Shown here in pieces: positions 1 through 64,000 of a stretch of 64,000 bases of DNA; within the stretch, counting starts at the first letter, position 1; the number at the start of each line of letters is the position of its first letter. Under the pieces are notes generated by a model. The model saw only the letters and a list, made by a program, of their open reading frames with translations. It did no database searches and was not told the DNA's origin. Both the position numbers and the translations under genes were made by a program. This DNA is from Phycisphaerae bacterium (GTDB taxonomy: Bacteria; Planctomycetota; Phycisphaerae; UBA1845; UTPLA1): NCBI GenBank assembly GCA_023150615.1, contig JAKLKO010000002.1:248001-312000 (forward strand). Direction: 5' to 3'.

Positions 1-247
1 TCTGACAGCCCGGGATTTCCTGGAAGAGGATCAGCACCGGCCTGCCCGACGAGCCCGCCGCGTTCAGCGCCGCGTCGAAGTCGCGCCGCCACTCGACGTG
101 ACCTAATTCTCGCGGGCGAACGTCCGCGCGCGCGGGCTTGGGCCGGGATGCGGATTGACGCGAGTCCTCCTCTGCGCTGGCGCGAAGCGGGACCACTGCA
201 CAAAGGACGATCAGCGCGAGCGCACGAGCGACGGTGTTGCATTGCAT
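1..247 (-). CDS. Secreted thioredoxin-like protein, N-terminal part (cut by window edge)
   Basis: Reading the minus strand from the ATG at 247 gives at least 82 residues with no stop before the window edge. The first 25 or so residues form a signal peptide (basic start, hydrophobic ALALIVLCAVVPL core, cleavage near ASA). After a Pro/Arg-rich linker the segment VEWRRDFDAALNAAGSSGRP and then VLILFQEIPGCQ resembles the first beta-alpha-beta unit of secreted thioredoxin-fold proteins, where the Cys would begin the redox motif. The remainder lies outside the window, so the second Cys cannot be checked. It lies upstream of nothing else here and downstream of bamA on the same strand, 91 bases away. 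A thioredoxin-like fold is inferred from this short match; the secreted location is better supported. Confidence 0.6.
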   Translation of the reverse strand, partial: MQCNTVARALALIVLCAVVPLRASAEEDSRQSASRPKPARADVRPRELGHVEWRRDFDAALNAAGSSGRPVLILFQEIPGCQ

Positions 248-338
248 ATTCAGGAAACCACTTTGAGATCGGTCCTATTCCCGCGACGCCCGGCCCGGTA
301 GCCGACCGCGGATTAGTGTGGCGGCGAAGCGTGGCGTC

Positions 339-2720
339 TCAGAACGACGTGCCGAACGAAAAGCTGAAGACCTGCTCGTCGTCGTCATCGTCGCTGGAGA
401 TGGGGAAGGCAAAATCAAACGCCATCGGGATCGGCCCGAAATACTTGACGTAGATTCGGGCGCCGACGCCGACCGCCGCGCGCCAGGTGTGTATTCCGAA
501 GTCCTCCTCGATCGTGCCCATGTCCAGAAAAGTCACGCCGCGAACGGTCTTGCCGATCAACGGGAACGAGTATTCGGTGTTGACGAGGAACTGGAAGTCG
601 CCGCCGATGCGATCGTCGCGAATGCCGGCCCGCGGGCTGATGCCGCGGAATTCGAAGCCGCGGATCGACCCGATGCCGCCGCCATAGAATCGCTCGAAGA
701 CGGGCGCATCGCCGAAGATCTGGCCGATCGTCGTTCCAAACGAGAGCACGTGCTTGCGATCGGTCGAGTCGGTCAGCAGCGTAAAGTGCTGTGCGAAGTC
801 GCCGATGAGCTTGCCGAAGGAGTAGTCGCCGCCGAGCGCGCCGGCCTGCTCGTACGAGACGCTCAACCGGTTGCCGCGCGTGGGCAGGAAGCGGCTGTCG
901 GTGGTATCGCGGACGAGCGTGCCCTTGACCGAGGTCAGCCAGCTCGTGCCGCGGTCCTCGCGGATTTCCTCGGCCGTCAGCCAGTCGGTGTCGCTGATTT
1001 CGACTGATTCGAAGCGGAACGCGGCCTCGGCGGCCCAGTTCTTGAGCAGGCCGGAGCGGAAGCGATGGTCGAAGCTGACATTGAACCCGATGCGCTGCTC
1101 GTCGAATTCATCACGGCCGCGTTCGAAGAGATAGATGCCGGTGCCGAAGCCGAAATCCTGATCAAGCAGGTACGGCTCGCGGAAGTCGATGCGGGCGCGG
1201 GTGAACTCGGTCCCGGGCTCAAGCTGCATGCGGAAGATCTGGCCGGCGCCTTTGAACGCGCGGCCTTTGAACAGCTCGCTCGCGTTGCGCGGGGCGTCGA
1301 ACAGATCGAAGTTGCGGTTCTCGATCGTGACGGAGCCGACGAGTCCGCTGTTGCTCGTGACGCCGACGCTGAACAGCACAGTGGTCGTCTGTGCCTCTTC
1401 GACGCGGACGAGTGCGTCACGGACGCCCGGCTGATCTCCGACGGGGGTGATCGTGACGGAATTGAACAAACGCGTTTCGACGAGCCGATTCTCGGCATCC
1501 CGGGCGGCGACCGTGTTGTAAAGCTCCTCTGGGAAGAAGCGCAGCTCGCGGCGGATCACCTTGTCCTTGGTCTGCGTGTTTCCGCGGACCACGATCCGTC
1601 CGAAGCGGAACTGCGCCTGCTCCTGAATGCGGATCGTGACATCGACGTACGCCTCCTCCTGCGCGTAAACCCATTCCGACTGAACATCAGCGTAGATGTA
1701 GCCGATCTCGCCGTACTTGTCGGTCAGCATCTTCAAGTCGCGCTTGACGACTTCGGCGGCGAAAACGGCCTCGGGCTGGAGCTTGGTCGCGGCGAGCAGC
1801 TCGTCGGAGGTGAAAACAGTGTTGCCCTGGAACGTCAAGTTGCGCACGGCGTAGCGCGGCCCCTCGTCGATGACAAACGTCAGCGTCAGGTCGGTGCCGT
1901 TGGGCGCGATGTCGGTCTTGTAGCCCACGCGGGCGTCGAGGTAGCCCTCGTCGCGGTAGTAGTTTTGCAGCGCAGCGGCGTCGCGCTCGGCGCGTTCCTC
2001 ATCGAACTCGCCGGTTCGGAAAACCCAGATGTACGTCTTGGTCTCGATCTTGCCGGCGAGCTTGGACGACGGGAATGCGGCGTTGCCCTCGAAGCGGATC
2101 TTGCGGACCTTGACGCGCGGGCCTTCGCTGATGTCAAAGCGGACGACGCGCTCCTGTTCGAGTAGTTCGCGGTCGACCTCGATGCGGACGTAGTAGTAGC
2201 CGGCTTCCTTGTACTTCCGCTCGATGTTGATCAGCGCCTGCTTAATCAGAAATTCGCTGATCGCACTGCCCGGGGCGAGTTCGATCTCGGCCAGCAGGTC
2301 CTTTGTGCTGAACTTGGCATTCCCGACGAACTCGACGGACTCGACGAACGGCCGCTCGACGACGCGGAACACGATGACGAGCTTTCCGGCTTCCATCGTC
2401 GGCTCGGCGCGGACGTCGTCGAACTTCCCGGTTTTGATCAGGCGGGTGATGTCCTCCTCGACGATTCGGGGATCGTACGGCTCACCAGCGGCGGTCTTCA
2501 GGTATGAACGGGCGTAGGTATCGGCAACGTTAACGAGGCCGGCGACATCGACGCGCTCAATGACCATGCCGGCCGCCGGAGCGGCCTGCGGCGCCGGCGG
2601 GCCCACGTCTGGGGGCGCGATCATGCCAACAGCGACCCACAGCCCGCACGGGACTGCCCCCAATCCCAGCCACCAGGCCGCGCGCCGGTGGCGTTGTTTC
2701 GACCCCGGTTCGCCCGACAT
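339..2720 (-). CDS. bamA: Outer membrane protein assembly factor BamA
   Basis: BamA inserts beta-barrel proteins into the outer membrane. The 793-residue product begins with a signal-anchor-like segment (AAWWLGLGAVPCGLWVAVGM), followed by five POTRA-like repeats across roughly residues 50-430, each with the GN-x-x-F/T strand pattern (for example FVGNAKF, FEGNAAF, FQGNTVF, VRGNTQT), then a C-terminal beta barrel. The barrel has the conserved IRGFEFRGIS loop 6 motif and ends in an aromatic residue (FSFGTSF), as expected of an outer membrane protein. The start at 2720 is chosen because GGAAGGG lies about six bases upstream and the signal segment follows; an in-frame upstream extension to 2864 has no such site. 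No surA, skp or lpxD neighbour is present. It is divergent from the coiled-coil protein gene at 2956. A diderm cell envelope follows from this gene. Confidence 0.93.
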   Translation of the reverse strand: MSGEPGSKQRHRRAAWWLGLGAVPCGLWVAVGMIAPPDVGPPAPQAAPAAGMVIERVDVAGLVNVADTYARSYLKTAAGEPYDPRIVEEDITRLIKTGKFDDVRAEPTMEAGKLVIVFRVVERPFVESVEFVGNAKFSTKDLLAEIELAPGSAISEFLIKQALINIERKYKEAGYYYVRIEVDRELLEQERVVRFDISEGPRVKVRKIRFEGNAAFPSSKLAGKIETKTYIWVFRTGEFDEERAERDAAALQNYYRDEGYLDARVGYKTDIAPNGTDLTLTFVIDEGPRYAVRNLTFQGNTVFTSDELLAATKLQPEAVFAAEVVKRDLKMLTDKYGEIGYIYADVQSEWVYAQEEAYVDVTIRIQEQAQFRFGRIVVRGNTQTKDKVIRRELRFFPEELYNTVAARDAENRLVETRLFNSVTITPVGDQPGVRDALVRVEEAQTTTVLFSVGVTSNSGLVGSVTIENRNFDLFDAPRNASELFKGRAFKGAGQIFRMQLEPGTEFTRARIDFREPYLLDQDFGFGTGIYLFERGRDEFDEQRIGFNVSFDHRFRSGLLKNWAAEAAFRFESVEISDTDWLTAEEIREDRGTSWLTSVKGTLVRDTTDSRFLPTRGNRLSVSYEQAGALGGDYSFGKLIGDFAQHFTLLTDSTDRKHVLSFGTTIGQIFGDAPVFERFYGGGIGSIRGFEFRGISPRAGIRDDRIGGDFQFLVNTEYSFPLIGKTVRGVTFLDMGTIEEDFGIHTWRAAVGVGARIYVKYFGPIPMAFDFAFPISSDDDDDEQVFSFSFGTSF

Positions 2721-2955
2721 CCTGCCCTTCCGACGCAGGCATCGGCCCCTACGACCGCGCCCAAGGCGTGCGAATATATGAGCTAGCGCCGCTGCTTGCA
2801 AATGGCAATCGCCCCGCGTTCTGCCATGCAAGCCGGTCTGTGAAATCCTAGAATTGACAAGCAACCGGTTTGGGCGTCAGTTATTCCGGCGGGCGGAGTC
2901 TGATTCTCGTACGCGCCCGGTGGCTCGCCGTGACCCCGGCAAAGGCCCGATTGAC

Positions 2956-4761
2956 ATGACCGCGATCTCCTCAAAGGTCCGTGCAGCCCAACGCCGACTC
3001 TGGTTCATGCGCTGGTTACGGCAGTTCATCGTAACGACGACGGTGGCTGCCGCGTGCTGGTGGGCCCTCGTCGTGGTCGAGCGGGTCTTCGCGTTCGGCT
3101 TGCCGCTACGGAACGCGGCCTGCGTCGGCTGCGGAGCGGCCCTCGTTGCGTCGCTGATCGGGCTGTGGCGCTCGCGAGAATCCGCCACGCAGGCGGCGGT
3201 GGTGCTGGATGCCGCGGCCGGGCTGAAGGAGCGGCTCTCGACGGCGCTGCACTGCGGCGGACAGGACGATCCGTTCGCGCGGGCGGTTGTCGAGGATGCG
3301 GCGCGAAGATCGACCGGAATCGCAATTCGGCAGGTCATGCCGCTGCGGATGCCCCGGTTCGGGCTGGCCGCCATTGCGGCGATCCTGATCTGCGGTGGCA
3401 CGGCATGGCTGATGCCGGAGTACGACCTTCTCGGCAAGGCCGCGGGCCAGGAGCGGCAGCGGCTCCGTCAGGCCGAGGTGGCGGCGCTTCGCACGAAGCT
3501 GGTCGAGCCGATCGCGGACGTGAAGCAACTGGTCGAACGCAATCCGCAGTTGAAGAACGCGCCGGCGCTTCAGGACCTTGAGAAGCTCCTCCAGCAGCCG
3601 GCGGCGCCGATCGACCCTTCGGACCTGCGACGACAGGCGATCAAGAAACTGGACAACCTGCGTGACGCGCTCAAATCGCAGCGCCAGTCGGATCGCTACG
3701 AGATCATGAAAGAGACGAAGCGACGGCTGTCGGAACTTGAGCCGCGAACGGACAGGCAATCATCCATCGGCCGGCTGGCCGATGCGCTGTCCGACGGCGA
3801 TCTGAAGCGGGCGGAGTCCGAACTGAAAAAGCTCAAGGAGGAGCTGGCGAAGCGCCAGCGCGGCGAGATGAGCGACGAGCAGGCGAAGCGGCTGTCCGAG
3901 CAGCTCGAAGAGTTGTCCAAGAAGCTCAACGATCTGGCATCGGACAAAAAGCTGGCGGAGCAGTTGCGCCAGGCGGGTCTGAACGAGTCGGAGGTCCGCC
4001 GCGCGCTGGAGGCGCTGGCGAAGAAGGACCCCAGGCAACTCGAGCGGATGTTGAAAGAGCTCGAGAAGCGGCTGGCCGAGCAGGGCGCATCGAAGCAGCG
4101 GATCGAACGGATGAAGCAAGACGTCAAGCAGATGTGCGAGCGAGGCTCGAAGAGCAATCAACAGTGCCAGGGGCTGGGCAAAGCGCTTCAGGGCGCGGCG
4201 AAGCAACTGAGCCAGGGCGAAAACAGCGGCGCGTCGCAGCAACTGGACGAGGCGGCCGAGCAGCTTTCGGGGATGGAGATGGTCGAGCAGGAACTCGGCA
4301 ATCTCGAATCGAAGATGTCGCAGCTCGATCAACTGAAGGACGATCTGTCCGAAGGCGACGGCAGCTCGCAATGCTCGGGCTGCAACGGAAGCGGCTTCAA
4401 TCCGGACGGAACGCCATGCAAGCAATGCGCCGGGCACGGAATCCGTCCGGGTTCGCGCGGCCGTGGAACCGGTGCGCGACCGCGCGCTCCGGGCGGCGAT
4501 GTCGCGCTGCAATCGCAGCGGCCGAACGTCAAGTCGCGGCGCGGGACGATCATCGGGCAGTATTTCGTTGAGGGTGAACAGCTCAAGGGTGAGGCGAAGG
4601 CGGAATTCGTCGAAGCGGCGGATGCGGCCGTGCGCGATGCGGCCGAGGCGCTGGAGAAGGACCAGGTTCCGCGGGCATACCAGAACGCCGTAAAGCAGTA
4701 CTTCGATCGACTGGGCGACCTTCCGGCCGACGCGAAGGCGTCGAAGGCGAAGTCGCCATGA
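2956..4761 (+). CDS. Membrane-anchored coiled-coil protein with DnaJ-type zinc motif
   Basis: The 601-residue product has three hydrophobic segments near the N-terminus (about residues 20-45, 48-70 and 133-155), then some 300 residues dominated by Lys, Glu, Leu and Gln that should form long coiled coils. Around residues 473-495 are two CxxCxGxG units (CSGCNGSG and CKQCAGHG), the arrangement seen in the DnaJ zinc-finger domain, here as a single pair. The C-terminal part is rich in Ala and Glu. No enzyme domain is visible. The start at 2956 places the first hydrophobic segment close to the N-terminus; an upstream in-frame ATG at 2854 is less likely. The stop overlaps the next start by four bases (ATGA), so translation is coupled to the iron-binding-protein gene. 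VWA and MoxR genes follow further downstream, a common partnership for such proteins in planctomycetes. The specific role is unknown. Confidence 0.75.
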   Translation: MTAISSKVRAAQRRLWFMRWLRQFIVTTTVAAACWWALVVVERVFAFGLPLRNAACVGCGAALVASLIGLWRSRESATQAAVVLDAAAGLKERLSTALHCGGQDDPFARAVVEDAARRSTGIAIRQVMPLRMPRFGLAAIAAILICGGTAWLMPEYDLLGKAAGQERQRLRQAEVAALRTKLVEPIADVKQLVERNPQLKNAPALQDLEKLLQQPAAPIDPSDLRRQAIKKLDNLRDALKSQRQSDRYEIMKETKRRLSELEPRTDRQSSIGRLADALSDGDLKRAESELKKLKEELAKRQRGEMSDEQAKRLSEQLEELSKKLNDLASDKKLAEQLRQAGLNESEVRRALEALAKKDPRQLERMLKELEKRLAEQGASKQRIERMKQDVKQMCERGSKSNQQCQGLGKALQGAAKQLSQGENSGASQQLDEAAEQLSGMEMVEQELGNLESKMSQLDQLKDDLSEGDGSSQCSGCNGSGFNPDGTPCKQCAGHGIRPGSRGRGTGARPRAPGGDVALQSQRPNVKSRRGTIIGQYFVEGEQLKGEAKAEFVEAADAAVRDAAEALEKDQVPRAYQNAVKQYFDRLGDLPADAKASKAKSP

Positions 4762-5849
4762 GTTTTCGACACGGCCGTCGCTATTTGGCGGCGTTGATTT
4801 TCGCCGCAGGGATTGTCGGGCCGGCGGGCCGCGCCGCGATGGCGGGCGAGCCGGTGACGATTTACTGCTCAGCGGACGAGGCGTTCGCGCGGCCGCTCCT
4901 GGCCGAATTCACCAGGCGAACCGGAATCGCGGTACGCCCGCTCTTCGACACCGAGGCGGGCAAGACGACCGGCCTGGTGACGCGGCTGCTGGCCGAGCGG
5001 GATCGCCCGCGGGCCGACGTGTGGTGGTCGAGCGAGATCTTCGGCACGCTGCAACTCGCACGCGCGAGCGTCCTGACGCCGTACGACTCTCCGGCGTCGC
5101 GCGATCTGCCGCCGTCCATGCGCGGTCCGCAGCGGGAGTGGACCGCGTTCGGGATGCGCGGCCGAGTGATCGCGTACGATCCCAAGCGAACGCCGCGCGA
5201 ACGGCTCCCGCGACGCTGGGTGCATCTGGCACAGCCGGACTTCAAGGATCGGTTCGCGATGGCGAACCCGGTCTTCGGGACGACGCGCGGTCACATGGCA
5301 GCGCTCGCGGCGTTGTGGGGCGACGACGCGTTTCGCCGCTACGTCGAGGGACTCCGAGTGAATGGCGTGCGCATCGCGGACGGGAATGCGCAGGCGGTCC
5401 TGCTCGTGGCGCGGGGCGATGTCGAGCTGTGCGCGACGGACACGGATGATGTGCTGGTCGCGCAGGCACGCGGCGATCGAATCGCGATGCACTTTCCCAA
5501 CCTGCACGCCCCCGACGGCAGCCCCCATCCCGGCACGCTCTGGATACCGAATTCGGTCGCGCTCGTCGCCGGCGGCCCCAATCCCGACGGCGGGAAGCGG
5601 CTGATTGACTTTCTTGTCTCGGCCGAGGTCGAGATGAAGCTCGCGATGAGCGACTCGGCGAACGTTCCGGTGCGATTGACGTTGCAGAAGCAGCTTAGCC
5701 TGGCTGGACGGCCAAAGAAGCCGGATGCGGGCGCGTCGGTTCAGGACGTGCTTGAGGCGTTTCGCGGCAGCGCGATGATCGATTATGCCGCGGCGGCGGA
5801 GAAGCTCCAGTCCACCGACGCGCTCGTGAAGTCGATCCTGATTCGCTGA
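4758..5849 (+). CDS. Periplasmic iron-type ABC transporter substrate-binding protein
   Basis: The 363-residue product has an N-terminal signal peptide (LAALIFAAGIVGPAGRAAMAG) and reads as an extracellular solute-binding protein of the ferric iron (FbpA/FutA/AfuA) group: VTIYCSADEAFARPLLAEF at the start of the mature part, RADVWWSSE in the middle, and NSVALVAGGPNPDGGKRLID near residue 280, where these proteins have the conserved NPD-x-A-K-x-FIDF-like segment. It would carry ferric iron, or possibly another anion-chelated metal, to the permease encoded 122 bases downstream. Translation is probably coupled to the preceding gene by the four-base ATGA overlap. No ATPase gene is nearby. Substrate is inferred from family resemblance only. 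Confidence 0.85.
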   Translation: MSFRHGRRYLAALIFAAGIVGPAGRAAMAGEPVTIYCSADEAFARPLLAEFTRRTGIAVRPLFDTEAGKTTGLVTRLLAERDRPRADVWWSSEIFGTLQLARASVLTPYDSPASRDLPPSMRGPQREWTAFGMRGRVIAYDPKRTPRERLPRRWVHLAQPDFKDRFAMANPVFGTTRGHMAALAALWGDDAFRRYVEGLRVNGVRIADGNAQAVLLVARGDVELCATDTDDVLVAQARGDRIAMHFPNLHAPDGSPHPGTLWIPNSVALVAGGPNPDGGKRLIDFLVSAEVEMKLAMSDSANVPVRLTLQKQLSLAGRPKKPDAGASVQDVLEAFRGSAMIDYAAAAEKLQSTDALVKSILIR

Positions 5850-5971
5850 CGATCGTTGCGGGAACGCGACGCAGGCCCGCCGCGAACACGATCGCCAGCG
5901 CCATTCTGCATGATGGATCCCATCGCGGCCCGTAGACGGCGAGACGCCTCGCATGCAGACTGCGCGGGTTC

Positions 5972-7615
5972 ATGGCGGCGTTGCTGCACCTCACCGCGCA
6001 AGTTCTCGGCTGGCTCGTTCTGACGGGCGGGGTTGTCGCGCCGCTCTCGGTGATCGTCGCGACGCTCATCGGCGGCCCCCCCGCGGCGGGTCTGAATCTC
6101 TCCCCTCGCGAGTGGATCATATTCCTCCGCACGCTGGGCGTGGCGGCCGGCGCAACGCTGCTGGCGGCCGTGATCGCAGTCCCGGCGTGTGCGGCGCTGC
6201 TGCACGCGCGTCGGGCAGGATCGCGGGTCATCAGCATCGCGCTTACGGTCCTGCCGCTTCTGACGCCGCCATGCGTCTTCGCCTATACGTGGATGTTGCT
6301 GGCCAGCGCGGACCATCCGATCGCGCACCTACTCCAGGCCGTCGGCTTCAACTCGGCAGGCGCGGCGCCAATCCGCGCGGCCGTGGCGCTCGCATCGTGG
6401 CTCTGGCCGATTCCCGCACTCGTGGCCGCGACGTCGTTTCGACTGGGCGGGCTGGCGGCATACCGAATGGCGCGGCTGGACGCCGGCCCGGCGGCGGCGA
6501 TGTTGCGGGCCGCGCTTCCAGCGGTCACGGCGCCCGTGTCGGCGGCGGTCGCGCTGACATTCCTGCTGGCGCTGACCGACTCGACCATTCCGCCGCTGGT
6601 GCTAGCGCATACGTGGGCGTCGGAGATCGCTCCGGACGTGCTGGATGCGACGCTCTATGGTTCGTCGTTGGGGGCGATTCTCTGGCGATCCTGGCCCGTG
6701 CTCGTGAGCGTGTTACTCGCGGCGGCGGCGTGCGTGCCGGGGATCCTGCGGATGCGAAGCTGGGTCGAGCACGATGCTGCGGTCGATCTCGGCAGCGCGG
6801 GCCTTTCGGTCCGCTGGGTCTCGATGTTGGCGACGGGCCTTCTGATCGCTGTCTCCGTCCTTCCGGCACTGGTTTTTGTCCTTGAGATGTACTCGTCCCC
6901 GCAGCCAATCGGAGAAGCGCTGCGGAGGGTCTCGGTCCTGTACGAGACGGAACTCCGCGCCTCGCTCGTCGTCGCGCTGTCGTCGGGTGTTGCGGCGGCG
7001 GCATGCGCGCTCAGCGTCGTGCGGTCCGGTTTCCGAAATGGCATCGGGAGGCGCGTCCGCTGTGCGATGATCGCGGGCGCCGCCGCGACGGCCGTCCTCC
7101 CCCCGGAGGTGATCGCGCACGCGCTGATACGAATCTTCAATCGGCAGGGATTGCCCGGCACGCTGTACGATGGCACGCCGATCGTTTGGATTCTCGGGAT
7201 CGAGGCGCGCTTCGTCCTGCTGTGCATCGTGTTCACATGGATCGCCTCGCGTCAGGTGCCCGCGGACCTGATTCTCCAGTCACGGTCCGATGGCGCGACG
7301 GAGGCGGTGGTCCATGCGCGGATCGTGTTGCCGATGCTCCGACGTTCGCTGGCGGCCGGCGCCTTGCTGGTCGGGGCACTATCGCTGTCGGAGGTGGCGG
7401 TCTCGTTTCTGCTGATCCCGCCACGATTCGGCGGGAGTCTGGCCGTCGCGATCGATAACCAGATGCACTACGGACGTAATAACGATCTGATCGTGACGAT
7501 CGGTGTGCTGCTCGCGCCGCTGACGGTTGTCGCGTTCGTCATGGCAGTGGTCGCGGCGATTGCCGAGCGACGCGCCGCAAGCGTCCGCGCGGCGAGAAGC
7601 GCACGGGCGAGATGA
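5972..7615 (+). CDS. Iron-type ABC transporter permease, two fused halves
   Basis: At 547 residues and about twelve hydrophobic segments, this is the double-length FbpB/FutB type of inner membrane permease. Each half carries an ABC permease cytoplasmic loop (EAA-like motif): around AYRMARLDAGPAAAMLRAAL in the first half and LQSRSDGATEAVVHARIVLP in the second; both have the DAG/DGA glycine and the LP pair. It should pair with the binding protein just upstream and with an ATPase encoded elsewhere, since none is found in this window. The ATG at 5972 has no convincing ribosome binding site, so the start is uncertain by a few codons. The gene ends 15 bases before the NHL lipoprotein gene. Confidence 0.86.
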   Translation: MAALLHLTAQVLGWLVLTGGVVAPLSVIVATLIGGPPAAGLNLSPREWIIFLRTLGVAAGATLLAAVIAVPACAALLHARRAGSRVISIALTVLPLLTPPCVFAYTWMLLASADHPIAHLLQAVGFNSAGAAPIRAAVALASWLWPIPALVAATSFRLGGLAAYRMARLDAGPAAAMLRAALPAVTAPVSAAVALTFLLALTDSTIPPLVLAHTWASEIAPDVLDATLYGSSLGAILWRSWPVLVSVLLAAAACVPGILRMRSWVEHDAAVDLGSAGLSVRWVSMLATGLLIAVSVLPALVFVLEMYSSPQPIGEALRRVSVLYETELRASLVVALSSGVAAAACALSVVRSGFRNGIGRRVRCAMIAGAAATAVLPPEVIAHALIRIFNRQGLPGTLYDGTPIVWILGIEARFVLLCIVFTWIASRQVPADLILQSRSDGATEAVVHARIVLPMLRRSLAAGALLVGALSLSEVAVSFLLIPPRFGGSLAVAIDNQMHYGRNNDLIVTIGVLLAPLTVVAFVMAVVAAIAERRAASVRAARSARAR

Positions 7616-7630
7616 CTGGAGCGTCCGATC

Positions 7631-8632
7631 GTGGCTGATCGCAATTACCTCGTACGCAATCGAAGCGGCCGGGGGTGGCCACCGCGCGCACTGGGCCTGG
7701 GACTGCGTCGTTTTTCCGCATATACGTTGTTTCTGATCGCCGGCTGCGCCCCTGCCGAAAACCCGGATGCTCGGCGGGTCCGCCGGGTCTTCGGCGAGAC
7801 CGGCCTGGGGCAGGGCCAGTTCTCATACCCCCGGGCGCTCGCCCTTTCGCCCGTGGGGGGGCGCGTCTTCGTCTGCGACAAGGCGGCGAGGATCCAGCGA
7901 TTCGCGCCGGATGGCCGGTTCGAGACGGGCTGGCGGATGCCGGAGTGGGAGGCCGGCAAGCCGACGGGGATTTCCATCGATGCGCGCGGCTGCGTCTGGG
8001 TGGCGGACACACACTATTCGCGCGTGATCGTCTTCGATGCGGATGGAAGCGAGCTCTTTCGATTCGGAAGCGCCGGCGAAGGCCCGGGCCAATTCCTGCT
8101 GCCGACGTTCGTGACGTGGGATAAGCAAGGGCGCATTTACGTCGGGGAGTACGGGGGGAACGATCGGATCAGCGTCTTTTCGCCGGAGCTGAAGTACATC
8201 CGCAGTTTCGCCGCACGTGATGATCCGGCCGGTGCGACGGATCGGCCGCAACACGGGCAGTTTGACGACTCCGGAGTGCTCTGGGTGACCGATACGTGCC
8301 ACCACCGCATCTGTCGATACGATCAGGACGGGCGATTTCTGGGGAGCTTCGGCAACCCGGGTTCCGGTCCGGGCGAACTAAACTACCCGTACGCGCTTGC
8401 GTTGATCGATGGACCGCCCGACACGCTGGTCGTGGCCGATCAGGGCAACAATCGCGTGGTTGAGTTCTCGAGGGATGGCCGGTTTCTGCGCGCATGGGGC
8501 TCGCCGGGTCGCGACCGTGGACAGGTTTATCATCCGTGGGCCGTGGCATGGAACCGAGGCGACCGCGAACTGTTCGTCCTCGATTCATGGAACAACCGCG
8601 TACAAGTGCTTGACTGGTCGGACCGGCCGTAG
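7631..8632 (+). CDS. NHL-repeat beta-propeller lipoprotein
   Basis: The 333-residue product has a hydrophobic N-terminal segment ending in a lipobox (YTLFLIAGC), so it is probably a lipoprotein acylated at Cys39. The rest consists of repeated NHL blades, each with the G-x-GxFxxPxGIA-like pattern: GQGQFSYPRALAL, GEGPGQFLLPTFVTW, GSGPGELNYPYALAL, GRDRGQVYHPWAVAW, together with D-x-x-NNRV or D-x-x-x-x-R segments. About six blades can be counted, enough to close a propeller. Such domains bind proteins or ligands and have no single function. The GTG start at 7631 gives an unusually long n-region, so the true start may be internal. It lies between the iron permease gene and the VWA gene on the same strand. 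Confidence 0.8.
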   Translation: MADRNYLVRNRSGRGWPPRALGLGLRRFSAYTLFLIAGCAPAENPDARRVRRVFGETGLGQGQFSYPRALALSPVGGRVFVCDKAARIQRFAPDGRFETGWRMPEWEAGKPTGISIDARGCVWVADTHYSRVIVFDADGSELFRFGSAGEGPGQFLLPTFVTWDKQGRIYVGEYGGNDRISVFSPELKYIRSFAARDDPAGATDRPQHGQFDDSGVLWVTDTCHHRICRYDQDGRFLGSFGNPGSGPGELNYPYALALIDGPPDTLVVADQGNNRVVEFSRDGRFLRAWGSPGRDRGQVYHPWAVAWNRGDRELFVLDSWNNRVQVLDWSDRP

Positions 8633-8736
8633 CACGTCGCCGGGAAGCGCGCCGTCCCTTCGGGATCGGCGATGTGTGAAAACCGGCGACGCGACGCTAA
8701 ACTGCGGCCGGTTCAATCGTCTGTTCAACACGACGC

Positions 8737-11700
8737 ATGATGCTGGCTGCATTCCTCAGTGAGCGATTCGACAACCCGGCCGCCCTCTGGCTCCTGCTGT
8801 TGGTGCTGCTCTTCTGGCTCATATCGCGACGATCGCTGGCGGGCCTGTCGACGTCGAGGCGGTTCGCGGCAATCGCGGCTCGCACGCTCGTGCTCACGCT
8901 GTTCGTGCTGGCGATCGCGGGCCTGAACGCAATCCGGAAATCGACGGACCTCGCGGTCATCTACCTGCTCGATCAATCGCGAAGCGTCCCGGCCGCACAG
9001 CAGGAAGAGGCGCGCCGCTTCGTCCGCGCGACCAGCCGCAAGCCGCTTCCGAACGATCGCGTCGGGGCGATCACCTTCGACGGCAGCGCGTACATCGAGC
9101 AGCTCCCGACCAAGCCCGGACCGGACGGCGGCCTGTTTCCCGACGTCAAGCTGATCTCGCCGGGCAATCAACCGGATCGCACGAGCCTCGCCGCGGCGGT
9201 GCGGACGGCGCTGGCGTGTTTGCCGGATGACGCAACGCGTCGGCTCGTGCTGCTGAGCGATGGGAACGAGAACGTCGGCGACGTGTCCAGCGAGGTGCAG
9301 GCGGCGGCCGCGAACCGCGTGGCGATCGACGTCGTGCCGCTCCGGTACGAGTATGACAGGGAGGTGATGTTCGAGCGGCTCGCCGCGCCGGCCTACGCCC
9401 GGGAACAGGAGATCGCGACGCTCCGCCTGACGCTCCGATCGCGGCAGCAAACGAAGGGGCGCATTCAGCTTCTGCACGACGGCCGGCCGGTGGATCTCGA
9501 TCCGAACTCCGCGGAGTCGGGACAGGCGGCGACGCTGCAACCCGGATTGAACACCTTCACGGTGCGACTGCCGCTCGACCACGCCGGGGCTCACCGCTTC
9601 CAGGCGCGCTTCGAGCCGGACGACAGGTCCGCCGATCAGATCATGGCCAACAACGTCGCGACCGCCTTCACGACGGTGGAGGGGCCGGCACGTGTACTCG
9701 TCGTCTCCGCCCGACCCGACGAGGACCGGCCGCTCGTTCAGGCGCTTCGCCGCGAACAGCTCGACGTGGAGTGGCAGCGATCGGGCGAGGCGACGCTGGA
9801 TCCGGTCGAGCTGCAGCAGTTTTCGAGCGTCATTTTGTGCAACGTTCCGGCGGACGACCTGAGCGAGACGCAGCATCGCTCGCTGGCGAGTTACGTTCGC
9901 GACCTGGGCGGCGGGCTGGTGATGCTCGGCGGTGATCAGGGATTCGGTGCGGGCGGCTGGCAATCCTCGGTCGTGGAGGCGGTCATGCCGGTCCGGTTCG
10001 ACGTCGACGAGGTCCGGCAGATCCCCCGGGGCGCGCTGGCGCTCGTGATGCATGCATGCGAGATGCCGCAGGGCAATCACTGGGCCGTCGAAACGGCCGT
10101 GGCGGCGATGAAGACGCTGAGCCGCCTCGATTACTTCGGCATCGTCTCGTACGGGAACATGGGTCCGGGCTGGGAAGTCCCGATGCGACTGTGCGATGAC
10201 AAGCGCGCCATCGAGAACCGGATTCGCCGCATGAACCACGGCGATGCGCCGAGCTTCGACGAGCTGATGTCGCTTGCCGCGGACGGGCTGATCTCGCGGC
10301 GCGACGCAGCGCAGCGACACATGATCGTGATTTCCGACGGCGATCCCAGTCCGCCGAGCGCGGGCCTGATCAACCGGCTGGTCGGCAACCGCGTCACCGT
10401 CTCGACGGTAAAGGTCTTCCCGCACGGCGGTTTCGAAATCGCGACGATGAACAACATCGCCAAACAAACCGGCGGCAACTCGTACACGCTGAACAAGGCC
10501 GGCGACGAGAAGCGATTGCCTCAGATCTTCATCAAGGAGGCCAGGGTCGTCCGTCGTCCGCTGTTGCGCGAGGAGGCGTTTCGTCCGAAGTTGCGAGACC
10601 GGATGTCGCCGCTGATCGTGCAACTTCCCGAGAAGCTCCCAGGTATGACCGGCTATGTCGTGACGACGCCGCGGCGCTCGCCCGATGTGGAGATGCCGCT
10701 CGTTTCGGATAAAGGCGACCCGCTGATGGCGCACTGGCAGTGCGGCCTCGGTCGCAGCGTGGCGTTCACGAGCGGCTGGTGGAACCGCTGGGCGCCCGAC
10801 TGGATTACGTGGCCGGGGTTTTCGAAGCTCTGGGCGCAGACGGTGCGCTGGTGCATGGCACAGGGCAGCGCGAAGGATTTCGACGTGGCGACGTTCGTCG
10901 ATGGCTCGCGGGCCCGCGTCGTCGTCGAGGCGCTCAAAAAGGATGCGAATTATCTGAATTTTCTCCAACTGCACGGCATTACCGTCGGCCCCACCGGCGA
11001 GGGTCGGCCGCTGCGGCTCGAGCAGACCGGCCCGGGGCGGTACGAAGGCGAGTTCGAGATGTCGGATACCGGGACGCACTTGATCAACATCCGCGCCGCG
11101 GGCGCGGGTGCGGAGCCGGCGGTCATCCGAACCGGGATCAGCGTGCCGTATTCGCCCGAGTTCCGAGAACTGCAGACGAACGACGCCCTGCTCCAGCGGA
11201 TTGCGAACGCGACCGGCGGCCGCTGGCTCGACGCGCCGTCGGAGGATGTGGACATCTTCAAGCACGATTTGCCGCCGATCGTCGCGCGCCGGCCGCTCTG
11301 GAACTGGTTGCTCAAAGTGGCGATCTTCTGCTTCCTGCTTGACGTGGCGGTCCGGCGAGTTGCGGTTGATCCGAAGAAGGCGCTCGCCGTGGTGCGAGCG
11401 TATATCGCGGATTTGGCGGGTCGATTCGGGACCGGGCGCCGCGCCGAGGCGGTCCTGGCCGACCTGAAGACCGTCCGGCAGCGCGTGCGCGACGAACAGG
11501 CGCAACAGGCGGCGGCGTCGGGGCCATCCGCGACGGCGGAGCAAGCCACGCCGCGCGGCACCGAGCGCCGATTCGAAGCGCCCGAGACCACGAAGGCCTC
11601 CGAAGACCTCGCCGGCGCGCTGGGGGGCACAACGACCGATGGTAGGACGCCGTCAACGGCGACACGCGATTCCGCGGCGGAACAGGGGGAAACGACGGCC

Positions 11701-11757
11701 CGCCTGCTGAAGCTCAAACGACGCCGGCAGGCGGATTCGGAAGGACCGCCGCCGTGA
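8737..11757 (+). CDS. Large membrane protein with VWA and glutamine-amidotransferase-like domains
   Basis: The 1006-residue product has two hydrophobic segments at about residues 15-33 and 45-65, then a von Willebrand A domain starting at VIYLLDQSRSVP, whose DxSxS MIDAS motif is intact. A beta-rich linker follows, then an amidotransferase-like fold (ARVLVVSARPDEDRPLVQAL through LGGGLVMLGGDQGFGAGGW), and then a second VWA-like region with RHMIVISDGDPSPPS but a degenerate MIDAS (MHACEMPQ). A final membrane segment lies near residues 853-876 and the last 120 residues form a charged cytoplasmic tail. This architecture is frequent in planctomycetes beside MoxR genes, as here (89 bases to the next start). 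VWA/MoxR pairs are thought to act in chaperone-like assembly of other proteins; the client is unknown. A TAAACT hexamer at 8698-8703 may be the -10 element. Confidence 0.85.
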   Translation: MMLAAFLSERFDNPAALWLLLLVLLFWLISRRSLAGLSTSRRFAAIAARTLVLTLFVLAIAGLNAIRKSTDLAVIYLLDQSRSVPAAQQEEARRFVRATSRKPLPNDRVGAITFDGSAYIEQLPTKPGPDGGLFPDVKLISPGNQPDRTSLAAAVRTALACLPDDATRRLVLLSDGNENVGDVSSEVQAAAANRVAIDVVPLRYEYDREVMFERLAAPAYAREQEIATLRLTLRSRQQTKGRIQLLHDGRPVDLDPNSAESGQAATLQPGLNTFTVRLPLDHAGAHRFQARFEPDDRSADQIMANNVATAFTTVEGPARVLVVSARPDEDRPLVQALRREQLDVEWQRSGEATLDPVELQQFSSVILCNVPADDLSETQHRSLASYVRDLGGGLVMLGGDQGFGAGGWQSSVVEAVMPVRFDVDEVRQIPRGALALVMHACEMPQGNHWAVETAVAAMKTLSRLDYFGIVSYGNMGPGWEVPMRLCDDKRAIENRIRRMNHGDAPSFDELMSLAADGLISRRDAAQRHMIVISDGDPSPPSAGLINRLVGNRVTVSTVKVFPHGGFEIATMNNIAKQTGGNSYTLNKAGDEKRLPQIFIKEARVVRRPLLREEAFRPKLRDRMSPLIVQLPEKLPGMTGYVVTTPRRSPDVEMPLVSDKGDPLMAHWQCGLGRSVAFTSGWWNRWAPDWITWPGFSKLWAQTVRWCMAQGSAKDFDVATFVDGSRARVVVEALKKDANYLNFLQLHGITVGPTGEGRPLRLEQTGPGRYEGEFEMSDTGTHLINIRAAGAGAEPAVIRTGISVPYSPEFRELQTNDALLQRIANATGGRWLDAPSEDVDIFKHDLPPIVARRPLWNWLLKVAIFCFLLDVAVRRVAVDPKKALAVVRAYIADLAGRFGTGRRAEAVLADLKTVRQRVRDEQAQQAAASGPSATAEQATPRGTERRFEAPETTKASEDLAGALGGTTTDGRTPSTATRDSAAEQGETTARLLKLKRRRQADSEGPPP

Positions 11758-11845
11758 TCGGGCGGTACCTTCAATCGTACGGACGCGGTAAACTGGCGGA
11801 TGCGGTCCGGCCGGATTCCGGCGCACACGCCAGCGAGAAGAGTGC

Positions 11846-12844
11846 ATGGCAGCCAACGAACCAGCGGTACAGAAGGCTGCGGAGGAATTCCGACGCAAGT
11901 TCTCCGCCGTGCGAGGCGAGATCGGAAAGGCCATTGTGGGGCACGCGGACACCGTTGAGGGCGTGCTGATCTGCCTGTTCACTGGCGGCCACGCGCTGCT
12001 GGAGGGCGTACCGGGACTCGGGAAGACCTACCTCGTTCGATCGCTCGCGCAGGCGCTGACGCTCAAGTTCTCGCGCATCCAGTTCACGCCGGACCTCATG
12101 CCGGCCGACATCATCGGCACGAACATCATCATCGAGGATCCGGGCACCGGTCGCCGGCAGTTCGAATTCCAGCGCGGCCCGCTGTTTGGGCAAATCATCC
12201 TCGCCGATGAGATCAACCGCGCGACGCCGAAGACTCAGTCGGCGCTGCTGGAGGCGATGCAGGAGCACTCCGTCACCGTCGGCGGCCGGCGGCACGTGCT
12301 CGAGGAGCCTTTCCTCGTCATGGCGACGCAGAACCCGATCGAGCAGGAAGGGACGTATCCCCTACCCGAGGCGCAGCTCGATCGCTTCTTCTTCAAGCTG
12401 CTGGTGCAAACGTCGAACCGCGAGGAGCTCAAGGTCATCCTCGACCGCACAACGACGGGCCACAAGCCCGACCTCAAGGCCGTCATGACCGCGGACGAGA
12501 TCCTTGGCGCTCAGCGGCTTGTGCAGCGCGTCGTCATGGCGCCGCACGTCCAGGACTACGCGATTCGCCTGACGCTCGCAACGCACCCGAACGGGCCGTT
12601 CGCGACCGAGCAGACCAACCGGTACGTTCGCTGGGGCAGTTCGCCGCGCGGGGCGCAAGCGCTGAGCTTGGCAGGGAAGGTCCGCGCGCTGCTGGATGGC
12701 CGGTTCAACGTCAGCTTTGACGATGTGCGATCGGTCGTCGGCCCCGCGTTGAGGCACCGGCTCGTGCTGAACTTCGAGGCGCAGGCCGAAGGTCTTGAGG
12801 CCGACCGGATCCTCGCGGACATCCTCGACAAGACGCCCGCCTGA
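11846..12844 (+). CDS. moxR: MoxR family AAA+ ATPase
   Basis: The 332-residue product is a compact MoxR ATPase. Walker A is GVPGLGKT at residues 54-61, Walker B is IILADEIN with D121/E122, and the sensor region reads MATQNPIEQEGTYPLPEAQLDRF, a hallmark of MoxR proteins, followed by the helical lid domain. MoxR ATPases work with VWA proteins, and the VWA gene immediately upstream is the obvious partner. The ATG at 11846 is preceded by a purine-rich AGAAGAG. A TAAACT hexamer at 11789-11794 may serve as an internal promoter. The gene converges with the small minus-strand gene ending at 12888. Confidence 0.93.
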   Translation: MAANEPAVQKAAEEFRRKFSAVRGEIGKAIVGHADTVEGVLICLFTGGHALLEGVPGLGKTYLVRSLAQALTLKFSRIQFTPDLMPADIIGTNIIIEDPGTGRRQFEFQRGPLFGQIILADEINRATPKTQSALLEAMQEHSVTVGGRRHVLEEPFLVMATQNPIEQEGTYPLPEAQLDRFFFKLLVQTSNREELKVILDRTTTGHKPDLKAVMTADEILGAQRLVQRVVMAPHVQDYAIRLTLATHPNGPFATEQTNRYVRWGSSPRGAQALSLAGKVRALLDGRFNVSFDDVRSVVGPALRHRLVLNFEAQAEGLEADRILADILDKTPA

Positions 12845-12887
12845 CCGGCCGCCGTCGCTACGTGTTGCGAATACCGAGGAGACCCGC

Positions 12888-13127
12888 CTACGACCCGCCG
12901 AAACCGCCCGTGAACTGGCCGCCCGACTGGAACAGGAAGTTCGACGTGCCCGTCAGGATGCTGACCACGAGCTGAATCGCAACGTTGGTGATCGTCCGGG
13001 GAAGCTGATTGGCGACGCTGGCAAGGACGCGGTCGCTGTACGTCATGCATCCGCCGATCTGCAACAGCGGCAGCGCGGCCGAGGCGATGAGCACTCGACG
13101 GGACCAGCGATGCAAAGTTGGCAGCAT
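12888..13127 (-). CDS. Small predicted secreted or lipoprotein, paralog 2 of a tandem pair
   Basis: The 79-residue product begins MLPTLHRWSRRVLIASAALP and continues LLQIGGC, a signal peptide whose IGGC end resembles a lipobox, so it may be acylated at Cys27. The remainder is hydrophobic and Ser/Thr/Asn-rich (TITNVAIQLVVSILTGTSN) and ends in a Gly-rich tail. It aligns without gaps over the first 25 residues with the product of the gene just upstream (13147-13398), sharing RW, R, AALPLLQ and a following Cys, and more loosely in the ITNVAIQL region. The ATG at 13127 has GGGAG about nine bases upstream. The two genes are 19 bases apart and surely form one operon. The function is unknown and I recognise no family. 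Confidence 0.65.
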   Translation of the reverse strand: MLPTLHRWSRRVLIASAALPLLQIGGCMTYSDRVLASVANQLPRTITNVAIQLVVSILTGTSNFLFQSGGQFTGGFGGS

Positions 13128-13146
13128 GCGTCGAATCTCCCGGCGA

Positions 13147-13398
13147 TCAGAAGACGTTGGGGAAGAACCCGGCATTGACGAACAGCGCCCGCAGGATGTT
13201 CGAGCCCGGAAACGTGTTGACGAGCGTCGAGATGGCGGTCTGCACGAACAACTGAATCGTCGAGGTGACGACGATGTTCGCAAAGCCCGCTCCGATCTGC
13301 AGGAGCGTGGCGCTCGGATCGCACGTCATCTGCAGCAGCGGCAGCGCCGCCGCGGCCAGGAGACCCCGCTTGCCCCACCGGTACCACTTCGCCAGCAT
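13147..13398 (-). CDS. Small predicted secreted protein, paralog 1 of a tandem pair
   Basis: The 83-residue product starts MLAKWYRWGKRGLLAAAALP and continues LLQMTC, followed by a region with alternating hydrophobic and polar residues (NIVVTSTIQLFVQTAISTLVN) and a Phe-rich end (ALFVNAGFFPNVF). The ATG at 13398 is preferred over ATG 13404 or TTG 13413 because GAGGG then lies eight bases upstream and because it aligns exactly with the start of the paralog downstream. The Cys at position 26 follows M-T, a poor lipobox, so ordinary secretion or membrane retention is also possible. A promoter with TTGCCG and TACAGT/TATACA elements lies at 13459-13487, just after the rRNA terminator. No family recognised. 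Confidence 0.65.
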   Translation of the reverse strand: MLAKWYRWGKRGLLAAAALPLLQMTCDPSATLLQIGAGFANIVVTSTIQLFVQTAISTLVNTFPGSNILRALFVNAGFFPNVF

Positions 13399-13458
13399 TC
13401 GCATGACCCTCAACGACCCGGGGGCCGAACCTTCGATCGGCCGCGCGAGGCACCCTCC

Positions 13459-13487
13459 ACTGTATATCGGCTTGACGGGGCCGGCAA
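13459..13487 (-). promoter_or_regulatory. Probable promoter of the tandem mini-protein operon
   Basis: On the minus strand TTGCCG (13482-13487) is followed after 17 bases by TACAGT (13459-13464), or after 15 bases by TATACA (13461-13466). The AT-rich -10 stands out in GC-rich surroundings. It lies between the 5S terminator and the first mini-protein gene, giving a leader of roughly 55 bases. Confidence 0.5.
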
Positions 13488-13556
13488 CACGCGGCGGTTC
13501 CTCCCGCCCGCCTGACGGCGGCGGTCGGCTGGCCGCAAGGGCTTCCTCGGAAAAGC

Positions 13557-13590
13557 GAAAGGGCCCGCCCGTTTCGGGGCAGGCCCTTTC
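13557..13590 (-). terminator. Intrinsic terminator of the rRNA operon
   Basis: Directly after 5S rRNA the minus strand folds into a GC-rich hairpin: GAAAGGGCCTGCCCC, loop GAAA, then CGGGCGGGCCCTTTC, followed by GCTTTT. The near-perfect stem of about 14 pairs and the short T tract fit a rho-independent terminator. Confidence 0.8.
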
Positions 13591-13596
13591 AAAGAA

Positions 13597-13703
13597 GCTG
13601 GCACGAATCTACTCTCGCCCGTTAGGACTACCATCGACCTGGCGGGCTTCACTTCTGAGTTCGGAATGGGATCAGGTGTTGGTCCGCCAGTATGGGCACC
13701 AGC
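13597..13703 (-). rRNA. rrf: 5S ribosomal RNA
   Basis: The minus strand contains the 5S core CCATTCCGAACTCAGAAGTG and a closing helix formed by GCTGGTGCC at the 5' end and GTGCCAGC at the 3' end, giving about 107 bases. It lies about 235 bases downstream of 23S and just before a terminator. Ends are estimated from the closing helix and may be off by a few bases. Confidence 0.9.
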
Positions 13704-13918
13704 AAGACCCGGGACGGCCTCTCGGCCGGCGCGGGTCGGCAACCTGTCGCCGCGCGTCGGACGCTTCGCCCGGAGGCGGAGGGATCCGATCGCGCGGATA
13801 CGGTACTCGTGGAATAGGGTGCACGCGGGATCGATCCACCGGAATCGAAACCGAACGACGGGCGGCGCGCCGGTTGCGGCGGCCGCCGGATGCGATGGGA
13901 TCGACGGTCCGTGTGAGG

Positions 13919-13938
13919 GACAGCAGATCATCGATGTG

Positions 13939-13944
<6 letters not shown>
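13919..13944 (-). repeat. Downstream arm of the 23S processing stem
   Basis: This 26-base segment is the reverse complement of 16826-16851 at 24 of 26 positions. The two arms bracket 23S rRNA and would form the long helix cut by RNase III to release pre-23S. The mature ends fall inside the helix. Confidence 0.8.
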
Positions 13945-16825
<2,881 letters not shown>

Positions 16826-16832
<7 letters not shown>

Positions 16833-16851
16833 ACATCGATGACGTGCTGTC
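16826..16851 (-). repeat. Upstream arm of the 23S processing stem
   Basis: Partner of 13919-13944. The 24 of 26 complementarity continues the 23S terminal helix outward from the mature 5' end. Confidence 0.8.
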
Positions 16852-17171
16852 GTTCACCGCCCCGACGATCCGGACGGATCGCCGCGACGATTCCTCGACG
16901 GCCGCGCCTCGCGCAACCAAGTTCGCCGTTCGGCGCTCCACATCCATCCGAAGATGGACGTGAAACTACTGATTCGTGGTGGTCTTCACCACACGTACAC
17001 CCTATTCACTTGTCAAACAACGCCGCCCGAAGCCGGAGCCGGTCGACCGCTTCCGGCGACCGCCCTTCGCTCCAGACGTCCCTGCCGCTTCCGCCGCAGG
17101 CTCGATTCCACTCTCGCGAGTGGCCGCGAGCGCGAGGCGCCTGGCCGGGACCGCCCGAACGGCTCGATCAA
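16852..17171 (-). other. tRNA-Ala to 23S spacer
   Basis: About 320 bases of rRNA operon spacer with no tRNA or convincing ORF. It holds a boxA-like antitermination segment at 17002-17020. A hairpin with stem TCCATC-TTCG-GATGGA is visible close to 16945, possibly a processing or stability element. Confidence 0.7.
17002..17020 (-). promoter_or_regulatory. boxA-like antitermination element before 23S
   Basis: The minus strand reads TTGTTTGACAAGTGAATAG. This resembles the boxA-type sequence found before 23S in many bacteria (T-G-T-T-C-T-T-T-G-A-x-A-A pattern), where NusB/NusE binding protects rRNA transcripts from early termination. The assignment rests on this similarity alone. A related segment lies in the operon leader at 17563-17582. 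Confidence 0.45.
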
Positions 17172-17244
17172 TGGAGCCGACCGGGATCGAACCGGTAACC
17201 CCTAGCTTGCAAAGCTAGTGCTCTCCCAATTGAGCTACGGCCCC
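17172..17244 (-). tRNA. tRNA-Ala (anticodon TGC)
   Basis: The 73-base cloverleaf on the minus strand starts GGGGCCGTAGCTCAATTGGG, has anticodon stem CTAGC/GCTAG around loop TTTGCAA, and T arm CCGGTTCGATCCCGG. The acceptor is GGGGCCG/CGGCTCC with discriminator A. No CCA is encoded. It is the second tRNA in the rRNA operon spacer. Confidence 0.97.
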
Positions 17245-17298
17245 GGCTCTTTTTCTCGCCTGTTGCCGAGCAACCGCTCAGCCACATCCTTTCGGACC

Positions 17299-17376
17299 TC
17301 ACGTGCCGCCGGGCTTGAACAGGATGATCCACCCGACAACCGCGAGGAGCGCGATCCAGAATGCCGCGGTGGCCAC
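17299..17376 (-). CDS. Candidate 25-residue membrane microprotein in the tRNA spacer
   Basis: Between tRNA-Ile and tRNA-Ala the minus strand has a small ORF whose GTG start at 17376 is preceded by GGAG with six bases of spacing. It encodes ATAAFWIALLAVVGW and then IILFKPGGT before TGA: one hydrophobic helix followed by a short basic/Gly tail, typical of a single-pass membrane microprotein. A TTG four codons upstream, at the very end of the tRNA, is another start. Against it: the location inside an rRNA precursor, the tiny size and the lack of known homologs. It could be a chance ORF. Confidence 0.3.
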   Translation of the reverse strand: MATAAFWIALLAVVGWIILFKPGGT

Positions 17377-17388
17377 CGGCAACTCCAA

Positions 17389-17462
17389 TGGGCCCGAGTA
17401 GATTCGAACTACTGACCTCGTCCTTATCAGGGACGCGCTCTAACCAACTGAGCTACGAGCCC
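17389..17462 (-). tRNA. tRNA-Ile (anticodon GAT)
   Basis: The 74-base cloverleaf on the minus strand starts GGGCTCGTAGCTCAGTTGGT, with anticodon loop CTGATAA giving GAT, T arm GTAGTTCGAATCTAC and discriminator A. No CCA is encoded. It is the first RNA of the rRNA operon, where a 16S gene would normally precede it. Confidence 0.97.
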
Positions 17463-17513
17463 GCGCGGCTCGAACCGCGTACCCTGCCGGACCGGCCCGG
17501 ACGATCGAACGAC

Positions 17514-17543
17514 AAAAAAAACCACCAGCTCGCTGCTGGTGGT
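17514..17543 (-). terminator. Intrinsic terminator inside the rRNA operon leader
   Basis: The minus strand reads ACCACCAGC, loop AGCGA, GCTGGTGGT, followed directly by seven to eight T. The nine-pair stem and uninterrupted T tract make it one of the clearest intrinsic terminators in the window. It sits between the operon promoter (17695-17722) and tRNA-Ile, with no protein gene upstream that it could serve. Confidence 0.85.
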
Positions 17544-17690
17544 CCAAGACGTCGCGCGTCCTCACCGATTCAGCAGTCAAGCCGAACTTCGTCGTCCAAG
17601 TCCAATCTCAAGCCTCAACATCAAGAGGCTCAGGCCCTCCGACTTCCTCGGCCTACATGTCAACCCGGACGGCCCAACGACCGTCGGGCC
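17544..17690 (-). ncRNA. Leader RNA between rRNA promoter and terminator
   Basis: If transcription starts near 17688 and stops at the hairpin ending at 17514, a transcript of about 170 bases results. It has local hairpins (GGCCCGACGG-TCG-TTGGGCC region; GAGCCTC/GAGGCT near 17620) and no ORF with a start signal. It may be a terminated leader or a free small RNA; it does not match 6S, SRP, tmRNA or RNase P RNA by eye. Existence is inferred from promoter and terminator only. Confidence 0.45.
17563..17582 (-). promoter_or_regulatory. boxA-like element in the rRNA leader
   Basis: The minus strand reads GCTTGACTGCTGAATCGGTG, which aligns with the boxA-like GTTTGACAAGTGAATAGGGTG before 23S, allowing two one-base gaps. 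It lies 20 bases before the terminator hairpin, where an antitermination complex would need to assemble. Confidence 0.35.
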
Positions 17691-17694
17691 CAGT

Positions 17695-17722
17695 AATGTA
17701 GCACGCGGCTGTCCGTTGTCAA
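17695..17722 (-). promoter_or_regulatory. Strong sigma70-type promoter of the tRNA-23S-5S operon
   Basis: The minus strand has TTGACA (17717-17722), a 16-base spacer and TACATT (17695-17700), followed by a likely start around 17688. The match to the vegetative consensus is among the best in the window. Confidence 0.75.
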
Positions 17723-17863
17723 CCCGTTTTCTGCCCCGCTCCCGGTCCTTCGCGCGGCTCGCGGTCGCATGCGCAACTCATTGAACTGCAATGCCTTATA
17801 AACGCGCGTTGGGCAGCGGACCCCGAAATCCGCTCGCGGCTTTGGAGAATCCCATCCCGGCCG

Positions 17864-17891
17864 TTGGCCGGCAGCAATCGCCCGTTATAAT
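17864..17891 (+). promoter_or_regulatory. Promoter of the 53-residue basic protein gene
   Basis: TTGGCC (17864-17869) and a perfect TATAAT (17886-17891) are separated by 16 bases, leaving a leader of about 37 bases before the ATG at 17935. It is divergent from the rRNA promoter. Confidence 0.65.
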
Positions 17892-17934
17892 GCTTCGACT
17901 TTTGTGCGATTCCGACAACTGCAGGAGCGAACTC

Positions 17935-18096
17935 ATGAGAAAATCCAAGGACATCAAGCGAAAGCGACGGAACGCGGCCGAGGAATACCGCAAAGGCAAG
18001 CGGGTCGAGGCCTACAAGCTCTGGTACGAGGCCGCTGCGGAATACCGCGCTCGCCGCCAGCCCGCCAGCAAAGGCCCTGAAACGCCCGCCAGCTAG
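17935..18096 (+). CDS. 53-residue highly basic protein of unknown function
   Basis: The product begins MRKSKDIKRKRRNAAEEYRK and continues GKRVEAYKLWYEAAAEYRARR before a Pro/Ser tail. It is strongly basic and looks helical; the central part resembles a single TPR-like helix pair (A-x-x-L-W-x-x-A). The ATG at 17935 has AGGAG seven bases upstream and a perfect TATAAT farther up, so it is very probably expressed. The charge suggests contact with nucleic acid, perhaps rRNA or ribosome, an idea encouraged only by its divergence from the rRNA operon. I recognise no family. Confidence 0.7.
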   Translation: MRKSKDIKRKRRNAAEEYRKGKRVEAYKLWYEAAAEYRARRQPASKGPETPAS

Positions 18097-18199
18097 CCTT
18101 CAGCTCGCCGCCGGCACCGGCGAAGCGCGCCGGCATCCGATGCGGCGGATTCTTTGCATCGCAATTCCCATCTGGCCTTGGCTGGCGCGGCCTGCCCCG

Positions 18200-19438
18200 A
18201 TGCTCAACTCGCTGCCCTACCTGACGGAGTCCATTCCCGCCGTCCGCGCGACGTTCAAGCAGCGCTACGAGGACTTTCGCGTTGAGGAAATCCCAGCGTA
18301 CGAACCGTGCGGGCACGGCGACCACACGTACTTCGTCGTAGAGAAGGCGGGGCTTGCGACTCTTCGTGCCGTGGCCGATATCGCGAAGGCCCTGGGTGTC
18401 CCGCGAAAGCAGATCGGTGTGGCCGGGTTGAAGGATGCGCGGGGCATCACGACGCAGATGCTGAGCATCGAGCACGTCGAGCCATCACGCATCGCGGCCC
18501 TGCGGATTCCGCGAATTCGAGTGCTTTCCGTCGGCCGTCACACGAACAAGCTGCGGATCGGGCACCTGCGGGGCAACCGGTTCATCCTTCGATTGCGCGA
18601 CGTCGATCCGTCGGCCGTCGAGCGTATCCGCGAGGTCCTCGCAATTCTGTTGCACCGGGGCGTCCCGAACTACTTCGGCGCTCAGCGATTCGGATCGCGG
18701 GGCGACACGGGAGAGATTGGCCGTGCCATGCTGCGGCGCGAGCCGGAAACGGTGATCGCGCTGATCTGCGGCCGGCCGTGCGAGCACGACACCGGCCCTG
18801 TCCGTCGAGCGCGGGAACTTTTTGAGGCCGGCGACTACGAGTCGGCCGCGAAGACCTGGCCGTACATGTATCGCGACAATCGACGTGTCTGCCTCGCGAT
18901 GGCGCGGACGGGTGGAGACGTCCGGAAGGCGATGCACGCGATCGACCGGAGCCTTCTGAAGTTCTTCGTGTCCGCCTATCAGTCGCATCTGTTCAACCAG
19001 GTTGTCGCGAAGCGGATCGACCGGCTGGATCGGGTGCTTACGGGCGACCTGGCGTTCAAACACGCGAACGGCGCGGTCTTTCGCGTCGAGGACCCGGCCG
19101 CGGAACAGCCCCGGGCGGATTTGTTCGACATCTCGCCGACTGGTCCGCTGTTCGGGTACCGCATGACGCAGGCGACGGGCGAGCCGGGGGCGATCGAGTC
19201 GACGGTGCTTCACGAGGCGAAGGTCTCGATCGCGGATTTCGGTAACCTCGGCCCACTCAGCGCGCCAGGAGGACGCCGACCGCTCCGATTTCAGCCGGTG
19301 GATCCGCACGTGGAGCGAGGTTCGGACGATGCCGGACCATTCATCGAGCTTCGGTTCACGCTGGCCGCCGGCTGCTATGCGACGATGGTCCTGCGGGAGA
19401 TCTGCAAGTCTGAGATGGAGGAGGGACGCGCCGATTAG
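18200..19438 (+). CDS. truD: tRNA pseudouridine(13) synthase TruD
   Basis: TruD converts U13 of certain tRNAs to pseudouridine. The 412-residue product has the N-terminal FRVEEIPAYEPCGHGDHTYF segment, the catalytic GLKDARGIT motif with Asp79, and the NYFGAQRFGSRGDTGEIG motif, in the order typical of the family, with the TRUD insertion between them. The start at 18200 fits the usual family N-terminus; an in-frame ATG at 18140 would add a hydrophobic 20-residue extension that seems spurious. It converges with carA, leaving six bases between the stops. Confidence 0.93.
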   Translation: MLNSLPYLTESIPAVRATFKQRYEDFRVEEIPAYEPCGHGDHTYFVVEKAGLATLRAVADIAKALGVPRKQIGVAGLKDARGITTQMLSIEHVEPSRIAALRIPRIRVLSVGRHTNKLRIGHLRGNRFILRLRDVDPSAVERIREVLAILLHRGVPNYFGAQRFGSRGDTGEIGRAMLRREPETVIALICGRPCEHDTGPVRRARELFEAGDYESAAKTWPYMYRDNRRVCLAMARTGGDVRKAMHAIDRSLLKFFVSAYQSHLFNQVVAKRIDRLDRVLTGDLAFKHANGAVFRVEDPAAEQPRADLFDISPTGPLFGYRMTQATGEPGAIESTVLHEAKVSIADFGNLGPLSAPGGRRPLRFQPVDPHVERGSDDAGPFIELRFTLAAGCYATMVLREICKSEMEEGRAD

Positions 19439-19444
19439 CGCGCG

Positions 19445-20616
19445 TCACCGCCCCGTCGCGGCGGATGCCGACTGAAACACGTCCGGCGAGAGTGGCGCGC
19501 GCGAACGCATCAGTTCCGCAAAGCACTGGAACAGGTAGCTTGAATCATGCGGGCCGGGCGCGGCCTCCGGATGGTATTGCACGGAGAAGATCGGCTGCCG
19601 CCCGTGTGCGAAGCCCTCGACGCTGCCGTCAAAGAGGTTCGTATGCGTGACGCAAAGGCCCACGGCCTCCAGCGATTCGCGCGTGACGGCGAAACCGTGG
19701 TTCTGACTTGTGATTTCGACGCGGCGGGCCGCGTGATTCAGGACCGGGTGATTGGCGCCGTGGTGCCCGAACTTGAGCTTGTAGGTCTGCGCGCCGAGCG
19801 CGAGTGCGAGCATCTGATGACCGAGGCAGATGCCGAAGATCGGGACCTTCCCCGCCAGCCCGCGCAGCGTCTCGATGGTGTTCGTCACCGCCGCCGGATC
19901 GCCCGGTCCGTTCCCGGCCAGCACGCCGTCGGGCTTGAGGGCGAGGATCTCCGCCGCCGGAGTCGTGCCGGGCATGACGGTGACCTCAGCGCCGATGCCC
20001 ACGAGGTTGCGGAGGATGTTGAATTTCATGCCGCAGTCAAGCGCGGCGACGCGGAACGCCGGCTTCGATCCGACGGGCTGACCGGAGATTCCCTCCGTCC
20101 AGGGCGATGAGCGATTCGGCATGACGCAGCGGGCGAGGTCCAGCCCGGACATGCTCGGCGCAGAGCGCGCCAGCCCGATCAACTGCTCGTCATCGAGGAT
20201 TTCCGTTGAAAGCGCGCCGCGCATCGCGCCGGAGTTTCGCAGGCGGCGCGTCAGGGCGCGGGTATCGACGCCCGAGATTCCGAGGATCCCCGCGGCGGCA
20301 AGGTACTCGGAGAGGCTCTGGCTTGCGCGCGGATTGCTGTACCGCCGGGCGCACTCGCGCACAACGAATCCGGCCAGGTGCGGGCGGTTCGACTCGACGT
20401 CGTCTGGATTGACGCCATAGTTTCCGATCTGCGTCATCGTCATGGTGACGATCTGGCCGTAGTAGGATGGGTCGGTCAGGATTTCCTGATAGCCGGCGAG
20501 CGCGGTGTTGAAGACGACCTCTCCCGTGGTCGTGCCATTCGCGCCGATCGATTCACCGACGGCGATCGTTCCATCCTCGAGGGCCAGCTTGCAGACGCGT
20601 CTGTTGGGCATGGCGT

Positions 20617-20620
<4 letters not shown>
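19445..20620 (-). CDS. carA: Carbamoyl-phosphate synthase small subunit (glutaminase)
   Basis: CarA hydrolyses glutamine and feeds ammonia to CarB for carbamoyl phosphate, needed for arginine and pyrimidines. The 391-residue product has the CPSase small-chain N-terminal domain ([24 protein letters not shown]) and a class I amidotransferase domain with nucleophile Cys265 in GICLGHQ, and His350 and Glu352 in [11 protein letters not shown]. Its ATG overlaps the carB stop by four bases (ATGA), so translation is coupled. The gene order carB then carA is the reverse of the usual order. Confidence 0.96.
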
Positions 20621-24168
<3,548 letters not shown>

Positions 24169-24318
24169 GATGCGTTCCTTACCCCGTTCGCGCGTTCAGT
24201 CGCACCGCCCCCGGATCGATCGCTGCGACGGTTGATCGACTCCGCATTCGGACCGGTCCATCATCCTCGGCCCCGAAACGGCCCGCCAACGCGCGCGTTG
24301 CGCGCCGGGCGCGGGCGG

Positions 24319-25011
24319 CTACTTCGGAATCGCGATCAATTCGACGTCGAAGATCAGCATCGCCCGAGCCGGAATCACGGGCGGGCGGCCGCCTTCGCCG
24401 TATGCCAGGTCATAGGGAATGATGAGCTTGCGCTTTCCACCGACCTTCATGCCGCCAACACCTTCGGACCAGCCGGGGATCACCTGGTTCAGCGCGAACG
24501 TCACGGGCTGACCGCGATCGACCGAGCTGTCGAACTTCTTGCCATCCACGAGCCAGCCCGAATAGTGCACCGTGACGCGCGCCGTCTTGTCCGCCGGCGC
24601 GTCGCCCGTGCCCGGCTTGAGGTCGTAGTACATCAGGCCGGACGCAGTTTTCGTCGGCTCGCCGGTCACCGGATCGCCGGGGTACATCGATATCTCCTTC
24701 TTATCCACGAGCGCGCCACTGGCAACGTCAACCTGGACTTCATACGAGCGGTTGTCGGCGCCCGCCAACCGGACCGTGATCATGAGCTTGTCTCCGTTGA
24801 ACACGAACGCCGCGCCGGCGGCGCGCGACTTCGTCGCGTCCTCGGCCATCTTGATCGCGGCGGCGAGCGTGACCTTTGACTGTTCGATCATCTTGGCGAT
24901 CCTGGCCGGCGGATCCGGCATTCTCGAGTAGTCGGTTTCGGCGAGCGTCGCGCGCGCGGCAAGGAACGACAGGACGACGGCGGCAAGAACGGTCCGGTTG
25001 AGCCGAGCCAT
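24319..25011 (-). CDS. Exported FKBP-type peptidyl-prolyl isomerase with N-terminal PepSY-like domain
   Basis: The 230-residue product has a signal peptide (LNRTVLAAVVLSFLAARATLA). Residues of about 40-105 (VTLAAAIKMAEDA ... YEVQVDVASGALVDKKEI) resemble a PepSY domain. The C-terminal 110 residues form an FKBP domain: VTVHYSGWLVDGKKFDSSVD, VIPGWSEGVGGMKVGGKRKL, IPYDLAYGEGG, IFDVELI. It should catalyse prolyl isomerisation of envelope proteins; the PepSY part may restrain a protease or bind clients. The start at 25011 has GGAGAA about eight bases upstream. It follows rpsG by 115 bases and precedes carB. Confidence 0.85.
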   Translation of the reverse strand: MARLNRTVLAAVVLSFLAARATLAETDYSRMPDPPARIAKMIEQSKVTLAAAIKMAEDATKSRAAGAAFVFNGDKLMITVRLAGADNRSYEVQVDVASGALVDKKEISMYPGDPVTGEPTKTASGLMYYDLKPGTGDAPADKTARVTVHYSGWLVDGKKFDSSVDRGQPVTFALNQVIPGWSEGVGGMKVGGKRKLIIPYDLAYGEGGRPPVIPARAMLIFDVELIAIPK

Positions 25012-25126
25012 GAGTGGATTCTCCGGTAAGCGGGTCGATTGGCGCACCCGTATCGCTGCCGGTCAGGATGGGGCCGGCTCCATCGTCGGTCGGCGACCGC
25101 GCCGACCGGTTGTGGCAAAACCCGGT

Positions 25127-25603
25127 TTACCAGGCGAAATGCGCGAACGCCTTGTTCGCGTCGGCCATGCGATGCACGTTTTCGCGGGTCGTCATGGCCG
25201 CGCCTTCGCCGCGATAGGCGTCGAGCAACTCGGAGGCCAGCCGATCGCGCATCGGCTTGCCCTTCTTGGCGAGGGCGGCCTCGAGGATCCAGCGGATCGC
25301 GAGCGACTCCTGCCGCCGCTTGTTCACGGGCATTGGAACCTGGTAGTTGCTGCCGCCGACGCGCCGGCTGCGCACCTGGATGTTGGGCTTCACGTTGTTC
25401 AGCGCCCGCTCAAAGACCTCGATCGGCGGAACGTCGGCCACTTTCTTGGCGATCTGGGTCAGCGCATCGTAGAAGATCTTCGAGGCGATGCTCTTCTTTC
25501 CGTCGCGCATCATGCAGTTGATGAACTTCGACGCGACGCGGTTGCCGTACCGCGTGTCGGGCCGGAGCGAATCATGCGAGCGCGTCCACTTCTTGTAGGC
25601 CAT
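25127..25603 (-). CDS. rpsG: 30S ribosomal protein S7
   Basis: The 158-residue product matches S7 along its length: [44 protein letters not shown] and the [20 protein letters not shown] end. S7 nucleates the 30S head. It lies 15 bases after rpsL. fusA and tuf, the next genes of a classical str operon, are absent here. Confidence 0.98.
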
Positions 25604-25618
25604 GTTCGTCGTCCTCGG

Positions 25619-26011
25619 TTACTTGCGGCGCTTGGTGCCGTACTTGCTTCGACTGCGGTTGCGCCGCACGCCGAACTTATCCTGATCTTCCACGCTGGCG
25701 CAATCCAGAACGCCGCGCACGATGTGATAGCGGATACCCGGAAGATCGCGGACGCGGCCGCCGCGGATAAGCACGATGGAGTGTTCCTGCAGATTGTGAC
25801 CGATGCCCGGAATATAAGCGGTGACCTCGCGGCCGTTGGACAGCCGCACACGCGCAACCTTTCGAAGCGCCGAGTTGGGCTTCTTGGGCGTCATGGTCTT
25901 GACGATCAGGCAGACGCCGCGCTTCTGCGGGCAGGCCTCGAGGTCGCGCACCTTGCTCTTCGCCTTGATCGGGCGGCGCGACCGGTTCACCAGCTGGTTG
26001 TACGTCGGCAT
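25619..26011 (-). CDS. rpsL: 30S ribosomal protein S12
   Basis: The 130-residue product contains the S12 signature [20 protein letters not shown] and the [20 protein letters not shown] decoding-site segment with [12 protein letters not shown] at the end. Lys residues linked to streptomycin response (TPKKPNSA) are present in wild-type form. It follows rpoC after 84 bases. Confidence 0.98.
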
Positions 26012-26095
26012 AGAAACCTCTCGCTCGAGCCGGCGGTGGTCGTCCTCCGCCCGGAACTCTGAGCCACGTAACTTAGTCGCGGATCGACCGGTCCG

Positions 26096-30469
<4,374 letters not shown>

Positions 30470-30561
30470 CGGTCCGATCCTCGGTTCTTGGCGTCACTGC
30501 GACCTGCGATCGATCTGGTCTCGTCTCGTGCCGTGCCGCACGGATGCGGCTGCTGTCCGGC

Positions 30562-31056
30562 TCAGCTCACGCGCGGCCGGTCGCGCGCATCGAGCGTCAT
30601 CGGCACCAGTCCGACGCTCTTCCTGAATCCCAACTCCTCGCAGAAATCCACTTCGGTACCGTAGGCCGTCACGTCGATCCGCTCGCACCCCATGCCGCGC
30701 AGCGCGTTCAGCACGCGATCGGCCAGCGCTCGCGCGATGCCGAACTGGTCGTGCTCGACGCGGCCGTCCCGCGCCGTGACGGCGCCAGGCCCCTGGAACG
30801 CCGGATCGAGCTTGCATTCCGTCAGGTAACCGCGAACGCCGTCGGCCATGCCGCGGGCGAAGCCGATCAGGCGGCCGTCCGGCGCGCGCGCGGTCACGAA
30901 GCAGACGGAGTTCGCGATCATGCGCTCGAGCTTCGTCGGGGAATCCGGCACGGGATGCCCCTGCGCGGCATAGAACGCACGGAGTTCCGCGGCGTCGGGT
31001 CGCGCCGCATCGTCGTACACGACTTCGATCGTCGACGCTTGCGTCATCGTCGTCAT
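30562..31056 (-). CDS. GNAT-like acetyltransferase located between rpoB and rpoC
   Basis: The 164-residue product reads like a small GNAT N-acetyltransferase: CFVTARAPDGRLIGFARGM (beta strands 2-3), GYLTECKLDPAFQGPGAV (strand 4 with an Asp-Pro-x-x-x-G-x-G pattern near the acetyl-CoA loop), IARALADRVLNALRGMGCER (helix 3) and the EVDFCEELGFRKSVGLVPM end typical of GNATs. The ATG at 31056 has AGGAGA six bases upstream, an excellent site. It is 76 bases after rpoB and 92 before rpoC, so it is almost certainly cotranscribed with them. The substrate is unknown; protein acetylation of the transcription or translation machinery is only a speculation from position. Confidence 0.75.
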   Translation of the reverse strand: MTTMTQASTIEVVYDDAARPDAAELRAFYAAQGHPVPDSPTKLERMIANSVCFVTARAPDGRLIGFARGMADGVRGYLTECKLDPAFQGPGAVTARDGRVEHDQFGIARALADRVLNALRGMGCERIDVTAYGTEVDFCEELGFRKSVGLVPMTLDARDRPRVS

Positions 31057-31132
31057 GCAGGTCTCCTCGCGTGCGGTCGGACCCCATCGGGCCCGTCCCG
31101 GACGAAAACTCCCCAGCGACACCGGTCCGCGA

Positions 31133-34100
31133 CTACACGAGCTTCTTCTTCTCCAGGACGATGTTCATTCCCAACCCGCGAATCTCGTTGCACAGCACGT
31201 CGAACGAGACGGGCGTGCCCGCCTCGAGCGTGTTCGTGCCCTTCACCATCGATTCGTATATCTTCGTACGTCCCTCGACGTCGTCCGACTTGACCGTCAG
31301 CAACTCCTGCAGGACGTGGGCGGCGCCGTACGCCTCCAGGCCCCAGACTTCCATCTCACCGAAGCGCTGGCCACCCGTCCGCGCCTTGCCGCCCAGCGGC
31401 TGCTGCGTGATCAGCGAGTACGGACCCGTCGACCGAGCGTGGATCTTGTCATCCACGAGGTGATGCAGCTTCATCATGTAGATGTAGCCGACGGTCACCG
31501 GCTGATCGAACGGCTCGCCCGACCGGCCGTCATGGAGTCGGATCTTCCCGCCGAACGGCATCTCGACGAGGAGCGTTCGCTTGTCGCCGGCGTCCAGAAT
31601 CGTAGCAGGATCGTTGCGGAGGGAGCGCACGCGCTGGTTCGCCTCGGCGACGGCGGTATGGATCTCCTCTTCGCGCGCGCCGTCAAAGACGGGTGTGACC
31701 GCCTGGAAGCCGAGGATCGCCGCGGCCCAGCCGAGGTGCGTCTCGAGGATCTGCCCGACGTTCATTCGGCTGGGCACGCCCAGCGGATTGAGGAGGATGT
31801 CGACCGGCGTGCCGTCGTCGAGGAACGGCATGTCCTCTTCCGGCATGATCTTGGCGATGACGCCCTTGTTACCGTGCCGGCCGGCCATCTTGTCACCGAC
31901 CGAAAGCTGCCGCTTGGTCGCGATGTAGACCTTGACCATCTCGAGCACGCCGGAGGCAAGCTCGTCGCCGCGCTTGAGCTGCGCCGCCTTGCGCTCGCGT
32001 TCCTCGACCTGCTCGACGACGCGCGGCCAGTAGCGGTGGTAGATCTTCTCAGAGTCCTCGCGGACCGACGCGGGCTTGACCCACTTCATGTCGAAGGCCC
32101 ACTTGTTCGGTTCGCCGATCTGCTCCATGACGACGTCGATGTTGTCGCTCTTGGCGACCTTTTGCTTGGTGTTGGGGTCGATGATCGGCTGGCCCGAGAG
32201 CTTCTCGATCTCGTCGATCATCTGCCGGAAGATCGCGGCGGCGCGAACGTTGTGCTGGTCGCGGACCTCCTTGACGCGGCGGTTCAGCAGTTTCTTCTGA
32301 TCCTCCGTCATCTGTGTGCGGCGGCTGAATCGCTTCGTCGCGATGACGATGCCGCCCGCGCCGCTCGGCACCTCGAGCGAGTCGTTCTTCACGTCTTCGC
32401 CGGCGCGGCCGAAGATCGCGTGCAGCAGCTTCTCCTCCGGGCTCAGCTCGCTCTTGCTCTTGGGCGAGACCTTGCCGACGAGGATGTCGCCGGGGCCGAC
32501 CTCGGTGCCGATGCGCACGACGCCGTATTCATCGAGGTTCCGGAGCGCCTTCTCCGAGACGTTCGGGATGTCGCGCGTGAATTCCTCGCGACCGAGCTTC
32601 GTCTCGCGAATCTCCACTTCATAGTCCTCGATGTGGATACTCGTAAAGACGTCGTCGCGGACGAGCCGCTCGGAAATGAGAATGGCGTCCTCGAAGTTGT
32701 AGCCGTCGAACGGCATAAACGCGACGAGCACGTTTCGCCCGAGCGCCAGCTCACCGTTCTTGCAGGCCGGTCCGTCAGCGATGATCTGGCCCTTCTTGAC
32801 CTTCTGGCCGAGACGCACGAGCGGGACCTGATTCAGGCAGGTGCGCTCGTTGAGTCCGTGGAACTTGCGGAGGAGGTATTCCTCGGTGTTGTCGAGAACG
32901 ATCCGCGTTCCATCGACGTAGGTCACCGTGCCGTTCTGAAGCGCGCGGACAACCATGCCGCTGTTGGCGGCCACGTCGCGTTCCATGCCGGTGGCGACAA
33001 CGGGCGGCTCGGTGACCAGCAGCGGAACCGCCTGGCGCTGCATGTTGGAACCCATCAGCGCGCGGTTGGCGTCATCGTGCTCGAGGAACGGGATCAGCGC
33101 GGCCGACACGCCGACCGTCTGCTTGGGCGAGATATCGACGTATTCGACATCCTTGACATCGACGGTCGCCAGCTCGCCGCGGACGCGCGCGACGACCGGA
33201 CCGCTCACCAGGCTCCCCTTTTCGCCCGTGTGATCGACAATCTCGGGCGGGGCGAGGATCATCTTCATCTCTTCGTCGGCCCGCAGTTCCTCGACCTCGC
33301 CGTTGACCTTGCCCGACTTGTCGACCTTGCGGTACGGCGTGATCAGGAAGCCGTATTCATCGATCGTGGAGTAGATCGACAGGGACGCGATGAGTCCGAT
33401 GTTGGTGCCTTCCGGCGTTTCGATCGGACAAATCCGGCCGTAGTGGCTGATGTGAACGTCGCGGACCTCGAAGCCGGCGCGCTTCCGGTTCAGTCCGCCG
33501 GGGCCGAGTGCCGAGAGCCGCCGCTCGTGGGTGAGCTGCGAGAGCGGGTTCGTCTGGTCGACGACCTGCGACAGCTCGCCGCGTCCGAAGAAGTACTCGA
33601 TGGCGCTGCTGATGCTCTTGGTATTCACCAGCTCGACGATCTTGCCGAGCTCGCTCGGCTCCTTGAGGCTCATGCGCTCCTGGACCGTGCGGCGGAGCTT
33701 GAGGAAGCCCTTGCGCAGCTCGTCGCTGGCCAGCTCGTCGATCGTCCGCAGGCGGCGGTTGCCGAGGTGGTCGATGTCGTCTTCCTGAACGACGACGCGC
33801 GACGTGAGCCAGCCGAATTCGCGGATCGTGCCGAGCGACTGCCCATCCGGCCCGGTCAGGCGCTCGAAGACCTTCTGCACGTGCTGCTCGTCCTCGAAGG
33901 CGATGTGCTTGGCCTGTCCGAAGAGTTCCCGCCACTCGGTTTCGATCTTCGACGCGAACTGCGACGTCAGGCGCTTGGCGTCCGCGTCGCTGAACGTGTA
34001 CATCGCGCCCGGGTACGGGTAGTAGTTCATGTACTCGATCTGCACGGCCTCGGGTTCGCGGCGCTTGAGGTCCGCCAGATAGGCGTCGATGCCCTCGAGG

Positions 34101-35614
34101 ATCCGCGCGCAGCGCGTGCGAATCACCGAGACGACGAATTCCTTTGACGCGCGGGTGATGTCCGAATCGCGCGTCTCCTGGCCGCTGCGACCGAGCACGA
34201 CGCGCATCAGGTCGAGGTCGAGCGAATCGGGCGGGACCCACTCGGTCGGCGAGTCGCTCAGGTGCCGCAACTGGCGCCGAATCTCGTGCATCGCCTCGGT
34301 CGGATCGACGCGCTTTCGCGAGGCGCGGATCGAGTCAAAGCTGCCCAGCTCGACGTCTTGCTTCGGATCGCGGATGCTTCGGCCCTTCTTCAGGTAGCCC
34401 TTGATCTGCTCCGCCAGCTCGCGCGTCGCGCGGAGAACGCACAGTTCGAACGGGACGCGCCGCAGGATCGAGTAGCCGACGCGGTTCTGGCTGCGAAGAT
34501 CGAGCAAGTAGCGCAGACATGCGACGACGTCGGCCGGCATGAGCGTGTGAACCGACGCCGGGATGAAGAGGCCGAACTTGCGGTTGATGCGGAACCGGCC
34601 GACCTTGCCCAGTCGATAGCGATTGGGGTCGCTGAACTTCTCGTGGAACAGCTTGACCGCCTTGTCGAGCTGCGCCGGGTTGCCGGGCCGAAGCCGCTGG
34701 TAGATCTTCAGCAGCGCGTCTTCGTGCGTACGGCTGTTGTCCTCGGCGAGCGTGTTGAGGATGAGCGGATCGACCACCTTGTCGATCACCTCGACCTGCT
34801 TGATGCCCGACTCGATGATGCGATTGACCGCATCGCCGATCGGACAGCCGGCGCGAACGAGCGGCTCCGCGCTTTCCGCCGCTCCGTCGCCATCCTCCGG
34901 CCGGATGTCGGAAACGGCGTACATATCGGGCTTCAGGTTCGCCGTGCGAACGACGCGCGTTTCATAGAATTCACGCACAATCGCGGCGTCGGTGCCGTAG
35001 TGCGGGTCCATCGCCCGCAGGAACATCGTGGCCGGGATCTTGCTCGACTGATCAATGCGAACGGCGAGCACGTCCTTCCGCGTAATGTTGATTTCGATCC
35101 AGCTCCCGCGCTCGGGAATGATGCGGCAGGCGTGCAGTGCGCGGTCCCCTTCGAGCGTTTCCTTGATGAAGTCGACGCCCGGCGAGCGGTGCAACTGCGA
35201 GACGATGACCCGCTCGGCGCCGTTCACGATGAACTCGCCGCCGCCGATCATCACCGGAATCTCGCCGAGATAGATGTTCTCCTCGACGATCTCGTCCGTG
35301 TCCTTGCGAACGAGGCGGCACTGGATCCGCAACGGCATGCCGTAGGTCAGGCGGAGCTGCCGGCACTCATCGGGCGTGTAGCGCGGCTTGCCGAGCGAGT
35401 AGTTCAGATACTCGAGCGAAACGCTCTCATCGTAGCTGCTGATCGGGAAGACCTCGCGCAGCAGCGATTCGAGACCGTGGTTCTCGCGCTTCTCGGGCGC
35501 GACCTCGGCCTGAAGAAACCGCGCGTAGGACTCGGTCTGCAACTCGATCAGATTGGGGATCGGCATGGCATCGCCGATCCGCGAGAAGTTCCGAACTTCC
35601 TTGATGTCCAGCAT
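31133..35614 (-). CDS. rpoB: DNA-directed RNA polymerase beta subunit
   Basis: The 1493-residue product is longer than E. coli RpoB (1342), with acidic and basic insertions. The rifampicin pocket reads [19 protein letters not shown] followed by LSALGPGGL; positions equivalent to E. coli 513, 516, 526, 529 and 531 are conserved, while 514 and 515 are Val and 518 is Thr. The C-terminal [20 protein letters not shown]-like segment ([20 protein letters not shown] here) is present. A promoter lies at 35873-35900, giving a leader of about 250 bases, and the ribosome binding site sits in the palindrome GAGAGGACCTCTC. Confidence 0.98.
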
Positions 35615-35872
35615 GGAGAGGTCCTCTCAGCCGATTCGGATGATCAGCGCGTCGACGGCGCAGTCCGACAGACGCGGGCTGCGGCCCGATGCGCGCACGG
35701 CGACCGGTCGTGAACGAGAGAAATCCGCAGGCGTGGTGTCTCCGTCAACGGCGACGCACCTGACCCGTTCGCAAAGCTACGAAGGACTGGCGTCCGAGCG
35801 GGTGCCCTCTGGCAGTCGACTGGTCGAGTCCTGGCCGACCAGCCCGTTATCGCACCCGTGACGGCAGCCGAA
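35615..35872 (-). other. Long 5' leader of the rpoB operon
   Basis: About 250 bases between the predicted transcription start and rpoB with no ORF that I would support. Just before the ATG is GAGAGGACCTCTC, a near-perfect palindrome containing the ribosome binding site, so access by ribosomes could be regulated. I do not recognise an L10-type binding site or riboswitch. Confidence 0.55.
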
Positions 35873-35900
35873 ATTCTAGCAAACTTCGTGCCGCTGGCAA
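35873..35900 (-). promoter_or_regulatory. Promoter of the rpoB-rpoC-rpsL-rpsG operon
   Basis: On the minus strand TTGCCA (35895-35900), a 16-base spacer and TAGAAT (35873-35878). It lies within the 382-base rplL-rpoB gap and would let RNA polymerase genes be controlled apart from rplJL. Confidence 0.6.
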
Positions 35901-35996
35901 GCCCCGCAACGGAAAACGCATAACTCGTTGTCCAAGCTGGGCATACAATCGCTGCGGTCCTGACACCCGCCTCGCGGCAGCAGTTCGATCGGTCGA

Positions 35997-36425
35997 TCAA
36001 TGGCCCTTCAGCTCGACCTTCGCGCCGGACTCCTCGAGCTCCTTCTTCAGCTTCTCCGCATCTTCCTTGCTCAGGTTCTCCTTCAGCGTCTTCGGAGCGC
36101 CATCGACGAGGTCCTTCGCTTCCTTCAGGCCAAGCCCGCTCGCCGCGCGGACGACCTTGATGACGTTGATCTTGTTCGCGCCGGCCTCCTTGAGGATAAC
36201 GTCGAACGCCGTCGCCTCTTCGACCGCGGCGGCCGCCGCGCCACCGGCACCGCCCGCAGCCGGACCACCCGCCATCATGATCGCACCGCCGCCGGCCGGT
36301 TCGATGCCGTAGGCGTCCTTGAGATAGTCCGCAAGTTCCTGGGCCGCCTTGACGGTCAAACCAGCGATCTTGTCGCCCAGACTTTTGACCTCCGCACTGA
36401 ATTCCTTGGTCGGCGCTTCCGCCAT
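35997..36425 (-). CDS. rplL: 50S ribosomal protein L7/L12
   Basis: The 142-residue product has the N-terminal dimerisation helices ([15 protein letters not shown]), an Ala/Gly hinge ([15 protein letters not shown]) and the C-terminal factor-binding domain ([38 protein letters not shown]). It recruits translation GTPases. The start at 36425 has AAGGAG ten bases upstream. It is 210 bases after rplJ; that gap contains no gene. Confidence 0.97.
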
Positions 36426-36635
36426 GATCCACGACTCCTTGTTTATCCCGAACGCGACAAACATGTCGCCCGGGCACTTCGCAATCGGTTGCCGGGACCA
36501 CGTCGATCCCGTTTAACCCCATCCCCTCAGGGATGTCTCATCGGGGCAGCCGGCTGCAGGGTTATTTCATTTGCGATCGGCCCGTTGAGGCCATCGTCGA
36601 GCGCCGCGCCGCGAGTCGGACCGCGCCCGAGCGAA

Positions 36636-37175
36636 TCAGGCCACTTTGGCAATCGTCTCACCATTCTCCAGCTTCTCGGCAATCGCCTTGATGCAGCCTG
36701 CCACGCGCCGACCCGGACCGGCCACGCACGCGGCCAGTCTCCGGCCCGGCGAGTTGGCGAGCATCACGACTTCGCCGATGAGCTCGACGCGAGTCCGCAT
36801 GGCGGCAACGCGATCGAACGGCATCGTCTCGTCCATGCCTTCGATCAGGCCGAACTTCAACTCGAGCTTCGGATAGTCGGCGGCCAGGCGCGTCAGTTCC
36901 TTCGCGATCTCGACCGCCGGCAGCTTGCCCGTGACCAGGGCGCACGCGCCCTTCAGCTCCTTCGCAATCGGCGCCAGCGCGCCCGTGCCGATGACCCGTC
37001 GCATCGCGCGGTTCGGAACGACGTGCAGTTCAATCTCCTTCTTCCGAAGAATCCCGCGAAGCTGGTTCGCCTCGACGCCGGTCAACCCCAGCACGTTCAC
37101 GACCAGCGCCTCCTTGGCCGCGCCGTATCGCGAGGCGAGGTTCGTCTCGAGCAGTTGCTTGACTTTCCGACTCAT
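36636..37175 (-). CDS. rplJ: 50S ribosomal protein L10
   Basis: The 179-residue product fits L10: MSRKVKQLLETNLASRYGAA at the start, GLTGVEANQLRGILRKKEIE with the RNA-binding basic segment, VPNRAMRRVIGTG, and a C-terminal helix for L7/L12 dimers. It forms the base of the L12 stalk. It is only 16 bases after rplA, so no room exists for an L10 autoregulatory leader at the usual place; the 210-base gap lies after rplJ instead. Confidence 0.96.
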   Translation of the reverse strand: MSRKVKQLLETNLASRYGAAKEALVVNVLGLTGVEANQLRGILRKKEIELHVVPNRAMRRVIGTGALAPIAKELKGACALVTGKLPAVEIAKELTRLAADYPKLELKFGLIEGMDETMPFDRVAAMRTRVELIGEVVMLANSPGRRLAACVAGPGRRVAGCIKAIAEKLENGETIAKVA

Positions 37176-37191
37176 CGTTTCACCTCGTGCG

Positions 37192-38040
37192 CTACTGCGC
37201 CACCTGAAGTTCGACCGACGGCGTCATCGTGCCGCTGATGCAGGCCTTCCGGATGTACTGGCCCTTCGACGTCGACGGCTTGAGCCGGCGGATGTGGTCG
37301 ATGAAGGCCTCGATGTTGGCCCGCAGATCGTCGTCCTTGAAGCTCATCTTCCCCACGACCGCGTGCACATTCCCGCCCGTGTCGTTGCGGAACTCGACCT
37401 TGCCGGCCGCGAATTCGCGCACGGCCTTGTCCACCTCCGCCGTCACGGTGCCGTTCTTGGGCGAGGGCATCTTGCCGGCCGGTCCGAGCACGCGCCCAAG
37501 CTTGCCGACCTTGCCCATCAGGCGCGAGTGTGCGATCGCGACGTCGAAATCCATCCAGCCGGCGCTGACCTTCGCGATCAGATCATCGGCGCCGACCTCG
37601 ACCGCTCCGGCGGCTTTCGCCTTTTCGGCATCCTCGCCTTCCGCGAAGCAGATGACCTTTCGCGCCTTGCCGATGCCCGCCGGTAGCGAAACGGCGCCGC
37701 GGATCATTTGATCCGCCTGCTTCGAGTCGATGCCGAGGTGCAGCACGATGTTGACCGTCTGGTCGAACTTCCGGTTGCCCGACATGGTGCGCAGGGTCTG
37801 AATCGCCTCGCCGACCGGAACGGGGTTCTTCGGACGTATTTCGAGGCTGGCGCGCACTTTCTTTCCGTGCCCGCGCATCGGCCGGCCGCGCTTCTTCTTT
37901 TTCTGTGCATCCGCTTCCGCGGGCGCCGCGGCCTTCTTCTTCGGCGCAGACGGCTTCGCCTTTTCCGGCGCATCACCGGTTGGCGGCGCAGTCGTCGCGG
38001 CCGCCGGTTCCGGCGCAACATCTTTCTTCGCTTTTCCCAT
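37192..38040 (-). CDS. rplA: 50S ribosomal protein L1 with N-terminal extension
   Basis: The 282-residue product has the full L1 body from about residue 60 (ASLEIRPKNPVPVGEAIQTL, GRVLGPAGKMPSPKNGTVT, VEFRNDTGGNVHAVVGK, GQYIRKACISGTMTPSVEL). The first 60 residues are an Ala/Pro/Lys-rich tail ending in KKKKRGRPMRGHGKK, which includes an AT-hook-like GRP core. Typical L1 is about 230 residues, so the tail is an addition. It lies between rplK and rplJ in the usual order. Confidence 0.96.
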   Translation of the reverse strand: MGKAKKDVAPEPAAATTAPPTGDAPEKAKPSAPKKKAAAPAEADAQKKKKRGRPMRGHGKKVRASLEIRPKNPVPVGEAIQTLRTMSGNRKFDQTVNIVLHLGIDSKQADQMIRGAVSLPAGIGKARKVICFAEGEDAEKAKAAGAVEVGADDLIAKVSAGWMDFDVAIAHSRLMGKVGKLGRVLGPAGKMPSPKNGTVTAEVDKAVREFAAGKVEFRNDTGGNVHAVVGKMSFKDDDLRANIEAFIDHIRRLKPSTSKGQYIRKACISGTMTPSVELQVAQ

Positions 38041-38154
38041 CGTCAGTCACCCCGTCGCGATTCGGTCTCGCAGGACCGGATCTGCCACGATTCCGGCTCG
38101 TGGTCGAGCCGCGTTCGCCGTCCCTCGGGTGCGTCCCCGAACGGTGCGGCGACG

Positions 38155-38586
38155 TCAACCTTCGATTTCGATGCCCATGTTCCGCGCGGTCCCGGCGATG
38201 ATCCGCTCGGCCGCGGCCGGGTCAAAACAATTCAGATCCTTCATCTTCGACTTGGCAATCTGCGCGAGCTGCGCCCGCGTCACCTTGCCGACTTTTTCCT
38301 TGTTCGGCTGGCCCGAGCCTTTGGCGATCTTGGCCGCGTCCTTGAGCAGCGCTGACGCCGGCGGGCACTTCAGCTCCATCTCGAAGGAGCGGTCGGCGAA
38401 GACCTTGACCACGGCGGTGACGGGCATCCCGTTGTACGACTTCGTGCGCTCGTTGAACTGCTGCACGAACTGCCCCGGGTTGACGCCGTACTGTCCGCAT
38501 GCCGGACCGACTGGCGGCGCAGGCGTCGCCTGTCCGCCGGGCGCCTGCACCTTGAAGACAGCCTTGACTTCCTTCTTCTTCGCCAC
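38155..38586 (-). CDS. rplK: 50S ribosomal protein L11
   Basis: The 143-residue product has the L11 signatures: VQAPGGQATPAPPVGPACGQ, GVNPGQFVQQFNERT and the C-terminal RNA-binding domain (KVTRAQLAQIAKSKMKDLNC ... AERIIAGTARNMGIEI). It binds the GTPase-associated centre of 23S. It starts 40 bases after nusG. Confidence 0.98.
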   Translation of the reverse strand: MAKKKEVKAVFKVQAPGGQATPAPPVGPACGQYGVNPGQFVQQFNERTKSYNGMPVTAVVKVFADRSFEMELKCPPASALLKDAAKIAKGSGQPNKEKVGKVTRAQLAQIAKSKMKDLNCFDPAAAERIIAGTARNMGIEIEG

Positions 38587-38626
38587 GTCACATCCTCAGC
38601 ACAACCGCCGACAAGCACCGACGACG

Positions 38627-39361
38627 CTACGCCGACTCCACCTGCCAGTACTCCAGCTCGATCGGCGTCGCCCGACCGAAGATCGTCACGATCACGCGGA
38701 CCTGTCCCTTGTCCGGCATGACCTCGTCCACTTCGCCCTCGAAGTTCTCGAACGGGCCTTCCTTGACCTTGACGAGATCGCCCTTCTTCATTCCCGCCAT
38801 ACCGGCGAGCGTGGGCGTATCCGACGCCGCCTCGACGATGGCGAGCATCTTCTCGACGTCGTGCGGCTTCATCTCGCTCGGCTTTCCGTCCGAGCCGATG
38901 AAGTCGCCGACGCCGGACGTGTCCTTGATGACGAACCAGACGTTCTCCGGCACGCTGCCGTCCGCCTCGGGAGCCATCTCGACGAAGACGTAGCCCGGGT
39001 AGAGCTTTCGCTCGTAGAACTTCGTCTGTCCGCCGCGGACGCGCTTTTCTCTCTGCGTCGGGACGAGGATCCGACCGACACGCTCTTCGAGCGCTTCAAT
39101 CTTGACCTTCCGGACCAGGGCGTCGCGCACCTGCTCCTCGCGGTTGCTCGCGACGCGCAGCACGAACCAGCGCATCGGATATGGCGACGGCGTCGGCGAC
39201 GCGCGCTCGGGCGCGGGTTCCGTCGGCGCAGCGGCTTCGACCGGCGCCTCGACCGGCGCCTCGGCCGGCGCGGCGTCGTGGTGGACCTCTGCGGCCGGCT
39301 CGCCGGCGGACGTGTCCGACTCGGCGGTGCTCAGATGTTCATCCTGCCCGGTGTTCATCAC
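38627..39361 (-). CDS. nusG: Transcription termination/antitermination protein NusG with acidic N-terminal tail
   Basis: The 244-residue product has the NGN domain from about residue 62 (MRWFVLRVASNREEQVRDAL, KLYPGYVFVEM, WFVIKDTSGVGDFIGSDGKP) and a C-terminal KOW domain (GDLVKVKEGPFENFEGEVDE ... ATPIELEYWQVE). NusG links RNA polymerase to ribosome, Rho or antitermination complexes. The first 60 residues are an Ala/Pro/Glu-rich tail (APAEAPVEAPVEAAAPTEPA), which most NusG proteins lack. Its start overlaps the secE stop by four bases. Confidence 0.96.
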   Translation of the reverse strand: MMNTGQDEHLSTAESDTSAGEPAAEVHHDAAPAEAPVEAPVEAAAPTEPAPERASPTPSPYPMRWFVLRVASNREEQVRDALVRKVKIEALEERVGRILVPTQREKRVRGGQTKFYERKLYPGYVFVEMAPEADGSVPENVWFVIKDTSGVGDFIGSDGKPSEMKPHDVEKMLAIVEAASDTPTLAGMAGMKKGDLVKVKEGPFENFEGEVDEVMPDKGQVRVIVTIFGRATPIELEYWQVESA

Positions 39362-39960
39362 GTTGAACCGCTGCCAAACAACCGCCCGAGGATCTCCGGA
39401 ACGATCCGCAGGACCTTGATCTCGCTGAAAAAGAGCATCAGCGCCACATCGGCCACGAACAGGAAGACCGCGAGCGAGAGCACGACGAAGATCACGACCT
39501 TGGTCGAACCGATGATCTCCTTGCGGCTGGTCCAGTTGACCTTCTTCATCTCGCCTTCGGTGGCGATCAGGAAGTCGCAGAACCGCCGGTTGAGCGCAAG
39601 CGCGTAGTACGTCGCAAATCCGAACCCGAGAATCACGGCGACGGTCGATCCGGCCTGGATGTACTGCGCCGTGGGCCCGGTCCCGAGCAGCGTCATCTTG
39701 TCATAAACGAACGCCGCCGACCAGAGAATGAGGATTCCGAGTCCGAACGCGGTGCCGATGCGCGTGTAGTAGCCCTGCGCGGGTTTGTAGATGTCGAAGA
39801 ACCCGCGCCGGCCTCCGGGACGGGACGGCGCTTCGACTCGTGCGGGCGGCGCGAGCGGCGCAGCGCCGTCATCATCGTCGTCCGGCTCGTTCGCGGCGGT
39901 CGCGACCGGCGCCATGCGCTCGTCCTCCAGACCCGACTTGGGGTCGCGCGTCTTGGCCAT
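39358..39960 (-). CDS. secE: Preprotein translocase subunit SecE, three-helix form
   Basis: The 200-residue product starts with a 50-residue tail containing an Asp run and Ala/Pro, then three membrane helices at about residues 70-87, 103-122 and 151-176. The conserved SecE amphipathic segment EMKKVNWTSRKEIIGSTKVV precedes the last helix. SecE clamps SecY in the translocase. Most bacterial SecE have a single helix and about 60-70 residues; the three-helix form resembles that of E. coli, with a longer tail. It lies 61 bases after tRNA-Trp and is coupled to nusG. Confidence 0.94.
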   Translation of the reverse strand: MAKTRDPKSGLEDERMAPVATAANEPDDDDDGAAPLAPPARVEAPSRPGGRRGFFDIYKPAQGYYTRIGTAFGLGILILWSAAFVYDKMTLLGTGPTAQYIQAGSTVAVILGFGFATYYALALNRRFCDFLIATEGEMKKVNWTSRKEIIGSTKVVIFVVLSLAVFLFVADVALMLFFSEIKVLRIVPEILGRLFGSGST

Positions 39961-40021
39961 GATCGGTTGGTCCTACGGCTCCTCTACCCGCCGGGCTCGA
40001 TTGGCATCCGCTTCCAGCGAT

Positions 40022-40094
40022 CAGGAGCGGAGGGATTTGAACCCCCAACCGCCGGTTTTGGAAACCGGTGCTCTGCCAATTGAGCTACGCTCCT
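40022..40094 (-). tRNA. tRNA-Trp (anticodon CCA)
   Basis: The 73-base cloverleaf on the minus strand starts AGGAGCGTAGCTCAATTGGC, with anticodon stem CCGGT/ACCGG around TTCCAAA, T arm GGGGGTTCAAATCCCTC and discriminator G, as usual for tryptophan tRNA. It lies between rpmG and secE, its common place in bacterial genomes. Confidence 0.97.
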
Positions 40095-40140
40095 ATGGTT
40101 GCTCCCGGCGTCCGATGCCGCGCGGCACGGCGGACGCGTC

Positions 40141-40317
40141 TTACTTCCGCTTGATCTTATGCTTGGTGTGTTTTCGCAGCCGCGGACAGTACTTCATCAG
40201 GCCGTCCTTGAGCGACTCCGGAACACCCTTCGACACGTTGATCGTCGTGCGGTAATTCAGATCGCCGGTCTCGCTGCACTGCAGCCAAACCCATTCGCGT
40301 TTGCTGGCCTTCGCCAT
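40141..40317 (-). CDS. rpmG: 50S ribosomal protein L33
   Basis: The 58-residue product begins [20 protein letters not shown] and ends [17 protein letters not shown], with the L33 NYRTT segment between. Zinc-type L33 has two CxxC pairs; here only the first Cys of each remains (Cys14 in CSET, Cys44 in CPRL), so it cannot bind zinc in the usual way. This looks like an intermediate between the zinc and zinc-free types. The gene is 34 bases from the end of tuf and 46 from tRNA-Trp. Confidence 0.95.
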
Positions 40318-40351
40318 GGCGATCGTCCTCCTGCACCCTTGACGGCAATCG

Positions 40352-41563
<1,212 letters not shown>

Positions 41564-41793
41564 ACCTGTACGAGCCTCCACTCAACTCTTGCTCGAGACG
41601 AGTTCTCGTCCGAGGAATTCACCTGCTACGGGCCACGATGCGGAAACCCGTCCGCGCCGCGCCGCACCGTGTCCATTTTCATTCCGCGGCGGCGTCTTCG
41701 CACGTCGCCGAAATCCCTGTTTTAGCCGGGATTCTGCTCGCCGGTTCGCTCGCAGCGACCATCGACCAAGCTCAGAACGACCGACGATACGGA

Positions 41794-41866
<73 letters not shown>

Positions 41867-41959
41867 AGCAGAGGCTGCGGACCACCACCGTAGAGCGTTA
41901 CGGCTCCGACACGCCTGATGCACTGCACCTAGGGTGTCCGCCCTCGACTAAGTCCGGCT

Positions 41960-41987
41960 AGTATAAACACATCCCGAACGCTGTCAA
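41960..41987 (-). promoter_or_regulatory. Strong promoter upstream of tRNA-Thr and tuf
   Basis: On the minus strand a perfect TTGACA (41982-41987), a 16-base spacer and TATACT (41960-41965). It is the best sigma70-type match in the window and should drive tRNA-Thr, tuf and probably genes further on. Confidence 0.8.
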
Positions 41988-42082
41988 ACCGTTTTTCGCG
42001 CCGCTGCGCGTTGCGAAAACAGGCCAATGCCGGCCTGTTGCGGCGACGTTAACGTGTTACGGAATAAATAGTTACGAAATCC

Positions 42083-44047
42083 GTGACCCGCCGACAATCG
42101 CCGGAGCCCGGCGCCGCATCGGGCTTGATGCCCGCGCGGGACACGAGCGAACCGGCGTTTGCGTTCGCGGCCGCACAATCTGAGAATCCAGCAGTGGGCC
42201 GAGCCTCGCGCGACGACAGATTGCGCCGGAAAGACCGCCGGACGATTCCGGTCGCCGTGCCGCCACCGCGCGGGACGTTGCTTGCGTTCGCCGTGGTCCT
42301 CCCGATCGCGGTCGGCATCGTCACCTACGCGTCATTCCTTCCGGCCCTGAGGGCCGAGTTCGTCAACTTCGATGACGACAAGCTCTTCACCAAGAACAAG
42401 AACTACCGCGGCTTCAGCGCCGAGCACCTGCACTGGATGTTCACGACCACGTTCATGGGGCATTACCAGCCGCTGACCTGGCTATCGAGCGCATTGGACT
42501 ATCGAATCTCCGGAAACGAGCCGCTCAGCTACCACCGCAACAGCATGATCCTCCACGCCGCAGGCGCGGTCGCCCTCTACTTCATTGCCCTGCGGTTGCT
42601 GTCCGCCGGAGTTCAGCGATCCATCGCGGAACATCCCATTGCGATGCGACTTGCGGCGGCCGCTGCGGCCCTGCTCTTCGGCGTCCATCCGCTCCGCGTC
42701 GAATCCGTTGCGTGGGCCAGCGAGCGCCGCGACGTACTCAGCGGAGCGCTGCTTCTGCTCGCGCTGTTGCAGTACCTTCGCTCGGTTGAGCCGCAGCGAT
42801 CGGACCTGCGGTCGTGGTCCGCATACGCCGCGTCGCTCGTACTGCTCGGCCTGTCGCTGCTTGCGAAAGCGTGGGGCATGTCGTTCTTCCTGATCGCGAT
42901 TCTGCTGGATTTCTACCCGCTTCGGCGGCTCACGCTGAATCGGCAATCGTCCCTCAATGCTGGAACCGCGCGCGTTCTGCTCCAAAAGGTGCCCTATGTC
43001 GTCCTCGGCCTGATGGCGGCCGTCAAGGCGGGCAGCGCGCAGCGCGCCGCGCTGGACACGATGTTGTCGCTCTCGGAGTGGAGCGTCACGAACCGGATCG
43101 TGCAGGCGTTCTACGGTTTGGCGTTTTACGTGCGGAAGACGGTCTGGCCCACGCACCTGGCGGCGCTGTACGAGATCCCACATCACTTCCACCCATTCGC
43201 GTGGCCCCACCTCGTGAGCATCGTGTCCGTCCTGGTCGCCGCGCTTCTGGTCCTTCGGCTTCGTCGGCGCTGTCCGGCGCTCGTCGTCGCGGCCATCACG
43301 TACGCGATCACCGTCGCTCCCGTACTCGGATTCGCCCAGAGCGGGCCGCAATTCGTCGCCGACCGGTACAGCTACCTGAGCTGCATACCGTGGGCGCTTC
43401 TGGCTGCGGCGGGTTTGCTCCTACTGGTCGCGAACCGCTCGACGGTGTGGACGGCTGCGGTGTTCGTTGTCGCTGTCGGTGTTTTCGCCGTGCTGTTCGT
43501 CGCCACCTATCGCCAGACGCAAGTCTGGCAGAATTCCAAGACGCTCTGGAAGCACGCGCTCGATGTCGGCGTGGAGAGTTCGATCGCGCACCTTAACTAC
43601 GGGGTCGTGCTTCGCGGGGAGGGTCGGACGGAGGAGGGTCTCGCCCACTATCAGCGCGCCGTTGCGCTGCAGCCAACGAACGGCGAGGCGTGGTTCTCGC
43701 TCGGAAACGCATGGAAGGCCGTTCGCCGCTACACGGAGAGCGAGCACGCCTATCGTGAGGCGATCAAGCACATGACGCGGAAGCCCGACGCGTACCTGAA
43801 TCTCGGCAATCTCTACCGCGTCGAACTGGGGCGGCTCGACGATGCGATCGAGGCCTACCGCGCAGCCGCGACGTACGCGGAGACGCATCGACCCAAGCTA
43901 TGGACCCCTCGTCCGTATCTCGCGCTCGGAATTGCACTTCGACAGAAGGGCGCGATCGTCGAGGCCCGGGTGGCACTCGAAAAGGCGGCCCGGTACCCGG
44001 AAACGCGGTCAGCGGCCCTCGCAGAACTGGCCCGGCTGCCGCGCTGA
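42083..44047 (+). CDS. TMTC-like membrane glycosyltransferase with C-terminal TPR repeats
   Basis: The 654-residue product has a first-loop acidic motif (EFVNFDDDKLFTKN), then FMGHYQPLTWLSSALDY and about ten hydrophobic helices, and at residues of about 495-640 several tetratricopeptide repeats (LNYGVVLRGEGRTEEGLAHY, WFSLGNAWKAVRRYTESEHA, YLNLGNLYRVELGRLDDAIE). This matches bacterial relatives of the TMTC group of GT-C fold enzymes, which are predicted to use polyprenyl-phosphate sugars at the outer face of the membrane. Acceptor and sugar are unknown. The GTG at 42083 lacks a ribosome binding site; ATG 42128 is an alternative start. Confidence 0.8.
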   Translation: MTRRQSPEPGAASGLMPARDTSEPAFAFAAAQSENPAVGRASRDDRLRRKDRRTIPVAVPPPRGTLLAFAVVLPIAVGIVTYASFLPALRAEFVNFDDDKLFTKNKNYRGFSAEHLHWMFTTTFMGHYQPLTWLSSALDYRISGNEPLSYHRNSMILHAAGAVALYFIALRLLSAGVQRSIAEHPIAMRLAAAAAALLFGVHPLRVESVAWASERRDVLSGALLLLALLQYLRSVEPQRSDLRSWSAYAASLVLLGLSLLAKAWGMSFFLIAILLDFYPLRRLTLNRQSSLNAGTARVLLQKVPYVVLGLMAAVKAGSAQRAALDTMLSLSEWSVTNRIVQAFYGLAFYVRKTVWPTHLAALYEIPHHFHPFAWPHLVSIVSVLVAALLVLRLRRRCPALVVAAITYAITVAPVLGFAQSGPQFVADRYSYLSCIPWALLAAAGLLLLVANRSTVWTAAVFVVAVGVFAVLFVATYRQTQVWQNSKTLWKHALDVGVESSIAHLNYGVVLRGEGRTEEGLAHYQRAVALQPTNGEAWFSLGNAWKAVRRYTESEHAYREAIKHMTRKPDAYLNLGNLYRVELGRLDDAIEAYRAAATYAETHRPKLWTPRPYLALGIALRQKGAIVEARVALEKAARYPETRSAALAELARLPR

Positions 44048-44131
44048 GTTCTCGGTGATGTGTGGTAGAATTGGCGACTATCGGTCGTTTGTTGATTTGG
44101 TCGAAACCGGGATTCTGGAGCTCAGGCACAC

Positions 44132-45769
44132 ATGAGCGACCGTCTCATGCTCCGTTGCAACTGCGGGGCGAAGCTCGCGTTTCCCCGCAGCGCGCTCGGG
44201 CGGAAGATCCGTTGTCCGAAGTGCGGCAATACACGCCGTGCCGAGACGACGTCCGCTGATCCGGAACGCGCGTCGTTCGCGCCGTCCGCTCCATCGTCGA
44301 ACACCGGGGGAGCGTCGACGCAATCTGCGAACACGATCATTCGCTGCGCGTGCGGGGCCAATCTCCGCGTACCGACCGGATCGCGCAGCCGCGCGATCCG
44401 CTGCCCGAAGTGCGGTCAACGCGTGAACGTCGCACCGGCCGCCCCACCCCCCGCAACGCAGCCGGCTCAGCCCGCCGTGGATGAACTCGACCTGGCCGGT
44501 ATCGCAGGTGGGCCGGAGGTCGCCGACTTGTCGGGGGAGATCTTCCCCTCGTCCGACGAATCGCCCGTGGCGACAGCGGCACCGCAGTCGGGATCGGTCG
44601 GATCCGGGCGCGTCCGCTGCCCGAACTGCGCCGCGTCGAACCGCACGGGAGAGACGTACTGTGCGGCATGCGGTCACGAATTGAATCCGGCGTCGGTTGA
44701 GGCGGGCGGCGGTGTTTCGTGTCCATCGTGCCGGCGGTCGCTGCCCAAGGGGGCGAAGATCTGCGTTGACTGCGGCATCAACATCAAGACCGGCCGGAGC
44801 CTGATCACGACGCACGAGGGCGATCTGGACAACGTCTACGTCAAGACGGAGGGAATCATCCGGATCGTCAGTTGGATCGTCTGGGTTTGCATCGTACCGG
44901 TTGCGAGCGAGGCGTTCGGCACGGGGAAGCCGTACGCCGTTCGCGCGATCGCGGCCTTGACGGCTGCCGTGAGCGTCCTGTTCTGGATCGCAACACCCGC
45001 GGACCCGGCGGAAGCCGGCGCCTGGCTCCAGCTGGCACTGTGGTCCGGGCGCACTCCGACCGCGGCTGAAATCCGGAAGGAGCTGACGGAGGCGTACCGC
45101 GAAGACCTCGAGGAGTCCGAAGAGCTTTCTGAAGAGGATCGCGGCGAGATCGAAGCCGCGGTTCAGCGCGTGCTCGCTTCCGTGGGGCACTTTGCAACCT
45201 ATCAACTCCTCACACATGCGTTCCTGCACGTTGATATTTTCCACCTGATCGGCAACCTCATTTTCCTTCTCGTCCTCGGTTCCCGCGTCAACGCATTGAT
45301 CGGAAACACCTGGACCGCCGTGCTCTACCCGACCCTCGCGGCGCTCGCGGCGCTGCCGCACATGTGCGCGATGCGAGATGAACAGATCGGACTCCTGCTT
45401 GGCGCGTCGGGCGCGGTCATGGGGCTTGTGGGGATGTACCTCGTGCTTTTTCCTGCGCACCCGATTCACATGGCCGCGTGGTTTCGGCTCGTGCCGTTCC
45501 TTCTCCTGCGACTTCATGCGACGATCTTCACCGTACGCGGGTTCTGGGTCGTTCTCGCGTACGTCGCAATCGACGTTTACGGGACGCTGCAGGAAGACTC
45601 CGGCGGAGTCGCCAACTGGGCCCATCTCGGCGGGATCGGCTTCGGAGCGCTCATCGCCGTCATCCTTCTGCTGACGCGGCGCGTCAACGCGCGCGGGGCC
45701 GACATCTTCTCCGTCCTGCTCGGCCCGAAGGCCTGGGCGCTGGTCGGAAGGCCGGGGGCGACGCGCTAA
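44132..45769 (+). CDS. Rhomboid-family intramembrane protease with four zinc ribbons
   Basis: The 545-residue product starts with a cytoplasmic part holding four double-Cys zinc-ribbon units (CNCG/CPKCG, CACG/CPKCG, CPNC/CAACG, CPSC/CVDCG) over the first 230 residues. A hydrophobic domain follows with the rhomboid landmarks: HAFLHVDIFHLIGN, the catalytic Ser426 in LGASGAVMG and His498 in NWAHLGGIGFG. A charged acidic stretch (EDLEESEELSEEDRG) lies between the first helices. It should cleave membrane proteins within the bilayer; substrates are unknown. A TAGAAT hexamer at 44066-44071 may be the -10 element. The ATG at 44132 is well placed before the first ribbon. Confidence 0.88.
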   Translation: MSDRLMLRCNCGAKLAFPRSALGRKIRCPKCGNTRRAETTSADPERASFAPSAPSSNTGGASTQSANTIIRCACGANLRVPTGSRSRAIRCPKCGQRVNVAPAAPPPATQPAQPAVDELDLAGIAGGPEVADLSGEIFPSSDESPVATAAPQSGSVGSGRVRCPNCAASNRTGETYCAACGHELNPASVEAGGGVSCPSCRRSLPKGAKICVDCGINIKTGRSLITTHEGDLDNVYVKTEGIIRIVSWIVWVCIVPVASEAFGTGKPYAVRAIAALTAAVSVLFWIATPADPAEAGAWLQLALWSGRTPTAAEIRKELTEAYREDLEESEELSEEDRGEIEAAVQRVLASVGHFATYQLLTHAFLHVDIFHLIGNLIFLLVLGSRVNALIGNTWTAVLYPTLAALAALPHMCAMRDEQIGLLLGASGAVMGLVGMYLVLFPAHPIHMAAWFRLVPFLLLRLHATIFTVRGFWVVLAYVAIDVYGTLQEDSGGVANWAHLGGIGFGALIAVILLLTRRVNARGADIFSVLLGPKAWALVGRPGATR

Positions 45770-45892
45770 ACTGGTCGGCGTCCGCGCTGCTGCATGCATC
45801 CCGCGCGAGCCGCTTCGCGAATTCAGCGCCGCATTCGCGGATCGATCGCATCGCGTTGTATGATGTCGCGCTCCAGCGAAGGAGCCGCGGCG

Positions 45893-46954
45893 ATGCCCGA
45901 ATTCCGACAGAATCCCCTTACCGGCGCGTGGGTGATCATCGCGCCAGATCGCGGCAAGCGGCCGGACGCCGTCACGCACGATCTCGCGGACACCTCGGAT
46001 GCCAGCACGTCGCCTCATTGCCCGTTCTGTCCCGGCAATGAGCGCCAAACGCCGCCGGAACTCTACTCCGTTCGTACAGATCGCAGCGCCCCCGACACGC
46101 CGGGATGGTCACTGCGCGTCTTTCTCAATCGATTCCCGGCCGTGACCCTCGACGGCGACGGCGTGCCCACGCCGGAGTCGATCGCATTCGCCCCCGCGTC
46201 GGAGGCGACGTCCGACGCTCGAGCCGGCAGCGTGCTGATGATCCGACAGGGAGCCGTCGGTCAACACGAAGTCCTCGTCGAATCGCCCGATCACTCGCGA
46301 CACTTGGCGCTGCACGATGATCGGCACGTCCGGCTGATCCTCGACGCCATGCGGCATCGGTTCCGTGTCGTTGCGCAGGCCCGCGACGTGAAGTATGTCT
46401 GCCTGTTCAAGAACCACGGGCGGGCCGCCGGTTCGACCATCGAGCACCCCCATCTTCAACTGCTCGCCACGTCCGTGGTCCCGCCGCTGTCCATGATGAT
46501 GCTGCAACGGCAGGAGGCGTTCGCCAAGGAGCAGGGGCGGTCAATCTTCGACGCCATGCTCGACGAAGAACTCGAGCTCGGTCGGCGCATCGTCGCGGCA
46601 AACGATGAATTCGTCGCGCTCTGCCCATGGGCGTCCGAAGTCCCTTACGAAACGTGGATCGTCCCGCGCGAGCCGATCGCGTTCTACTCCGACGTCAGCG
46701 ACGAGTCGCTGACGCTGCTCGCGACACTCCTGCGAGACGTGATGGCGCGGCTGCATCAGCGACTCGCTGACCCGCCGTACAACCTCGTCGTCAACAGCGG
46801 TCCGAAGACCCTTCGTGGCGAGAAGAGCACTCGCTTGTTCGTACAGGTCCTTCCGCGGCTGACCGGGCTGGCCGGCTTCGAACTCGGCTCGGGCATGTTC
46901 ATCAACACCGTTTCGCCGGAGGACGCCGCCGCTGAGCTACGCGCGACGACCTGA
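45893..46954 (+). CDS. galT: Galactose-1-phosphate uridylyltransferase
   Basis: GalT exchanges UDP between glucose-1-phosphate and galactose-1-phosphate in the Leloir pathway. The 353-residue product has the N-terminal FRQNPLTGAWVIIAPDRGKR segment, a metal-binding CPFCPGNE and the active site HPHLQ with His185 and nucleophile His187 (E. coli has HPHGQ). The ATG at 45893 has AAGGAG nine bases upstream, so in-frame upstream starts are not needed. The end overlaps the convergent glycosyltransferase gene by 18 bases. Confidence 0.92.
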   Translation: MPEFRQNPLTGAWVIIAPDRGKRPDAVTHDLADTSDASTSPHCPFCPGNERQTPPELYSVRTDRSAPDTPGWSLRVFLNRFPAVTLDGDGVPTPESIAFAPASEATSDARAGSVLMIRQGAVGQHEVLVESPDHSRHLALHDDRHVRLILDAMRHRFRVVAQARDVKYVCLFKNHGRAAGSTIEHPHLQLLATSVVPPLSMMMLQRQEAFAKEQGRSIFDAMLDEELELGRRIVAANDEFVALCPWASEVPYETWIVPREPIAFYSDVSDESLTLLATLLRDVMARLHQRLADPPYNLVVNSGPKTLRGEKSTRLFVQVLPRLTGLAGFELGSGMFINTVSPEDAAAELRATT

Positions 46955-48004
46955 CGACGCGGATTGCAGCGGATCCGACTGCGCGGACTCACGGTCCGGT
47001 TGACCCGCGCGGATGATCGCGCCAATCCGGTACGGCCGCGCATCGCGGGACTCGTAGTACGTTCGCCACAACAGCTCTGCGACGAGGGCGACGGCAAGCA
47101 GTTGGACGCTGCCAACGGCGAGAATCAACGCCGCTGTCAGCCAGCGCGCACCCGCCCAGCCCGCGCCGATCCAGCCAGCGAGTCCGCTGCCCGCGCAAAG
47201 CAGCCCCGCCACCGCGCTGCCCCAGATCCAGCGCATGAAGAACCGCATCGGCCGGCCGCGGTACTTCGTGATGAACTGCACCAGGAGCAGGTCGAGCACG
47301 ACGCGAAACGTGCGATCAAGGCCGTACTTGCTCGTACCGGCGACGCGCGGGCGATGGTTGACGGCGAGCTCGGCGATCCGCGCGCCCTCCCAGTGCGCGA
47401 ATACCGGCAGGAACCGGTGCAGCTCGCCGTAGAGCCGAACGGGCTTGATGAAAGGGGCCTTGAAGACCTTGAGCGTACAACCGTAGTCGTGCAGCTCGAC
47501 GCCCGTCACGCGGCCGATCAGCCGGTTCGCCTGCCGCGAGACGAAGCTGCGCAGCCATGCATCGTGGCGGTTCTTCCTCCAGCCGCACACGACATCCACA
47601 TTCTCCGAAATCAACCGAACCATGTGCGGAATCTCGGCGGGGTCGTTCTGCCGATCGCCGTCGAGCGGGACGATCAATCGCCCCCGGGCGCGCTCGAAGC
47701 CGGCCGCCATCGCCGCGGTCTGGCCGTAGTTCCGCGCGAGCCGCACCAGAACGACGCGCGGATCGGACTCGGCGATGGGCCGCAGTCGCTCGACGCTGCG
47801 ATCACGGCTGCCATCGTCAACGAAGATCGCTTCGACGCGATCGCCCCAAGGCGCGAGTGCGTCGCGGATCTCGTTCCAGAGCGAAACGACGTTGTCCTCC
47901 TCGTTGTAGACCGGAACAACGACAGAGATTTCGATTTCGTCCTGATCGTGGCCTAATTCGGCGTGTTGATTCATGGCAAGCGCCGCAGGCGCGGCGTCCG
48001 TCAT
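46937..48004 (-). CDS. Family 2 glycosyltransferase, dolichol-phosphate mannose synthase-like
   Basis: The 355-residue product starts its catalytic domain at SVVVPVYNEEDNVVSLWNEI, with FVDDGSRDRS, LARNYGQTAAMAAGFERA and the metal-binding PLDGDRQNDP. HDYGCTLKVFK and RVAGTSKYG are typical of DPM1/GtrB-like enzymes. Two hydrophobic helices lie at about residues 255-310. It probably makes a polyprenyl-phosphate sugar, which could serve the TMTC-like enzyme encoded at 42083. An ATG at 47974 is a second possible start. It overlaps galT tail to tail by 18 bases. Confidence 0.88.
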   Translation of the reverse strand: MTDAAPAALAMNQHAELGHDQDEIEISVVVPVYNEEDNVVSLWNEIRDALAPWGDRVEAIFVDDGSRDRSVERLRPIAESDPRVVLVRLARNYGQTAAMAAGFERARGRLIVPLDGDRQNDPAEIPHMVRLISENVDVVCGWRKNRHDAWLRSFVSRQANRLIGRVTGVELHDYGCTLKVFKAPFIKPVRLYGELHRFLPVFAHWEGARIAELAVNHRPRVAGTSKYGLDRTFRVVLDLLLVQFITKYRGRPMRFFMRWIWGSAVAGLLCAGSGLAGWIGAGWAGARWLTAALILAVGSVQLLAVALVAELLWRTYYESRDARPYRIGAIIRAGQPDRESAQSDPLQSASSGRRA

Positions 48005-48222
48005 CAGCCGCTAAACGTCCGAGATTCCACGCGCTGCGCGCGGATCGCATGGACCGGATCGGCACGCGGCGACGCAACGTATTGGGTTCAATCGGCGTCG
48101 TCAAATTGGGCCGCTTCGACCTTGCCTTGACCGCGGGCATCGACTACGGTTGCCCCCGACCTCGCAGGACGTTGATTCCATCGCAGGATGCGGGCTCGGG
48201 TGAGTTGATAAGGAGGCTGTTC

Positions 48223-49557
48223 GTGTCTCGTGCATTCCAACATCGATGCGTGCTGACCATCTTGCTCGCCGCGCTCGCACTACCGATCACCGGCTGCGGC
48301 GGCCTCGGAGGGCTCGGCGGACTCGGCGGATTGGGAGGGCTCGGCGGCGCCGGAGGCGGGCCGCTGGGACTGATCTTCACGCTGATCAGCGCCATCCCGC
48401 CGCCGCCGAATCCGCTGGAGGCGGAGTTTGACGCGGACCCGTCGCCGGTCTCGCCGTTTCATATCGTCTTCGCCGTGCCGCTGGGCGTGAACATCAACGG
48501 CACCCTGCTGGCCGACATCGTCGACGTTCCCGTCGCCGGCGCGCTGGGGCCGGACGGGTTTATCTACTTCACGGAAAAGGCCAGCGGCCGAGTTCGCAAG
48601 CTCGATCCGGCGACCGGCGCCGTCGATCCGGCGATCATCCTCGACCTGGACGTGAACAGCTCCGGCGAGCGAGGACTCAACGGTATCGCCTTTTCGCCGA
48701 ACGGCATGCAGATGTTCCTGACGTACAACCACAGTTCGACCGGCGGCGACAGCACGATGGAAACCGAGTGCGACGAGTCGCGCGTCTCCGCGTTTCCGTT
48801 TCCCGGTCCGACGCCCGGCGCCGAGTTGGTGCTCTTTACGGCGTCGCCACGCGATCCGACGATCCCGATGCCCAGCGATCTCAACGGCATGGGCACCTGT
48901 AACGTCGGTCCGGACGGAAAGCTCTATTTCTCCCACGGCGATTGGAACACGCGCTTCGGAGCGCAGAGCCTCGATCCGATGAACCCGGCCGGCAAGGTCC
49001 ACCGCATCGAGCTGGATGGCTCGATCCCGGCCGACAACCCGCTCGGCGGGAACTCCGCCTACTGCTGGGGGCTCCGTGAGCCGTTCGGTTTCACGTTTGA
49101 TTCCATGGACGCCACGATGTGGATCGCCGAGATCGGCAGCGGCCTCAGCGATGAGTTGAACATCGGAATGGCGGGCGTGAATTACGGCTGGCCATTGACG
49201 CACGGTGTGCACAACACCGATTTCGAGGCGATCTTCACGTTCATCATCCCGTTCGTCCTGCGCGAGCCGACGGTCGATTTCGCCGCGCACGATCCGCAAC
49301 CCGGACCGAGCAGCATTGTCGTCATCCGCGGCGGGACGTACGGTTCCGAGCTGGAGGGAAACGTGTTCTACGCCCACCGCAATGCGCCGACCAAGGTCAC
49401 GCGAATCGGGTATCGGGCCGATACGATCGCCGTGCTCTGGAGCGACGTCTGGGTCGCGCCCGAAGCGGCCGGGCGCGTCGTCGGACTGGTCCGCCGCGCC
49501 GATGGCCGGGTCATCGTGCTCTGTCAGAACCAGATATACCGGCTGGATCCGGCGTAG
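48223..49557 (+). CDS. PQQ-dependent sugar dehydrogenase-like lipoprotein with Gly-rich linker
   Basis: The 444-residue product has a signal peptide with lipobox (LTILLAALALPITGC), a Gly-rich linker of about five GLG units, then a six-bladed propeller domain of the GSDH group: GLNGIAFSPN, LYFSHGDWNTRFG, GKVHRIELDGSIPADNP, YCWGLREPFGFTFD and WIAEIGSGLSDELNIG. It may oxidise sugars with PQQ, or be one of the many binding-only members; no pqq genes are present here. The GTG at 48223 has AAGGAGG six bases upstream. A terminator follows at 49598-49636. Confidence 0.88.
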   Translation: MSRAFQHRCVLTILLAALALPITGCGGLGGLGGLGGLGGLGGAGGGPLGLIFTLISAIPPPPNPLEAEFDADPSPVSPFHIVFAVPLGVNINGTLLADIVDVPVAGALGPDGFIYFTEKASGRVRKLDPATGAVDPAIILDLDVNSSGERGLNGIAFSPNGMQMFLTYNHSSTGGDSTMETECDESRVSAFPFPGPTPGAELVLFTASPRDPTIPMPSDLNGMGTCNVGPDGKLYFSHGDWNTRFGAQSLDPMNPAGKVHRIELDGSIPADNPLGGNSAYCWGLREPFGFTFDSMDATMWIAEIGSGLSDELNIGMAGVNYGWPLTHGVHNTDFEAIFTFIIPFVLREPTVDFAAHDPQPGPSSIVVIRGGTYGSELEGNVFYAHRNAPTKVTRIGYRADTIAVLWSDVWVAPEAAGRVVGLVRRADGRVIVLCQNQIYRLDPA

Positions 49558-49597
49558 TCGGATCGGTTTCGACGAAGGCCCCGAACTTGAAGCCATG

Positions 49598-49636
49598 GCG
49601 GCACGGTCGCATTTCGGCCGTGCCGCTTTCGTTTCT
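49598..49636 (+). terminator. Intrinsic terminator after the sugar dehydrogenase gene
   Basis: A perfect nine-pair stem GCGGCACGG / CCGTGCCGC with an 11-base loop is followed by TTTCGTTTCT. It ends just two bases before the stop of selA on the other strand. Confidence 0.7.
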
Positions 49637-49637
49637 G

Positions 49638-51041
49638 TCAGGCTTTGTCCACGGCAACGATCGCCTCGATCAGCGGGCGCTCGTCCTCGGCCGCAATGGT
49701 GCGCATGTCGAACAGCACGCGTCCGTCGCGAATCCTCGCGATCACCGGCGGCGAGGATCGCCGCAGCCGTGCGGCGGCATCGTCCGCGGAACAAGTCTCC
49801 GTCTGCCATTCCACGACGATGGTCGGAACAGCGTGCGCCGGGAGCGATCCACCGCCGGCATAGCTTGTGTCCTCGCGAACGGCGAATCGGCCCGGCGTCC
49901 GCCGAGTTACGAATTCGCGCATGAGTCTGACCGCGCGCTGGCGCAGTTCATCCATCGGGGCGCGGAGCATGGCGAGCGCGGGCAACTGTTCGGCGACGGA
50001 ATCACACAGATAAAGCGCGAGCGTCGCCTCGAGCGCGGCCAGCGTCAGCTTGTCAACGCGAAGTCCGCGTGCCATTGGATGCGCGCGAATGCGATCGAGA
50101 ACCTCGCGCCGCCCCAGGATGATGCCCGCTTGCGGTCCGCCGAGGAGCTTGTCGCCGCTGAACGAGACGACGTCGGCGCCATCGCGCAGCGAGTCCCCGA
50201 CGATCGGTTCGCCGGCAACGCGCCACATCTCGTCGTCGAGCATCGCGCCGCTGCCGAGATCGTCGTACAACGCCAGCCCGTACTTGCGCGCCAGTCCGGC
50301 CAGCTCGGCTGTCGTCGGCGACTCGGCGAATCCGACGATGCGGAAGTTGCTCGTGTGCACACGCATCATCAGCGAAGTTCGTTCGCCGATCGCGCGCTCG
50401 TAGTCCGCCAGGCGCGTCTTGTTCGTTGTGCCGACCTCACGCAGCACCGCGCCGCCGGCGGCCATGACGTCGGGCAGGCGATACGATCCGCCGATTTCGA
50501 CGAGCTGGCCGCGCGAGACGACGACCTCGCGACCTGACGCCAGCGCTGCCAGAACCAGCATCGTCGCGCCGGCGTTGTTGTTCACGACCAGCGCCGCCTC
50601 GCACTTGGTCAGGCATCTCAACAGATGCTCCGCGCCGTCGCCGCGCCGGCCGCGATCGCCGGATTCCAGATCAAGCTCGACGTTGCAGTAGCCGCGCGCG
50701 GCACCGACGATCGCGTCGATCGCCGCTGGCGCCAGCGGCGCACGGCCGAGTCCCGTGTGGAGCACGATGCCGGTCGCGTTGATCACGCGCTGCACGCGCT
50801 GCCGCCGCGCGCGGGCGACGGCCTCGGCGGCCCGGTCCACGAGCGTGTGTACATCGTCGGCCGGCCGTCCATCGTCGGCACGACTCCGCGCTGCGGCGAC
50901 AACCTGTTGCAGCGCGGGGAACAACTCCGCGTGAGACACGCCGGCCAGGCGTTCGTCCGCGCGTGCCGCGTCCAGAAGTTGCGTCATCGACGGCAGCGAG
51001 GCCCGGCCGGTACGGGTCGTGGGGGTGCGCTTCGATTTCAC
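49638..51041 (-). CDS. selA: L-seryl-tRNA(Sec) selenium transferase
   Basis: SelA converts seryl-tRNA(Sec) to selenocysteyl-tRNA(Sec) with selenophosphate. The 467-residue product has the expected helical N-terminal domain, the VINATGIVLHTGLGRAPL segment, LVVNNNAGATML, and the PLP lysine K298 in SFSGDKLLGGPQAG. Its start overlaps the selB stop by four bases, so both are translated together. selD and selC are not in the window. Confidence 0.96.
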   Translation of the reverse strand: MKSKRTPTTRTGRASLPSMTQLLDAARADERLAGVSHAELFPALQQVVAAARSRADDGRPADDVHTLVDRAAEAVARARRQRVQRVINATGIVLHTGLGRAPLAPAAIDAIVGAARGYCNVELDLESGDRGRRGDGAEHLLRCLTKCEAALVVNNNAGATMLVLAALASGREVVVSRGQLVEIGGSYRLPDVMAAGGAVLREVGTTNKTRLADYERAIGERTSLMMRVHTSNFRIVGFAESPTTAELAGLARKYGLALYDDLGSGAMLDDEMWRVAGEPIVGDSLRDGADVVSFSGDKLLGGPQAGIILGRREVLDRIRAHPMARGLRVDKLTLAALEATLALYLCDSVAEQLPALAMLRAPMDELRQRAVRLMREFVTRRTPGRFAVREDTSYAGGGSLPAHAVPTIVVEWQTETCSADDAAARLRRSSPPVIARIRDGRVLFDMRTIAAEDERPLIEAIVAVDKA

Positions 51042-52969
51042 GATGCAGACTCCGCGAGGACGCGCATGTCCTCGATGCGCCGCGTAAAGCGTGTGCGATC
51101 GAGATACTCGAGCAGCGGGAGGACGCTGCGCCGCGAAAGTGCGAGCGCGTCGCGAACCTCCGCAAGTCGAAAGCGCCGGCCTCCGCGGCCCACCTCCCGC
51201 ACCACGTCCTTCAGACGATCCAAATGTCGGCGTTCGACAAATTCCTCGGGTCCAATCTGCACGAGTCGCGGTTCGCTGCGCGCGAGTTCAAGCAACATTG
51301 CGGCGCGCTGACGCGACAGGCCCGCCAGCACGCGGAGCTTCGACCACTCGGGCGGGTCCAGTCCGGCGGCGGCGATCTCCGCCACGAGCCGCTCCGCCAG
51401 CGCCTGATCCTCGGCCGACAACGCCGGACGAAACTCGCGGTGCGCGACGTACGGCCCGCGCGCGACCAGTTCGCCGGCGTCAATGAGTTCCTGGAGCAGG
51501 AAACGGCCCAGGCCCGCTGCCGAACGACGATCGAGCCAGCCGACGAATCGATCGGCGAGCACTCCCGGTTCGGTCGGCGTCCGCGCATGGTGCCGCTTGA
51601 CGTAGGTCAGCGCCCGGCTTCGCACATCGTCCACCACGCGCCGATCGACTTCGAATGCACCGACGCGCCGGAGTTCGCCCGCGCCGCGAAGCGCATCGAG
51701 CAGCGTCGGAACTTCTCCCGGCTCGACGCCTGCCGCGCAGGCAAGCTCTAGCGCAGCATTCCGCCTGAAGCCGGCCGAGCGGAGCACTTCGCGAATCCGG
51801 ACGATCGCATCCGCCGACTCCAGTGCGCGAAGCGCGTTGATCGCTGCCCGAGCCGGCCGAATTCGACGCGACACGACTCGCAGGACGACCGCCCCACCGA
51901 TCGTCTCGCACGCCGTCTCATCCCGGAGGATCATCCGCTCGCCGAATCGCACCACCACGGGCTTCGCAAACCGCAATTGGACGAACGCGCCATCACCGGG
52001 CGGAACCGCGGCGCCTTCGACGCACACGAGGACGGCCATCTCCTCGCGCGTGCCGAAAGCAACACGGACGCGGCGGTGCGATCCCAGCGGCTTCGAACGT
52101 TGCGACACCAGTCGGACTCGCACGTCGACATAGCGCGTCGGCGTCAGATACCCCGGCGTCGCAAGCACGTCGCCACGGCCAGGCGAGACACGGTCGACGC
52201 CGGAGATGTTGATCGCCGCGCGCCGTCCCACCTGCGCGGATCGTGCCGCGGCGCCGTAGGATTGAAGTTCGCGAATCCGCACCGGAATCTCGGCCGGCAT
52301 GAGATGGAGCGTCTGTCCGATCTCGGCCGAACCGCACGCCACCGAGCCGGTGACGACGGTCCCGCGGCCGTGTTTCGTGAAGACGCGGTCGATGGGCATG
52401 ACAAAGACCGACGACGTCGCCCGCGTTTCGACGCGCGCCGCAAGTTCGCGAGTCCGCGTTCGAAGCTCGTCCAACCCGTCGCCACGGGTGGCCGAGACCG
52501 CGACCGACGGCCATCGCGCAATCGACGTACCGGCCGCCTCGCGGAGCACGTCGCGCGTGACGGCGGCGACGCGCTCCGCGTCGACCAAGTCCGCCTTGCT
52601 CACGACGATCAGGCCCACGGTGACGCCGAGCAGATCGAGGATCTCGATGTGCTCGCGGGTTTGCGGCATGGGACCATCGTCGGCGGCCACCACGAGCAGC
52701 GCCGCGTCGATGCCCGTCGCCCCGGCGACCATGGTCTTCACGAATCGTTCATGGCCGGGCACGTCCACGATCCCGACACGAACGCCGGGCAGATCGAGGT
52801 GGGCAAATCCGAGATCGATGGTCATTCCCCGGGCCTTTTCCTCCGGCAAACGGTCCGGGTCGATTCCGGTCAGGGCGCGGACGAGCGTCGATTTTCCGTG
52901 ATCGATGTGCCCGGCCGTACCGAGGATCATGAATCGTGTCGATGTGCTGGTCTCGGCGACCGTCGGCAT
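51038..52969 (-). CDS. selB: Selenocysteine-specific elongation factor SelB
   Basis: The 643-residue product carries the GTPase domain ([48 protein letters not shown]), two beta-barrel domains and C-terminal winged-helix repeats that bind the SECIS RNA. The start at 52969 has AGGTAAGA upstream and is preferred to ATG 52930. With SelA it shows that the organism recodes UGA to selenocysteine. I saw no obvious selenoprotein among neighbouring genes. Confidence 0.96.
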
Positions 52970-53239
52970 ACGGATATCTTACCTGACGATCACGCGCCTC
53001 GCCGGGCTCGTCCGGCGGCGCGATGTGGACTAAACTGTGGGCGAAGGGTCGGGAGAAGCTTTGCCGGATAACGCGCGCCGCGAGTCGGAGCGCGAAGGCC
53101 GGCGGGGAAGCACTCGAGGAGAGCAGCGGTCCGGGGTTCTGGTCACCCGCCCGAGCATGCTCTCCCCCCTTATCGATCGACCGGCTGAAGCGGCACGCTC
53201 CCGTTGACAAGTTTGGACGGCACCTCGACGATCGACCGC
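52970..53239. other. Intergenic region between selB and the TPR gene
   Basis: About 270 bases. Contains a perfect 8-base inverted repeat GGAGAGCA / TGCTCTCC at 53118-53165 and a TAAACT hexamer at 53031-53036 that may be a -10 element. I looked for tRNA-Sec on both strands and did not find one. Confidence 0.5.
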
Positions 53240-54301
53240 GTGACCGAGCGTTCGTTCATCGTGCTCGCCAGCGCGGGGATCGCCCTGCTCGCCGGCGCGT
53301 ACCTGGTCTACCTCCGCGCATCGCCCGTCGGCCCTGGCGCACCCGCCGCCGCGCCGCTGCGTGCCACGGCGCTGATCAACGAGCTGACGACATCCGCTCC
53401 GACCGGGAATCGAGCGGCATCGCGCCGGGAGGTACGGCCATCGGTTCGTAAGCGCCTCGCGGACTGGTCACAGTCGATCGATGACGAGGTTGCCGTTGCG
53501 AAGGCGAACATCGGCTCGTCCGCCCTCGCTGCGAGCCTCCGCGGGACCGCGGCCGCGCATGCCGGGTCGCCCGCCGAGTCCGCGGAGGCGTTCACCCAAT
53601 CGCTGAGGCGCGATCCGCGCGACGTCGCGGCGCTTCGCGGCCGTGCGAACGCCCTGTCGCAGCTCGGCCGGATTCGGGAGGCCGCGGACGACTACCGCGC
53701 ACTGCTGTCGATCGTCCCGAACGCGGCTGTGGATCGCTACAACTACGGCGTGCTGCTGCTTCGAATGGAGCAACCGGAGTCAGCGGCGGAGCAGTTCCGA
53801 CGCGCGATCGAACTGCGGCCAACCTACGACCGCGCGATCTACAACCTCGCCGCGCTCTGTCAGCAACAAGGCAAGCTCCACGACGCGATGGCCCTTTGGC
53901 AGCGGTTCTGCGAGCGCCAGCCGCGCGTCGCGTCGGCGTGGTTCCACCGCGGCGTGATCTGGATGGAGCTGGAACGGGCGGACTACGCGGCGGATTGTTT
54001 TGCCGCGGCCGCGCGGCTGCTGCCGAACGACGCGGACCTTCAGTTCAACCTTGCGGCGGCCCTGCGGCGCTCGGGACGGCTCGAAGAATCGCTCACCGCT
54101 CTGCACCGGGCGGTCGAGCGACAGCCGGACGACCTTGATATCCTGAATCTCCTCGTGGAGACGCATCGACAGCTCGCCGCGGCGCCGAACGCCGATCCAT
54201 CCCACTGGTCCGAGGCCCATCGCTTCGCGCAGCGCTCGCTCGCCATTGACCCGAATCAGGCAGACCTGCGCGAGTTTCTCCAAGACGCGCACGCGCCATG
54301 A
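53240..54301 (+). CDS. Membrane-anchored tetratricopeptide repeat protein
   Basis: The product (353 residues from GTG 53240) has one N-terminal membrane helix (FIVLASAGIALLAGAYLVYL), a Pro/Ala linker and about six TPRs, such as ALRGRANALSQLGRIREAAD, DRYNYGVLLLRMEQPESAAE, AIYNLAALCQQQGKLHDAMA and LQFNLAAALRRSGRLEESLT. It should be a protein-interaction scaffold on the membrane. A TTG start at 53204 would add 12 residues; neither has a clear ribosome binding site. Its stop overlaps the glutaredoxin-like start by four bases (ATGA). Confidence 0.78.
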   Translation: MTERSFIVLASAGIALLAGAYLVYLRASPVGPGAPAAAPLRATALINELTTSAPTGNRAASRREVRPSVRKRLADWSQSIDDEVAVAKANIGSSALAASLRGTAAAHAGSPAESAEAFTQSLRRDPRDVAALRGRANALSQLGRIREAADDYRALLSIVPNAAVDRYNYGVLLLRMEQPESAAEQFRRAIELRPTYDRAIYNLAALCQQQGKLHDAMALWQRFCERQPRVASAWFHRGVIWMELERADYAADCFAAAARLLPNDADLQFNLAAALRRSGRLEESLTALHRAVERQPDDLDILNLLVETHRQLAAAPNADPSHWSEAHRFAQRSLAIDPNQADLREFLQDAHAP

Positions 54302-54543
54302 GACGCATCACGTTTTACACGCGTCGCGACTGCCACTTGTGCGACAGCGCGCGGTACGTGCTCGACCGGGCGTTGACCGACTGCCCGGACGTGCGGATCG
54401 AGGTCATCGACATCGATGCCGACCCGGAGCTCGTCCGGCGCTACGGCCACGATGTTCCAGTCATCCTCCTCGACGGCAGGGAATTGGCGCGGCATCGACT
54501 TGATGAAACGGCGCTGCGTCTCGCGCTGTGCATCGCGGAATAA
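54298..54543 (+). CDS. Glutaredoxin-like protein
   Basis: The 81-residue product begins RRITFYTRRDCHLCDSARYV, with a CxxC (CHLC) at residues 12-15, and has HDVPVILLDGRELARHRLDE, the cis-Pro region that binds glutathione or a partner. It belongs to the short glutaredoxin-like (DUF836/NrdH-like) group. It is coupled to the TPR gene by a four-base overlap, hinting at a joint role. It converges with gdhA after 30 GC-rich bases. Confidence 0.88.
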   Translation: MRRITFYTRRDCHLCDSARYVLDRALTDCPDVRIEVIDIDADPELVRRYGHDVPVILLDGRELARHRLDETALRLALCIAE

Positions 54544-54573
54544 TCGGCGACCGGCCGGCGGCGCCGGCGATTG

Positions 54574-55869
54574 TCAGTGATACAGGCCGCGCAGCTCGGA
54601 GGCGATCACGACGCGCTGGATCGCAACGACGTACGCCGCAAGTCGCAGGCTGATCTTCCGCTCCTGCGCGCACAGCCAGACCGAATCGAACGCGCGGTTC
54701 ATGATCTCTTCGAGGTCGGCGTTGACGCGCGCTTCCGACCAGTACAGGCCCATGCGGTTCTGCACCCACTCGAGATAGGAGACCGTGACGCCGCCCGCGT
54801 TGCACAGGATGTCCGGAATGACCGGGATGCCGCGCTCCGCCAGGTTTTTGTCGGCCTCGTAGTTCGTCGGGCCATTGGCGCCCTCGGCGATCAGCCGCGC
54901 CCGGACCTTCCGCACGTTGTCCGCCAGAATCTGATTCTCGAGCGCGGCCGGGACGAGCACCTCGACGTCCAGCTCGAGTATCTCGCGCGGATTCGCGAGT
55001 TTCCTGACCTTCGCGACGCGCTCGAACCCGTCGAGCGAGCGCCGCTTGCGGACGTGCTCCATCGCGAGATGGGGATCGATGTCGGCCGAGTCGCTGACGT
55101 ACGCGCCCGTGACATCGGAAATCGCGGCAATCCGGCAACCGTCCTGATGAAGGAACAGCGCTGAGAAGCTCCCGACGTTTCCGAACCCCTGCACGGCGAC
55201 GGTCTGCCCGCGCAGGTCCTTCCCGACGTGCTTGTAGAACCGACGGACGCAGTACTCGACCCCGCGGCCGGTCGCGCCGAGGCGACCCTCCGATCCTTCC
55301 AGCTCGATTGACTTTCCGGTCACGATACCGGGTTGGTGCTTGCGCGAATGCATGAGATACGTGTCGAGCACCCAGCCCATCACCTGCGGATTGGTGCCGA
55401 CGTCGGGCGCGGGGATATCGACGTCCGGACCGAGCACGTCGTACAGCTCGGCGACGTATCGACGAGTCAAGTTCTCCAGCTCGCGATTCGAGAGCTTGCT
55501 CGGGTCGCAGACAACGCCGCCCTTCGCGCCCCCCATCGGGATCCCGACGACGGCGCACTTGAAAGTCATCCAGAACGCGAGGGCCTGAACCTCATCGAGC
55601 GTGACGTCGGGATGGAAACGGATGCCGCCCTTTCCCGGGCCGCGGGCCTTGTTGTGCAATACCCGGAAGCCCTCGAAGAGCTGAATGCGGCCATCGTCCA
55701 TGAAAACCGGCATCTGGACGATGACGCTGCGTCGCGGCTTCTTGACGATCGCGATCTGGTTCAGGTTGAGGTTGAGGATCGCCGCCGCGTCGTCAAAAAA
55801 CCGTTCGGCCGCCGCGAACACCGTTTGCGACGGCGTCGTCGTGTGCCCCACCGCCGATTCCGCGCTCAT
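54574..55869 (-). CDS. gdhA: Glutamate dehydrogenase (Glu/Leu/Phe/Val dehydrogenase family)
   Basis: The 431-residue product has the glutamate-binding and catalytic segment GPGKGGIRFHPDVTLDEVQA, CAVVGIPMGGAKGGVVCDP with the catalytic Lys, PAPDVGTN, and the NAD(P)-binding VAVQGFGNVGSFSA. It interconverts glutamate with 2-oxoglutarate and ammonia. The start at 55869 has AGGAGGAA about eight bases upstream. It is divergent from cstA. Confidence 0.95.
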   Translation of the reverse strand: MSAESAVGHTTTPSQTVFAAAERFFDDAAAILNLNLNQIAIVKKPRRSVIVQMPVFMDDGRIQLFEGFRVLHNKARGPGKGGIRFHPDVTLDEVQALAFWMTFKCAVVGIPMGGAKGGVVCDPSKLSNRELENLTRRYVAELYDVLGPDVDIPAPDVGTNPQVMGWVLDTYLMHSRKHQPGIVTGKSIELEGSEGRLGATGRGVEYCVRRFYKHVGKDLRGQTVAVQGFGNVGSFSALFLHQDGCRIAAISDVTGAYVSDSADIDPHLAMEHVRKRRSLDGFERVAKVRKLANPREILELDVEVLVPAALENQILADNVRKVRARLIAEGANGPTNYEADKNLAERGIPVIPDILCNAGGVTVSYLEWVQNRMGLYWSEARVNADLEEIMNRAFDSVWLCAQERKISLRLAAYVVAIQRVVIASELRGLYH

Positions 55870-56079
55870 GACGATTCCTCCTGGGACCCGCGCGCCGGGC
55901 CCTACGCCGGCCGACACGTTTCGCCGGGGAGCCGGACACGGACCCGATCGCGGTTGAAGCGGCGAAAACTACGCAGCATTATGACGCTTGTCAACGACGC
56001 TGCGCCGTGCGTGCAATGATAGAATCGCCGCAATGGTCGCACGAAGCGGTCGTGCGTGGGGTTCGGGACGGAGCTTGAG

Positions 56080-57987
56080 ATGTTCTTCGACGGAGATTCG
56101 ATCCGCGCGATGCCGCTGATGATCGGTGCGCTCTGCGTGCTGGCGCTGGCGTATCGATACTACAGCGCGTTCATCGCCGCGCGGGTCCTGATGCTCGACG
56201 ATGCTCGCGCCACGCCCGCCCACCGTATGAACGATGGCCAGAACTACCACCCGACGCACAAGTGGGTCCTGTTCGGCCACCACTTCGCGGCCATTTCCGG
56301 CGCAGGGCCGCTCATCGGGCCGGTGCTGGCGGCGCAGTTCGGCTGGATGCCCGGGTTCCTGTGGCTGCTCATCGGAGTGGTCATCGGCGGCGCCGTACAG
56401 GACTTTGTGGTCCTAACCGCATCGATCCGGCGCGATGGACGATCCCTCGCGGAGATTGCGCGGCAGGAGATCGGCAAGATCGGCGGCACCGTGACGGCCA
56501 TCGCCATCCTCTTCATCGTCGTGATTGCCCTGGCGGGACTGGGCGCCGCCGTCGTCAATGCGCTGGCGGAAAGCCCGTGGGGCGCGTTCACTATCTTCTG
56601 CACGATCCCGATCGCCCTGTTCATGGGCTGGTACATGTACATCTTCCGCAAGGGCGCGGTGCTCGAGGCATCGCTCATCGGCGTCGTCCTGCTGCTGATC
56701 AGCGTGTACGCCGGGCAATATGCGCAGACGCAGCCGTGGGGACAGGTGTTCCTACTGACGCGGAATCAGATCATCGTCGCCATGGCAATCTACGGCTTCA
56801 TCGCGAGCGTTCTGCCCGTCTGGCTGCTGCTCTGTCCGAGGGACTATCTCAGCGCGTTCATGAAGATTGGTACGATCGTGCTGCTCGTCGCCGGCGTGCT
56901 GATCGTCAACCCGACGATCCATATCCCGCCGATCAGCGAGTACGCGCGCACCGGTCGCGGACCGATCTTCGACGGGCCCGTCTTTCCGATGGTCTTCATC
57001 ACAATCATGTGCGGCGCGATCAGCGGCTTTCATGCGCTCGTGTCGAGCGGCACCACGCCCAAGATGATCTCGAAGGAATCGCACGCGCGGCCCATCGGTT
57101 ACGGGTGCATGCTGATCGAGAGCCTGGTCGGCATCATCGCGCTGATTGCCGTTTCCGGGTTGAATCCGAACGACTATTACCTCATCAACACGTCCCCGCC
57201 GAAGGTCGCGGAGTACCGCTTTACGCCCGTGGACCTGCACGCGCTCGAGGCAGACGTCGGCGAACATCTCGAAGGGCGCACCGGCGGCGCACCAACGCTG
57301 GCCGTCGGCATGGCGAAGATATTCTCGAAGCTCCCGCTTCTGTCGCACGGCAACGTGATGGCAATCTGGTACCACTTTGCCATCATGTTCGAAGCGTTGT
57401 TCATCCTGACGACGATCGACACGGGTACGCGGATCGCGCGCTTCCTGCTCCAGGAATTCCTTGCCAAGTGGACGTTTCTCGGTTCCTGGGTGCAGAACTT
57501 CGATCGGCCCGGCTGGTGGCCCGGGACGATCGCCAGCACGCTCCTGATCGTCGCCGCCTGGGCCGGGTTTCTCTGGAGCGGGAGCATCGCGACGATCTGG
57601 CCGATGTTCGGCATCGCGAACCAGATGTTGGCGGCGATCGCGCTGGCGATCGTGACGACGCTGCTGGTCCGTGCAGGGCGGGCGCGCTACGGCGCGATCA
57701 CGATGCTGCCGATGGCATGGGTGCTTGTAACGACCACCGCGGGCGGGATCACCCAGATTCGCCTCCAGTTCCTGCCGATGATCACGGCCGCGAACGCGAC
57801 CGCCGCGGACGTGTTCAAAAGCGGGCTGAACATCGCACTGATCGCCGTCATGATCGGCTGCGCGGCCATGATCGTCGTCCAGTGCGCCCGCCAGTGGGTC
57901 GCGGCGCTGCGCCGGCCCGTTTCGGCGGGCGTACCGGGCGTGCTGACGCCCGAGCCGGCTTCGTCGCCGGCAAGCCGGTTGCGATAG
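56080..57987 (+). CDS. cstA: CstA family peptide/pyruvate transporter
   Basis: The 635-residue inner membrane protein has about 16 hydrophobic helices and CstA landmarks: YYSAFIAARVLMLDD, NDGQNYHPTHKWVLFGHHFA, AISGAGPLIGPVLAAQFGW, SGTTPKMISKESHARPIGYG and TTIDTGTRIARFLLQE. CstA proteins carry peptides or pyruvate when carbon is scarce. The ATG at 56080 has GGAG seven bases upstream and replaces a GTG eight codons earlier. A TAGAAT hexamer at 56020-56025 may be the -10. Confidence 0.94.
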   Translation: MFFDGDSIRAMPLMIGALCVLALAYRYYSAFIAARVLMLDDARATPAHRMNDGQNYHPTHKWVLFGHHFAAISGAGPLIGPVLAAQFGWMPGFLWLLIGVVIGGAVQDFVVLTASIRRDGRSLAEIARQEIGKIGGTVTAIAILFIVVIALAGLGAAVVNALAESPWGAFTIFCTIPIALFMGWYMYIFRKGAVLEASLIGVVLLLISVYAGQYAQTQPWGQVFLLTRNQIIVAMAIYGFIASVLPVWLLLCPRDYLSAFMKIGTIVLLVAGVLIVNPTIHIPPISEYARTGRGPIFDGPVFPMVFITIMCGAISGFHALVSSGTTPKMISKESHARPIGYGCMLIESLVGIIALIAVSGLNPNDYYLINTSPPKVAEYRFTPVDLHALEADVGEHLEGRTGGAPTLAVGMAKIFSKLPLLSHGNVMAIWYHFAIMFEALFILTTIDTGTRIARFLLQEFLAKWTFLGSWVQNFDRPGWWPGTIASTLLIVAAWAGFLWSGSIATIWPMFGIANQMLAAIALAIVTTLLVRAGRARYGAITMLPMAWVLVTTTAGGITQIRLQFLPMITAANATAADVFKSGLNIALIAVMIGCAAMIVVQCARQWVAALRRPVSAGVPGVLTPEPASSPASRLR

Positions 57988-58064
57988 TCCCGCGGCAAGT
58001 GGCACGCCGCTGGCGGGTCCGTTAGAATCGATTCAGTCAGTTTTGAACTTTCAGGAGCGAACGC

Positions 58065-58607
58065 GTGTCCCGCTCTAGGTTGCAGGAATCCCGCAACCTG
58101 TTCGTCCGCCGATGGGGCGAGATGTCGGCGTACTGGGGCATCACGCGAACCATGGCCGAGATTCACGCCCTGCTGTTCATCTCCAACCAGCCGCTGAGCA
58201 CCGACGACATCATGACGGCCCTGGCCATCTCCCGCGGCAACGCCAGCATGAACCTGCGATCGCTGGTGGACTGGGGGCTGATCGAGCGTGTGCACGAGCG
58301 CGGACAGCGGCGCGAGTTCTTCCGCGCCATTCCGAACGTCTGGCACATGTTCGAGACGATCACGCGCCAGCGGCAGCGGCGCGAGGTTGAACCGATCCTC
58401 GAGACGATCCGACGCTGTCGCGACCTCGTCAGCGACGAGTCGGCGCGGCGCGGCGAGTCCGCGGCCGAGATCCGGGCGTACCGCGAACGCCTCGACGACA
58501 TGCTCGCCGTGTTGACCGCCATCGGGAAGATTGTTGACTTAATGCTGCGGCTCGGCCCCAACGGGCTGCGAAGACTCAACGCCACGCTGCTGCGGCTGGT
58601 GCCGTAG
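58065..58607 (+). CDS. GbsR/MarR-family transcriptional regulator
   Basis: The 180-residue product has a winged helix-turn-helix (TMAEIHALLFISNQPLSTDD, ISRGNASMNLRSLVDWGLIE) like GbsR, which controls osmolyte genes in Bacillus, and a helical dimerisation tail. The ligand is unknown; cstA lies just upstream on the same strand, 77 bases away. The GTG start at 58065 has AGGAG seven bases before it. Upstream, TGGCAC at 58000 and TAGAAT at 58023 are 17 bases apart. Confidence 0.85.
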   Translation: MSRSRLQESRNLFVRRWGEMSAYWGITRTMAEIHALLFISNQPLSTDDIMTALAISRGNASMNLRSLVDWGLIERVHERGQRREFFRAIPNVWHMFETITRQRQRREVEPILETIRRCRDLVSDESARRGESAAEIRAYRERLDDMLAVLTAIGKIVDLMLRLGPNGLRRLNATLLRLVP

Positions 58608-58628
58608 CCTCAGGCGCAGGCGACAGTT

Positions 58629-59558
58629 TCATTGCAGCGAGCGAAAGTACTCGATGGTCCGCGCAAAGCCCTCGCGCCGCGGCGTGGTCGGACGCCAGCC
58701 GAGGACCTGCAGCGCCCGCGTCAGGTCGGGGCGGCGGCGCTCCGGGTCGTTGGATGGGCGTTCGACGAACTGCAGCCGGCTGCGACCGCCGGTTAGCGCG
58801 ATCACCTCCTCGGCCGCCTGGCGGACGGTGATCTCTTCGTCGTTGCCGAGGTTGATCGGTTCGACGAAATCGGACTTCGCGAGTCGCACGATCCCATCGA
58901 CCAGATCATCGACGTAGCAGAAGCTGCGCGTCTGCGACCCATCCCCGTGGATGGTCAACGGATCGCCGCGAAGGGCCTGCATGATGAAGGTCGGCAGCGC
59001 GCGGCCGTCCTCCGCGCGCATCCGCGGCCCGTACGTGTTGAAGATCCGCACGATGCGGGTCGCCGTTCCGTGGCGTCGGTGGAAGCTCATGACGAGCGCC
59101 TCGGCGAACCGCTTTCCCTCGTCGTACGGCGCGCGAACTCCGATCGGATTGACGTTGCCCCAATACGTTTCCGGCTGCGGGTGGACGAGCGGATCGCCGT
59201 AGCACTCGCTCGTGGAGGCCTGAACGAAGACGGCGCCGCTGCGCTGCGCGACGTCCAGCAATCGTTCCACTCCAACGCTGCACGTGCGGAGGATCTCGAT
59301 CGCCTTGTCGCGGAAGTCGACCGGCGACGCCGGACAGGCCATGTTGATGACGACCTCAAAACGGCCGACGTCCGGCAGCGGCTCGCAGATATCGTGCTCG
59401 ACGAACGCGAATCGCGCGTCCGCGGACAGGTCCGCCGCGTTCTGACGCTGACCGGACACGAGATTGTCCAGGCCGACGACCTCGTCGCCGTCGGTCAGCA
59501 GGCGGCGTGCAAGGTGATAACCGATGAAGCCGGCGGCTCCGGCGACGAGTGTTCGCAT
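58629..59558 (-). CDS. UDP-glucuronate decarboxylase-like NAD-dependent sugar epimerase
   Basis: The 309-residue short-chain dehydrogenase has GAAGFIGYHLARRLL at the NAD site, ASTSECYGDPLVHPQPETYW, and the catalytic Tyr145/Lys149 in YDEGKR, with FNTYGPRM following, as in UDP-xylose synthase (UXS). It would make UDP-xylose from UDP-glucuronate for envelope polysaccharides. Other epimerases of the same group cannot be excluded. Confidence 0.87.
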   Translation of the reverse strand: MRTLVAGAAGFIGYHLARRLLTDGDEVVGLDNLVSGQRQNAADLSADARFAFVEHDICEPLPDVGRFEVVINMACPASPVDFRDKAIEILRTCSVGVERLLDVAQRSGAVFVQASTSECYGDPLVHPQPETYWGNVNPIGVRAPYDEGKRFAEALVMSFHRRHGTATRIVRIFNTYGPRMRAEDGRALPTFIMQALRGDPLTIHGDGSQTRSFCYVDDLVDGIVRLAKSDFVEPINLGNDEEITVRQAAEEVIALTGGRSRLQFVERPSNDPERRRPDLTRALQVLGWRPTTPRREGFARTIEYFRSLQ

Positions 59559-59641
59559 GCGGGAACGCTAAGAGAAACGGGACGACCGGACAAGTCGCCC
59601 GCCGGCTTGAAGCGCCACGGCCCATCGGTGCGCGAACGTTC

Positions 59642-60073
59642 TTATCGTTCGTTGAGCGACGCGATGCGCTGCCGCGCGTCGCCGATGAACCGGACCTTCA
59701 GGCCGAAGTGCTCGCCGACGCGGACCGCGACGCCGGTGCCGATGCACTTGTTGTTGACGAGCAGCTCCAGCTCCGAGTCGACCGGCGTGTCGAACTCCAG
59801 GATCGAACCCGGGCTGATCTGGGTGATCTCCGAGATGGGCATGCGCCGCGCGGCCAGCCGCACGATGACCGGCACGCGCAATTGCAGGAACCGCTCGGCG
59901 CCGGGTGGAAGCTTGAGCCGGGGCTTCGGCCGCTGCGGAGCGGGGGGAGCGATGGCTGGCTTCGTCCCGCAAGCGGACTCGCCCTGCGGCGCACGACCCG
60001 AGAGCGTCGCAAGCTGGTCAACCGCCTGCTGCGCTTCGTTCAAGACCGCATCGATGTCGGTTTGCGAGTACAC
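59642..60073 (-). CDS. FliN-like SpoA-domain protein with FliM-like N-terminal peptide
   Basis: The 143-residue product ends in a FliN/SpoA domain (LQLRVPVIVRLAARRMPISE, ISPGSILEFDTPVDSELELL, VNNKCIGTGVAVRVGEHFGL). The N-terminus SQTDIDAVLNEA resembles the CheY-P binding peptide of FliM (SQ-x-E-I-D-A-L-L-N). The central FliM CheC-like domain is missing and a Pro-rich linker takes its place. It may be a flagellar switch component with a built-in CheY site, although no other flagellar gene is nearby. Confidence 0.8.
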   Translation of the reverse strand: MYSQTDIDAVLNEAQQAVDQLATLSGRAPQGESACGTKPAIAPPAPQRPKPRLKLPPGAERFLQLRVPVIVRLAARRMPISEITQISPGSILEFDTPVDSELELLVNNKCIGTGVAVRVGEHFGLKVRFIGDARQRIASLNER

Positions 60074-60173
60074 GGCTGGACCACCGTCCGCGCGAAAAAT
60101 TGGCGCGATCGAACTAGCCTTCTATCGACTCGGGCGACGAGGAACTTGAGGCAAGATGCGTCCGGCCAGGACG

Positions 60174-61418
60174 TTACGCGCAGCGGCCGATGACGAGGCA
60201 GGCGTTGTGACCACCGAATCCGAACGAGTTGTTGATCGCCCGTTCGACGCGCTGGTCGCGCGGCCGGTTGGGCACGTAGTCCAGATCGCACTGCGGGTCC
60301 GGCTCGTCGAGGTTGATTGTCGGCGGGACGATCCCATGTCGCAGCGCCAGCACGGTGGCGGCCAGTTCCACGGCCCCGCTCGCGCCGAGCAGGTGGCCGA
60401 TGGCGCTCTTGGTGCTGCTGACGGCGAGCTTCGTGGCGTGCGGGCCGAAGACGCTCTTGATGGCGACGGTCTCAGCCACATCGCCGAGCGGCGTCCCGGT
60501 ACCGTGTGCATTGACGTAGTCAATCGAATCGGGCCGAACCTGCGCATCCGTCAGGGCGCGGCTCATGGCCAGCGCGGCGCCGCGACCGCACTCGTCCGGT
60601 TGCGTGATGTGGCAGGCGTCCCCGCTCATGCCGAACCCGAGCACCTCGCCGTAGATGCGCGCGTTTCGCTTCCGGGCGTGCTGGAACTCCTCGAAGATGA
60701 AGACGCCCGCGCCCTCGCCCATGACAAAGCCGTCGCGTGATTTGTCAAACGGCCGACTGGCCTTCTCCGGCGCGTCGTTCCGCTCCGACAGCGCCTTCAT
60801 CGCGGCAAAGGCCGCCAAACCGAGCGGCGTCAGCGCGGCCTCAGACCCGCCGGTGATCATCACGTCGGAAAAGTCGAACTGGATCGCCCGCAGCGCGTCG
60901 CCCATCGCGTTCGTCGCCGATGCGCAGGCGGTTGCGACGGCGGTGTTCGGACCTTTGGCGTTGAACAGAATGGAGATGTTGCCGCTGGCGGCGTTGACCA
61001 TCAGCTTGGGAATGGTAAACGCACTGACGCGGTCCGGACCCTTCTCGATCAGCCGCAGGTGCTGCTCCTCGAGTTCCATCAGGCCGCCGATGCCCGAGCC
61101 GATGATCACGCCGGAGCGTTCCGGATTCGCAGCGTTGACGAAGTCGAAACCGCTGTCGCGCGCCGCGATCGTCGCCGCGGCGATGGCCATCTGAGCGAAA
61201 CGGTCCAGTCGCTTGGTCTGCTTCTTGTCGATGAACTCCTCGGGCTGGAACTCGCGGCACTCGCCGCCGAACGTGACGGGGTACTTCGACGGATCGAAGC
61301 GGACGAGCCGCTTCACACCGCTTTCGCCGGCGAGCAAACGCTCCCAGAATCCGTCGATGGAGTTTCCGAGCGGGCTGATGACCCCCATGCCCGTGATGAC
61401 CACGCGACGCCGCGACAT
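60174..61418 (-). CDS. fabF: 3-oxoacyl-ACP synthase II
   Basis: FabF condenses malonyl-ACP with acyl-ACP in chain elongation. The 414-residue product has Cys165 in VATACASATNAMG, His305 in VNAHGTGTPLGD, Lys337 and His342 in STKSAIGHLLGASG, the full KAS II set. It ends the fab cluster, following acpP after about 50 bases. Confidence 0.97.
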   Translation of the reverse strand: MSRRRVVITGMGVISPLGNSIDGFWERLLAGESGVKRLVRFDPSKYPVTFGGECREFQPEEFIDKKQTKRLDRFAQMAIAAATIAARDSGFDFVNAANPERSGVIIGSGIGGLMELEEQHLRLIEKGPDRVSAFTIPKLMVNAASGNISILFNAKGPNTAVATACASATNAMGDALRAIQFDFSDVMITGGSEAALTPLGLAAFAAMKALSERNDAPEKASRPFDKSRDGFVMGEGAGVFIFEEFQHARKRNARIYGEVLGFGMSGDACHITQPDECGRGAALAMSRALTDAQVRPDSIDYVNAHGTGTPLGDVAETVAIKSVFGPHATKLAVSSTKSAIGHLLGASGAVELAATVLALRHGIVPPTINLDEPDPQCDLDYVPNRPRDQRVERAINNSFGFGGHNACLVIGRCA

Positions 61419-61468
61419 TCGCTATCCTTCGCAGTGCCCCGCAACGGCAGCCCGCCGCGGCGCGGCCG

Positions 61469-61723
61469 CTACTTCTTCGCCTCCAGTGCTTTGCGAATGT
61501 ACTCGACGGCCTGGCCGACGGTCTGAATCTTCTCCGCCTCGTCGTCGGGGATGCTGAGTTCGAATTCGTCCTCGAATTCCATCACGAGTTCGACGGTGTC
61601 GAGCGAGTCTGCGTTCAGGTCGTTAACGAAGGACGTATCCATCGAGATCTCGCCCTTGTCGACGCCCATCTGCTCGCTGACGATTGCAACGACCTTGTCC
61701 TGAATCTCTTGAACCGCAGTCAC
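61469..61723 (-). CDS. acpP: Acyl carrier protein
   Basis: The 84-residue acidic protein carries the phosphopantetheine site Ser40 in DLNADSLDTVELVMEFED. The GTG start at 61723 gives the usual N-terminus (TAVQEIQDKVVAIVSEQMGV) and has GAGG upstream; a longer in-frame start at 61756 would add an unlikely Cys-containing peptide. It lies between fabG and fabF. Confidence 0.96.
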   Translation of the reverse strand: MTAVQEIQDKVVAIVSEQMGVDKGEISMDTSFVNDLNADSLDTVELVMEFEDEFELSIPDDEAEKIQTVGQAVEYIRKALEAKK

Positions 61724-61879
61724 GCCACAATCCTCACAACCCCATGTCAAGACCACGCACGCCGGACCGCGCCCCGGCGATCGATCTCCGTTCGTTCATC
61801 CCGTCCGGGGCAGCCCGAAGGAGGTCGCATGATACCGTCGGACCGCGTGATTGCCAACCCCGATCGCCCCGACCGGCCG

Positions 61880-62629
61880 TCACATGTGCAGGCCGCCGTC
61901 GACCGCGATCACTTGTCCGTTGATGTAACCGGCCGCCGGCGTCGCGAGAAAGACCGCGACCGCGGCGACCTCTTCCGGCTGCCCGAATCGCTGCAACGGG
62001 ATCAACGCCAGGACCTGCTCCTTGACCTTGTCCGAAAGGACATTTGTCATGTCCGTCTGAATGAACCCCGGCGCCAGGGCGTTGCACGTGACCCCGCGTC
62101 GCGCAAGCTCCTTCGCGACGGTCTTGGTCAGCCCGATGACGCCGGCCTTGGCTGCCGCGTAGTTCGCCTGGCCGCTGTTGCCCATCAGCCCCGAGACGCT
62201 GGCGACGTTGATGATCCGCCCCCAGCGGGCCCGCACCATGTGCTTTCCGACAGCGCGGGTCAGCCAGAAGACCGACCGCAGGTTCGTGGTCAGAACCTCG
62301 TCGAACTGCGCATCGGTCATGTTCATCAGCAGGCCGTCGCGCGTAATCCCGGCGTTGTTCACCAAGATGTCCAGCCGCCCGAATTCCGAGGCCGTATCGT
62401 CGATCCACTTGTCGACCGCGCCCGCGTCATTGACATCGAACGGCCGCGGAACGATCCGTCCGAGGCAGCGCGAATCCGATGCCTCGGCCGCGAGCGACCC
62501 GAGCTTCTCGCTGTTGCGCGCCGCCGCGATGACCGTCGCGCCCGCCTTGGCGTACGCGAGGCTGATCGCGCGACCGATCCCGCGCGAGGCACCCGTGACT
62601 ATCGCGACTCGGTTTTCAAGCTCGGCCAT
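61880..62629 (-). CDS. fabG: 3-oxoacyl-ACP reductase
   Basis: FabG reduces 3-oxoacyl-ACP with NADPH. The 249-residue product has TGASRGIGRA, LVNNAGITRDGLLMNM, and catalytic Ser144, Tyr157 and Lys161 (NVASVSGLMGNSGQANYAAAK). The start at 62629 matches the family; the in-frame upstream stretch to 63094 is antisense to nothing but part of fabD in another frame and is not coding. fabD stops 47 bases upstream. Confidence 0.97.
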   Translation of the reverse strand: MAELENRVAIVTGASRGIGRAISLAYAKAGATVIAAARNSEKLGSLAAEASDSRCLGRIVPRPFDVNDAGAVDKWIDDTASEFGRLDILVNNAGITRDGLLMNMTDAQFDEVLTTNLRSVFWLTRAVGKHMVRARWGRIINVASVSGLMGNSGQANYAAAKAGVIGLTKTVAKELARRGVTCNALAPGFIQTDMTNVLSDKVKEQVLALIPLQRFGQPEEVAAVAVFLATPAAGYINGQVIAVDGGLHM

Positions 62630-62676
62630 CACGTGAACCGGAACGCTCCCTCGGGCATCGCCTGTCGGACCGACCG

Positions 62677-63627
62677 CTACCCGCCCGAGCGGGCCGATGC
62701 CTCGGCGCGCCCCAGCGACTCCGACGTCGAATAGTTCTGCGTCTTGACCGTCCGGTTGATCTTCCGCATCAATCCGGTCAACACTCGACCTGGGCCGACC
62801 TCCACAAAGCAATCGAAGCCGTCGGCGATCATCCGCTCCATCGAGTCGTGCCAGCGAATGGGCTGCGCGACCTGCAATTCCAGCAGATGCCGGATCGAAT
62901 CCGGGTCGCGATGATAGTCGGAGGTGACGTTGGATACCACTGGAATCCGCGGAGAAACGACGGCCGTGGTCCGAAGCACGTCGCGGAGTCGTTCCGCGGC
63001 CGGCCGCATCAGGTCGGAATGAAACGCCCCGGCGACACGCAGAGGAACTCCGCGACCACCCCGAGCTTCGATCGCCGCAAGAGATCGCTCGCAAGCTGCG
63101 GCCGCACCGGAGATTACGATTTGACCCGGGGCGTTGAAGTTCGCCGGCGACAGGACCTCCCCCGCGCCGGCCTCGCGGCAGACCTCGCCAACCTGCTCCG
63201 GCGTCAGGCCCATCACCGAGACCATGCCGCTCGGCGCAGCCTCCGCCGCCGCCTGCATCAGCTCGCCGCGCGTGCGCACCAGTCGAAGTCCGTCCGTGAA
63301 GGTCAGCGAACCAGCCAGCCAGAGCGCCGTGTACTCCCCGAGGCTCAGGCCCGCGCTGCCGGCGGGCGACAACTCCGCGACGCGGCCGACTTCATCCAGG
63401 GCCCGCCAGATCGCGACGGACGTCACGAAGATCGCCGGCTGTGACACGTCGGTGGCATCGAGCCGCTCGGCCGGACCGTCGAAGCAAATCCGCGCGAGGT
63501 CGAACCCCAGAACCTGATTCGCCTCGTCAAACGTGGCTCGCGCGGCGGCCGAAATCGCCGCAACGTCGCGCCCCATTCCGACGGATTGCGCTCCCTGCCC
63601 GGGAAACACGATGGCCGTCTTGCCCAC
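62677..63627 (-). CDS. fabD: Malonyl-CoA:ACP transacylase
   Basis: FabD loads malonyl groups onto ACP. The 316-residue product begins VFPGQGAQSVGMG and has Ser95 and His203 (AGAFHSDLM), and ends its active-site region at FVEVGPGRVLTGL. The nucleophile elbow reads GLSLGEY instead of GHSLGEY. The GTG start at 63627 has AAAGGA about nine bases upstream. Confidence 0.95.
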   Translation of the reverse strand: MGKTAIVFPGQGAQSVGMGRDVAAISAAARATFDEANQVLGFDLARICFDGPAERLDATDVSQPAIFVTSVAIWRALDEVGRVAELSPAGSAGLSLGEYTALWLAGSLTFTDGLRLVRTRGELMQAAAEAAPSGMVSVMGLTPEQVGEVCREAGAGEVLSPANFNAPGQIVISGAAAACERSLAAIEARGGRGVPLRVAGAFHSDLMRPAAERLRDVLRTTAVVSPRIPVVSNVTSDYHRDPDSIRHLLELQVAQPIRWHDSMERMIADGFDCFVEVGPGRVLTGLMRKINRTVKTQNYSTSESLGRAEASARSGG

Positions 63628-63680
63628 GGTCGACCGTCCTTTCAATCAACTCGATTATCGGTGCGGGCCCGCATCGAATG

Positions 63681-64000
63681 TCAGAGACGCAGCAGTGCCG
63701 AGGCCCACGTCAGGCCGGCGCCGAAGGCCACGAGCAGCACGAGGTCCCCGTCCCGCACGCGGCCGTCGCGGCGGACCTCGTCCAATCCGATCGGGATTGA
63801 CGCGGCGGACGTGTTCCCGAAGCGTTCGATGTTCGTATACATCTTCGACTCGGGGACGTTCAGCTTCTGCCGCGCCGATTCGATGATGCGCTTGTTCGAC
63901 TGATGCGGGATGATCATGGCCAGTTCGCTCGGCCGCACGCCGGCTTCGTGAACGGTCTGCTCCACCATCTCCAGCATGCGCTTGACGGCGAACTTGTAGA
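63681..64000 (-). CDS. fabH: 3-oxoacyl-ACP synthase III, C-terminal part (cut by window edge)
   Basis: FabH starts fatty acid synthesis from acetyl-CoA. The visible C-terminal 106 residues (through the edge at 64000) include YKFAVKRMLEMVEQ, IIPHQSNKRIIESARQKL with the catalytic His, and ERFGNTSAASIPIGLDE with the catalytic Asn. The N-terminal part with the Cys lies outside the window. It is the first gene of the fabH-fabD-fabG-acpP-fabF run. Confidence 0.94.
   Translation of the reverse strand, partial: YKFAVKRMLEMVEQTVHEAGVRPSELAMIIPHQSNKRIIESARQKLNVPESKMYTNIERFGNTSAASIPIGLDEVRRDGRVRDGDLVLLVAFGAGLTWASALLRL

Follow-up and report, generated by a model that had tools for sequence, protein, structure and literature searches.

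The window, the whole stretch of 64,000 nucleotides of Phycisphaerae DNA that was analysed, contained a complete gene for a GNAT-fold protein of 164 amino acids between rpoB and rpoC. Positions 30470–31132 are exactly the minus-strand interval that separates the start codon of rpoC (30469) from the stop codon of rpoB (31133); within it, the gene is separated from rpoB by 76 nt and from rpoC by 92 nt (Table 1). All three genes run in one direction, and open reading frames resembling rplK, rplA, rplJ and rplL, identified by reading their translations, lie 5' of rpoB on the same strand. The sequence-only reading had proposed a complete GNAT-like gene with a good ribosome binding site and normal spacing on both sides, all of which was borne out: the protein matched Pfam PF00583 with 27.7 bits (cut-off 20.7), and both neighbours were confirmed by NCBIfam.

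Table 1. Features of the rpoB–rpoC region, with positions in the window.
Feature	Position	Strand	Evidence
rpoB, upstream neighbour	31133..35614	-	TIGR02013, 1538.6 bits (NCBIfam)
Shine-Dalgarno-like GAGGAG, 6 nt 5' of the GNAT ATG	31063..31068	-	sequence reading
GNAT-fold gene, 164 aa, ATG at 31056 to TGA	30562..31056	-	translation, Pfam PF00583, conservation, AlphaFold, Foldseek
Split acetyl-CoA loop: Q88-G89, inserted P90 to Q104, F105	30742..30795	-	profile alignment with rice SNAT; canonical 138-aa GNAT
rpoC, downstream neighbour	26096..30469	-	TIGR02386, 1701.5 bits (NCBIfam)

Elsewhere in the window, an rRNA unit (13596–19445) comprised tRNA-Ile, tRNA-Ala, 23S and 5S genes with no 16S gene upstream. 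No SSU match was found in the window, and the place expected for the 16S gene was taken by other, oppositely oriented reading frames, of which one looked truD-like by eye.

A Shine-Dalgarno-like motif was present at the matching position in 78 of 85 fetched orthologues, and the median spacers at the orthologous loci were 52.5 and 84 nt. Neither a promoter (scanned as the sigma-70 consensus) nor a terminator consensus was found between 30000 and 31600. The shared strand, the short spacers, the Shine-Dalgarno-like sites and this absence of consensus signals make co-transcription with rpoB and rpoC likely. Judging by the layout, the gene therefore likely shares a message with the RNA polymerase genes, and to that extent the co-expression assumed in the sequence-only reading was upheld.

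In bacteria, few genes are paired as strictly as rpoB and rpoC. The distribution of this arrangement was surveyed, and the insertion proved not to be limited to one genome. The gene was present in all 17 genomes of the GTDB family of the window, the other 16 copies showing 61–71% identity over the match; both rpoB and rpoC flanked it in 16 of the 17, the remaining locus being cut by a contig end. Within the GTDB order it was matched in 88 of 114 genomes, with both flanks visible in 85 of the carriers and contig ends cutting the other three (G007, G320 and G385). In these carriers the gene always lay in the rpoB–rpoC gap and was found elsewhere in 0 of 88. The same gene at the same site in 88 genomes places the arrangement far beyond chance. 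Of the 105 genomes of the order with an rpoC start present, 88 carried the gene and 17 did not; the remaining 9 genomes had neither an rpoC match nor the GNAT gene.

Outside the order, the sample of the phylum comprised another 291 genomes, none of which gave a match (E 1e-6). A wider scan of 84,980 species with conserved peptide patterns of the protein returned 79 loci, of which 77 were flanked by both rpoB and rpoC and 2 were at contig ends. Nearly all were labelled as metagenome-assembled genomes of Planctomycetota/Phycisphaerae, and all were from uncultured organisms; the two loci labelled proteobacterial were probably from mislabelled bins. At a locus labelled deltaproteobacterial (L172), rpoB, the GNAT gene and rpoC were arranged as in the order and the GNAT protein was nearest to members of family f80 (67%), for which reasons the label was doubted and may reflect mislabelling or a stray contig.

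In the gene tree, families f85, f80 and f79 were each confined to one side of a branch, as was f1 except for one row. This agreement with family boundaries indicates an old gene with mostly vertical inheritance. Values of dN/dS were approximately 0.03–0.2 in most pairs and at most 0.41, in one pair; judging from these sequence comparisons, the gene is under purifying selection. Mapping of carriage on the polymerase tree gave 9 changes, 3 of them forced by well-supported branches. The non-carriers of the order comprised f82, f83, most of f84 and six f85 genomes, and their rpoB–rpoC gaps measured 71–286 bp, with the exception of one genome (G352) with a gap of 743 bp holding a HEPN-type gene pair. 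No relocated copy was found in genomes that had lost the gene. The several clean losses, and the absence of the gene from 17 members of the order with an rpoC start present, indicated that it is not essential. One loss could be followed within a single genus: the carrier G381 (L141) and the non-carrier G382 (L241) have near-identical polymerases and a common rpoC leader, GTTTCCAGAAAGGGAATAGCCGCTCATG, whose conservation marks the loss in G382 as a clean, natural deletion. The sole carrier in f84 (G347) was on a long branch, and its carriage may reflect loss in its f84 relatives, or transfer.

The AlphaFold model, computed with 67 sequences, had a GNAT fold (pLDDT 88.6, pTM 0.82), and its top PDB matches were acetyltransferases, in line with the initial assignment. 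A profile alignment with rice SNAT showed that the acetyl-CoA loop carries approximately 15 extra residues between Q88-G89 and G106-I107-A108, so that the contiguous Q/R-x-x-G-x-G/A pyrophosphate loop is absent from the protein. This loop is a common GNAT motif, not a universal one in the superfamily. Since the protein belongs to the GNATs by fold and by profile while its loop is split, it is a variant rather than a typical member. Both loop parts, Q-G and G-I-A, were retained in nearly all aligned sequences. The invariant positions of the 67 sequences included C81, K82, L83, Q88, G89, R99, E101, H102, D103 and A108, and the insert thus contains an invariant R-x-E-H-D. The insert was also the least confident region of the model, with a mean pLDDT of 55 over residues 91–100; such a low value despite invariance would be expected for a loop that becomes ordered on ligand binding. 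The usual position of the catalytic tyrosine was occupied by C, L or V. Some members of the family of the window carried a second, canonical GNAT of 138 amino acids (L019–L021), weakly similar and without the loop insertion. Its loop reads Q-x-Q-G-I-G without interruption, and it has YYPHVGM or YYPHIGM where the 164-amino-acid protein has DFCEELGF. The most fitting description of the latter is a new subfamily of GNATs linked to the expression of RNA polymerase.

The closest known proteins were rice serotonin N-acetyltransferase SNAT1 and plastid GNATs of the NatG type (PDB 7daj, 7dak and 6k5m). Rice SNAT was the best Foldseek match of the model; the alignment to the structure with acetyl-CoA had TM scores of 0.74/0.82 at 23% identity (E 1.3e-10). 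Rice SNAT1 shares with the protein the GNAT fold and the loop ends, Q-G and G-hydrophobic-G/A, but the latter differs in its insert of approximately 15 residues, in the C, L or V at the tyrosine position, in its bacterial origin and in its rpoBC location. The SNAT1 of these structures is presumably the same UniProt entry as rice plastid GNAT2. Rice plastid GNAT2 acetylated peptides at up to approximately 33 units, and serotonin, lysine and arginine at 0.6 or less (PMC8902505). DR_1678, GNA1-like proteins and other GNATs followed in the Foldseek list. By sequence, the best PDB match was 3s6f, the putative Deinococcus radiodurans acetyltransferase DR_1678, with most of the alignment in the N-terminal half (1.2e-07 by sequence, 5.4e-05 by profile). 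At the loop the profile alignment was interrupted, leaving positions 67 to 98 unaligned, and sequence similarity to solved GNATs was weak. The ribosomal S18 N-acetyltransferase RimI has the same fold and was among the Foldseek matches; identity with RimI was rejected, since the locus was absent from the 7 matches of the genome to TIGR01575, the best of which reached 34.3 bits and none the cut-off of 86.4. A phage origin was likewise rejected, the only PHROG match being at chance level (E 0.078). Our literature search found no paper on an acetyltransferase between rpoB and rpoC, and nothing relevant on genes inserted in rpoBC.

The premise that rpoB and rpoC are adjacent in nearly all bacteria needs a caveat for this class. 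Among approximately 48 class genomes outside the order, chosen from strong rpoC matches and not randomly, 9 had rpoB–rpoC gaps of 400–1115 bp with other genes. Three of the loci outside the order held a BrnT toxin-type gene followed by an antitoxin-like gene (L261 in G464, L262 in G415 and L263 in G422), assigned by Pfam in G464 (1.3e-25) and by eye in G415 and G422. In L239 (G352), L245 (G399) and L246 (G361), the gap contained a HEPN-domain gene and, after it, one of approximately 90 amino acids without a Pfam match. Pfam detected the HEPN domain in G352 and G361; the gene pair of G176 (L290) resembled those of G352, G399 and G361. Extra HEPN-type pairs occurred in the gap of 2 GNAT carriers, and G361 had two HEPN-type copies, one on either side of the GNAT gene. 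The gap of G142 contained a PDDEXK_3 gene, and those of L243 (G417) and L247 (G482), both outside the order, a gene of approximately 200 amino acids with weak similarity to DUF6188 (0.00056, in G482). The rpoB–rpoC gap in Phycisphaerae is thus a repeated landing site, and because it hosts such varied genes, the inference from location to function is weakened for the GNAT gene. Of all the gap genes, only the GNAT gene has been retained through most of an order.

Such a permissive and presumably well-expressed site could also house a GNAT that acetylates a small molecule (a polyamine, an amino acid, an antibiotic or another amine), in which case the position would say nothing of the substrate. 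Substrates of GNATs are hard to predict, the Foldseek matches included GNA1, SSAT, aminoglycoside and N-acetylglutamate enzymes, unrelated genes have entered the same gap elsewhere in the class, and a metabolic role that the cell can do without would suit the repeated losses. A position that is merely tolerated should drift, yet no carrier had the gene elsewhere and no relocated copies were found; we consider a small-molecule enzyme possible but rather unlikely. The HEPN and BrnT genes in the gaps of related genomes also bring to mind a GNAT toxin of the TacT/AtaT type, acetylating aminoacyl-tRNA and captured in an essential operon with or without its antitoxin. The gaps of nearly all carriers hold one gene with short spacers and no adjacent antitoxin, the long vertical inheritance and strong conservation of the gene do not resemble those of toxin–antitoxin modules, and there was no PADLOC match, so that this reading was rejected as very improbable.

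The change in the loop could abolish acetyl-CoA binding or activity. The interrupted cofactor loop and the lost tyrosine, together with the high conservation of the loop and the strict link to rpoBC, would suit a protein of GNAT fold that has lost its acetylating activity and acts as a ligand binder or a direct accessory factor of RNA polymerase, with the rebuilt loop as its binding surface. Retention of Q-G and G-I-A in nearly all sequences suggests that CoA binding persists, and we regard a non-acetylating protein as unlikely.

Our preferred reading, to which we assign a tentative probability of about 0.4, is a single-copy, vertically inherited N-acetyltransferase of the GNAT fold, made together with the polymerase from the rpoB–rpoC gap and using acetyl-CoA, with a protein as its guessed substrate. 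The entry of the gene into the gap would date from the ancestor of the Phycisphaerae order or earlier, and the gene would be translated from a message in common with RNA polymerase. Acetyl-CoA would most likely be the cofactor, its loop residues Q-G and G-I-A having been kept though separated. On ligand binding, the inserted loop with its R-x-E-H-D probably closes over the active site, and it probably provides acid/base groups in place of the missing tyrosine. Because the nearest structural relatives include plant plastid GNATs acting on polypeptide N-termini and lysines, a protein is the leading guess for the substrate, perhaps one made alongside the enzyme and possibly belonging to the transcription–translation machinery. 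The peptide activity of the rice plastid enzyme makes a protein substrate reasonable by analogy.

Acetylation of polymerase or ribosomal proteins, the possibility raised in the sequence-only reading, is conjectural but plausible. Across 400 columns (the C-terminal 300 residues of RpoB and the N-terminal 100 of RpoC), no polymerase lysine tracked the presence of the GNAT gene, and the strongest lysine column ran opposite to it; several lineages, moreover, do without the gene. It is doubtful that the protein is an order-wide, dedicated acetyltransferase of RNA polymerase (or L7/L12), with a new split-loop catalytic design and made in step with the polymerase.

The R-x-E-H-D insert would represent a new way of building an acetyl-CoA site in a very large enzyme superfamily, and the several natural losses provide matched pairs for comparative tests of the role of the protein. 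That an order of these Phycisphaerae has kept the GNAT gene at a single position between rpoB and rpoC, under purifying selection, suggests a link between the dose of the protein and polymerase synthesis.
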